34,320 nucleotides of DNA from a virus. Shown piece after piece: positions 1 through 34,320 of the stretch. Below the pieces are notes generated by a model, which was given only the letters and a program-made list of their open reading frames with translations, was not told the origin of the DNA and ran no database searches. The number at the start of each line of letters is the position of its first letter. Position 1 is the first letter of the stretch. The position numbers and the translations under genes were made by a program. The DNA lies in IMG/VR virus record IMGVR_UViG_3300034791_000386, positions 1 to 34,320 of that record. One strand, 5' to 3'.

Positions 1-113
1 AAATTAAGTGTATCACCAGATTGATCAAGCAAAATCTTGTTATCATTGGCTCCTGCGAACACAACCGCCGGACTTAATAAAAGCAAGAATAATATATAAT
101 TAAAATTTTTCAT
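1..113 (-). CDS. Secreted curlin-like protein, N-terminal part (cut by window edge)
   Basis: Only the first 37 codons are in the window. The ATG follows the csgG stop by four bases, and a GAGG ribosome site overlaps that stop. The product starts with a clear Sec signal peptide (MKNFNYILFLLLLSPAVVFA, cleavage expected after VFA). The mature protein begins GANDNKILLDQSGDTLNL. The segment KILLDQSGDTLNL has the spacing of a curlin-type repeat (hydrophobic-x-hydrophobic-x-Q-x-G-x-x-x-x-hydrophobic). Following csgF and csgG in one operon, it is the natural candidate for the exported substrate. The repeat call rests on a single repeat, so it is an inference; the signal peptide is plain. Confidence 0.7.
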   Translation of the reverse strand, partial: MKNFNYILFLLLLSPAVVFAGANDNKILLDQSGDTLN

Positions 114-117
114 CCTC

Positions 118-990
118 TTATTCCTTTTTTTGATGGAGATCATTTCTTCCATGAGATCCATGGGGGTGGCGATGACCATCTTTTATTACCCAATAGCCTT
201 TATCATGGCCTTGGTATATTAGTTCTAACACAGCAAGCTCAATAGTAGCTCTAAGCGACCGTGTCACTGATTCATTTTCTGTCATACCATCTTCTATTTC
301 TATAAGCTTGGTTGACAAATCAATGAACTTAAAAACATCATAGCCATCCGCAATACTAAGGATAGTTTTTGACGCTTGTACATTTAATAGGATTTCTCCA
401 GTTAAAGTACTCACCGCGCGTAAGGAAACAGTTACAACATCTCGGCGGTATGCTTGTTGCATACCAATTCCTAGATATCGTGCACCACGACCTCCCGTCT
501 CAACGTTAGTATCAAATCCTATGACACCTCCCTCAAGAATAATTCCAGCGAATAGTAATGGTGCTAGACCAGTATCATCTTCTTCGCCATATTGCTCTCT
601 AGTTGTTCGAACGATTTGACGTTCTCGAGTTAAGGAATCTAAACCTACTCTTTCTACAACTCTAAACCATGAACCATTACCTGCGGTTTTTAACGCGTCG
701 ATTAATATCGTCGCTGAACCTTGAGTAACGGCTGTGGAAAACATCGCAACGTCTCCCTTTTGTTTTCTTTGACCAGTTAAATCATTAAAGCTATACACAG
801 CAACAACTGGCATTTTTGCTGGTGCTGGCAAATCATAAAGTTCCTTATATGTAGGAATCTTATTAATCGTTGGTTGATCCACACATACTAAACCCTTTAC
901 ACAACCTGTAGCATCTAGGCCTTCTAATGGCACCATTTGTGCGCAACTAGATAAGAGCAATATGAAAATACTAGTTACAATATATTTCAT
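118..990 (-). CDS. csgG: CsgG-like outer-membrane curli secretion channel lipoprotein
   Basis: This 290-residue lipoprotein has a signal peptide ending in lipobox LLSSC (Cys16). It matches E. coli CsgG along its length: YKELYDLPAPAK, FSTAVTQGSATILIDALK, WFRVVERVGLDSL, ERQIVR, EGGVIGFDTNVETGG, GARYLGIG and GEILLNVQASKTILS are family signatures. CsgG forms a nonameric outer-membrane pore that exports curli subunits. In the constriction loop, the aligned positions of E. coli Tyr51 and Asn55 are Gly79 and Met83, while Phe56 is kept as Phe84, so the gate differs. Two extra cysteines (30 and 36) lie after the lipid anchor. The start overlaps the csgF-like stop by one base (TAATG). The His-rich C-terminal tail is unlike the E. 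coli tail. Family assignment is firm; the role in infection is not known from sequence. Confidence 0.95.
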   Translation of the reverse strand: MKYIVTSIFILLLSSCAQMVPLEGLDATGCVKGLVCVDQPTINKIPTYKELYDLPAPAKMPVVAVYSFNDLTGQRKQKGDVAMFSTAVTQGSATILIDALKTAGNGSWFRVVERVGLDSLTRERQIVRTTREQYGEEDDTGLAPLLFAGIILEGGVIGFDTNVETGGRGARYLGIGMQQAYRRDVVTVSLRAVSTLTGEILLNVQASKTILSIADGYDVFKFIDLSTKLIEIEDGMTENESVTRSLRATIELAVLELIYQGHDKGYWVIKDGHRHPHGSHGRNDLHQKKE

Positions 991-1559
991 TAGCCTGTTC
1001 CAGCTCCTACAGGAATAACGATTGTAGTCTCTGAACCGTCTTCAGCAACAATTGTCATAACTATAACTTCTTCGCCTTGAGTACATGTCCATATAGAAGC
1101 ATCACATGAGGTTCTTTGATATGTAATCACATTACCTTCTAATACAAAACTGCCAAACGAAGATTCAGAACAGGTTCCTGCTGCTGCACCTTCTGCACTA
1201 CATGTCGAAAACAAGCTATCTACTAACTGCTTTGATAACTGTGCATAAATCCTGGATTCTAAATTCCGCATGAATTTAGCCATTGTAGTATTTTCTTCTT
1301 CTCTTTTAGCGGCTAATATTGCAGCTTCTATGTCATCAGCAATAGCTTTTCTACGAGAAAACTCTTGGTTCTCGATTGTAAGGTAATGCGATGATGTACC
1401 CATGCCATTAAAAGAAGGACTCTTAAACTTATGAACAAGTTCGTCTCCTTCAACTATTTGGCTAAATAACATAAACAGTATAAGTAATGGCCAAAAAGCG
1501 ATTGAAAACCACACTAATGCCTTAATGCTCCATTCGTTTATTTTATCTAATATGTTCAT
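990..1559 (-). CDS. csgF: CsgF-like curli assembly factor
   Basis: The product has 189 residues. I chose the ATG at 1559 because an AAGGA site lies seven bases upstream; the ATG at 1574 has no such site. After a hydrophobic N-terminal segment (about residues 11-33, signal or anchor) the chain follows E. coli CsgF: LVHKFKSPSFNGMG matches the CsgF start that inserts into CsgG (TMTFQFRNPNFGG), and a central helix and the end VIVMTIVAEDGSETTIVIP match the CsgF C-terminal beta part. It is longer than CsgF (about 138) and carries a Cys-containing insert near residues 115-165. CsgF caps the CsgG pore and couples export to nucleation. The adjoining csgG supports the call. Confidence 0.8.
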   Translation of the reverse strand: MNILDKINEWSIKALVWFSIAFWPLLILFMLFSQIVEGDELVHKFKSPSFNGMGTSSHYLTIENQEFSRRKAIADDIEAAILAAKREEENTTMAKFMRNLESRIYAQLSKQLVDSLFSTCSAEGAAAGTCSESSFGSFVLEGNVITYQRTSCDASIWTCTQGEEVIVMTIVAEDGSETTIVIPVGAGTG

Positions 1560-1827
1560 CTTTTTTTCCTTCATTATTTAAATAGGTTTGTCTCTCTCTA
1601 TATTCCAACACAACCTTAATTTTTTCTTGTAATCTAATCATATCTTGATCAAGCATTCTAACCTGGTCTATTAACCGTATAAGTCCCATATGCATTTCTT
1701 CTAGCTTAGGATCTAAATCATCATTAATAAACTTCCAAACATAATATACGAAATATGCTAAACCTACAATAGCAACTGTAGTAAAACCATATTCAGCTAT
1801 TAAAATAGCAGGATTTAAAGCATCCAT
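1543..1827 (-). CDS. Small membrane protein with C-terminal coiled coil, holin candidate
   Basis: The protein has 94 residues: a short N-terminus, one transmembrane segment (about residues 14-33, TTVAIVGLAYFVYYVWKFI) and a charged helical tail with heptad-like spacing (LIRLIDQVRMLDQDMIRLQE). Its end overlaps the start of the csgF-like gene by 17 bases. It sits between the lysozyme and curli genes, and the lysozyme lacks a signal peptide and so needs a holin. One N-terminal membrane helix followed by a soluble domain is the topology of T4 holin T, though this protein is far shorter. The neighbouring 1829-2125 gene has the same design. Holin is an inference from context and topology. Confidence 0.7.
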   Translation of the reverse strand: MDALNPAILIAEYGFTTVAIVGLAYFVYYVWKFINDDLDPKLEEMHMGLIRLIDQVRMLDQDMIRLQEKIKVVLEYRERQTYLNNEGKKDEHIR

Positions 1828-1828
1828 A

Positions 1829-2125
1829 TCAATCTCTTCTGACGTCTATCTTACCGTCTTCCACAAAGTTTTCGGACCTAGCTATCCTGTCGATAGGCGG
1901 TGTTAAGTCCAGCGCGCTAGAAACTAACATATCAATCTTGATAATTTCGTTGTTCATAGTACGCGCTCTATTTTCTAAACTCTTAGTAAACATATTAAGA
2001 GTGTTTATTTGCTCTACAACTCCAGATAACATTTGTTTTATTATAGTAAATATAAAAAAACCGGACGCTAAAGCACCAGCAATGGGTAATCCTACATCGC
2101 TTATAAGACTAAATACTTCATTCAT
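1829..2125 (-). CDS. Second small membrane/coiled-coil protein, holin or antiholin candidate
   Basis: The protein has 98 residues with an N-terminal transmembrane segment (about residues 10-30, GLPIAGALASGFFIFTIIKQ), then a helical stretch rich in Leu, Met and Asn and a charged tail. The layout repeats that of the downstream gene, although sequence identity is low by eye. A pair of similar one-helix membrane proteins beside an endolysin suggests a holin/antiholin pair or a hetero-oligomeric holin. No family was recognised. It follows 2129-2374 with only three bases between them. Confidence 0.7.
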   Translation of the reverse strand: MNEVFSLISDVGLPIAGALASGFFIFTIIKQMLSGVVEQINTLNMFTKSLENRARTMNNEIIKIDMLVSSALDLTPPIDRIARSENFVEDGKIDVRRD

Positions 2126-2128
2126 ATA

Positions 2129-2374
2129 TTAAGAAGAATGACCAACGCTAACAACTAAAAGAGCAGCTCCGCCTTCAAGAGTTTCGGCCGGTAGTTTTCT
2201 TATATACTCTACTGTTTTAGTCTTAACTGTCATTGTTCCAAGAACTGTCGATCCAGTCTTGTGTGTCATTAATAAGTCACTGGCGCCGCCGTTGTATACT
2301 CTTACCAAACTTGCGTTGCTTACTGCATTTGCTGATGTTAGATTTGACTCACTTCCCATTAATTTAATCTTCAT
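2129..2374 (-). CDS. Small beta-rich protein of unknown function
   Basis: This 81-residue protein has a good ribosome site (AGGAG, eight bases before ATG). It has no signal peptide or membrane helix. Its sequence is rich in Ser, Thr, Val and Gly, with alternating hydrophobic stretches (SLVRVYNGG, GTMTVKTKTVEYIRKLP) that suggest a small beta sandwich. Its place between lysozyme and holin-like genes, downstream of the fibre-like gene under a late promoter, makes a small virion or decoration protein possible. That is a guess from composition and position. Confidence 0.65.
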   Translation of the reverse strand: MKIKLMGSESNLTSANAVSNASLVRVYNGGASDLLMTHKTGSTVLGTMTVKTKTVEYIRKLPAETLEGGAALLVVSVGHSS

Positions 2375-2386
2375 TTGTATCTCCTA

Positions 2387-2827
2387 TTAGATATTTTCTA
2401 AGCGTGACATAAGTCTTTCCGCTCGGTTTGTAACTTGCTTATGCCATCTAGAATCTCTTCCTTCAACGGCTGCTTTTTTCCAATCACCACTTTGCAAAGC
2501 TGCATTGTGATTTTTAAATTGTGTTAATCTTGTTCTGCCCATATTAAACATCATATTAGCAATTACTTGTTTGGCTTCTTCAGGGTAATCATCCCATCCT
2601 TCATGCAATATTTTGCAGTCTTTAAGTACTGACTGTACATCATGATTGAAGCAGGCAATTGTTCTTTCTTCTGATACTGGGGTTCCCACAGCCTGTCCAT
2701 GCTCTGGATCTGATTCGAGGACCAAGTGGCCAATTCCGAAAGTTGCGTAGCCCAAATGATCTTCATAAATTTCATTGACTTTACCCTCATCAATTGTTAG
2801 TGTTTCTCTTAATTGTTCAATATTCAT
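2387..2827 (-). CDS. T4-type lysozyme (endolysin, glycoside hydrolase 24)
   Basis: The 146-residue enzyme is close in length to T4 lysozyme (164). It hydrolyses the MurNAc-GlcNAc bond of peptidoglycan at lysis. The catalytic triad of T4 gpe (E11, D20, T26) is visible as Glu14 (IDEG), Asp23 (IYEDHLG) and Thr29 (YATFGIGH). The second domain keeps MMFNMG, FKNHNAALQ, GDWKKAA, DSRW and NRAERL, all family signatures. There is no signal peptide, so release depends on a holin; two candidates lie just downstream. The ATG has an AAGGA site upstream. Confidence 0.95.
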   Translation of the reverse strand: MNIEQLRETLTIDEGKVNEIYEDHLGYATFGIGHLVLESDPEHGQAVGTPVSEERTIACFNHDVQSVLKDCKILHEGWDDYPEEAKQVIANMMFNMGRTRLTQFKNHNAALQSGDWKKAAVEGRDSRWHKQVTNRAERLMSRLENI

Positions 2828-2837
2828 ATTCTTTTCC

Positions 2838-3590
2838 TTATTGGCTCATATTCATAATTCTATCAATTGGAATAGTATTCCAACTCGTTGTACTTTTCCA
2901 ATTACTTAAAGTATGTTGACCATCAAATGTAGCTTCCCAAAATACTAATTCATCATTTGTATCTGAGGCTGTAAACTGTGTTAAATCTTTTAAATCACCA
3001 TCAAATAATGTTCCGTTAATTTGGACTGCGCTCTGATCTACTTGTCTTTGTGGTTGCATACCTGGCATTATTTCTTCCATTGGACATAGCCAAAAGAACT
3101 CTAATAAATCTGTATCATCAATTTCAGCATATCTATCTTCAGCTGAAATTTCCGTGTTATTACTTAAATCGTATGTTCCATATTGCATTTTTAATTTATT
3201 TGGATATGTTTTGTCTTCTAAGTTCTGTGATTTTAAATTAGTATACATACCTAAAATATCTTCCATATATACATTTGATCCAAAATTCTCATGTAAGTAT
3301 ATATCAGCATTCTGTAACGTTGCAGTAGTTACATCTTCTTCAATAATAGTTACTTTTACTTCATCTTTAAACAAAGTCTTAAGCCAAGTAATAACTCTTT
3401 TATTATTTTCATATGCATATACATGTGTCGCACCGTACTTAACACATAGCCATGTTATAATCCCGGAACCAGCACCTAGTTCAACTACTGTTTTACCTGA
3501 AATATTTGCTTTAATAAAGTCTAAATAAGCTTCAGTTCTTTCTTTATCGATAGCATAATCAAATACTCTATTTACTATTTGGTTTTTCAT
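2838..3590 (-). CDS. SAM-dependent methyltransferase resembling protein arginine methyltransferases
   Basis: The protein has 250 residues. SAM motif I is VELGAGSG (residues 36-43) and the acidic residue after strand beta2 is Glu61 (YAYENN). Beyond this Rossmann core it shows features of the PRMT family: ENFGSNVYME (101-110) has two glutamates with the same spacing as the PRMT double-E loop, YPNKLKMQYGTY resembles the start of the PRMT beta barrel, and SNWKSTTSW near the C-terminus sits where PRMTs have the THW loop. The THW His is Asn here. The substrate is unknown; a virion or host protein is possible. It overlaps the upstream gene by ATGA. Methyltransferase is well supported; the PRMT link is my reading of motif spacing and would need a structure-based comparison. 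Confidence 0.8.
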   Translation of the reverse strand: MKNQIVNRVFDYAIDKERTEAYLDFIKANISGKTVVELGAGSGIITWLCVKYGATHVYAYENNKRVITWLKTLFKDEVKVTIIEEDVTTATLQNADIYLHENFGSNVYMEDILGMYTNLKSQNLEDKTYPNKLKMQYGTYDLSNNTEISAEDRYAEIDDTDLLEFFWLCPMEEIMPGMQPQRQVDQSAVQINGTLFDGDLKDLTQFTASDTNDELVFWEATFDGQHTLSNWKSTTSWNTIPIDRIMNMSQ

Positions 3591-3793
3591 ACTGTTTCAT
3601 TCCATGGTAAGTTTTCTTCAACCCATTCATTAACTTTATATTGAGTTGCGTCTTCATCAATGAATCTATTGTTTTCTGAATCTAATACTGCATGTATTTG
3701 AGCAAATCCATCATGCCAAACAAACTCAGCCCATTTTAATGTACCGGTTGGATTATCCCAATCTTCTACTATTGTATATGCTATATTTGACAT
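3587..3793 (-). CDS. Small acidic protein of unknown function
   Basis: I use the ATG at 3793 (68 residues) rather than one 15 bases upstream, because it overlaps the fibre gene stop as TAATG, the coupling used throughout this genome. The protein is acidic and rich in Trp (EDWDNPTGTLKWAEFVWHDGF ends are typical), with no membrane segment. The short phrase AEFVWH also occurs in the cupin-like protein at 19783-20079, but the rest does not align. Its position between the fibre-like gene and the methyltransferase suggests a late function. No family recognised. Confidence 0.65.
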   Translation of the reverse strand: MSNIAYTIVEDWDNPTGTLKWAEFVWHDGFAQIHAVLDSENNRFIDEDATQYKVNEWVEENLPWNETV

Positions 3794-4563
3794 TATGATA
3801 CCGTCCATGTTGATCGATCAGTTGTTGTTGTATTTGCGCTACCAGTGCCCGATCCTCCTGGGAATAAGTCACTGTCATGAGTAGCAGTAAATGTCTGGCC
3901 GCTCCCGGTAAGATAAGGGCCGACAGCGCTGAAATTAACTTCGTTCCACAACCAAATTCTGGTTGTGTTAGTTGAAGAATAATAGTAACTAGCATCAGCT
4001 CTTGGTAGTGTTAGTGTTGTCATACCACTTCTTGTAGCCACTAAATTTGTATATCCAGCATTACTGTTACTTCCTGTATCCTCTACAATCATCATTACCA
4101 CAGAATACAACTGAGTAGGTCCATATGTCTGATGAGTTATTGATCTTAATGTACCCATTGCGCCGCTCGAAGTGCCCCAGGTAGTTAGATCAGGACTGCC
4201 TATAATACTACCTTGAGCTGAATCTGTTTTAACAGCGCTACTTATATTATTATTGTAAGCGCCAATAGTACTATCGTAAGTGTTGCCATATGATTGTCCA
4301 AACCCATGAAGAATAGCTTCATAGGTATAACCTCTAGGACCAGATACCATCTGATACTTTGCTGCCGGTTGTATTACAACTGAACTTATCCCGTGACTAT
4401 ACCCACTAAATTCTGACATAGCATCAGGACTTGAGAATCCGGCCAGAGCAGATGCAGCTCTAAGTTGATAATGAGCTTCACCCGCGGTAGCCCACGGTAA
4501 ATTTACTTCGTTAGCGATCGCAGATAGATGTATGTCACCTTGCGCTGTTGTATTAATTGCCAT
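3793..4563 (-). CDS. Tail-fibre/adhesin-like virion protein
   Basis: The 256-residue protein begins MAINTTAQGDIHLSAIANEV and contains AMSEFSGYSHG (about residues 48-58), an arrangement often seen at the start of small tail-fibre or collar adhesins of marine T4-like phages (a 'LSxIAxE ... FxGYS' module). The rest is rich in Gly, Ser, Thr, Asn and Tyr with short beta repeats and no charged helices, as expected of an extended surface protein. The end is Gly/Ser/Thr-rich. It lies second in the unit behind the late promoter at 4847. A host-binding role is inferred; composition and the N-terminal module support a virion surface protein. Confidence 0.7.
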   Translation of the reverse strand: MAINTTAQGDIHLSAIANEVNLPWATAGEAHYQLRAASALAGFSSPDAMSEFSGYSHGISSVVIQPAAKYQMVSGPRGYTYEAILHGFGQSYGNTYDSTIGAYNNNISSAVKTDSAQGSIIGSPDLTTWGTSSGAMGTLRSITHQTYGPTQLYSVVMMIVEDTGSNSNAGYTNLVATRSGMTTLTLPRADASYYYSSTNTTRIWLWNEVNFSAVGPYLTGSGQTFTATHDSDLFPGGSGTGSANTTTTDRSTWTVS

Positions 4564-4829
4564 TACTTAATAATCTCCGTAATTAAATTTTCAAACTGTT
4601 CTATCTTAGAAACTCTATTTGGCCAAAGAATATATTCTTTTTCGGGATTTTTCTTTAGATTTGATAGTAAAGGAAGAATTGCATTATATAGCTTATTCAG
4701 CTTATCCTCTAATTCACTTGCATTAGCAGATGCTGAGGTAGCTTCAGATTTTACAGACTGTACTGCTTCAAGCTCGTTTTCGTCAACTGCAGTAAATCCA
4801 AAATCGAAATTTAATAAATCATTACTCAT
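4563..4829 (-). CDS. Conserved small coiled-coil protein, first gene after a late promoter
   Basis: The protein has 88 residues: an acidic N-terminus (LLNFDFGFTAVDENELEA), a predicted coiled coil (about residues 22-60, ASELEDKLNKLYNAILPLL) and a C-terminal KNPEKEYILWPNRVSKIEQF segment. I recall similar small proteins in marine T4-like phages but no assigned function. A TATAAATA late promoter core lies 18 bases upstream of the ATG and a GGAG ribosome site is present. Its end overlaps the fibre gene start. A structural or assembly role is likely from the promoter class. Confidence 0.75.
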   Translation of the reverse strand: MSNDLLNFDFGFTAVDENELEAVQSVKSEATSASANASELEDKLNKLYNAILPLLSNLKKNPEKEYILWPNRVSKIEQFENLITEIIK

Positions 4830-4846
4830 TTTATCTCCTTTACTGT

Positions 4847-4854
4847 TATTTATA
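4847..4854 (-). promoter_or_regulatory. T4-type late promoter core (TATAAATA)
   Basis: The minus strand reads TATAAATA in the short gap between the SET gene and the 88-residue coiled-coil gene. This is the exact T4 late promoter consensus, read by the phage sigma gp55 with gp33 and the sliding clamp. There is no -35 element, as expected for this class. It should drive the fibre, methyltransferase, lysis and curli genes. Confidence 0.7.
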
Positions 4855-4859
4855 CAAGT

Positions 4860-4890
4860 AAAAAAGTCAAAATGCTGATTTATGGCATTG
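4860..4890 (-). terminator. Weak terminator-like hairpin after the SET gene
   Basis: On the minus strand AATGC pairs with GCATT around a nine-base loop that holds the SET stop codon, and a T6 run follows five bases later. The five-pair stem is weak, so this may only be a pause site. It lies between the early/middle genes and the late promoter at 4847. Confidence 0.3.
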
Positions 4891-5221
4891 GTTGATATTC
4901 AGACATGCTATACTTTAATAGGATTTCATCACCCATCATAATACGAGTCTTAGTAAAGAGGTTTGCTTCTTGGCCATGCATTGTAAAGCTTGATTGACCA
5001 GTTTTTATTACAGTAATACAATTAGGGTTTTCAGAATGATTGATAAAACCACCTAATGGAGTTCTTATCCATTCGTCTTTTACAAATATTCGACAAAGAC
5101 CTAAGTTAATACCAGCATCTATATCTTCTACTGCAAATATACCTAGACCATGAGTGTTACTATTCTTGATAGTAAGTGATTTTGGTAATGGAGTATAGGT
5201 ATTTTCGAAACTAATCGTCAT
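4880..5221 (-). CDS. SET-domain protein (putative protein lysine methyltransferase)
   Basis: The ATG at 5221 (113 residues) is preferred because AAAGGG lies eight bases upstream; a GTG nine bases earlier has no room for that site. The product is almost only a SET domain: GLGIFA (25-30) is the first SAM-binding motif, NHSENPNC (61-68) is the NHS-x-x-PN-C knot signature, and GDEILLKYS (97-105) is the final motif with the active-site Tyr104. SET enzymes methylate lysine. No zinc pre-SET or post-SET region is present, as in minimal viral and bacterial SET proteins. The substrate is unknown. It overlaps a 37-codon gene upstream by 11 bases. Confidence 0.85.
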   Translation of the reverse strand: MTISFENTYTPLPKSLTIKNSNTHGLGIFAVEDIDAGINLGLCRIFVKDEWIRTPLGGFINHSENPNCITVIKTGQSSFTMHGQEANLFTKTRIMMGDEILLKYSMSEYQPMP

Positions 5222-5324
5222 CTTTTTCACCCTTTATTCGTTTTAGTATTTCTACTAAATCTTCAATTGTTTCTACATCCGTTTGATTTTCTGTGTCTAT
5301 TTCGACATTTATAGTTATTTTCAT
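5211..5324 (-). CDS. Mini-protein, 37 residues, unknown function
   Basis: A short ORF fills the gap between IscA and SET: MKITINVEIDTENQTDVETI, then an acidic/Leu-rich helix ending in KGEKDDD. The ATG lies two bases after the IscA stop, which fits translational reinitiation; no clear ribosome site is seen. Its end overlaps the SET start by 11 bases and contains that gene's ribosome site. The predicted form is a beta strand then an amphipathic helix. Tight coupling supports a real gene but its size limits certainty. Confidence 0.55.
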   Translation of the reverse strand: MKITINVEIDTENQTDVETIEDLVEILKRIKGEKDDD

Positions 5325-5326
5325 AT

Positions 5327-5653
5327 TTATTTATTTACATAAAAGCTTTCGCCGCAACCGCATTCTCCAGTTACATTTGGATTCACAAATTGGAATCCTT
5401 CGTTAAGGCCTTCAAAAACATATTCAAGTCTTGTGCCTGCAAGAAAAGCCATACTGTCATCATCTACTACGAGTTTAATATCTTCTGATTGAACAATGAT
5501 ATCATGGGTTTTTATTAGATAACAGTACTCCATATTATATGAGTATCCACTACAACCTGAACTTCTGACTTCTATTCTAACACCAACACAATCAGTTCGG
5601 CCGGCCAATCTTTCTCGTAATATGTCTATTGCATGCGAAGTAATACTAATCAT
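5327..5653 (-). CDS. IscA/HesB-type iron-sulfur cluster carrier
   Basis: The ATG at 5653 overlaps the previous stop as ATGA, giving 108 residues, the normal size for A-type carriers. The three cluster-binding cysteines are present: Cys34 in SSGCSGYSY, and Cys98 and Cys100 in the C-terminal ECGCGESF. These proteins accept and deliver Fe-S clusters to target enzymes. Marine T4-like phages often carry such a gene, perhaps to maintain host Fe-S proteins during infection. A phage Fe-S client is not evident in the window. Family call is firm. Confidence 0.92.
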   Translation of the reverse strand: MISITSHAIDILRERLAGRTDCVGVRIEVRSSGCSGYSYNMEYCYLIKTHDIIVQSEDIKLVVDDDSMAFLAGTRLEYVFEGLNEGFQFVNPNVTGECGCGESFYVNK

Positions 5654-5826
5654 CCAAATAGACCCCAACCATGATTAGCAATTGCATTAAGTATAATTGC
5701 TATACAAGTCGCCATGTGAGTAAACCACCATACCGTTCTAATTCCTGCGACTGTATTTGCTTGTTTATCAGTCTCGCCGACCTTTTCGCCTAGACTCTTA
5801 GCCCAGATTCTCCACCATTTCTTCAT
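5650..5826 (-). CDS. Mini-membrane protein, paralogue of the next gene upstream
   Basis: I use the ATG at 5826 (58 residues) because AGGA lies eight bases upstream. The protein has an amphipathic Trp/Lys-rich start (MKKWWRIWAKSLGEKVGE), an acidic linker, then AGIRTVWWFTHMATCIAIIL, a single membrane helix. The pattern W-x-I-W-x-x-x-L-G ... I-R-T ... membrane helix is shared with the product of 5823-5996, so the two are tandem paralogues. Function unknown. It overlaps IscA by four bases. Confidence 0.75.
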   Translation of the reverse strand: MKKWWRIWAKSLGEKVGETDKQANTVAGIRTVWWFTHMATCIAIILNAIANHGWGLFG

Positions 5827-5996
5827 TGTATCCATCCTATTATTATATTAAACATTATAAGATACACACATAACAAATTTGATACAACGATAAAAGTTCT
5901 TATCACTGATATTCTGTTTTCATTTTGTACGTCATAACCATCCTCTTCGTCAAAAGATCCTAGGGCGTGTTTCCAAATTATCCAAAGCTTATGCAT
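5823..5996 (-). CDS. Mini-membrane protein, 57 residues, tandem paralogue
   Basis: This gene starts at an ATG inside the end of the 55-residue gene (8-base overlap) and stops in an ATGA overlap with its paralogue. The product begins MHKLWIIWKHALGSFDEEDG, then VQNENRISVIRTFIVVSNLL and a membrane helix ending IIIGWIQ. The WIIWKHALG and ISVIRT segments match WRIWAKSLG and VAGIRT in the next gene. Both overlaps and the shared pattern show it is real despite its size. Function unknown; an inner-membrane protein is expected. Confidence 0.75.
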   Translation of the reverse strand: MHKLWIIWKHALGSFDEEDGYDVQNENRISVIRTFIVVSNLLCVYLIMFNIIIGWIQ

Positions 5997-6156
5997 GACC
6001 ACGACGAACTAATTCGTTTCTAATTTTCTGCTTAAGTTTAGGCTCACAATTAGAATTCAGCTTCTCTTTTAATTCTTCAGTCTTAGTTGACTTCATATAA
6101 AAATTTTGTATTTGACCACTACGATCTTTTTGCGTTTCTTTAAATTTAACTGGCAT
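5989..6156 (-). CDS. Basic mini-protein, 55 residues, unknown function
   Basis: The ORF begins MPVKFKETQKDRSGQIQNFY, continues with a helix rich in Lys and Glu (TKTEELKEKLNSN) and ends KQKIRNELVRRGHA. It has a strong AGGAG ribosome site seven bases before the ATG, which lies inside the end of the HAD gene. I recall similar short proteins in marine T4-like phages, without known function. No membrane segment or zinc motif. It overlaps the next gene by eight bases. Confidence 0.75.
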   Translation of the reverse strand: MPVKFKETQKDRSGQIQNFYMKSTKTEELKEKLNSNCEPKLKQKIRNELVRRGHA

Positions 6157-6157
6157 A

Positions 6158-6745
6158 TTATTCTCCTACGATATGCTTATATATTTCTTTCCATTTCCAA
6201 TACCTAGGGATATCTCCTTGGTAATAAGAGTTATGCTCATGAGCAACAATAATTGAATTAAGTCCTAATTCTTTACCAAGCTCAGCATTCTCAACTTTAT
6301 CTTCAACCCAAAAACATCCAGTATCTCTGTATGGTTCTAAGGCTTCGTCTTTGTCAGCACCACATGGTAGACATATCACTTCATCCCATAATTCGCGGCC
6401 AAATAACAAATCTAGATTTTGATATCTTAATCTTTGAGCATACTTATTATCACTTAAAGATGTTATACAATGGAATTTATATCCATGTAACATATTAAGT
6501 CTTTTCATATAATAAACAGCATCTCTTAAAGGCGGTAAAAACGCAATTGCTGCTGACTCATTAAACTGTCTAACCAATGGCTTTGACTGGTAACGTGCCA
6601 GATCAAATCTTTTAGCAATATCATACTCATTGCTATTTTTTGTTTGTATACCTTGATGATGCATCCATTGTGTAAATGAGTATTCCCAATCACATAGTAC
6701 TCCATCACAGTCTACTAATATTATATTTTCTTTCATTTCTATCAT
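6158..6745 (-). CDS. HAD-family phosphatase, likely 5'(3')-deoxyribonucleotidase
   Basis: The 195-residue protein carries HAD motif I ILVDCDGVLCDW (catalytic Asp12 and Asp14), motif II at CITSLSDN and a C-terminal acidic motif WVEDKVENA. The cap is small, as in 5'-nucleotidase (NT5C-like) members found in many T4-like phages. Such enzymes dephosphorylate nucleoside monophosphates and would fit the dNTP genes nearby. Two ATGs nine bases apart are possible; the first is kept, with AAGGA close upstream. It is the first gene after the promoter at 6770-6798. Substrate not readable from sequence. Confidence 0.8.
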   Translation of the reverse strand: MIEMKENIILVDCDGVLCDWEYSFTQWMHHQGIQTKNSNEYDIAKRFDLARYQSKPLVRQFNESAAIAFLPPLRDAVYYMKRLNMLHGYKFHCITSLSDNKYAQRLRYQNLDLLFGRELWDEVICLPCGADKDEALEPYRDTGCFWVEDKVENAELGKELGLNSIIVAHEHNSYYQGDIPRYWKWKEIYKHIVGE

Positions 6746-6769
6746 AGTTCCTTACCAGTTTATATGTAT

Positions 6770-6798
6770 ATTATAACACAGTTTTTGGTAAAAGTAAA
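6770..6798 (-). promoter_or_regulatory. Sigma70-type promoter, cassette copy 1
   Basis: Minus strand: -35 TTTACT (6798-6793), 17-base spacer, -10 TATAAT (6775-6770). The -10 is preceded by CTGTGT and followed by ATACAT, as in the other copies. The predicted start lies near 6763, leaving a leader of about 18 bases with an AAGGA site before the HAD gene. Confidence 0.85.
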
Positions 6799-6811
6799 CA
6801 ACTATTTTCAT

Positions 6812-7495
6812 TTATCTTCCAAATAGTTTTCTTCGTTTATATTCCGCAATAGTTTCTAATAACTTCTTGCTCCAGTTATCACGATGTTCAACAAAAACTT
6901 GAGGGCCTTGATCACCTGCAATTAATGTAACCAATTGTGTTATTGGCATACCTGTTCTTTCTTCCCACATAATAGAATATGCAGTTTCTTGTACGAAATA
7001 TCCTTCGCACCATTCTTTCTTCTTTGGCTTTGCTGAGGTCTTATAATCTATAATAGAATTTTTACCATTCCATACACCTACACAATCTACTCTTCCAGCA
7101 ACTCCTAAATGAGTAGAATATAGTGGAGCTTCTTGAGCATAGACTTTAGAAAGGTTAGCATCAAGAATTTCTTTTACTTCCATAAAATTAGATTTTACTA
7201 TAAGGTTAGCATCTTTGTAGTAATCTTCTTCGTTATCAACATATCTTTCTAAGACCGCGTGGACTGATGTTCCACGAGTTGAAGCTCTACGAGAAATACG
7301 ATTAGCTTCAACTTCACCAACGCGTTGTCTCCAAGCTCTAATATGATCTTCACTTAATATAGAAAGTACTGTTGTAATAGAAGGGTAGTTAACACCATCA
7401 GGAGCGGCATATGTTCTGCCACTTGAAAGTGTTGTAGCAACCATATCTTTGTAGCCCATATCAATTGGTTCATGTTTAAAGTTTCCCATTTTCAT
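6812..7495 (-). CDS. PD-(D/E)XK exonuclease, RecB-like
   Basis: The 227-residue protein shows a RecB/Cas4-like nuclease core: RGTSVHAVLERY (His79 and Glu83), GVAGRVDCVGVW (Asp137) and SIIDYKTS (Asp150, Lys152), followed by a Gln-containing helix (QETAYSIMWEERTG). This matches the metal-binding D...(D/E)XK active site. Such enzymes in marine T4-like phages are thought to degrade or process DNA ends. It follows phoH with a 20-base overlap and has an AAGGA site before ATG 7495. No helicase domain is fused. Role in recombination or host DNA breakdown is inferred. Confidence 0.8.
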   Translation of the reverse strand: MKMGNFKHEPIDMGYKDMVATTLSSGRTYAAPDGVNYPSITTVLSILSEDHIRAWRQRVGEVEANRISRRASTRGTSVHAVLERYVDNEEDYYKDANLIVKSNFMEVKEILDANLSKVYAQEAPLYSTHLGVAGRVDCVGVWNGKNSIIDYKTSAKPKKKEWCEGYFVQETAYSIMWEERTGMPITQLVTLIAGDQGPQVFVEHRDNWSKKLLETIAEYKRRKLFGR

Positions 7496-8159
7496 ATAAT
7501 TCCTTTGTCATAATAAAATCTCTTACAAAACCACTTCGAACAATGTCTTCCCATTTAAATTCAATATGATCAAAGGAGTTCATGTGTTTAATAATTTCAA
7601 TAAAATCTTTAATGCCGTCTTTATCACCAGCTCGAGTAAAGTCTGATTGGTAGTAATCACCAGACATAATAAATCTACAATCTTCACCAAGTCTTGTTAT
7701 AACAGAGCAGAGTTCATGATAGTTACAATTTTGTGATTCGTCAACTATAACAACTGCATTCTTAATAGTTAATCCTCTAATAAAAGAAGTAGTAAGAAAT
7801 TCAATTTGCTTTAGCTGAACCATCTTAGTCCAACCATCATAATCTTGAAACAGATCATTTACAATAGCTTTATAAGGCGCAGTGTAAGCATCTTCCTTTT
7901 CTTCTTGAGTTCCTGGTAAAAAACCCATGTCTCTGGTAGGAACTGCAGAACGCACAATAATAACTTTTTCATATTCTTTCTTTAATACAGCTTCTAAAGC
8001 TAAATACAAAGATATAAAGGTTTTACCTGTACCTGCTGAACCATCTAAACATAAATGGCTTCCACTAGCAAAAGCATCAAATGCTAGTTTTTGGTTTTGT
8101 GTTAAAGGATCTAATTTAGCTAGATGTTCTAGCTTTAAACGTGTTGGTTTCTTATTCAT
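7476..8159 (-). CDS. phoH: PhoH-like P-loop ATPase
   Basis: The 227-residue protein is a PhoH-type ATPase: LTQNQKLAFDAF, Walker A GSAGTGKT (40-47), sensor-like VRSAVPTRDMGFLPG, Walker B VVIVDESQN (Asp140, Glu141) and FIMSGDYYQSD. Bacterial PhoH2 proteins are RNA helicases/RNases, and PhoH is common in marine phages, but the phage role is unsettled. Here it lies directly upstream of an exonuclease and downstream of an FmdB-like mini-gene, in the unit driven by the promoter at 8962-8990. No KH or PIN domain is attached. Confidence 0.92.
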   Translation of the reverse strand: MNKKPTRLKLEHLAKLDPLTQNQKLAFDAFASGSHLCLDGSAGTGKTFISLYLALEAVLKKEYEKVIIVRSAVPTRDMGFLPGTQEEKEDAYTAPYKAIVNDLFQDYDGWTKMVQLKQIEFLTTSFIRGLTIKNAVVIVDESQNCNYHELCSVITRLGEDCRFIMSGDYYQSDFTRAGDKDGIKDFIEIIKHMNSFDHIEFKWEDIVRSGFVRDFIMTKELYENGKL

Positions 8160-8398
8160 TTTGTATTTATGTTATCCCTAAGTCGTGGTGGTAAACCTTT
8201 TTTGATTCGTTGTTGAACTTCTTTCCATCCGTCTCCAGCCTTACGGCCAACAGATCCAGATACTTCTCCTATAATCATTGGTGAACCAATAACTTGTCGA
8301 ACGTTTTTGTCTTTAACGTATTCTTCCATATCAGAAATAGACATCATTTTAGTGTATACTTCTCCAGAAGTTAAATCTTTAAAATCATATAATGGCAT
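8156..8398 (-). CDS. Small FmdB-like protein without zinc cysteines
   Basis: The 80-residue protein starts MPLYDFKDLTSGEVYTKMMS, a layout like FmdB-type regulators (M-P-x-Y-x-F/D). It lacks the CxxC pairs of those proteins and instead has ISDMEEYVKDKNVRQVIG and a basic end (WKEVQQRIKKGLPPR). Similar small proteins occur in T4-like phages. Ribosome site GGAG is seven bases before the ATG. It overlaps phoH by ATGA and the upstream gene by 14 bases. Function unknown. Confidence 0.75.
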   Translation of the reverse strand: MPLYDFKDLTSGEVYTKMMSISDMEEYVKDKNVRQVIGSPMIIGEVSGSVGRKAGDGWKEVQQRIKKGLPPRLRDNINTK

Positions 8399-8954
8399 GA
8401 AACCACTCCGGTATTTGACGTTTAGTCCAAAGCATTTTGAACCTGTCTTGTTTTGTCATATAAAAATTCCTATAGGATTCTACTGCATTTGTTCCATTTA
8501 AATCATTGACAACGCATTCAGGATTTGCGCTCATTGCTAATTTATATGGAGTCTTAGTTATAGTATGCTTGATTCCGTAAGGAGGATTACGTAAAAATCT
8601 CCGTAGTTTTAAATCAGTCGCATGAATTTTTCCATACCTATATGTATATTCATCGCAAAGAGCAATAAAATGAGCGTAATGCCATCTATAGTTTTGGCAA
8701 CATTCACGAGTCCATACTGTTGATGGATGATTGTAATGACACGCTTTATATAGTATGTCTTCACGATCATCGTCTAGTTTAAAATATTGTAACATAGAGC
8801 CTGATTTTGATGGTCTACGTTCCATGACACCGTCTACCATTCTGTGAACAGTTGATAGCATTTGTGCAGATTCTACAATCATTTTTACGACGTGTTTGTC
8901 GCATTGTAATTGTGCGGCTTCGATAGGATCTTCGGATAAAATAAATATATTCAT
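8385..8954 (-). CDS. Conserved phage protein, possibly pyrimidine-dimer glycosylase-like
   Basis: The 189-residue protein has a pattern similar to the Pyr_excise/MSMEG_6728 superfamily: CDKHVVKMIVESAQML (D-K-x-x-x-K-x-x-x-E-x-x-Q-x-L), then YNHPSTVWTRE and IALCDEYTYRYGK. The later region (LRRFLRNPPYGI, KLAMSANPECVV, YRNFYMTKQDRFKMLWTKR) looks like a phage-specific extension. T4 DenV itself does not align by eye. The link is therefore tentative; a DNA-damage role is only a hypothesis. The ATG lies seven bases after a -10 element, so its mRNA should be leaderless. Confidence 0.8.
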   Translation of the reverse strand: MNIFILSEDPIEAAQLQCDKHVVKMIVESAQMLSTVHRMVDGVMERRPSKSGSMLQYFKLDDDREDILYKACHYNHPSTVWTRECCQNYRWHYAHFIALCDEYTYRYGKIHATDLKLRRFLRNPPYGIKHTITKTPYKLAMSANPECVVNDLNGTNAVESYRNFYMTKQDRFKMLWTKRQIPEWFHAII

Positions 8955-8961
8955 AATGTAT

Positions 8962-8990
8962 ATTATAACACAGTTTCAAGTAAATGTAAA
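8962..8990 (-). promoter_or_regulatory. Sigma70-type promoter, cassette copy 2 (leaderless start)
   Basis: Minus strand: -35 TTTACA (8990-8985), 17-base spacer ending CTGTGT, -10 TATAAT (8967-8962), then ATACATT and the ATG of the gene at 8954. The usual start site six to eight bases past the -10 falls on or next to the ATG. The -35 begins right at the foot of the terminator hairpin 8990-9021. Confidence 0.88.
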
Positions 8991-9021
8991 CCCCTCAGTG
9001 AAAATAAAATCACTGAGGGGT
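8990..9021 (-). terminator. Strong hairpin terminator
   Basis: A perfect 12-pair stem (ACCCCTCAGTGA with its complement) encloses an eight-base A/T loop. It follows the stop of the 56-residue gene by four bases. In the minus-strand direction it is followed by TTTACATTTACTT, a loose U-rich tract. The stem is very stable for this AT-rich genome. It separates the rnh unit from the phoH unit and abuts the next promoter. Confidence 0.8.
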
Positions 9022-9025
9022 AATT

Positions 9026-9196
9026 TTAATGCACTTTGCTTATTGCCTCCATATCATCTAGGAAATGATTTAAATGCGCGATCTTTTTTTCCATCTTATA
9101 CGCTAACACATCTTTTCCTTTCTTTAGTAATTTTCTTTGATAGTATAATGCCTCATTTCTGTCCTTCTTAAGGCGTTCAATTTGAATATAACTCAT
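9026..9196 (-). CDS. Charged helical mini-protein, 56 residues
   Basis: The ORF starts MSYIQIERLKKDRNEALYYQ and continues as one Lys/Leu-rich helix ending MEAISKVH; heptad spacing suggests a coiled coil. GGAG lies seven bases before the ATG. It is the last gene before the terminator at 8990-9021, which supports it as real. No family recognised. Confidence 0.7.
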   Translation of the reverse strand: MSYIQIERLKKDRNEALYYQRKLLKKGKDVLAYKMEKKIAHLNHFLDDMEAISKVH

Positions 9197-9264
9197 AAGC
9201 AATCTCCAGGTTATTTAGTTAATTGAAAAACTATCATGATATAGATCGTGTCGTTATTTTTCTC
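9197..9264. other. Short gap with no gene seen
   Basis: These 68 bases between the DUF6433-like gene and the 56-residue gene hold only short frames and no clear hairpin, promoter or ribosome site other than the GGAG used by the 9196 start. Confidence 0.5.
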
Positions 9265-9690
9265 CTATTTTTTTATTAGGTCAGGAAATGCAGCTTTTAT
9301 TGTGGCCTTGGTGATATATTTGAGTTTGATCTTTTTATCTTTGGCATCACAGAAAAGTTGTGCATCATCTGGGTGGATAGATTCAAGAAGCTCTACAAAT
9401 TTTGTTTCTCTCTTGAATTGGTTTAAATTAGGCGAAGCAGATTTAACAAAGTTTCTAAACCTTGGATACTCAAATCTAAGTTCACTAGGTTTATTTTTAC
9501 CTTCAATGTTAAACTTTTTGTAAGGTGGTTCTCCTTCAGGTAATGCTAATGATATTGTCTCATCAAAGGCAATACGTAAGACATCTTTTAAAGCAGTACA
9601 TTCTTGGTCATGTAAATATTTAATTCTGTCTTCTCTAGTTTTTAATTTATTAGTATTAACTAATATTTCTGATATTAATGGTTTATCCAT
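9265..9690 (-). CDS. DUF6433-like conserved phage protein
   Basis: The ATG at 9690 is chosen (141 residues) because GGAGG lies nine bases upstream; an earlier in-frame start lies within rnh. The chain MDKPLISEILVNTNKLK ... ALKDVLRIAFDETI ... LPEGEPPYK ... RFRNFVKS ... FVELLESIHPDDAQLFCDAKDKKI ... ITKATIKAAFPDLI follows a family I know from cyanophages and relatives as DUF6433, function unknown. The protein is helical and has no catalytic motif I can name. It overlaps rnh by eight bases, suggesting a replication-linked job. Confidence 0.8.
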   Translation of the reverse strand: MDKPLISEILVNTNKLKTREDRIKYLHDQECTALKDVLRIAFDETISLALPEGEPPYKKFNIEGKNKPSELRFEYPRFRNFVKSASPNLNQFKRETKFVELLESIHPDDAQLFCDAKDKKIKLKYITKATIKAAFPDLIKK

Positions 9691-10537
9691 TATAAAATTC
9701 CTCCACGCATTCAATCAATAGACTGCATCTTTTTTTAATTAAGTAATTCAAAACCTTCATTTTCATAGCTGGTTTTTGCTCGTTAAAATTATTTATAATC
9801 TTTTCTTGAATGTTCGCAGGAATTTCTAATAAATCTATTAAAGTTTTATTCCTTTGGAAATTACGATATTCATCATGAGACATTATCTCTCTAAGATTAT
9901 CTACATTATCTGCCCAATGTTCTATCTTTTTCATAGTCATTGGAGTTTGCCTAATACTATCCATAATAGCATTATCAGGAGATAGTACGTTAGGAATACC
10001 ATCACCTTTATCACCCTTACAAATATGTTCAAATGTATACTTACGAGGGTTAGGATTTGAAACCATTTTCTTTTGTATTGGTGAATACTGTTTTACATTA
10101 TTATATCTATGTAATTGAATAAAATCTTTATCAGAAGATATAATCATAACAGGTTCATGCTGACCAAACTCTTGTGTTTGTTGAGCTAGTACACCAATAG
10201 AATCATCAGCCTCACATCCATCTAAATGAATTACTTTGTATGGAAAGTTTTCTTTTAACTCTTCACGTACTAGGTTTAAAATTCGAAAGATTTCACCCCA
10301 GTCTTGAGTTGACTCTTCTCTATTCTTTTTGCGATGCCCTTTATATAAAGGAAAGTAATTTTTACGCCAGTAACCAGAACCATCAGCGCAAATAACCATT
10401 TGGCCGTATTCTTTTCGATACTTTTTATTATACATACGTATACTATTAAGTATCATATGTCTTATCATATCTTCATCATTTAATTTTTGTACTATAATAT
10501 TAGATAGTGCTATTTGACTATAATCAAGTAAAATCAT
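9683..10537 (-). CDS. rnh: T4 RNase H-like 5'-3' exonuclease (FEN family)
   Basis: The 284-residue enzyme removes RNA primers and flaps at lagging-strand junctions. The acidic FEN cluster is visible: LLDYSQIA (Asp5), CADGSGYWRK, DGCEADDSIGVLA, SSDKDFIQL and the H2TH entry GDKGDGIPNVLS. Length matches T4 Rnh (305). The region RKNYFPLYKGHRKKNRE is the basic DNA-contacting arch seen in phage members. It overlaps the upstream 110-residue gene by ATGA. Confidence 0.93.
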   Translation of the reverse strand: MILLDYSQIALSNIIVQKLNDEDMIRHMILNSIRMYNKKYRKEYGQMVICADGSGYWRKNYFPLYKGHRKKNREESTQDWGEIFRILNLVREELKENFPYKVIHLDGCEADDSIGVLAQQTQEFGQHEPVMIISSDKDFIQLHRYNNVKQYSPIQKKMVSNPNPRKYTFEHICKGDKGDGIPNVLSPDNAIMDSIRQTPMTMKKIEHWADNVDNLREIMSHDEYRNFQRNKTLIDLLEIPANIQEKIINNFNEQKPAMKMKVLNYLIKKRCSLLIECVEEFYNG

Positions 10538-10866
10538 TCTAAATTTTCCGTTATTTTTTCATGTATTAAATCGAAGTAATCATGTAGAAAGTGATCGACT
10601 CCTCCGTATCTCATTAACATTGAAGATATCATATTAATAATAACAAACATATCTTTTGCTTCTGGAAACACTGGGTTTCTAAAATCAATATTATCAAAAT
10701 AACTACTATCATTTAATAGTAATTCTTCAATCATCAGCAATATTATCTGAGAAGTTTCTCTACATTCATCACTGAATTCCTCGTACTCTTCTCTAAGAAA
10801 TTCTTTCTCTTCCTCAATTTCTCGAGTACGTTTATTAAGTGGGAACTGTATAATATTGTCTTTCAT
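10534..10866 (-). CDS. Acidic helical protein of unknown function, leaderless mRNA expected
   Basis: The 110-residue protein opens MKDNIIQFPLNKRTREIEEE, followed by Glu-rich helices, LLMIEELLLND and FVIINMISSMLMRYGGVDHF. No motif or family is recognised. Its ATG lies seven bases past the -10 of promoter copy 3, so the transcript likely begins at or next to the start codon, with no ribosome site. It is followed by rnh with a four-base overlap. Confidence 0.75.
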   Translation of the reverse strand: MKDNIIQFPLNKRTREIEEEKEFLREEYEEFSDECRETSQIILLMIEELLLNDSSYFDNIDFRNPVFPEAKDMFVIINMISSMLMRYGGVDHFLHDYFDLIHEKITENLE

Positions 10867-10873
10867 AATGTAT

Positions 10874-10902
10874 ATTATATCACAGTTTTACGTAAATGTA
10901 AA
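10874..10902 (-). promoter_or_regulatory. Sigma70-type promoter, cassette copy 3 (leaderless start)
   Basis: Minus strand: -35 TTTACA (10902-10897), 17-base spacer ending CTGTGA, -10 TATAAT (10879-10874), then ATACATT and ATG. The arrangement is the same as copy 2. The promoter starts four bases after the stop of the GIY-YIG gene. Confidence 0.88.
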
Positions 10903-10905
10903 GGT

Positions 10906-11331
10906 TTATTTTGAAAAGTTTTTAACCGCATTCCCACCAATTCTGCAATTGATAATACCATTATAATAATCATCTGTTAACAATACCTCTCTATCAAACT
11001 GTTCTTTAGTTTCCATATAAGCACATTCAGATTTAGTTTTGCACATGTAAAGAATTTCTCTATAAAAACATTCTTCTCCCATAGTGTTTACATCTTCTAC
11101 TAAATGTTTATTGGAACCCCAATAGTCTCTCCAATCAGATTCTACTAATAACTTTTTGCGTCTTTTTCTTGTCTTTGTTATCGGTAGAGTCTTCTTGCTC
11201 CAAAAAAACTTCTTTCCAACATATTTCTTTCCTGAGCCACGGTTGGTTATCATATAGACAAAACCGTACACGTCTTCTGGAAGAAATTGTTCTGGCGGTT
11301 GCCAGGCGATGCCTTGATAATGCCATGTCAT
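10906..11331 (-). CDS. GIY-YIG nuclease-like protein
   Basis: The 141-residue protein has a GIY-YIG type start: YGFVYMITNRGSGKKYVGKK (FVY about 24-26, YVG 37-39), then a basic loop (KTRKRRKKLLVES), SDWRDYWGSNKHL and a later helix with KSECAYMETKEQFDRE holding a likely catalytic Glu. Similar Seg-like proteins are widespread in marine T4-like phages, usually without sign of homing. It sits at the end of the nrd unit, and a simple conserved nuclease rather than an active homing enzyme seems likelier because no DNA-binding tail is present. Confidence 0.78.
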   Translation of the reverse strand: MTWHYQGIAWQPPEQFLPEDVYGFVYMITNRGSGKKYVGKKFFWSKKTLPITKTRKRRKKLLVESDWRDYWGSNKHLVEDVNTMGEECFYREILYMCKTKSECAYMETKEQFDREVLLTDDYYNGIINCRIGGNAVKNFSK

Positions 11332-11332
11332 A

Positions 11333-11473
11333 TTACTCGTTAAAGTCTAGTTCTTCTAGAGCCTCATCCTGTTCTTCACCACAATGTGGACAAAATAAAA
11401 CAATCTCGTCTTCATTGTGACCTATTATAGTTCTATTAAAACAATGATCACAATTGACTACTGATCGTTTCAT
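11333..11473 (-). CDS. Zinc-ribbon mini-protein, 46 residues
   Basis: The ORF starts MKRSVVNCDHCFNRTIIG and ends with an acidic tail (EALEELDFNE). Two CxxC pairs, Cys8-Cys11 and Cys28-Cys31 (FCPHCGEE), form a classic zinc ribbon. Its ATG overlaps the glutaredoxin stop (ATGA), and its TAA lies one base before the GIY-YIG start. Its position in the RNR operon is suggestive but gives no function. Confidence 0.75.
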   Translation of the reverse strand: MKRSVVNCDHCFNRTIIGHNEDEIVLFCPHCGEEQDEALEELDFNE

Positions 11474-11697
11474 ATGTGTTCCATCATTGATTTTAGTTTA
11501 TCGTATCCACCAATTTTTACTCCATCAATAGTAACTTGTGGAAACGTTCGTGCTTGTGGAAAAGTTTCTACCATCTGCTCTCTACTAAAATCAATTCCTA
11601 GCTGTCTATATGTATATCTTAATTCTCTGTGTTCAACTAACTGCTTTGCCATGTCACAATATGGACACTGTGGCTTTCCCCAAATTTCTATATTCAT
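11470..11697 (-). CDS. Glutaredoxin
   Basis: The 75-residue protein is a short glutaredoxin with active site CPYC (Cys11, Cys14), the cis-Pro motif ARTFPQVTIDG and IGGYDKL for glutathione binding. It would re-reduce the C-terminal cysteines of NrdA. It overlaps nrdB by ATGA, forming nrdA-nrdB-grx, as in many T4-like phages (T4 NrdC is the analogue). Confidence 0.93.
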   Translation of the reverse strand: MNIEIWGKPQCPYCDMAKQLVEHRELRYTYRQLGIDFSREQMVETFPQARTFPQVTIDGVKIGGYDKLKSMMEHI

Positions 11698-12767
11698 AAG
11701 CTTAATCCTGATAGTGCGTCTGCATCTATATCTTGTTTTACTCCGCCTGTTACATATGAAGTAATCTCTGTTTCTTGAGGAGCAACTTGAACATTACCAC
11801 CCCCAATCCATTTTTCAGTCCAGGGTAATGGGTTAGCTTGTGGAACTACATAAGGACATGGTAATCCAATAGCACGCATTCTCTTACAGCCAATCCACTC
11901 AATATAGTCTGCTAATATTTTTTCGTTAAGTCCAATCATAGAACCATTTTTAAATAAGTATTTGGCCCATGCTTTTTCTTGATCAATTACTTCTTCATAA
12001 AGAGCAATACTATCTGCTTCCATTTCTCGCGAGATTTTTTCAAAGTCTTTATCTTCTTTCTTAAGAAGCTTTAACATAATTGTTGTAGAAGCTAAGTGTA
12101 AGTTTTCATCACGAGCAATCAGCTTAATAATCTTTGCATTGCCTTCCATCTTCTTTAATTCAGCAAACGCCCAAGAACAAGCAAATGATACATAGAACCT
12201 AACACCTTCAAGAGCATTAGCACTCATCATGGCCATCCAAATAGCTCTTTTATGATCCATTGTTTTAGTCGGGCCCGTGTTACACTTAATTAGATCATCA
12301 TAGTATTTGGCAATCGATTTACCACAATCCATAATTTCTTTTTGATTTAATAAGTCGTCAAACACCATAGATGGATCTGGATATACATTACGAATAATAT
12401 GTGTGTATGATCTACTATGAATGGTTTCAGAAAATGACCAAGTTTCAATCCAGTTCTCTACTTCAGGTAAAGATACAATTGGAAGAAATGCTAAGTTAGG
12501 AGCTCGTCCTTGAACACTATCAAGTAAGATTTGTCTTTTAAGATTGCTTGTAAAGATATGTTGCTCGTTTTCAGTAAGAGCATTGAAATCTTTTTTGTCT
12601 TTTGATACATCAATTTCTTCAGGTCTCCAAAAGAAACCCAATTGTTTATCTGTTATTTTGTCCACTTGTGGGTATTTAACTTCATCATATCTTTGAATAT
12701 CTACAGCCTCATCTAGAAACATATTTTTACTAAGGTGAGACTTCTTATTCTTCTTCAATACAGCCAT
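11694..12767 (-). CDS. nrdB: Class Ia ribonucleotide reductase small subunit
   Basis: The 357-residue subunit holds the di-iron/tyrosyl radical site. Aligned with E. coli NrdB: Asp83 (QILLDS), Glu114 and His117 with radical Tyr121 (SETIHSRSYTH), Glu187 (ALEGVRFY), Glu221 and His224 (ARDENLHLA). All ligands are present, so an active enzyme is expected. The C-terminus (DADALSGLSL) is the peptide that docks to NrdA. It lies 11 bases after nrdA. Confidence 0.96.
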   Translation of the reverse strand: MAVLKKNKKSHLSKNMFLDEAVDIQRYDEVKYPQVDKITDKQLGFFWRPEEIDVSKDKKDFNALTENEQHIFTSNLKRQILLDSVQGRAPNLAFLPIVSLPEVENWIETWSFSETIHSRSYTHIIRNVYPDPSMVFDDLLNQKEIMDCGKSIAKYYDDLIKCNTGPTKTMDHKRAIWMAMMSANALEGVRFYVSFACSWAFAELKKMEGNAKIIKLIARDENLHLASTTIMLKLLKKEDKDFEKISREMEADSIALYEEVIDQEKAWAKYLFKNGSMIGLNEKILADYIEWIGCKRMRAIGLPCPYVVPQANPLPWTEKWIGGGNVQVAPQETEITSYVTGGVKQDIDADALSGLSL

Positions 12768-12778
12768 TAATTTTTTCC

Positions 12779-15070
12779 TTATATTTTACAGCTTTCGCAG
12801 TCGTCTTCTTCATATTGTGGGCTTTCACCATCGTATGCATGATGGGTCGTTTCATCTGTCATTTCTCCAGCCCCATCAAACGTATTGAAATAGTAAAGTT
12901 GTTTTAATCCGTACTTATATGCAGTTATTAAATCGGTTAACATTATTGACATTGGTATCTTATTATCTTCATAGTGTTCTGGATTATAAGATGTATTTAC
13001 ACTAATGCCTTGATCTATGTATTTTTGAAGAATAGCACAGATCTTAAGATAACCATCAGGAGATTTTTGATCCCACAATAAGTCATACTTATTTTTTAAG
13101 CGAGCATAGCCAGGAACAACCTGAGCCATAACTCCATCCTTACTTTGTTTATAACTAACTAACGCACGAGGTGGTTCTATTCCATTCGTGCTGTTAGAGA
13201 TTTGTGCACTTGTTTCAGCAGGCATTAATGCCATCAGAGTAGAATTGCGAGTACCTGTTTCTTTGAGCTTTTCTCTAAGCTCGTTCCACGGTAGTCTTTC
13301 TTTATGCTCTATCAAATTATCTATTGCACCTTTATATGTATCAATTGGCAACACTCCACGAGCATATTTTGTGTGATTTTTTAAAGTTATTTCACCTTTT
13401 TCTTCAGCTAATTTTTGAGAAGCTTCAATTAAGTAATAAGACCATGCTTCTGCATACTCATCTACTATATCAAAAGCGCCTTCATCATATTTAAGCCCAC
13501 GTTTCGCTAAGAAGTATGCTAGGTTGATTATACCCACACCTAATGGTCTACGCATTCTAGTCCCTCTCTCGGCAGCAGGCACTGGATATGATTGATAATC
13601 CAATAATTCATCTAAAGCTCTTACAGATAAATCACAATACTTTTTAAATTCTGATGGTTCGTTAATAAGACCCCAGTTAATTGCTGATAATGTACATAAT
13701 GAAATTTCACCTTCATCTGGATTATCAGATAATGGACTAGTCGGTAAATCGATTTCACAACATAGATTACTCATACGAATAGGAGCAAGCTTTGGCTCAA
13801 ACGAACCATGCTCATTAGCATGATCTACGTTCATTATATAAATTCTACCTGTGTCTTTTCTTTGCTGCATTAAAGTAGAAAATACATCAGTAGCTGGTAA
13901 TGTCTTCTTTCTAATAGATCGAGTCTTTTCATATTTTTCATATAGTTCTTTAAATCTATCTTGGTCATCAAAGAAAGATTCATATAAACCAGGAACATCG
14001 TTTGGATCAAAGAAAGTAATGTTACCACCAGACAATAATCGTTCATACATTAGTTTATTAATCTGGAATGCATAATCCATATGCCTTACACGGTTTTCTT
14101 CAATGCCTTTATTGTTTTTAAGTACAACAAGATCTTCAAATTCGTAATGCCACATAGGTAGATATACAGTAGCAGCTCCTCCACGAACACCGCCTTGTGA
14201 ACATGACTTGACTGCCGCCTGAAAGTATTTAAGGAATGGAATTAATCCAGTATGTACTACTGAACCGTCACCAACCTTGGATCCTTCAGCTCTTATAGAA
14301 CCCGCTCCAATACCAATGCCGGCTTTCTTACTAATATATTTTACAATCCCGGTGGCAGTAGCATTAATACTATCGAGACTATCACCAGATTCGATAAGCA
14401 CACAGCTTGAAAACTGACGGGTCGGCGTGCGAACACCAGCCATAATAGGCGTAGGTAACGATATATAGAATTGCGAGATAGCATCATAATAATCTTTGAC
14501 ATATTTTGTCCTTTTGTCTTTATCATATTTAGAAAATAGAGTTGCAGATATCATCATGTATAATATTTGCGGAGTTTCGTAATGCTGCTTTGTTTTACGA
14601 TCTTGTACTAGGTATTTACCTCTGAATTGTTCCATACCAGCATAAGTAAACGAATCATCTCTGTCATGTTTAATGTAAGCATCAAGCTCTAATAATTCTT
14701 CGCGAGTATAGTCTTGCATAATAGCACCATCATATACTTTACGATCAATATTATCAATGACAACTTCAACTAGTGAATGCGGAGTATATTGACCATAGAC
14801 TTCTTTACGAAGTTTATAAGATATTAACCTTGCAGCAACAAATTGGTAGTTTGGAGTATGTTCTGATATCAGCTCAGCCGCTGATTTAATAAGAAGCTCA
14901 TGAATATCATAAGCTGGAATTTTATCATACAGTTGTATATTAGCTTTGATTTCTATTTCGGATATTGAAACACCTGAAATATCTTTAACAGCCCATTCTA
15001 AAACTTTGTGTACTTTTTCTAAGTCGAAGTCTTGTGATGTTCCATCCCGTTTGGTTACATGCATTGTCAT
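12779..15070 (-). CDS. nrdA: Class Ia ribonucleotide reductase large subunit
   Basis: The 763-residue subunit reduces NDPs to dNDPs. It has an N-terminal ATP-cone (about residues 2-90), so overall activity control is retained. Active-site residues match E. coli NrdA: Cys223 (SSCVL), Asn435-Cys437-Glu439 (NLCCEI) and Cys459 (SLCTLSAIN). The C-terminal shuttle pair is CESCKI. No intron or homing gene interrupts it. The leader from the promoter at 15114-15142 is about 37 bases. Confidence 0.97.
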   Translation of the reverse strand: MTMHVTKRDGTSQDFDLEKVHKVLEWAVKDISGVSISEIEIKANIQLYDKIPAYDIHELLIKSAAELISEHTPNYQFVAARLISYKLRKEVYGQYTPHSLVEVVIDNIDRKVYDGAIMQDYTREELLELDAYIKHDRDDSFTYAGMEQFRGKYLVQDRKTKQHYETPQILYMMISATLFSKYDKDKRTKYVKDYYDAISQFYISLPTPIMAGVRTPTRQFSSCVLIESGDSLDSINATATGIVKYISKKAGIGIGAGSIRAEGSKVGDGSVVHTGLIPFLKYFQAAVKSCSQGGVRGGAATVYLPMWHYEFEDLVVLKNNKGIEENRVRHMDYAFQINKLMYERLLSGGNITFFDPNDVPGLYESFFDDQDRFKELYEKYEKTRSIRKKTLPATDVFSTLMQQRKDTGRIYIMNVDHANEHGSFEPKLAPIRMSNLCCEIDLPTSPLSDNPDEGEISLCTLSAINWGLINEPSEFKKYCDLSVRALDELLDYQSYPVPAAERGTRMRRPLGVGIINLAYFLAKRGLKYDEGAFDIVDEYAEAWSYYLIEASQKLAEEKGEITLKNHTKYARGVLPIDTYKGAIDNLIEHKERLPWNELREKLKETGTRNSTLMALMPAETSAQISNSTNGIEPPRALVSYKQSKDGVMAQVVPGYARLKNKYDLLWDQKSPDGYLKICAILQKYIDQGISVNTSYNPEHYEDNKIPMSIMLTDLITAYKYGLKQLYYFNTFDGAGEMTDETTHHAYDGESPQYEEDDCESCKI

Positions 15071-15113
15071 ATTTTATCCATTATTAATGTTAGTTTATCA
15101 TAATATACTATAT

Positions 15114-15142
15114 ATTATAACACAGAATTCAGCATTTGTAAA
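15114..15142 (-). promoter_or_regulatory. Sigma70-type promoter, cassette copy 4
   Basis: Minus strand: -35 TTTACA (15142-15137), 17-base spacer ending TTCTGTGT, -10 TATAAT (15119-15114). It starts four bases after the stop of the membrane protein gene and drives the nrd operon. Confidence 0.87.
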
Positions 15143-15145
15143 CTG

Positions 15146-15517
15146 TTATTTTACTTTATTTAGGTGTTTTGCTATTTGTCGTGCATGAACTTCAAATAGT
15201 GTATTAACATCTTCTTCTATAGCATCTATTCTATCTACGAGATCTTCATATCCATCAAATCCATCAAGTCCACATGGGAAGTGAGCCTTTTGTTCTAACT
15301 CTTGAATTCTTTTAGCCATTAAAGGGTACTGTTTAATAAACTTAGCGTCCTTCTTAGCTAGCTCAAGATCATACTTTACTGCGACGTATTGCATAAAGGT
15401 ATCTACTTTCTTTTGGAACCAAATACCTATTGTAGTACCTTGGAACCAAGCATAGAAAGATGAACCAATGATAGATGATAACACTGACTTTAATGTTAAT
15501 ATTAATAGCCAATGCAT
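15146..15517 (-). CDS. Membrane protein with helical cytoplasmic domain
   Basis: The ATG at 15517 (123 residues) is preferred: GGAG lies nine bases upstream and the lipase stop ends two bases before it. The protein has one N-terminal membrane segment (about residues 3-25, WLLILTLKSVLSSIIGSSFY), a basic/aromatic juncture (FQKKVDTFMQYVAVKY) and a charged helical tail (LVDRIDAIEEDVNTLFEVHA). It is the last gene of the spanin-lipase group, so a lysis or membrane role is plausible. No family recognised. Confidence 0.75.
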   Translation of the reverse strand: MHWLLILTLKSVLSSIIGSSFYAWFQGTTIGIWFQKKVDTFMQYVAVKYDLELAKKDAKFIKQYPLMAKRIQELEQKAHFPCGLDGFDGYEDLVDRIDAIEEDVNTLFEVHARQIAKHLNKVK

Positions 15518-15518
15518 T

Positions 15519-16280
15519 TTACTTCTCTCCGGCAGATAGCTTTCTAATAGCTTGTACATAGTTAGGCATTCCATGGTCTACTACACCATCAAAGAACTTC
15601 CAACGTTTCCATGATTGACCAATACCCTTAAAGAAATCTCTCCATGATGGACCATCAGCTTTATTACCATCACAATCAAAGTAAATCATTTCTCCATGAT
15701 GTACAAATCCTAACCACGCTGGTGGCATTCTACATACTATATCATTGTTATTCATCATTCGGTAATGATCACATTTAATATTTTTTATAAAGAGTGGACC
15801 TCCAACTCTTGGTGAACCAAAGGTAAAGAGTTCTTGAGGGCAATAACGTGTGGCACTAATAGTAGCCATAGCAGCACCTAGACTATGCCCAGTGAAATAT
15901 ACATCTTTGCTTTTCTTTAATTGACTATTCTTATCTAAGATTTTTACGATTTCCATCCATACATCATCTACTTCTTGTTGGAAACCACCATGGACTTTAC
16001 CACCAGCAACAGCACTATTCTTAATAACTTTTAGATCTGCCAATACGTCATTTAATTTAGCAGGTTCTGTACCTCTAAACGCAAACCAAAGGTTGTGGGG
16101 ATCTTTAGCTACTAATACCTCAGCACCATCAACACTAATTAAATTGGCATTGGTAAAACCTAGGTTTTTACATGCTTCAGCTGCAGGCTTAGGATCCATA
16201 TAGGCAATGGCCGACAACTGAGCTGCTATATCTGCTCTTTCCCATACTGTCATTGTATCTTTTATTCTACTTGTCGCCAT
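15519..16280 (-). CDS. Class 3 lipase/phospholipase-like hydrolase
   Basis: The ATG at 16280 (253 residues) has GGAG seven bases upstream. The alpha/beta hydrolase nucleophile elbow GHSLGAA (131-137, Ser133) is followed by ELFTFGSPRVGG, a class 3 lipase hallmark. A catalytic Asp is likely in NNNDIVCRMPP and His in VVDHGMPNY. FAFRGTE supplies the oxyanion region. No signal peptide is seen, so it acts in the cytoplasm, or after lysis, unless carried by a holin. Its place directly after the spanin pair suggests membrane phospholipid attack during lysis; a virion role is an alternative. Confidence 0.87.
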   Translation of the reverse strand: MATSRIKDTMTVWERADIAAQLSAIAYMDPKPAAEACKNLGFTNANLISVDGAEVLVAKDPHNLWFAFRGTEPAKLNDVLADLKVIKNSAVAGGKVHGGFQQEVDDVWMEIVKILDKNSQLKKSKDVYFTGHSLGAAMATISATRYCPQELFTFGSPRVGGPLFIKNIKCDHYRMMNNNDIVCRMPPAWLGFVHHGEMIYFDCDGNKADGPSWRDFFKGIGQSWKRWKFFDGVVDHGMPNYVQAIRKLSAGEK

Positions 16281-16767
16281 CGGTTTTCTCCACTTTAATT
16301 TCAACTGCTGCAGCATCTTCATCATTTATTGTAACATTCCTATAGTACACTATCACTTCGCCCAGCTGATTTATATATCTTTTAATTTCTTGAGTGTTAT
16401 AAGACATAAGCTCGTAATCCGCAATTGTCATTGCTACGAATACTACATCACCCCCATTCTTTTTCTTGATATCATCTACGAATCTATCAAAATATGTATA
16501 CCCTTCTGGATATAAATCTTCTCTACCCAATTTACAATTGGACTTTTTAGTTTCAGGATCTTTAAGACATCCTTCGATGATTTTAGCATCTGAAACAACA
16601 TACCACTTAGGTTCTTTTAACTTTATCGCTCTTGGTAATACTGGTTGTATTATTTCAATCTGAACAGGCTTACTTATAATCTGGACTTCTCTAGGAGCTT
16701 GTTGAAGTAGACTACAACCACTAATCGTTAAGAGTGCTAATACGAACGCTATCGTTTTGAATCGCAT
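16267..16767 (-). CDS. o-spanin-like outer-membrane lipoprotein (Rz1-like)
   Basis: The ATG at 16767 has a near-perfect ribosome site (AAGGAGGT, five bases). The 166-residue product has a lipoprotein signal ending TISGC (Cys18). The early mature part is Pro/Val-rich (VQIEIIQPVLPRAIKLKEP), as in Rz1 proteins, but the rest is a longer, mixed domain with a Cys pair. It overlaps the i-spanin gene by 47 bases, the usual Rz/Rz1 layout. It is long for an o-spanin; the call relies on lipobox, overlap and neighbour. Confidence 0.72.
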   Translation of the reverse strand: MRFKTIAFVLALLTISGCSLLQQAPREVQIISKPVQIEIIQPVLPRAIKLKEPKWYVVSDAKIIEGCLKDPETKKSNCKLGREDLYPEGYTYFDRFVDDIKKKNGGDVVFVAMTIADYELMSYNTQEIKRYINQLGEVIVYYRNVTINDEDAAAVEIKVEKTDGDK

Positions 16768-17113
16768 CGAATACCTCCTTTGTTCCATTATTAATTTTCT
16801 TCTCTACTAATCCGGGTTTAGCGCTAGCTAGTTTTCCAAGATTATGTCTACGGAAAACATCTAAGTATTCAGTCATTTGACTTTGGTATACTTCATTTTG
16901 GACTTGTTGACCTTGCAAAGCTTTAGATGTCTTTTCAAAGTTTTCTGTGATGGCCGCGATAGCAGCTTTTTGCTCTTGGTCTCTTAGATCTTGCGCTAAG
17001 ATAACTTTTGATTGTTCTTCTAGTTTGTTAATCATTGGTACTACTGTGAAGTTATAATAGATATACCCTCCAAGTGACATAGCAACGATGATACCTATTA
17101 ATATTTTTGACAT
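16721..17113 (-). CDS. i-spanin-like inner-membrane protein (Rz-like)
   Basis: The 130-residue protein has an N-terminal signal anchor (about residues 4-25, ILIGIIVAMSLGGYIYYNF), then a periplasmic coiled coil rich in Gln, Glu and Lys (LRDQEQKAAIAAITENFEK) and a C-terminal region with KKINNGTKEVFDAI. This is the classic Rz architecture. The downstream lipoprotein gene begins inside it. Spanins fuse inner and outer membranes in the last step of lysis. Confidence 0.78.
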   Translation of the reverse strand: MSKILIGIIVAMSLGGYIYYNFTVVPMINKLEEQSKVILAQDLRDQEQKAAIAAITENFEKTSKALQGQQVQNEVYQSQMTEYLDVFRRHNLGKLASAKPGLVEKKINNGTKEVFDAIQNDSVRISTLND

Positions 17114-17116
17114 AAT

Positions 17117-17317
17117 TTACTCTGCTTGTTTTTTAGCTTCTCTCTTTGTCTTTTTAGCCAACATTCTTTCAACAAATTTCCGGCCCGCTGTTGTTCTTCC
17201 GTCATACGTAGGAACTTTCTTTTTCTTTTTATCATGTACTGCATCTGATGGCATAGACACTCCGCCTCCACCAACACTATTTGCTGCGTCTTCCCATACT
17301 TCTAGAAACTTTTTCAT
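17117..17317 (-). CDS. Small basic protein with capsid-targeting-like leader
   Basis: The 66-residue protein begins MKKFLEVWEDAANS, fitting the leader pattern described at 23660-24901 (cleavage after VWE). The rest is SVGGGGVSMPSDAVHDKKKK, then YDGRTTAGRKFVERMLAKKT, strongly basic. I know related proteins in marine T4-like phages with the GGGVSMP and DGRTxAGRKFV segments. It overlaps the preceding gene by ATGA. Probably a packaged internal protein; function unknown. Confidence 0.72.
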   Translation of the reverse strand: MKKFLEVWEDAANSVGGGGVSMPSDAVHDKKKKKVPTYDGRTTAGRKFVERMLAKKTKREAKKQAE

Positions 17318-17907
17318 TTTTTTAGATCCATACTAGTAACTAGTATTTTTTGTTTAGTTAATACGTGTTCTACCTGATATACATTCAAACCAAAAATACT
17401 ACCATAAGGTTCCATAAAATTAAAAACTTGTACCTTAGTATTTATACCAGCAATTAAGTCACCGGTGACTGGTGATGCAATATGTTCTTTTAATGTATAT
17501 GTTCCTGGGCATAACTTGTTATTCTTATCAAACCAAGCAGCGCTTTCTGAAAGATCGATTGTTTCTTCTAGATCTTTTAAGACATTACTCATAATATCTC
17601 TAATTTCATCTTCAGTAAGATCAGTGTTTTCTTTAATTAAAAACAATGCTGATGCATAAGATGCTAGTTTACTTTTTCCGAATGGTAACTTATTAAGTAA
17701 TCGTTTAACATTAAAAACTAATCTATGAAAAACAGTATAAGCGGATTTTTCTTGAGGAGTTTTTCTATCAGCAGCCTTTTTTAAAGTTTTACCTTGGTCA
17801 TCTATAACTCCAAGATCAAAAGCTTCCATCTTATTCCAAGGCGTAACAAGCAACTTTAGAAACCTAAACGCGTAAAATAAATCTGCTGTTCTGGATACTA
17901 TGCTCAT
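17314..17907 (-). CDS. Conserved T4-like phage protein, unknown function
   Basis: The 197-residue protein starts MSIVSRTADLFYAFRFLKLL, contains VTPWNKMEAFDLGVIDDQGK, KSAYTVFHRLVFNVKRLLNK and GKSKLASYASALFLIKENT, and ends with a beta-rich region (VFNFMEPYGSIFGLNVYQVE). I recall homologues near structural genes in marine T4-like phages without assigned role. It is coupled at both ends (TAATG upstream, ATGA downstream). No enzymatic motif was seen; the N-terminal hydrophobic helix is too charged for a sure membrane segment. Confidence 0.8.
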   Translation of the reverse strand: MSIVSRTADLFYAFRFLKLLVTPWNKMEAFDLGVIDDQGKTLKKAADRKTPQEKSAYTVFHRLVFNVKRLLNKLPFGKSKLASYASALFLIKENTDLTEDEIRDIMSNVLKDLEETIDLSESAAWFDKNNKLCPGTYTLKEHIASPVTGDLIAGINTKVQVFNFMEPYGSIFGLNVYQVEHVLTKQKILVTSMDLKK

Positions 17908-18278
17908 TAAATATTCCTTAGTCTGTTTATAACTAATTTATCCAAAGGGATTTCGACCTTATAATCTTCTGGTAAATAATGTAGAAATACTAAAAATGTT
18001 TTTAAAGTTGTGTAGTGCTCAGGTTCAACTTTAAACCACATCATTCTATTAGCAGCATTAATACCAAACACGTTGTATAAAATAATAATATGGTTTAATA
18101 TTAACCTTTCTTGTAAATCACCAGATTGTTCATAACGTCTAAGCAATCTCTTTAGATACTTAAATCTTGTTAAATCTTCTTTAAACTCTTCGACGTCAGT
18201 ACACTCTGGATTATTATAGTGCTGTGACGCGAAGAGCTCGAAGTTCCTACTTGTAAGCTTATCAAATATCTTCATCAT
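17907..18278 (-). CDS. Conserved T4-like phage protein, unknown function
   Basis: The 123-residue protein MMKIFDKLTSRNFELFASQH ... CTDVEEFKEDLTRFKYLKRL ... RLILNHIIILYNVFGINAA ... is all-helical by appearance. It pairs with the following gene (TAATG), an order I know from marine T4-like phages. No ribosome site is clear before the double ATG, though an AT-rich TATAAT lies just upstream. Function not known. Confidence 0.78.
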   Translation of the reverse strand: MMKIFDKLTSRNFELFASQHYNNPECTDVEEFKEDLTRFKYLKRLLRRYEQSGDLQERLILNHIIILYNVFGINAANRMMWFKVEPEHYTTLKTFLVFLHYLPEDYKVEIPLDKLVINRLRNI

Positions 18279-18296
18279 ATATTATATATAATCGTT

Positions 18297-18310
18297 TAAT
18301 TAGCTAATTA
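18297..18310. repeat. 14-base perfect palindrome
   Basis: TAATTAGCTAATTA overlaps the stop codon of the gene at 18308-19480 and lies about 20 bases before the next start. It has no U tract, so it is not a typical terminator. A protein-binding site or mRNA-processing hairpin is possible. Confidence 0.5.
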
Positions 18311-19480
18311 GTCTTCCTCATTATCAGCTTCATAATTAGCATCAACATAATCAAAGAATTTCTTCTTATTGTCACCTTCTAATTCACCAGGTGAAGTAAC
18401 ACCAAACTTTTTAAGAGCAGACTTAAAGAATTTCTGATATCTTTCTTTATCTTCTTGCATCTTAGTTTTAGCTTCATTTATAGCAAGAGCCTCATCAACT
18501 ACAGATTCAGTAACTTCTTCATTAGCCAATTGTAAAGCAGCTGCTACTTCTTTATCTTTAGACAAACCTTTCTGCATCTTTTCGATTTTCTTAACAGCAC
18601 CAGTCATATTACCACCCATCTTAAGAGCAGTTTCTACAGCTTTCTTAACTAATTTCTTATCAGCAGCTTCGTCAAGTTCGGCAGACTCATTCATCTTTTG
18701 GATATCGCCTGGCTTCATTCCTGGCCAGTTAGAATCAGGATGAATATTCTTCTGACCCTTTGGTGGTTTAACTTTCCACACTATAGCTTGTTTTGCTTCG
18801 TCAAGATCTTCTTTAATATTTTCTACAGCTTTAATTAGATCTTGAACAGTATACTTCTTCTTAGGATTTAGAGCATCGCCCAAAGCTATTTTATCTGGAA
18901 ATTTAGTCTTTTTGCTAGCAATTAAATGTTCACCATCAAAATATAAACCTTTAGCTTTTGTAGCTTTCTTTAAAAACCTAGAAAGTGTCATTTGAGGAAT
19001 ATCAGAAGCCAGTTCTTTAGGATCTACTTTAGCAGAATTTTCTTCTAAGTCTTCATCTTCATCTTCGTCGTCGTAGTCTTCGCACTTATATTCTTTACCA
19101 GCTACTGTAAAGGTTAGATCACCTTTATCTCTAGCAGCCATTAAAGCTTTAGTGAAAGCATTGCCTTCCTTTTCAACTTTCTTTTCTTCCTTTACAACTG
19201 TTCCATCTTCCTTTGCTCCAGACTTCTTGGCTTTATGTGAAGCTTTAAAATCCTTTTCGCCTTTAGCTTTAGGTTCACCAGCTTCTTCAACTTCTGGCTT
19301 ATCATGGGTGTAACCTTTATCAGCAAGAGCTTTATGCTCTGCTTCATCTTTGGCTACTTTTTTCTCGCCTTCAGGACTCCACATATCATGTGGAAAATTT
19401 CCTTCTTCTTTTACTTTACCTTCCAGCACGGCACTTACTGCTGCGGCGACGCTTAAGGTATCTTTATCTTGCAGTCTCAT
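18308..19480 (-). CDS. Highly charged scaffold/internal-type protein
   Basis: The 390-residue protein is low in complexity: Lys/Glu-rich with an acidic run (DDEDEDEDLEE, about 136-146). Several L/I-x-E|A/G/N sites typical of T4 prohead protease (AVLE|G near residue 20, LDE|A, INE|A) are scattered through it. The middle (KLASDIPQMTLSRFLKKATK reads as a folded part) and a C-terminal domain (FFKSALKKFGVTSPGELEGD, then KKKFFDYVDANYEADNEED) recall the ends of other marine phage capsid-associated proteins. Best guess is a prohead core or packaged protein. GGAG ribosome site is clear. Confidence 0.75.
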   Translation of the reverse strand: MRLQDKDTLSVAAAVSAVLEGKVKEEGNFPHDMWSPEGEKKVAKDEAEHKALADKGYTHDKPEVEEAGEPKAKGEKDFKASHKAKKSGAKEDGTVVKEEKKVEKEGNAFTKALMAARDKGDLTFTVAGKEYKCEDYDDEDEDEDLEENSAKVDPKELASDIPQMTLSRFLKKATKAKGLYFDGEHLIASKKTKFPDKIALGDALNPKKKYTVQDLIKAVENIKEDLDEAKQAIVWKVKPPKGQKNIHPDSNWPGMKPGDIQKMNESAELDEAADKKLVKKAVETALKMGGNMTGAVKKIEKMQKGLSKDKEVAAALQLANEEVTESVVDEALAINEAKTKMQEDKERYQKFFKSALKKFGVTSPGELEGDNKKKFFDYVDANYEADNEED

Positions 19481-19490
19481 ATTAGTTCTC

Positions 19491-19790
19491 CTATGGTATA
19501 ACTAGCATTCCTGTGATAGCTGTGGCAGCACCAGCAATTACTATCCAGAATAATTTATTAATTATGTTTACAGTTGCCGCGTTTTCACGGACCAACTTAT
19601 CTAAACTATCTACTCTATTTATAAGAATTAATAGTTGTTCTCCTTGTTGCTTACAAATTTCAGTAATAGTAATAATTTTCTCTTCAGCTCTTGCTAAAGA
19701 AATAATAGCATCTGACATCTGATCAATTTTTATTTCGATCCGATCGAGACGAGCATTTGATTCATCACGTTGTTGTTGTACACTAGCCAT
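19491..19790 (-). CDS. Coiled-coil protein with C-terminal membrane anchor
   Basis: The 99-residue protein is an amphipathic coiled coil (about residues 8-70: RLDRIEIKIDQMSDAIISLA ... LLILINRVDSLDKLV) followed by a hydrophobic C-terminal segment (FWIVIAGAATAITGMLVIP). Such tail-anchored phage proteins are sometimes annotated as holin-like or hemolysin XhlA-like. It lies among putative head proteins rather than next to lysozyme. Function open. Confidence 0.72.
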   Translation of the reverse strand: MASVQQQRDESNARLDRIEIKIDQMSDAIISLARAEEKIITITEICKQQGEQLLILINRVDSLDKLVRENAATVNIINKLFWIVIAGAATAITGMLVIP

Positions 19791-20079
19791 ATTTGTAAAT
19801 CCTACATTTTAAGGGTGTTACCCCTTTGATTAACCTATGGTACTCACAGCGTTTAATATCAAACACCATACCTTTTTTTAATAGCCAGGGTAGACATTTC
19901 TGTAATTGAAATTGCCATCCTTCACCATCTAAAATTTCTATTTCTCTATCTTCAAAGTCTCTATGCCAAACGAATTCAGCATCATCGCAGGTCGGGTCGA
20001 AAGTTCTTATCTCTCCATCTTCCCAATACGGTTTACCAAAAGTAAGATCCACCACCTTTAAGCCCCAAGTCCTTAGCAT
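19783..20079 (-). CDS. Cupin-like small protein
   Basis: The protein, up to 98 residues, has a cupin-style pattern: AEFVWHRDFEDREIEIL, GEGWQFQ, LKKGMVFDIKRCEYHRLIKG. WHRD and YHR would supply metal-binding residues of the two cupin motifs (His, Asp/Glu, His). The first 47 bases overlap the previous gene and the ATG at 20079 has no ribosome site; a GTG at 20055 with GGGG upstream may be the true start (90 residues). Similar single-domain cupins occur in marine phages. Substrate unknown. Confidence 0.72.
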   Translation of the reverse strand: MLRTWGLKVVDLTFGKPYWEDGEIRTFDPTCDDAEFVWHRDFEDREIEILDGEGWQFQLQKCLPWLLKKGMVFDIKRCEYHRLIKGVTPLKCRIYKYG

Positions 20080-20410
20080 ACTTTGGGAGACGACATGCCC
20101 AATAGCCTGCTTTCATTTTATCGGTTTTAGTATCACAGTTGTGACGAGATGCGAAATTTCTTGCTGCATCTCTATCTCCAATCTTTGATGTTAAACCGCC
20201 CTTTTCGTCGCCAAATTCTATTTTCTTTACGTTTCCAGTCTTAGGATTTTTAACGTAAACAACGTATTTCTTTTTGCCGCTTGATCGCTTAGGTTTATTT
20301 AACTCAGGATCTGCCGCTTCGTCTATTTCTATCATAGGCTGTTCTAAAGGAACTTGAATGCCTTCATATAGACCGAATCTTTCTTCAATATGCTCTAAGA
20401 ACGAATGCAC
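20033..20410 (-). CDS. DUF5872-like protein with capsid-targeting-like leader
   Basis: A GTG start overlaps the previous stop (TAGTG). The 125-residue product begins MHSFLEHIEERFGLYEGIQV (possible cleavage after HIE or LYE), then an acidic linker (IEIDEAADPEL). The C-terminal domain (about 48-125) is KYVVYVKNPKTGNVKKIEFG, then SKIGDRDAARNFASRHNC, MKAGYWACRLPKYAKDLGL and GGSYFW, a small basic domain known as DUF5872 in marine phages. It is Cys/His containing (RHNC, WACR). Binding to nucleic acid is plausible but unproven. Confidence 0.8.
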   Translation of the reverse strand: MHSFLEHIEERFGLYEGIQVPLEQPMIEIDEAADPELNKPKRSSGKKKYVVYVKNPKTGNVKKIEFGDEKGGLTSKIGDRDAARNFASRHNCDTKTDKMKAGYWACRLPKYAKDLGLKGGGSYFW

Positions 20411-20616
20411 TATTTATCCTTTACAGCTTTTAGTCCACCTGGAAAATCAAAAGCTTTTGGATCACCTAAATTCTTAGCACCTTTCTTTAATGCTTCAGCA
20501 GAATTCCTAGCTTTTACTACAACCTTTTGGCCTTTCTTTAATTTGTTAATAGGCTTTTCAACAGTAACTGTCCAAAATTCCATACCTTCATTTCTTATTT
20601 CTTTAAACGTTTTCAT
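20410..20616 (-). CDS. Small basic protein with capsid-targeting-like leader
   Basis: The 68-residue protein starts MKTFKEIRNEGMEFW, one of the clearest leader copies (cleavage expected after RNE). The mature part, WTVTVEKPINKLKKGQKVVV and KARNSAEALKKGAKNLG, is basic and looks like a beta-alpha fold. Coupled to neighbours by TAATG and TAGTG. Possibly an internal head protein that is ejected with DNA. No family recognised. Confidence 0.75.
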   Translation of the reverse strand: MKTFKEIRNEGMEFWTVTVEKPINKLKKGQKVVVKARNSAEALKKGAKNLGDPKAFDFPGGLKAVKDK

Positions 20617-21056
20617 TACGTCCCCTTTATAGTTCTTACTATTTTGCTTGTTATCATTTTAATAGCAGTCATATAGGCAAAACCTAGTCCGAAAACTGCA
20701 TGAAATGTATGATTCTTTTCTATTTCGGATTTAGGGCCTAGCTTCTTAGTCCAGTTATCTACCCACTCCCCTTTGTATCTTAACACCGCGTGTGATACTT
20801 TCCACTTACTCGGGCCAACTAAACAAATACCAGCTTGATGGGTAATTAACAGCCACCACATTTTAAGGTGAGATTCTCCACATAGTCTATATAGAACAGA
20901 CAATGCATAGTCTTCGCAATCACCAACATACTTACCTTCTGCATCTTCTGAATAGATAATCTTCCAAGCATCTTTCATACCGTACTGCTCTGAATCTAAT
21001 CTATACTTCCATTTAGCATTGAAAGCTTTTACTATCTTCTGGTCTTCTTTATTCAT
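20616..21056 (-). CDS. Transglutaminase-like cysteine protease family protein
   Basis: ATG 21056 (146 residues) is in an ATGA overlap and has AAGGA eight bases upstream. The Cys-His-Asp triad of bacterial transglutaminase-like cysteine proteinases is visible: VGDCEDYAL (Cys47), SHAVLRYKG (His89) and EWVDNW (Asp100). The C-terminal stretch HAVFGLGFAYMTAIKMITSK is hydrophobic and may touch a membrane. It has no leader, unlike its neighbours. Substrate unknown; head maturation or cell-wall action are both possible. Confidence 0.8.
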   Translation of the reverse strand: MNKEDQKIVKAFNAKWKYRLDSEQYGMKDAWKIIYSEDAEGKYVGDCEDYALSVLYRLCGESHLKMWWLLITHQAGICLVGPSKWKVSHAVLRYKGEWVDNWTKKLGPKSEIEKNHTFHAVFGLGFAYMTAIKMITSKIVRTIKGT

Positions 21057-21721
21057 TTTGTCTGTCCTTGTATCCATCTTATAGCAATGGAGTTTTCTGG
21101 AGGTTTTGCCGCCCAGGTTTTTATTCTTTTATAAGCATTTAATGTAGCGCCTTCAATATCAGATCCTTTCGAGTTGTCGACAATAATCATTCGCTGTCTA
21201 AACAATGCTTGGAATTTACCAATATTGTTTTGTACACTTGACCACATTTGTGTTACCATATCATCTGGTAAACTTCTTGGTCTATCATTATTTCTAGTTT
21301 GTGCAGTTTCTAAATCTGTATTAACAAATATCATATGTACAGCATAACCAAGACTTCTTAACATATCAACTTGTTTTTTAATTTTTTCATAATCTTTACC
21401 AGTACCATCAATAACTATACCCATTCTTCCAATTAAAGCTCTAGTCATAATCTTACCAGTTAATGCTTTAGCAGAAGCTCTTACTAACTGACCTTGTGCT
21501 GATGCAATATCGTCTGGATCAGTAGTAAGACCTGCCTTTTTCAAGCCTTTTTCAAAAGCATTATCTGAATTTATTAATCTAAACCCTAATGCTTTCAAAG
21601 CAGTCTGACCTACAACAAATGATTTACCAGAACCTGGGCCACCTGCTAGGAATACTGCTTTAAAAATAGAAGGATCATTAACACCTTCCATTAAATTAAA
21701 ATGTTCTTTAAATGTTGTCAT
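21053..21721 (-). CDS. P-loop kinase (zeta-toxin/polynucleotide-kinase-like) with capsid-targeting-like leader
   Basis: The 222-residue protein begins MTTFKEHFNLMEGVNDPS, a leader with probable cleavage after LME. A P-loop kinase follows: FLAGGPGSGKSFVVG (Walker A 27-34), INSDNAFEKGL (Asp near the substrate site), VIDGTGKDYEKI and a lid arginine region NNDRPRSLPD. This is the fold of zeta toxins, gluconate kinases and T4-type polynucleotide kinases. The substrate cannot be read. It is coupled by ATGA on both sides. If the leader is a true capsid-targeting sequence, this kinase would be delivered into the cell with the genome. Confidence 0.82.
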   Translation of the reverse strand: MTTFKEHFNLMEGVNDPSIFKAVFLAGGPGSGKSFVVGQTALKALGFRLINSDNAFEKGLKKAGLTTDPDDIASAQGQLVRASAKALTGKIMTRALIGRMGIVIDGTGKDYEKIKKQVDMLRSLGYAVHMIFVNTDLETAQTRNNDRPRSLPDDMVTQMWSSVQNNIGKFQALFRQRMIIVDNSKGSDIEGATLNAYKRIKTWAAKPPENSIAIRWIQGQTK

Positions 21722-22065
21722 TTCTTTAGATCATATCTAAAAGAACGCCCTTTAGATTGTTTATCTTTAGTAATTTTATATGCGCCCATTCGAGCTAGAG
21801 TATTAACAAATTCTAAATTTCCTTTCTTTAGATCTTTTAATAGTTCCGGTTTTGCCTTTTTCCAAATAGTATCAAGTATAGCGTCATCATCCATAACTAA
21901 TGGAGCTTCGTCAAGAGTGTCTTCGCTATACTTTTTCTTAAGTCTTTCGTTATCAGCTTTTCTATCTTTAGCTCTCTTATCTAAATCAACACCTTTTTTC
22001 TTAAGTCTTGTTTTTAATCTATCAGCAGCAGATTTACCTTCTAAAAAATCTTGAAAATATTTCAT
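21718..22065 (-). CDS. Basic helical protein with capsid-targeting-like leader
   Basis: The 115-residue protein begins MKYFQDFLEGKSAADRLKTR; the first nine residues match T4 internal protein leaders (MKTYQEF..E) with cleavage expected after FLE. The rest is Lys/Asp-rich helix (KKKGVDLDKRAKDRKADNER), LDE|A is a second possible site, and the C-terminal part (LLKDLKKGNLEFVNTLARMG) may be a small winged domain. Function unknown. Confidence 0.75.
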   Translation of the reverse strand: MKYFQDFLEGKSAADRLKTRLKKKGVDLDKRAKDRKADNERLKKKYSEDTLDEAPLVMDDDAILDTIWKKAKPELLKDLKKGNLEFVNTLARMGAYKITKDKQSKGRSFRYDLKK

Positions 22066-22068
22066 TAA

Positions 22069-23256
22069 TTATCCTCGTACCTTAGCTGCTAAATCTTTAT
22101 CAGCTCCGCCCCATGTACCTTTTGATTTAGTCGCAAAACTATTTACTCTTGCTAATCCCCATTGAGTTGGATTTGTTCCTGGTCGATGGCTTCCTTTCCA
22201 AGCAGCATATCCTCTGTCGAAGACCTTCTTTAATATACCATAGGGCATACCAGTTTTATCAGCTTTTTTCGTAAGAGCAGACTTAGCAGCATCCTCTTCC
22301 ATAGATTGCTTAAAACTTTTCACTTCTTCTTCTCCAAATTGTTTTTTAAACTGTTTAGTATGCTTACTTTCAGGTGCATTTGGTTTTGGCTTATCATGCT
22401 TAGCTTTTTCTTTTGAATCCATATCATCATAGCTTTTTTCATCTAATAACTCAACGGAGTCTAGCCATACTCTTTTTTTCCATTCTCCGAATTCAACTAC
22501 TAGAAAATTAGTACCGCATCTTTCAATAACACCAATTTGATTTGTTTCTTTTAATACTACTTCGTCGCCCTTTTTAAACAAAGTACCTTCAACGAATTGC
22601 TCTCTTTTTTCTGATACTGGTTCTAATTCAATGTGTTTTCTTTGATTATGAGATTCTTTTAGACCCATACCCTTTCTAATAGTATTAAATAATGCTTTTG
22701 AATCTTTATAGCCTTTAGGCATTCCTTTTGAAAAGTTTTCTAAATCATTATCTGAAGCATATGCTCTTAATTTAGAAGCTGACATACCTTCGACGCCTTC
22801 GGCATCTGGATCTCTTTCTCCAGCTGAAACGATTTTAATTCCATCTTCGAAATTGTAGAAACCATGTCTAGAATCTACTCCGTTATATTTATTAAGAAGA
22901 GTATCAAACTCTTCTACTCTGTCTGAACCGGCGACCATAGTTACTGAGGTATAACCTTGGTCATATAATTTAGTAGCAATGTCCATAACGTGTCTAACAT
23001 CACCATCAGCCATTATGCTACGAGCGTGCTTTGGAAACATTTTACGTAAGAACTTTACTTTCTCTTTAAACGTCAAAGGATTCTTTTTAGGATCTTGTGA
23101 CTTTGAACCATATATTCTATATGGATTGGCTCCAGCAGTTTTCTTTAATTTATCAAATAATTTTTCATGCCCTGAAGTCGGTGGATTGAATCTACCAAAT
23201 ACAAAGTAAACTTCGCCCTTAGCTTCTACTAAATAGTCACTAAATCCTTTTATCAT
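22069..23256 (-). CDS. HxGH-type nucleotidyltransferase fused to DUF5824, with capsid-targeting-like leader
   Basis: The 395-residue protein has three parts. After the leader MIKGFSDYLVEAKG (cleavage after LVE) comes a nucleotidyltransferase of the NMNAT/cytidylyltransferase superfamily (about 16-200): FGRFNPPTSGHEKLF ([T/H]xGH at 27-30), AGSDRVEEF and GMSASKLR (157-164, the ISSTxxR-type motif). A KOW/SH3-like segment follows (FKKGDEVVLKETNQIGVI, about 227-245). The C-terminal DUF5824-like domain (about 325-395) reads YGILKKVFDRGYAAWKGSH, NPTQWGLARVNSF and TWGGADKDLA. Substrate may be NMN, a phospho-sugar or another NTP acceptor; not readable. Domain calls are strong, packaging is inferred. 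Confidence 0.85.
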   Translation of the reverse strand: MIKGFSDYLVEAKGEVYFVFGRFNPPTSGHEKLFDKLKKTAGANPYRIYGSKSQDPKKNPLTFKEKVKFLRKMFPKHARSIMADGDVRHVMDIATKLYDQGYTSVTMVAGSDRVEEFDTLLNKYNGVDSRHGFYNFEDGIKIVSAGERDPDAEGVEGMSASKLRAYASDNDLENFSKGMPKGYKDSKALFNTIRKGMGLKESHNQRKHIELEPVSEKREQFVEGTLFKKGDEVVLKETNQIGVIERCGTNFLVVEFGEWKKRVWLDSVELLDEKSYDDMDSKEKAKHDKPKPNAPESKHTKQFKKQFGEEEVKSFKQSMEEDAAKSALTKKADKTGMPYGILKKVFDRGYAAWKGSHRPGTNPTQWGLARVNSFATKSKGTWGGADKDLAAKVRG

Positions 23257-23642
23257 TATTTACTTTCACCTTTATTTTTTAGTTTAGCTCTATCAGCCTT
23301 TTTAATCGCTGGTAACAACTTTTTAGCAATCTTTTTAATTGCTCCTTTTTTATTAGCTAATCTCTTTTCTATTCCGCCTCTTGCTGCGTAAGATAGATCC
23401 GATTTGCTTTTACCTTTCAGCATTTTTTTAATTAGCATATCACGAGCTTGTTTTTCTGCTTTTGATTTGAGTTTTTCGGGAGAGGCTAATTTCTTTGCAG
23501 CTTTCTTTTTACCTAGTGCAATTTTAGCTTTGTTTTTTCTAAATGAGGCTTTCATCTTCATTCGATGTTGAAGTGACATGGCTTCAGAGAAGTCTACAGA
23601 ATCTTCTGATAGTTCTGCATTGTGATCTTTAAATGTTTTCAT
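23256..23642 (-). CDS. Very basic DNA-binding-like internal protein with capsid-targeting-like leader
   Basis: The 128-residue protein begins MKTFKDHNAELSEDSVDFSE (cleavage expected after LSE). The rest is very rich in Lys, Ala and Arg (ASFRKNKAKIALGKKKAAKK; KSDLSYAARGGIEKRLANKK; KKIAKKLLPAIKKADR), like a histone-type or internal head protein that binds packaged DNA. Similar basic proteins with SLQxRxKM and ASPEKLK segments occur in marine T4-like phages. GAGG ribosome site is visible. Confidence 0.8.
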   Translation of the reverse strand: MKTFKDHNAELSEDSVDFSEAMSLQHRMKMKASFRKNKAKIALGKKKAAKKLASPEKLKSKAEKQARDMLIKKMLKGKSKSDLSYAARGGIEKRLANKKGAIKKIAKKLLPAIKKADRAKLKNKGESK

Positions 23643-23659
23643 TTCTATCCTCGGCCCAT

Positions 23660-24901
23660 TTAGTTAGGATTGTCCCAACCTTTTATAATATCTTTGCTAA
23701 AGTTGTTGGTAGAAAATTCTAATCTATCAACTAATTTAACAGCTCCACCTTCCATACGATCTATTGCAACAAAACCTTCAGGGTTGGTTACTCTAAATCC
23801 GGATCTTGTCTTAACAAATGTACTAATATTACTTAGTCCATTTAGTTTATTTATAATAATTAATTTGCTATCTACTACTAAATTCTGTAAATCGAATACA
23901 TTTTGTAAGTTTTTTATGTTTGATGTAGAGAAAAATGCTAATAAAGCATCCCTTTTTGCAACTTGTGTGGCTTTGCCCTTTTGAGAAGAACGTGAATCTA
24001 TTTCCTTTTGATATCTATCCGATACAAACTTAACTAATCCCTGAGCATGCTGTTTAGTATTTGTTATCCTTTGGCCTTCTCTAACCTTAGTATTATTATA
24101 TACATTAATCACTAAGTTTAACTCTTTATTTGATTCTAATTCTTTTAAAGTTGAACCTGATATCTTTCTAAATAACTTACCAGCATCTGAAAGCTTTTTA
24201 GTCAGAGCTTCTGTCTCGTCTTTAGTTAAAGTTGCGGTACCAGACAAATCATCTAATGTTGCATCTTGCATCCATACATCTTTTGAAGGCCTTAATGTTG
24301 TAGCTATTTCTTCACCAAAAGCTGCTGTCATTGTTTCAAAGCTAGATCCACTATAAACAGTATGCCATACAATACCTATTTTAGCTCTTAATATTACCTT
24401 GGATAGATCACTTCCTGACGGTACAGCGTAAGCAATAGTGTTAGGATGGAATACAGTATGCTTTATTCCACCAATAACTTCAGTCTTAAGATCAGACTTA
24501 TCAAACATAAAATCGCCTTGTATAACTCCAGTTATACCAAGAGGCTTAAGATATGTATACGCCATTTTTAGCTTCTTAGCTAGATCACCATCAGTGTCAG
24601 CTTCAATATCTTCATGAGACTTATAAACCTTAGGGTTCTTATTGAATACGCCTTTCTTAGCAATAAAGAACTCGCCATCATTAGGATCTTGTCCAGCAAA
24701 TACAGCAGGAGCACCATCCCATTTTACAGTAACATCTACTGCAGAGTTGGCGTTACCAGATAACATATCTCGCAAAGACCTAAGTGCAAGAATAGCTTGG
24801 CGGGCTCCCTTAACTCCACCATCAAGAATAAGATCTTCAATGTGAATCATATGAGTATTCTTACCTGCGGCTTCTGATAACTGATTTTTAAATGACTTCA
24901 T
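23660..24901 (-). CDS. Ligase-like nucleotidyltransferase (DUF6267-like) with capsid-targeting-like leader
   Basis: The 413-residue protein begins MKSFKNQLSEAAGKN, a leader nearly like T4 MKTYQEFIAEA, with cleavage expected after LSE. The body has the order of motifs seen in covalent nucleotidyltransferases (DNA/RNA ligases, capping enzymes): motif I VKWDGAP (Lys60 as candidate nucleophile), AKKGVFNKNPKVYKS after it, GVIQGDFMF (125-133, motif III-like), PEGFVAID (374-381, motif IV-like) and AVKLVDR (387-393, motif V-like). I recall this family as DUF6267 in T4-like phages, with no known function. The ligase-fold reading is my inference; motif V has one Lys rather than two. Confidence 0.8.
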   Translation of the reverse strand: MKSFKNQLSEAAGKNTHMIHIEDLILDGGVKGARQAILALRSLRDMLSGNANSAVDVTVKWDGAPAVFAGQDPNDGEFFIAKKGVFNKNPKVYKSHEDIEADTDGDLAKKLKMAYTYLKPLGITGVIQGDFMFDKSDLKTEVIGGIKHTVFHPNTIAYAVPSGSDLSKVILRAKIGIVWHTVYSGSSFETMTAAFGEEIATTLRPSKDVWMQDATLDDLSGTATLTKDETEALTKKLSDAGKLFRKISGSTLKELESNKELNLVINVYNNTKVREGQRITNTKQHAQGLVKFVSDRYQKEIDSRSSQKGKATQVAKRDALLAFFSTSNIKNLQNVFDLQNLVVDSKLIIINKLNGLSNISTFVKTRSGFRVTNPEGFVAIDRMEGGAVKLVDRLEFSTNNFSKDIIKGWDNPN

Positions 24902-24902
24902 T

Positions 24903-26294
24903 CTATTTCCCTAGTTTAACATATGTACTTGAATCTAATGTCTTAGATCCAGCGTAATTTACGAAGTTTGTTATAATTGCATTAGCTTTTGTTCCAGTGT
25001 TTGTATCAATATGGTAACACACATATAATGATCCTAATTTAGCAGATATCCAATACCAATCTTTTTTGTTCAATTCCTCATAAAATTCAGCATCAAGGAC
25101 ATCTGGATAAAAATGCTTAAACATTATATAGAATAATTTTATAGATCTTTTATTACCATTCGCAATATTTTTAGCAGTTTTCTTTATTCCCTTAGCATGA
25201 TCTGGAATTCTCTTTCTAGTTTCACGGAATATAAATTCCTTCATACCACCCCAGGCTATTCCGCCACCTCTTGCTTTAGTTCCTTTAATCTCAGCTTTAA
25301 CAGATTCGCCAGAAGCATTATCTTTAAGGTTCATAGATCCAGTATCATATTCAATGAATGAACCCTTAGTTGACCAAAAATTTCCGCTTTTTGATTCAAG
25401 ACTAACTTTTCTTAATCTATGGTTATCTGTATCAGGTGGATATTCATTATTATACTCTTTTAGTGCAACAGGGTATTTAGTCATTGGACCCTTAAGTGAT
25501 ATACCTACTAATCTTTTATCATTAAAGTGTTTTAGTATAGCTTGATTTATAGCACCTACTGATGTTATTGGTAGTTCTTTATCAATATCAAAATCGTTAG
25601 CAAGAGCCCAGAAATCTCCAGGATTCCACTTGTCATCTTTTAGTGGCTTAAATCCATTGTTTCTATATGCTTGAGTTTTAAGAGCATATATCTTAATCAT
25701 TTTAGCATCGCCTCTATGAAAAGTCATACCCTTATGAATATAGCCTTCTTTAATTAACATTTTTGCAATATTATACGATGATAAAACCCAAGCATCTGGA
25801 GTTTCGAGTATTGTCTTAAGAGAAGTATCTAATTCGGTTCTTGTAAATGATTCTGAAAGAACTTCTGGTGTAAAAAATTCTAGGGCCTGTTGTCCGTGGT
25901 CAAGCATTGCTTGACACATTACAGCTTGGTGACATTCATTTCTAGCAGTGTCTTTAGTACCTGAACCTGCTCCTGAAGTTCCTCCACCAAATACTTTAGA
26001 TTTCTTAAGTTGCGATAGTGGAATCATTACATCTCCACATACAAATGAAATGTTTGAAGGAGTTGTTTCAAATTGATTTAATTTTTGAAGGGCATCTTCA
26101 ATGTCTGTTACTATTGTATTACCACCTTTTCTAAGCTCTAATGACTTTCCATCTCTAATCAATCGTCTTAAAATATCTATTCTAGCTTCGCCGGTAGTAC
26201 CATTTAGTTTTTGTAGTTCAGACTGATTTAATGCAACTGCTTCATTTATTTGATCAATTGCATTATTTCGTAAACTGTGTTTAAATCCTAGCAT
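24903..26294 (-). CDS. Large protein of unknown function, first after a late promoter
   Basis: The 463-residue protein begins MLGFKHSLRNNAIDQINEAV, a degenerate copy of the leader (possible cleavage after INE). Later parts include VFGGGTSGAGSGTKDTARNE, HQAVMCQAMLDHG, a Gly-rich segment AEIKGTKARGGGIAWGGMKE (about 340-360) and YWISAKLGSLYVCYHID. I do not recognise a family. The late promoter core TATAAATA lies 41 bases upstream of its ATG, so it is probably made for the virion. Ribosome site AAGGA is present. Confidence 0.78.
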   Translation of the reverse strand: MLGFKHSLRNNAIDQINEAVALNQSELQKLNGTTGEARIDILRRLIRDGKSLELRKGGNTIVTDIEDALQKLNQFETTPSNISFVCGDVMIPLSQLKKSKVFGGGTSGAGSGTKDTARNECHQAVMCQAMLDHGQQALEFFTPEVLSESFTRTELDTSLKTILETPDAWVLSSYNIAKMLIKEGYIHKGMTFHRGDAKMIKIYALKTQAYRNNGFKPLKDDKWNPGDFWALANDFDIDKELPITSVGAINQAILKHFNDKRLVGISLKGPMTKYPVALKEYNNEYPPDTDNHRLRKVSLESKSGNFWSTKGSFIEYDTGSMNLKDNASGESVKAEIKGTKARGGGIAWGGMKEFIFRETRKRIPDHAKGIKKTAKNIANGNKRSIKLFYIMFKHFYPDVLDAEFYEELNKKDWYWISAKLGSLYVCYHIDTNTGTKANAIITNFVNYAGSKTLDSSTYVKLGK

Positions 26295-26335
26295 TATATT
26301 TTTTCCTTTATTATCTTAAAACAAAAATACAATAC

Positions 26336-26343
26336 TATTTATA
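26336..26343 (-). promoter_or_regulatory. T4-type late promoter core (TATAAATA)
   Basis: TATAAATA on the minus strand in a 64-base gap between the 56-residue gene and the 463-residue gene. It should drive the chain of putative internal head proteins from 26294 down to the spanin group. Confidence 0.7.
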
Positions 26344-26358
26344 CAATATTATCATCCA

Positions 26359-26529
26359 CTATTTAGAATTATATGTTTTGTTTGGTGTGACATTATCGTT
26401 ACTATCTACTTTGATTATGCCTATATTCTCAAGCATATCAATCATTTTAGCTCCACCATCTCGGATTCCTATGGTGTAAGAAGTCCAAGCAGTACCCGAA
26501 ATAATTATAAAACCAATAAAGTATTCCAT
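26359..26529 (-). CDS. Small membrane-associated protein, 56 residues
   Basis: Starts MEYFIGFIIISGTAWTSYTI, an N-terminal hydrophobic segment of about 20 residues, then DGGAKMIDMLENIGIIKVDS and a polar end. Its ATG overlaps the stop of the 49-residue gene (TAATG). Likely an inner-membrane mini-protein. Coupling supports it. Confidence 0.65.
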   Translation of the reverse strand: MEYFIGFIIISGTAWTSYTIGIRDGGAKMIDMLENIGIIKVDSNDNVTPNKTYNSK

Positions 26530-26678
26530 TAAATTTCTACTTCAAAGAGTACTACTTCATAACTTTGTGACAACATTTGATAATAGAATGTGTCAGCTTC
26601 TGCTTTTAAAGCAAAGACATACTCAGCAATAAGTTTGCCGTGTTCAGTTGCTATTACCTTATAAGCTGTTTCTTTCAT
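26529..26678 (-). CDS. Mini-protein, 49 residues
   Basis: Reads MKETAYKVIATEHGKLIAEY, then VFALKAEADTFYYQM and an acidic end EVVLFEVEI; a small alpha/beta form is likely. It is coupled by TAATG to genes on both sides and has AGGA upstream. No family recognised. Confidence 0.65.
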   Translation of the reverse strand: MKETAYKVIATEHGKLIAEYVFALKAEADTFYYQMLSQSYEVVLFEVEI

Positions 26679-26896
26679 TATGAATTCCTCATATACTTTT
26701 CAACTGGTATAAGCTCAATGAATTTACGACGAGACTTAGAAAAGCTTTTCATAGGTTTTGAAAACTCTGTATAAAGCTTTGACTTAGATGAACGAAAGCC
26801 AACTAAGTGGCCCTGTTCATTAATAACGTAGGTATGGTTTAATACCTTGTGGTTACAATCATCCCAATTTGTAATTTCTTTAAATGCTCTTAACAT
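26678..26896 (-). CDS. Small basic protein, unknown function
   Basis: ATG 26896 (72 residues) has AAGGA eight bases upstream and overlaps the previous stop (TAATG); a TTG six bases earlier is less likely. The product starts MLRAFKEITNWDDCNHKVLN and has a basic centre (FRSSKSKLYTEFSKPMKSFS, then KSRRKF). Its first residues recall the leader family, but there is no E-[AG] site. Function unknown. Confidence 0.7.
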   Translation of the reverse strand: MLRAFKEITNWDDCNHKVLNHTYVINEQGHLVGFRSSKSKLYTEFSKPMKSFSKSRRKFIELIPVEKYMRNS

Positions 26897-27234
26897 TAGC
26901 AATATCCTTCATAATTAGAACGTTCATGAATATATACATCAAGCCTTTCAGCATGACGAATAGGAAGTGTTGAATCATACGCTCGTGGACTACGCCCATC
27001 AGCAATTGCATGAATTGCTCGAGGGCCACGTGGCATGATGTTTACACGATACTTTGTTGTTAACCTGGGTTCAACATCAGTCCAACCATGAATATACCTA
27101 TTTTTATTTATTCTGTCGTTTTCTTTAGCTTTTTTGTTAATGATCTTAACAGTTTTGCGAATAGTTTCAAGTTCAAGCATATCACCTACAGATCCAACAT
27201 GAGCAGTCATTACATAAGCATTACTTCTAGTCAT
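26896..27234 (-). CDS. Basic protein of unknown function
   Basis: The 112-residue protein opens MTRSNAYVMTAHVGSVGDML, has a Lys/Asn-rich helix (TVKIINKKAKENDRINKNRY) and a C-terminal region with MPRGPRAIHAIADGRSPRA and LPIRHAERLDVYIHERS. Arg and His are abundant. GGAG lies seven bases before the ATG. No family is recognised; nucleic-acid binding is possible from charge. Confidence 0.72.
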   Translation of the reverse strand: MTRSNAYVMTAHVGSVGDMLELETIRKTVKIINKKAKENDRINKNRYIHGWTDVEPRLTTKYRVNIMPRGPRAIHAIADGRSPRAYDSTLPIRHAERLDVYIHERSNYEGYC

Positions 27235-27235
27235 T

Positions 27236-27403
27236 TTACACTCCTTGGGTCATATGTTCATATGACTCATTACATTCATTAAGTTTATTTCCGCATACAC
27301 AAGTTATTGATTCTTCAAGAGTTGGTGCTCCAACAATATCTCGTACTTGAGATTCACTAAGTGTTTCGGTAACTAGGTTTTTGATGATTTCTTCTAAGCT
27401 CAT
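27236..27403 (-). CDS. Acidic mini-protein with C-terminal cysteines, 55 residues
   Basis: ATG 27403 has a strong AAGGAG site and replaces an upstream start inside the previous gene. The product is MSLEEIIKNLVTETLSESQV, then RDIVGAPTLEESITCVCGNK and NECNESYEHMTQGV. Three cysteines (CVCGNKLNEC) could bind metal but lack a normal zinc-ribbon spacing. Function unknown. Confidence 0.65.
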   Translation of the reverse strand: MSLEEIIKNLVTETLSESQVRDIVGAPTLEESITCVCGNKLNECNESYEHMTQGV

Positions 27404-27413
27404 AATATTCTCC

Positions 27414-27809
27414 TTAAATTCCTGTCCATCTGATTTCTGAAGCATTTGGCATGTTAAACACATTACCTCTTGCAAAGTTTGTAGCTGGCTTGTTATATCC
27501 AGCAGCCATTAGCATATCACCAATATTAAACGGTTTGCTAGTTTTATTATCAGTTGCTTTAGGCGATTTCTTAACAATGAAGCCAAGAACGTTTGAACGA
27601 TGTCCTCTTTCAGACTCTTCAGTTTTAATCAATTTGATATAGTTACGGCCTTCTTCATAGTGAAAGATCATATCTTCCATTCTATCTTCAGCGTAACCTT
27701 CACCGTATGAATATTCACTACGAGCATAAAAGTTTTTAAGATCATCTTCCATACGCTTAAGGAGAATAGAGGTGTGAATTAAGAGGTTTTCAGTAATTGT
27801 GTCTTTCAT
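27414..27809 (-). CDS. Unknown early protein
   Basis: ATG 27809 (131 residues) has AAGGA eight bases upstream. The product begins MKDTITENLLIHTSILLKRM with an acidic/aromatic helix (YARSEYSYGEGYAEDRMEDM) and a C-terminal polar part ending IRWTGI. It is first behind promoter copy 5, so an early or takeover role is expected. No family recognised. Confidence 0.75.
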   Translation of the reverse strand: MKDTITENLLIHTSILLKRMEDDLKNFYARSEYSYGEGYAEDRMEDMIFHYEEGRNYIKLIKTEESERGHRSNVLGFIVKKSPKATDNKTSKPFNIGDMLMAAGYNKPATNFARGNVFNMPNASEIRWTGI

Positions 27810-27840
27810 AATGTAGTTCCTTATCATTTAATATAGGTAT

Positions 27841-27869
27841 ATTATATCACAGTTTTAAGCGAATGTAAA
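27841..27869 (-). promoter_or_regulatory. Sigma70-type promoter, cassette copy 5
   Basis: Minus strand: -35 TTTACA (27869-27864), 17-base spacer ending AACTGTGA, -10 TATAAT (27846-27841). The leader to ATG 27809 is about 25 bases and holds AAGGA. Confidence 0.88.
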
Positions 27870-27898
27870 CCCTTTTATGAAAATAAATCAATTATTTT

Positions 27899-27917
27899 AG
27901 TTATAGTCAATATAACT
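27899..27917 (-). terminator. Weak AT-rich hairpin after thyX
   Basis: AGTTATA pairs with TATAACT around a five-base loop, 15 bases after the thyX stop. The stem is short and AT-rich and the downstream tract is mixed A/T, so termination would be inefficient. It lies just before promoter copy 5. Confidence 0.3.
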
Positions 27918-27931
27918 CTGGTGAATATAGC

Positions 27932-28591
27932 TTATATAACATCATCCAAAGGGAATATTTGATATATGACTTTAGCACAAGCTTTAGCAATTTCCATGTG
28001 TTCCTTTTGAGTTCCATTAGCCGATCGCAATTGGATATAATGTATCCAAGATCTTAATGTGCCATTAACATACATACGTGACATAGTCAAACCTTCAGGT
28101 AGAATTGCCCTAGCCTGTTCTTTTGCTATACCAGCATTTACAGCCCATTCGTAAGCACGTTTACAACGCTCAATAATAACCTCTTGGTATGATTCCCATA
28201 TATGGTTAATTGAATCTTCTAAGGGGATCTCAAGTGAGTTTTGTCTATTCTTAGTATCTTGCATTCGTGCTTCTCGAGTCACAAAATTTAGGTCTTGAGT
28301 TGGGTCTGCATATCTTTGTGAGAATTCTTGAAAAGAAAAAGATCTATGTCTAAGAATTTGACGACCAATATCACGAGTTGTATCAATCTCCATACAGACA
28401 CTGGCCATCTCTAGAGGTGACCAGTGCTGGTGTTTAATGAGATAATTTATTAATTTTTCGGCTGTTTCTTCATTATTTTGGTTGTTGGGATTTGATACTC
28501 TTGCGCAGTATGCAACAAGCTGTAACAAATCATCTTTCAAATCAACGCCAATTGCTGGCTTACTATACGAAATAACACGAACATTAAACAT
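27932..28591 (-). CDS. thyX: Flavin-dependent thymidylate synthase
   Basis: The 219-residue enzyme makes dTMP from dUMP with FAD and folate. The ThyX signature RHRx7S is exact: RHRSFSFQEFS (Arg81-His82-Arg83, Ser91), followed by QRYADP. Also visible are HWSPLEMASVCMEI and, near the end, SRMYVNGTLRSWIHYIQLR, which contacts dUMP. Length is normal. It supplies dTMP alongside the RNR, glutaredoxin and deoxyribonucleotidase-like genes. Confidence 0.96.
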   Translation of the reverse strand: MFNVRVISYSKPAIGVDLKDDLLQLVAYCARVSNPNNQNNEETAEKLINYLIKHQHWSPLEMASVCMEIDTTRDIGRQILRHRSFSFQEFSQRYADPTQDLNFVTREARMQDTKNRQNSLEIPLEDSINHIWESYQEVIIERCKRAYEWAVNAGIAKEQARAILPEGLTMSRMYVNGTLRSWIHYIQLRSANGTQKEHMEIAKACAKVIYQIFPLDDVI

Positions 28592-28603
28592 TGTATATCC
28601 TTA

Positions 28604-29233
28604 TTAAAAATTTAAAGTTAAATTAATTGCAGCTGAATCCATAAATGCACCTGATCTTACTCCGTCCATAACCATTAATCCAATTGTTAGATTTTCTGTT
28701 ACAGGCTTTGCAATCATTAACATTACATGAGACATTTCAGTTTGTCCAATTTTATTTTCTGCATATCCAACTGATACATTAGCAGCTTTGATAAATGTTA
28801 ATGCTTGTAATACTTCTAAATAACTTAGATGCTCATCAACAGTATTACGGTAATATTTCAAACTTGTATTTTTCCAAGACGCTCCAATATAGACTTCTTC
28901 GAAAGGTTCATAATCGTCTCCATCGAAGTTATATTGAATAACACCCAAGTCTATACTCATATCGTCAGTCAAATCCGTGGTGTAACCAGCGTAAAAATCA
29001 TATTCAACATTAGCAGTATCATCATAATCTACTTCACTTGCCCATGCTCCTGCATAAAAACCTGATTCATGATTATAGTCTACACCTGCTGCTACTGCAA
29101 CATTTCCCGCATTTTGTGACATGCCTCTCCAAAAATAATCTGAAGCGACTGAAACATTATACGAAGTATCTGCTTGAGTAGTAAACGATGTTACTAATAA
29201 AAAAGAACATAAAAAAGCTTTTATGCAATTCAC
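28604..29233 (-). CDS. TorF/TIGR02001-type outer-membrane beta-barrel protein
   Basis: The start is GTG 29233, in a TAGTG overlap with GGGAG seven bases upstream; longer in-frame starts run into the previous gene. The 209-residue product has a signal peptide MNCIKAFLCSFLLVTSFTTQ (cleavage after TQA), then YNVSVASDYFWRGMSQNAGN, the hallmark of a bacterial outer-membrane family (TIGR02001), followed by amphipathic beta strands (GFYAGAWASEVDY, YDFYAGYTTDL) and a terminal Phe strand (AAINLTLNF). It is expressed with replication genes, so it would enter the outer membrane early. A role in altering the host surface, such as exclusion, or in transport is a hypothesis. Confidence 0.85.
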   Translation of the reverse strand: MNCIKAFLCSFLLVTSFTTQADTSYNVSVASDYFWRGMSQNAGNVAVAAGVDYNHESGFYAGAWASEVDYDDTANVEYDFYAGYTTDLTDDMSIDLGVIQYNFDGDDYEPFEEVYIGASWKNTSLKYYRNTVDEHLSYLEVLQALTFIKAANVSVGYAENKIGQTEMSHVMLMIAKPVTENLTIGLMVMDGVRSGAFMDSAAINLTLNF

Positions 29234-29397
29234 TATGCTTCTCCCTTTACTAGAGTATATATACCCCATGCCAAACCTGCCCAAGCTAATAGTTTAGCAA
29301 TACCACCAAACAATACAACCGAGCCACATACCACGATAAGTGATACTCCATCTAAAGATGTTCTTTCACTAACTCTATCTTTAATCCAATCTAACAT
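29233..29397 (-). CDS. Small membrane protein, 54 residues
   Basis: The ORF begins MLDWIKDRVSERTSLDGVSL, then a hydrophobic region with two possible short membrane segments (IVVCGSVVLFGGIAKLLAWA, GLAWGIYTLV) and ends VKGEA. GGAG precedes the ATG, and its stop shares a base with the TorF-like GTG. It resembles small hairpin membrane proteins of marine phages. Function unknown. Confidence 0.72.
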   Translation of the reverse strand: MLDWIKDRVSERTSLDGVSLIVVCGSVVLFGGIAKLLAWAGLAWGIYTLVKGEA

Positions 29398-29406
29398 ATT
29401 TTTCTC

Positions 29407-30795
29407 CTATACTTTGAATTCCGCAAACGTATCTTTACTTTCTCTATCTCCCCACGTTGCGATTGGTTTATCGGGGATACTCATATCTGACATTATATCA
29501 GATTGAGCAGATTCTTCTACATCATACAACTTCATTCTTGCTCTATCAATACCAATAACAAACCGTTTGTATTTGGTTGGATCATTATAACGATTCTTAA
29601 GTTGTTTGACCATAAGTTGATTTAGTTCATCTAATTCTTCTGTTGCAATAAGTGCAAACATTAAATCAGCAGTAGCAGGCAATCCAAAAGATTCAGAAGT
29701 ATCTTCTAGACCTACATCAGTATTACTAAAGCCTGATCTTGTTGTTTGAGTTGCTGTCATAATTGGAACATTAAACTCAATTGCTAAACCACGTAATTCT
29801 TCGGCTATAGCTTTTATGTAAGTATAACTATTTATACTACCACCCATGGCTTTCATACGAGAAGATGAACATATATTCAAGTAATCTATGTATATAATAT
29901 GAGGTTCAAACTTCTTCTTAAGCTTTAATTCATTTAATAATGCTCTGAAATGACCGGAATGAGCAGCACCAGTAGGATACTCTTTAATGAGTAACTTACC
30001 AATAGTACCCTTTGCTATCTTTTGAATCTTTTCAGAAAATACATCTTTAGGTAATGATTCTAATTGCTGAATTGGTAAGTCCATTAGGTTAGCATCAATA
30101 CGTTCAGCAATTCTTTCTTCAGCCATTTCCATTGTAATATATAAAACATTCTTACCTTGCTGTAATACTGCTGCTGCGTTGTGACACATAAACAAAGATT
30201 TACCAACACCGGTACCAGCCAAACAAACATTAAGAGTCTTGTTTGGAATACCGCCCTTAGTAATCTTATTAAAGTAATCAAGATCCCAAGGTATTCTTTC
30301 TTCAGTTTTATTATAAAAGTCAAAACGAGAATCCGAATCATCAATATAATCATGACCAATTGCTTGATCAAATGAAACACCAAGGGCTGTCGACAAAATC
30401 TCAGGTATTGCACCTTCGCTTTTTTCATCGTCTTTACCATCAATGATACCAATTGATTCCATAATAGCAATATAGACTGCTCGATCTTTGCACCATTTTT
30501 CAGTTTCGTTAATAAGATACTCAGTATCCAAATCAGTTTGTGTATTGATTTCATTAATCAACATTGCTGATTTATTAAGTACATCATCTGGAGCATTAAC
30601 TTTTTGTAGCTCTATATCCAATACTCTACCAGTTGGTAGTTTATTATGTGTAGATACAAAATCTACAATAAGATCGAATACTACTTTGTGACAACCTTCA
30701 AAATAAGCTTTTTGAAGATATGGTATTACGCGTCTGCAGTATTCGTCGTTATTAAGTAGATGACTTAGTATGTGTGTCGGTATTTCGTTCTGCAA
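29407..30795 (-). CDS. 41: Replicative DNA helicase, T4 gp41/DnaB type
   Basis: The helicase unwinds DNA at the fork. Walker A is GTGVGKS (about residues 194-200), then VLYITMEMAEERIAERIDAN, Walker B HIIYIDYLN, TATQTTRSGF and GLPATADLMFALI; these match T4 gp41 closely. No ATG exists at the expected N-terminus. Alignment to gp41 (VEIILSHL versus PTHILSHL) points to a start near 30795, where a TTG has AAGGG about ten bases upstream; another TTG at 30816 lacks a ribosome site. The start region overlaps the upstream gene by 44 bases. Function is firm; the exact start is not. Confidence 0.93.
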   Translation of the reverse strand: MQNEIPTHILSHLLNNDEYCRRVIPYLQKAYFEGCHKVVFDLIVDFVSTHNKLPTGRVLDIELQKVNAPDDVLNKSAMLINEINTQTDLDTEYLINETEKWCKDRAVYIAIMESIGIIDGKDDEKSEGAIPEILSTALGVSFDQAIGHDYIDDSDSRFDFYNKTEERIPWDLDYFNKITKGGIPNKTLNVCLAGTGVGKSLFMCHNAAAVLQQGKNVLYITMEMAEERIAERIDANLMDLPIQQLESLPKDVFSEKIQKIAKGTIGKLLIKEYPTGAAHSGHFRALLNELKLKKKFEPHIIYIDYLNICSSSRMKAMGGSINSYTYIKAIAEELRGLAIEFNVPIMTATQTTRSGFSNTDVGLEDTSESFGLPATADLMFALIATEELDELNQLMVKQLKNRYNDPTKYKRFVIGIDRARMKLYDVEESAQSDIMSDMSIPDKPIATWGDRESKDTFAEFKV

Positions 30796-31066
30796 TTGAT
30801 GTAGTCCCTTGTTCAATAATATGTGTTAATAAATCGCCCAGATAATTGTTAAATTTCTCATCATTTCTTAATGTATCATGATCAAAATCACCTGGATCAT
30901 TTATATTATACGTAAACGTCAATGTTGCTAAATCTAGTTCAGCTGATTCTTTAATAGAAACTGTACCATAAATAAATCTTACACCGTTATAAGGTGAATT
31001 TTCATTTAAATGTATAGCATAAAAATCTGATTCAGGATGCTCAACTGTCGTAAAATGACTGTCCAT
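30752..31066 (-). CDS. Conserved protein between uvsX and gp41
   Basis: The 104-residue protein begins [20 protein letters not shown] and continues NSPYNGVRFIYGTVSIKE, LATLTFTYNINDPGDFD and FNNYLGDLLTHIIEQG. A small protein with this pattern usually sits between uvsX and the helicase gene in marine T4-like phages. It is beta-rich and acidic. Function unknown. It is coupled to uvsX by TAATG and its end covers the helicase start. Confidence 0.8.
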   Translation of the reverse strand: MDSHFTTVEHPESDFYAIHLNENSPYNGVRFIYGTVSIKESAELDLATLTFTYNINDPGDFDHDTLRNDEKFNNYLGDLLTHIIEQGTTSIAERNTDTHTKSST

Positions 31067-32118
31067 TAGTCTGTATACTCTATTTCAGGATCAAAATCAA
31101 TTAAAGACTTATGACCAATTTGATATTGTTTAATTAAGAAATCTTTAAACTTTTGTGTTTTAAGAATTGGTTCCCAAAATGCATCTTCCTTAGTATCTTT
31201 TTCTCTTACTTTAGGTTCAACAATTTCTCCAGTTTCTTGATCAACTCTACAGTACCAACCATTACTAGGTTTAAACACAAAGCCGCCGGCGATAGCAATA
31301 TCAAGAAGACCACTGTTACGTTCAACACCACCATCCCAAGAAACCGATACGGGAATCTTAGATTTTTCTTTAACCATTCGTGACTTTTCAACGTTGATAA
31401 CAAAATCATAACCTGTAACTTCCATACCTTTCTTATTCTGCCTGCGACCTAGAATCCAGATATTATCGGCTGAATAATAAATACCAGTACCACCTGAAAC
31501 TACAGCTTTAGGGAATAATCCCATTTCTTGATATGTATGATTGACTGCCAGTAAAGACACATCTTTCATAGTTAAGTAAGGTGTTACCATACGGAATAAA
31601 CCTTTAATAGCTTTAGCACGAGACATATCAGCAACTGATTTCTCATTTAATGCATCTTCCAATTCTTTCTTAGAAGCAAGGTTACCAATAGAATCAATTA
31701 CAATAATAACATGGTCTTTACGATCAATATTATCCAATTGACCAACTAAATCAAACTTAAGCTGTTCAACATCAGTAATTGGTGTATGAAGTACTCGAGT
31801 GGTATCAATACCAAATGCTTCAAAGTATGATTGTGGCGAACCAAATTCAGAATCATAAAACAACATAACAGCATCTTTATGTTCTTTCATATAAGATGAA
31901 GCCATCAATAAAGCAAATGATGTTTTAAAATGCTTTGAAGGGCCTGCTAATACAGTCAAACCAGAAGTTAATCCACCATCCATATCACCTGATAGAGCAA
32001 CATTTATCATTGGTACTTCTGTTTTTACCATTGTCTTTTGGCCAAAGTATATACTATCTGATAATATATCAGTAGTTGATATCTTTGAGTTCTTTTTAAG
32101 TTTATCCATTATACTCAT
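31066..32118 (-). CDS. uvsX: UvsX recombinase (RecA family)
   Basis: The 350-residue strand-exchange protein has Walker A GPSKHFKT (59-66), matching T4 UvsX GPSKSFKS, Walker [12 protein letters not shown], and [20 protein letters not shown], the L1/L2 DNA-binding region. The end is acidic, typical of UvsX (FDPEIEYTD). It overlaps bS21 by ATGA and has AGGAG nine bases before ATG. UvsY and gp32 are not in the window. Confidence 0.96.
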
Positions 32119-32387
32119 CGTACTTTTCTCCTGCCGAATTGTGTTTGCTGTGTAGAGCCTACTTCTCTTTTATGTCTAGCGATAGCCTCGGCCTTTTTAC
32201 GCTTACGCTTAGCAGTTGGTTTTTCATAATATTCTTTCTTACGAATATCTTGTAATATTCCAGCAGCTTCTACTGCTTTTTTAAATTTCCTTAAAGCTAC
32301 ATCAAACGGCATGTCCTGTTGTGGACGTTGGTTCTTCTTACCTTTTCGGAACTTTTGGGGTGGGGCTGTTAAATTAATACTTGGCAT
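32115..32387 (-). CDS. rpsU: Phage-encoded ribosomal protein bS21
   Basis: The core [20 protein letters not shown] (26-45) followed by [20 protein letters not shown] aligns with E. coli bS21 (PFDVALRRFKRSCEKAGVL, REFYEKPTTERKRAKASA). bS21 sits next to the anti-Shine-Dalgarno end of 16S rRNA and affects initiation. The phage version has a 25-residue N-terminal basic extension ([13 protein letters not shown]) and a basic C-terminal tail. It is the first gene of the replication operon, directly behind promoter copy 6. By swapping into host ribosomes it could favour phage mRNA. Identity is firm; the effect is inferred. Confidence 0.93.
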
Positions 32388-32419
32388 ATTTCCTCTTCTA
32401 TTTTAATGTTGATGTATAT

Positions 32420-32448
32420 ATTATAACATAAATTCAGTCAATTGTAAA
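32420..32448 (-). promoter_or_regulatory. Sigma70-type promoter, cassette copy 6
   Basis: Minus strand: -35 TTTACA (32448-32443), 17-base spacer ending TTTATGT, -10 TATAAT (32425-32420). It lies over the last codons and stop of the methyltransferase gene. The leader to the bS21 ATG is about 26 bases and contains AGAGGA. Confidence 0.86.
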
Positions 32449-33611
32449 CAGTTTTTTTCATATTCATAGGTTTTTTTCTTATTATCTTGAACCATGAAAT
32501 TTGTATCGACTTTATCTAATCTACCTTCTAGGTACTTTTTAACCATTCGAGCGGGATGCTCGGCAGTTGTCACTGGTACGTTTTGACACATATGATTAAG
32601 AGATCTTTTAGGATTTAAAAGTTGATAATCACTAGGTAGTTTCATTAGTGATAATGATTCTCTTACGGTTAAAAATCTGTCTTCATCAGGATGAGTTAGA
32701 TTAGTTGGCATATGTCCTACAAATGCTCCAATCTTATCTTTAGGAATTTCTATTCCCTTTCTCATAATATTGCCACCGGCTTTAAGCTTATGGTATTGTC
32801 TATCACATTTATTTGCAACAGTGTCATATCCACGTTCTCGCATCCATCTAGCAACTTCTTTGTAATTTGTTCTTTCTTCAATATAATCTTGTAGACCTGT
32901 TGATTTTTTAATCTTAGCTGAGAATTCTGAATGAGTAATCCCGCCTTCAAGTTCTTCTAGAATATACTTATAATATGGTTCATCTGATGGCTTACCTTCT
33001 TTACATAATATATTGCTCATAGGATCATCTTTATTATATTTAACTGCTCGAATATCATCGGCAATATTTGATGGTGCCACTTCAATATATTCAAATAATG
33101 GAACTGAATCTCCTTTCCAAAAGAAGTAAAAAGTACGGTCTCTAACTTGACTTAATCCATGTAATAATGATTTTGTTTTAAATATACTGAATGTATATCC
33201 ATTAGCCTCGGCAATTTTTCGCAGTCTACGTACTACTGGTTCACCCATTTTTGAAGCTAATCTTGGAGCATTCTCACCCCAAAAGACTTTTGGTTGAACT
33301 TCAGATAAAACATACTCTGCTGATTTTACCATCCAATCATTTGCTGGGTTATTACTCGATGCCTGTGGACTTAATGAGCTTAGCCCAGCACATGGACATA
33401 TAGTATTAACAACGTCAACTTGACCATTGTGTTTATCGCCTTGAGATAAATTTAAATAAGGAACTTCATAATTATAATAATTTTGTAAGTGTTCTTCATT
33501 TGCTTGAAAACCATCGAATGTTAAAAAATATTCTGGTCTTGTTTTAAAAATATTTTCCATTGCGATTGTTTCTCCACCAATCAATGGAACGATACTTGCC
33601 CATGTAGTCAT
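32421..33611 (-). CDS. DNA cytosine-5 methyltransferase
   Basis: The 396-residue enzyme carries C5-methyltransferase motifs in order: motif I-like SIVPLIGGE near the start, motif IV CPCAGLS (Cys74 as nucleophile; usual form PCxGFS), motif VI ENAP (113-116; usual ENV), motif VIII QVRDR (155-159), motif IX-like RFLTVRESLSLMKLPSDYQL and motif X NVPVTTAEH. The region between VIII and IX, about 200-295, is the target recognition part. Motif I lacks the usual FAGIGG. No restriction partner is visible, so an orphan enzyme that protects or marks phage DNA is likely. Specificity unknown. Confidence 0.87.
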   Translation of the reverse strand: MTTWASIVPLIGGETIAMENIFKTRPEYFLTFDGFQANEEHLQNYYNYEVPYLNLSQGDKHNGQVDVVNTICPCAGLSSLSPQASSNNPANDWMVKSAEYVLSEVQPKVFWGENAPRLASKMGEPVVRRLRKIAEANGYTFSIFKTKSLLHGLSQVRDRTFYFFWKGDSVPLFEYIEVAPSNIADDIRAVKYNKDDPMSNILCKEGKPSDEPYYKYILEELEGGITHSEFSAKIKKSTGLQDYIEERTNYKEVARWMRERGYDTVANKCDRQYHKLKAGGNIMRKGIEIPKDKIGAFVGHMPTNLTHPDEDRFLTVRESLSLMKLPSDYQLLNPKRSLNHMCQNVPVTTAEHPARMVKKYLEGRLDKVDTNFMVQDNKKKTYEYEKNCLQLTEFML

Positions 33612-33612
33612 A

Positions 33613-34320
33613 TTAAAAAAATTCCTCGAGTGTATTAGTTTGTTCTATACCATTCCAATGCGGATAGTATTCTCTGGATAAATGTATTGATTGTGGTTTT
33701 TCCATAAATTTAAAATCAAGTTCTTTATCTTTGTTCAACAGATAATTAGTCCATCTAATCAATCCATATTCTTTTTCAATATAGTCATTAAATCGATTAC
33801 GTGCATCTGTTCTTTCTTTCCATGAACCATAAAAGGGTTTACCTTTATAATATCCAGATTGCGGTATTTTCCTTGATTCATCTTCTATAGGAAGCAATTC
33901 ATAAATTTTAGCATTATACTTTTTAGCTTCCGTTATATATCTATCAGCCAATTCTTCTATACTTATTCCAAGTCTAATAGCATGGTGTCTTATATCAATA
34001 TTACCAAAATAACATTCAAGTTCATCGTAATCATGTTTAATAAAAGTATCAAAGCCTTCATTCAAGGCGCCATTAAGAGTTTTAAATGGAATGCTATTTA
34101 CAGTCCAACCCGGACGATACATACAAATAGAATGACTATCTCCAATCACTAATTTACGCGTAGGGTTAATAACATCAACTCTAATTGCTGTGTTATACAT
34201 TCTTTCAAGATTTACTAAATCTACATCATTCCATTCTGGTTGTACTTCTTTTTTGGCTGATGCTAATTTATCTTTTATCATAGTGTGATACTCTGGAAAA
34301 TCAATTCCAATGGAGTATAC
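33613..34320 (-). CDS. SGNH hydrolase-like protein, 5' end outside window
   Basis: An ATG occurs at 34281, but the frame stays open to the window edge (VYSIGIDFPEYHT precedes it) and no ribosome site is seen there, so the real start is probably outside. SGNH-type blocks are visible: VIGDSHSICMYRPG (block I, GDSH with Ser nucleophile), FGNIDIRHHAIRL (block III, G-N) and a late SIHLSREYYPHWNG with a catalytic-type Asp/His region. Such phage proteins lie near replication genes in some T4-like phages without proven activity. Esterase is possible; call is tentative. Confidence 0.72.
   Translation of the reverse strand, partial: VYSIGIDFPEYHTMIKDKLASAKKEVQPEWNDVDLVNLERMYNTAIRVDVINPTRKLVIGDSHSICMYRPGWTVNSIPFKTLNGALNEGFDTFIKHDYDELECYFGNIDIRHHAIRLGISIEELADRYITEAKKYNAKIYELLPIEDESRKIPQSGYYKGKPFYGSWKERTDARNRFNDYIEKEYGLIRWTNYLLNKDKELDFKFMEKPQSIHLSREYYPHWNGIEQTNTLEEFF

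Follow-up and report, generated by a model that had tools for sequence, protein, structure and literature searches.

The locus and its setting

The window, by which we mean the whole stretch of 34,320 nucleotides analysed here, is a 34-kb virus record that represents a fragment of a T4-like phage. Among the minus-strand open reading frames (ORFs) recognised in it by eye are those for UvsX, a DnaB-type helicase, NrdA/NrdB, a PhoH-like protein and a tail lysozyme, and its UvsX is 72% identical to that of Phage C48C1 (Kyanoviridae). The virus is a T4-like marine virus of bacteria, and the related contigs, numbered with an L below, come from uncultured T4-like phages. The locus carries the following features:

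2387..2827, minus strand: lysozyme, resembling the T4-type tail lysozyme (family match and similarity)
2838..3590, minus strand: coding sequence of a predicted PRMT-type methyltransferase, 250 aa (sequence searches, AlphaFold2 model, structure alignment and profile alignment)
3587..3808, minus strand: conserved 73-aa protein, overlapping the start of the PRMT gene (synteny)
3793..4563, minus strand: 256-aa adhesin-like or virion-appendage-like protein, a candidate substrate (synteny)
4563..4829, minus strand: conserved 88-aa protein, first gene of the unit (synteny)
4847..4854, minus strand: TATAAATA, a T4-type late promoter element heading the PRMT-containing unit (exact in 6/6 loci)
4880..5221, minus strand: coding sequence of a SET-domain protein, 113 aa, from an in-frame ATG at 5221; the ORF (4880-5230) opens at a GTG at 5230

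The initial annotation had described two methyltransferase-like ORFs, 2838-3590 (250 aa) and 4880-5221 (113 aa), and both are there as stated, separated by 1290 bp. The PRMT gene follows the genes for the 88-aa, adhesin-like and 73-aa proteins, in this order, and is itself followed by the lysozyme in the window, L003, L004 and L006. The adhesin-like protein, for which family searches gave no match, contains GQIKFSDFYG-type repeats and measures 256 aa in the window, as compared to 473-478 aa in L001, L003 and L005. The element heading this unit is the core of T4 late promoters; each of the six loci examined has it, letter for letter, 14-19 nt upstream of the first codon of the 88-aa gene. As it occurs 7 times in the whole window against 7.2 expected by chance, only this conserved position carries weight. 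Judging from these sequences, the PRMT-type enzyme is probably a late protein, expressed as part of this unit.

A PRMT-type sequence and fold

When searched with phmmer against solved structures, the 250-aa window protein has PRMT7, PRMT6 and PRMT3 as its top matches (E 1e-5), and nearly all top matches are PRMTs. A profile of seven close sequences finds its best PRMT in the PDB at an E of 2e-7, with KsgA next at 0.005, and hhalign aligns the 250-aa phage families to seven bacterial PRMT-like proteins and human PRMT1 over 210 columns with a probability of 99.6 and an E of 2.5e-24 (the human sequence used matches PDB 6nt2 over all 371 residues). Family libraries see no more than a generic SAM-binding domain: in Pfam, RrnaAD alone exceeds its cut-off (30.9 bits against 24), covering residues 28-103, the SAM-binding part, while NCBIfam gives weak matches to KsgA (29.8 bits against 171) and Erm (35 against 212). 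Pfam PRMT_C (PF22528) and PRMT5 (PF05185), which are detection models and not a biochemical feature, do not match the window protein up to an E of 1. A family scan alone would have misfiled this gene. Between relatives, its dN/dS is 0.11-0.35, reflecting purifying selection. The motifs map as follows:

3537..3548, minus strand: D15-x-x-R18 of the first PRMT helix (D51/R54 in the usual PRMT1 numbering; alignment)
3462..3482, minus strand: motif I, ELGAGSG, SAM binding (alignment)
3408..3410, minus strand: E61, acidic end of post-I V57-Y-A-Y-E61 (alignment)
3261..3290, minus strand: double-E loop ENFGSNVYME, E101 to E110 (alignment)
2880..2888, minus strand: THW-loop counterpart T235-S236-W237 (profile alignment; THW in L005 and L006)

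Motif I of PRMTs has been defined as VLD/VGxGxG (PMC12925635), and the window protein carries VVELGAGSG at residues 35-43, with glycines that are invariant in a 38-row alignment. V57-Y-A-Y-E61 agrees with the post-I pattern (V/I-x-G/A-x-D/E) and HENFGSNVYMEDI with that of the double-E loop (SExMGxxLxxExM), with the Glu pair correctly spaced and Gly104 present; in the same alignment every row carries E101, and conservation of E110 is 90% or higher. Thus, the SAM motif and the double-Glu spacing (E101-x8-E110) that had been noted before are both present. The THW-like element had been placed in the stretch SNWKSTTSW, where it indeed lies, but its counterpart is T235-S236-W237 and not the SNW (S229-N230-W231) singled out at the time, as follows from the profile alignment and from the KTHW of L005 and L006; S229-N230, six residues upstream of TSW, is likewise conserved. 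In the hhalign register, D15/R18 fall at the D..R helix of PRMTs, E101/E110 at their double-E pair and T235-S236-W237 at their THW. The place of motif II (E/K/V-D-I-I) is taken by A95-D96-I97-Y98, which retains D and I and differs in the neighbouring positions, and in that of motif III (LKxxGxxxP) P130 alone is clear, being invariant in the family.

The THW place reads TSW in the window and L001-L004, KTHW in L005 and L006, and SHW (ISHW) in L138-L175. Since PRMT5 enzymes naturally carry an FSW loop (PMC11721204), a Ser at the position of the His, although unusual, should by analogy not be disabling in principle. YFxxY (type I) and PLxxN (type II) are missing from the window protein, whose N-terminus, MKNQIVNRVFDYAID, is too short. 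Missing as well is the N[LI]PY-type motif IV that characterises KsgA/Erm rRNA adenine dimethylases, with HENFG standing in its place.

The AlphaFold2 model built from the 38 rows, none of them eukaryotic, has a pLDDT of 90.1 and a pTM of 0.89; the one built from seven close, near-identical rows is poor (pLDDT 53), so that model confidence depends on the relatives included, many of which surfaced with a search pattern that contained PRMT fragments. All of the best 50 Foldseek matches of the 38-row model are PRMTs, and so are 50 out of the best 50 entries in VIA-align, run on the top 1000 chains (Z 15.4-17.7, rmsd 3.3-3.9). These pair 203-213 residues spanning the Rossmann domain and the barrel (model residues 1-250) and run through the C-terminal PRMT barrel, in whose part of the model there are helices at 150-177. 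Hence, the two outcomes that the initial annotation had named as refuting its own PRMT-like reading, a better match to rRNA or small-molecule methyltransferases or the lack of a PRMT barrel, did not materialise. KsgA, PRMT5 and others are not among the best 50 VIA-align rows, an absence that does not exclude such families. PRMT structures were part of the training of AlphaFold2, and the fold match is thus not wholly independent of the sequence. Sequence and model make a strong case for the 250-aa product of 2838-3590 on the minus strand being of PRMT type, similar in build to the protein arginine methyltransferases found in animals and plants.

Relatives of the two genes

In IMG/VR, we found seven near relatives of the window PRMT, the six full-length ones sharing 64-87% identity. 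Further sets were collected with a search pattern widened with PRMT fragments and then with a mixed alignment, which may introduce a bias; the distant relatives were, however, confirmed in tblastn searches for which the window protein was the only query, and one protein of the sister set, searched by itself, likewise has PRMTs as its top PDB matches (E 2e-8). The E-values of these scans apply to candidate stretches and not to the whole collection. The sister set (L138-L175) comprises proteins of about 250 aa with the double-E loop HEWLTSEFWNE, which tblastn aligns to the window protein at near full length. In both L156 and L172, the gene overlaps those for what we take to be a terS-like protein and terL, from sequence and gene order, within a packaging/tail cluster. 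A second set (L099-L128) has about 310 aa and the loop SETIGAHIYNE; in L104 and L111 a gene for a UvsW-like helicase lies at or close to its 310-aa genes, and the contig of L111 (289 kb) carries three PRMT-like ORFs. The remaining distant relatives are scattered, long-branched members. In the viral structure library BFVD there are two clear matches, D6PIP9 (248 aa, no name) and A0A6J5L7A5 (313 aa, from an uncultured Caudovirales phage), both of which were in the databases already, not under the name PRMT.

Among named phage isolates, tblastn searches of 50,697 phage records with the window protein and with members of the related families gave no credible homologue, and the close alignment gave no match in a scan of genomes. 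Among the matches listed in a looser genome scan are PRMT-like proteins of several bacterial phyla in which double-E and THW are intact; a number of these proteins score well with Pfam PRMT_C. In a tree of 138 columns, a moderately supported branch (80/78) splits phage from bacterial sequences, with the long-branched phage row L131 on the bacterial side, and the 250-aa phage families (window, terS-terL and L098 sequences) form one group (100/100). Human PRMT1 nests among the bacterial sequences, but as the lone eukaryotic sequence it is too little to conclude from.

Among known systems, the window protein shares with eukaryotic PRMT1, 3, 6 and 7 (best row Trypanosoma brucei PRMT7, 4m38, Z 17.7 over 213 residues) the Rossmann domain, D..R helix, motif I, post-I, double-E loop, the proline at the barrel entrance, the barrel and a THW-type loop. 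It differs from them in an identity of only about 20%, its 250 aa against some 300-340 resolved residues, a shorter barrel, the lack of YFxxY, TSW for THW, and in being encoded in a late unit of a T4-like phage. With the type II enzyme PRMT5 it shares the Ser of the loop (FSW; PMC11721204), yet it has neither the TIM-barrel domain nor PLxxN, and PRMT5 lies outside the best 50 structural rows. The bacterial PRMT-like proteins (L184-L206, e.g., L201, L198 and L186) have the same core motifs and match over 210 profile columns, but possess a full barrel, recognised by Pfam PRMT_C, and, in most cases, THW. The phage terS-terL family and D6PIP9 are full-length relatives at 27-33% identity; unlike the window protein, this family retains SHW, carries an insert after the double-E loop and sits between packaging genes where the context was read. 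The UvsW-linked family and A0A6J5L7A5 share the ML.D..RN helix start, motif I and a SET...E double-E loop, whereas the C-terminal part of that family is longer and its alignment there unsure.

The 113-aa protein, which had been described as a minimal SET domain, has all the expected elements:

5132..5149, minus strand: SET-N GxG element GLGIFA (alignment)
5018..5053, minus strand: SET element GGFINHSENPNC (alignment)
4910..4933, minus strand: SET-C GDEILLKY, with the invariant Tyr (alignment)

The GxG, NHxxxPN and E....Y motifs are invariant or nearly so in 23 sequences, Pfam SET scores 30.9 bits against a cut-off of 22.4, and the family profile matches KMT2 SET domains at an E of 8e-11 and vSET at 6e-10; dN/dS is 0.18-0.24. 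The sequence thus supports a genuine SET domain and a separate small protein, a predicted protein-lysine methyltransferase of a marine-phage family. Like vSET of PBCV-1 (1n3j, 119 aa) and the marine-phage SET family (phrog_28741), it is a minimal domain without post-SET, with NHS.NPNC and E....Y; unlike vSET, it is shorter, and its host is presumably a bacterium without histones. That such a gene should be unusual in a phage did not hold up: one scan found at least 105 relatives, and the gene is also present in several cyanophage or pelagiphage isolates, among which P-RSM6, P-SSM7 (both cyanophages) and Kolga (a pelagiphage) list its product as hypothetical, which makes it ordinary in the sea. 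In P-RSM6, its neighbours are the genes for a gp25-like protein and for a baseplate wedge protein.

Interpretation

We consider it probable that 2838-3590 encodes a compact, PRMT-family, class I SAM-dependent enzyme, putatively a late arginine methyltransferase of virion or assembly proteins, and that the SET gene is separate from it. We regard arginine methylation as likely, and infer catalytic activity, arginine as the target and virion substrates. Such an enzyme would consist of a Rossmann domain and, after it, a PRMT-type barrel that is shortened and contains a helical insert; the guanidinium of a protein arginine would be bound by Glu101 and Glu110, with the T235-S236-W237 loop lining the pocket, and the product would be mono- or dimethyl-arginine. 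Expression would be late, from the TATAAATA-headed unit, and virion or assembly proteins, e.g., the neighbouring adhesin-like protein, are favoured as substrates because of this late unit and its neighbours. Of the targets considered in the initial annotation, namely virion proteins, host RNA polymerase and ribosomal proteins, it is thus the first that would fit best.

The same fold could have changed its substrate, with SAM and the double-E pocket serving to methylate another side chain, a small guanidine compound or a nucleic acid. The shortened barrel, the absence of YFxxY and PLxxN and the exchange of the THW His for Ser would fit this, as would the divergence from cellular PRMTs (about 20% identity to all) and the split between the phage and bacterial branches (80/78); with both arginine-clamp glutamates retained across the 250-aa families, and THW or SHW in most 250-aa relatives, we regard it as unlikely. 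Quite improbable in our view is a catalytically weak or inactive partner that acts by binding. PRMT prozymes do exist, such as TbPRMT3, which has neither double-E nor THW (PMC12925635), and TSW replaces THW in the window and L001-L004, but motif I, post-I and D..R are unimpaired, as are the two glutamates, FSW is natural in PRMT5-type enzymes (PMC11721204), and a second relative of the PRMT gene was not found in the window record.

A joint module of the PRMT and SET enzymes for protein modification, in line with the pairing suggested by the initial annotation, is very unlikely, even though the two genes are separated by 1.3 kb in the window, lie close together in L006 and are both present in L005 and L007. 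In the latter two, SET has the opposite position relative to the PRMT gene, ahead of the lysozyme, and it was not found in 4/7 sister contigs, many contigs being fragments. Co-occurrence is rare, with SET in 3/7 sister contigs (L005, L006 and L007) and 1/42 distant PRMT contigs, and PRMT in 1/33 SET contigs, numbers that are lower bounds given the fragments; on these counts we rejected the module, and the two genes look like independent accessories. An rRNA adenine dimethylase of the KsgA/Erm type, or another nucleic-acid methyltransferase, is the reading to which we give least credence, close to none. The RrnaAD score above cut-off and the weak NCBIfam Erm/KsgA matches speak for it; these are restricted to the SAM-binding part (28-103), the NCBIfam cut-offs are far from reached, HENFG replaces motif IV, and PRMTs are ahead in both sequence and structure searches. 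The KsgA/Erm/PrmA reading was rejected on account of this limited match.

Arginine methylation is regarded as a mainly eukaryotic modification. In the openly accessible literature, outside of which most subscription journals lie, we found no paper on a phage-encoded PRMT or a phage SET protein. Stai et al. 2026 (PMC13288928) observed that proteins of Cellulophaga phages are methylated, both in infected cells and in virions, and, as no known methyltransferase is encoded by these phages, attributed this to enzymes of the host; PRMT-like genes now stand beside this observation as a candidate class of phage-side enzymes. We tentatively propose, at somewhat less than even chances, that T4-like marine phages encode their own late arginine methyltransferases in at least three neighbourhoods (the adhesin-lysozyme unit, the terS-terL junction and near UvsW), which mark virion or packaging proteins with methyl-arginine and would be the first phage-encoded arginine-methylation system. 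The search also reveals PRMT-like genes in the genomes of several bacterial phyla. Should the proposal hold, phages would bring along their own arginine-methylation enzyme, with relatives even inside the packaging-gene cluster of other phages, and the window phage and many uncultured relatives may tag proteins by a chemical route that has so far not been attributed to phages.

PRMT-like proteins in distant phages and in bacteria

Among the distant phage relatives of the PRMT-type methyltransferase gene of the window, three PRMT-like ORFs are found on a single large contig (289 kb), two at L111 (5920-6861 and 7436-7861) and the third being L126; one of the three encodes just 141 aa. The 228-kb record carrying L129 is the sole one of 42 distant PRMT contigs, many of them fragments, in which a match to the SET gene was also found, at 164725-165027, with one TAA counted within the matched stretch. 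PRMT-like proteins with both the double-E and THW motifs are also encoded by bacterial genomes from several phyla (L184-L206), including Actinomycetota, Myxococcota, Pseudomonadota and Cyanobacteriota, among others, and two of them, L186 and L195, end in a C-terminal SEC-C-type tail (CPCGSG...CC).

Other genes of the window

The window further encodes:

118-1574 (-), a CsgG homologue (E 9e-49) next to a CsgF homologue (E 2e-8)
5327-5668 (-), IscA/HesB-like Fe-S cluster biosynthesis protein (phrog_17776)
15519-16325 (-), phage-encoded class 3 lipase, matching Pfam Lipase_3 at E 3e-20
21053-21721 (-), Zeta-toxin/AAA_33-like P-loop kinase
32421-33611 (-), C5-cytosine DNA methylase homologue

CsgG and CsgF are parts of the curli secretion channel; their homologues are here encoded by a phage, and the pair is also kept in sister contigs.

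Neighbourhood of the PRMT gene in sister contigs

The position of the IscA/HesB-like gene relative to the PRMT gene in sister contigs L005 and L007 differs from that in the window. Two further ORFs lie nearby in L005:

2563-3987, 474 aa, upstream of the PRMT unit, RimK-like (ATP-grasp) in appearance as judged by eye
7303-8223, 306 aa, between the PRMT and SET genes

Both are possibly further protein-modifying enzymes around the PRMT/SET area.
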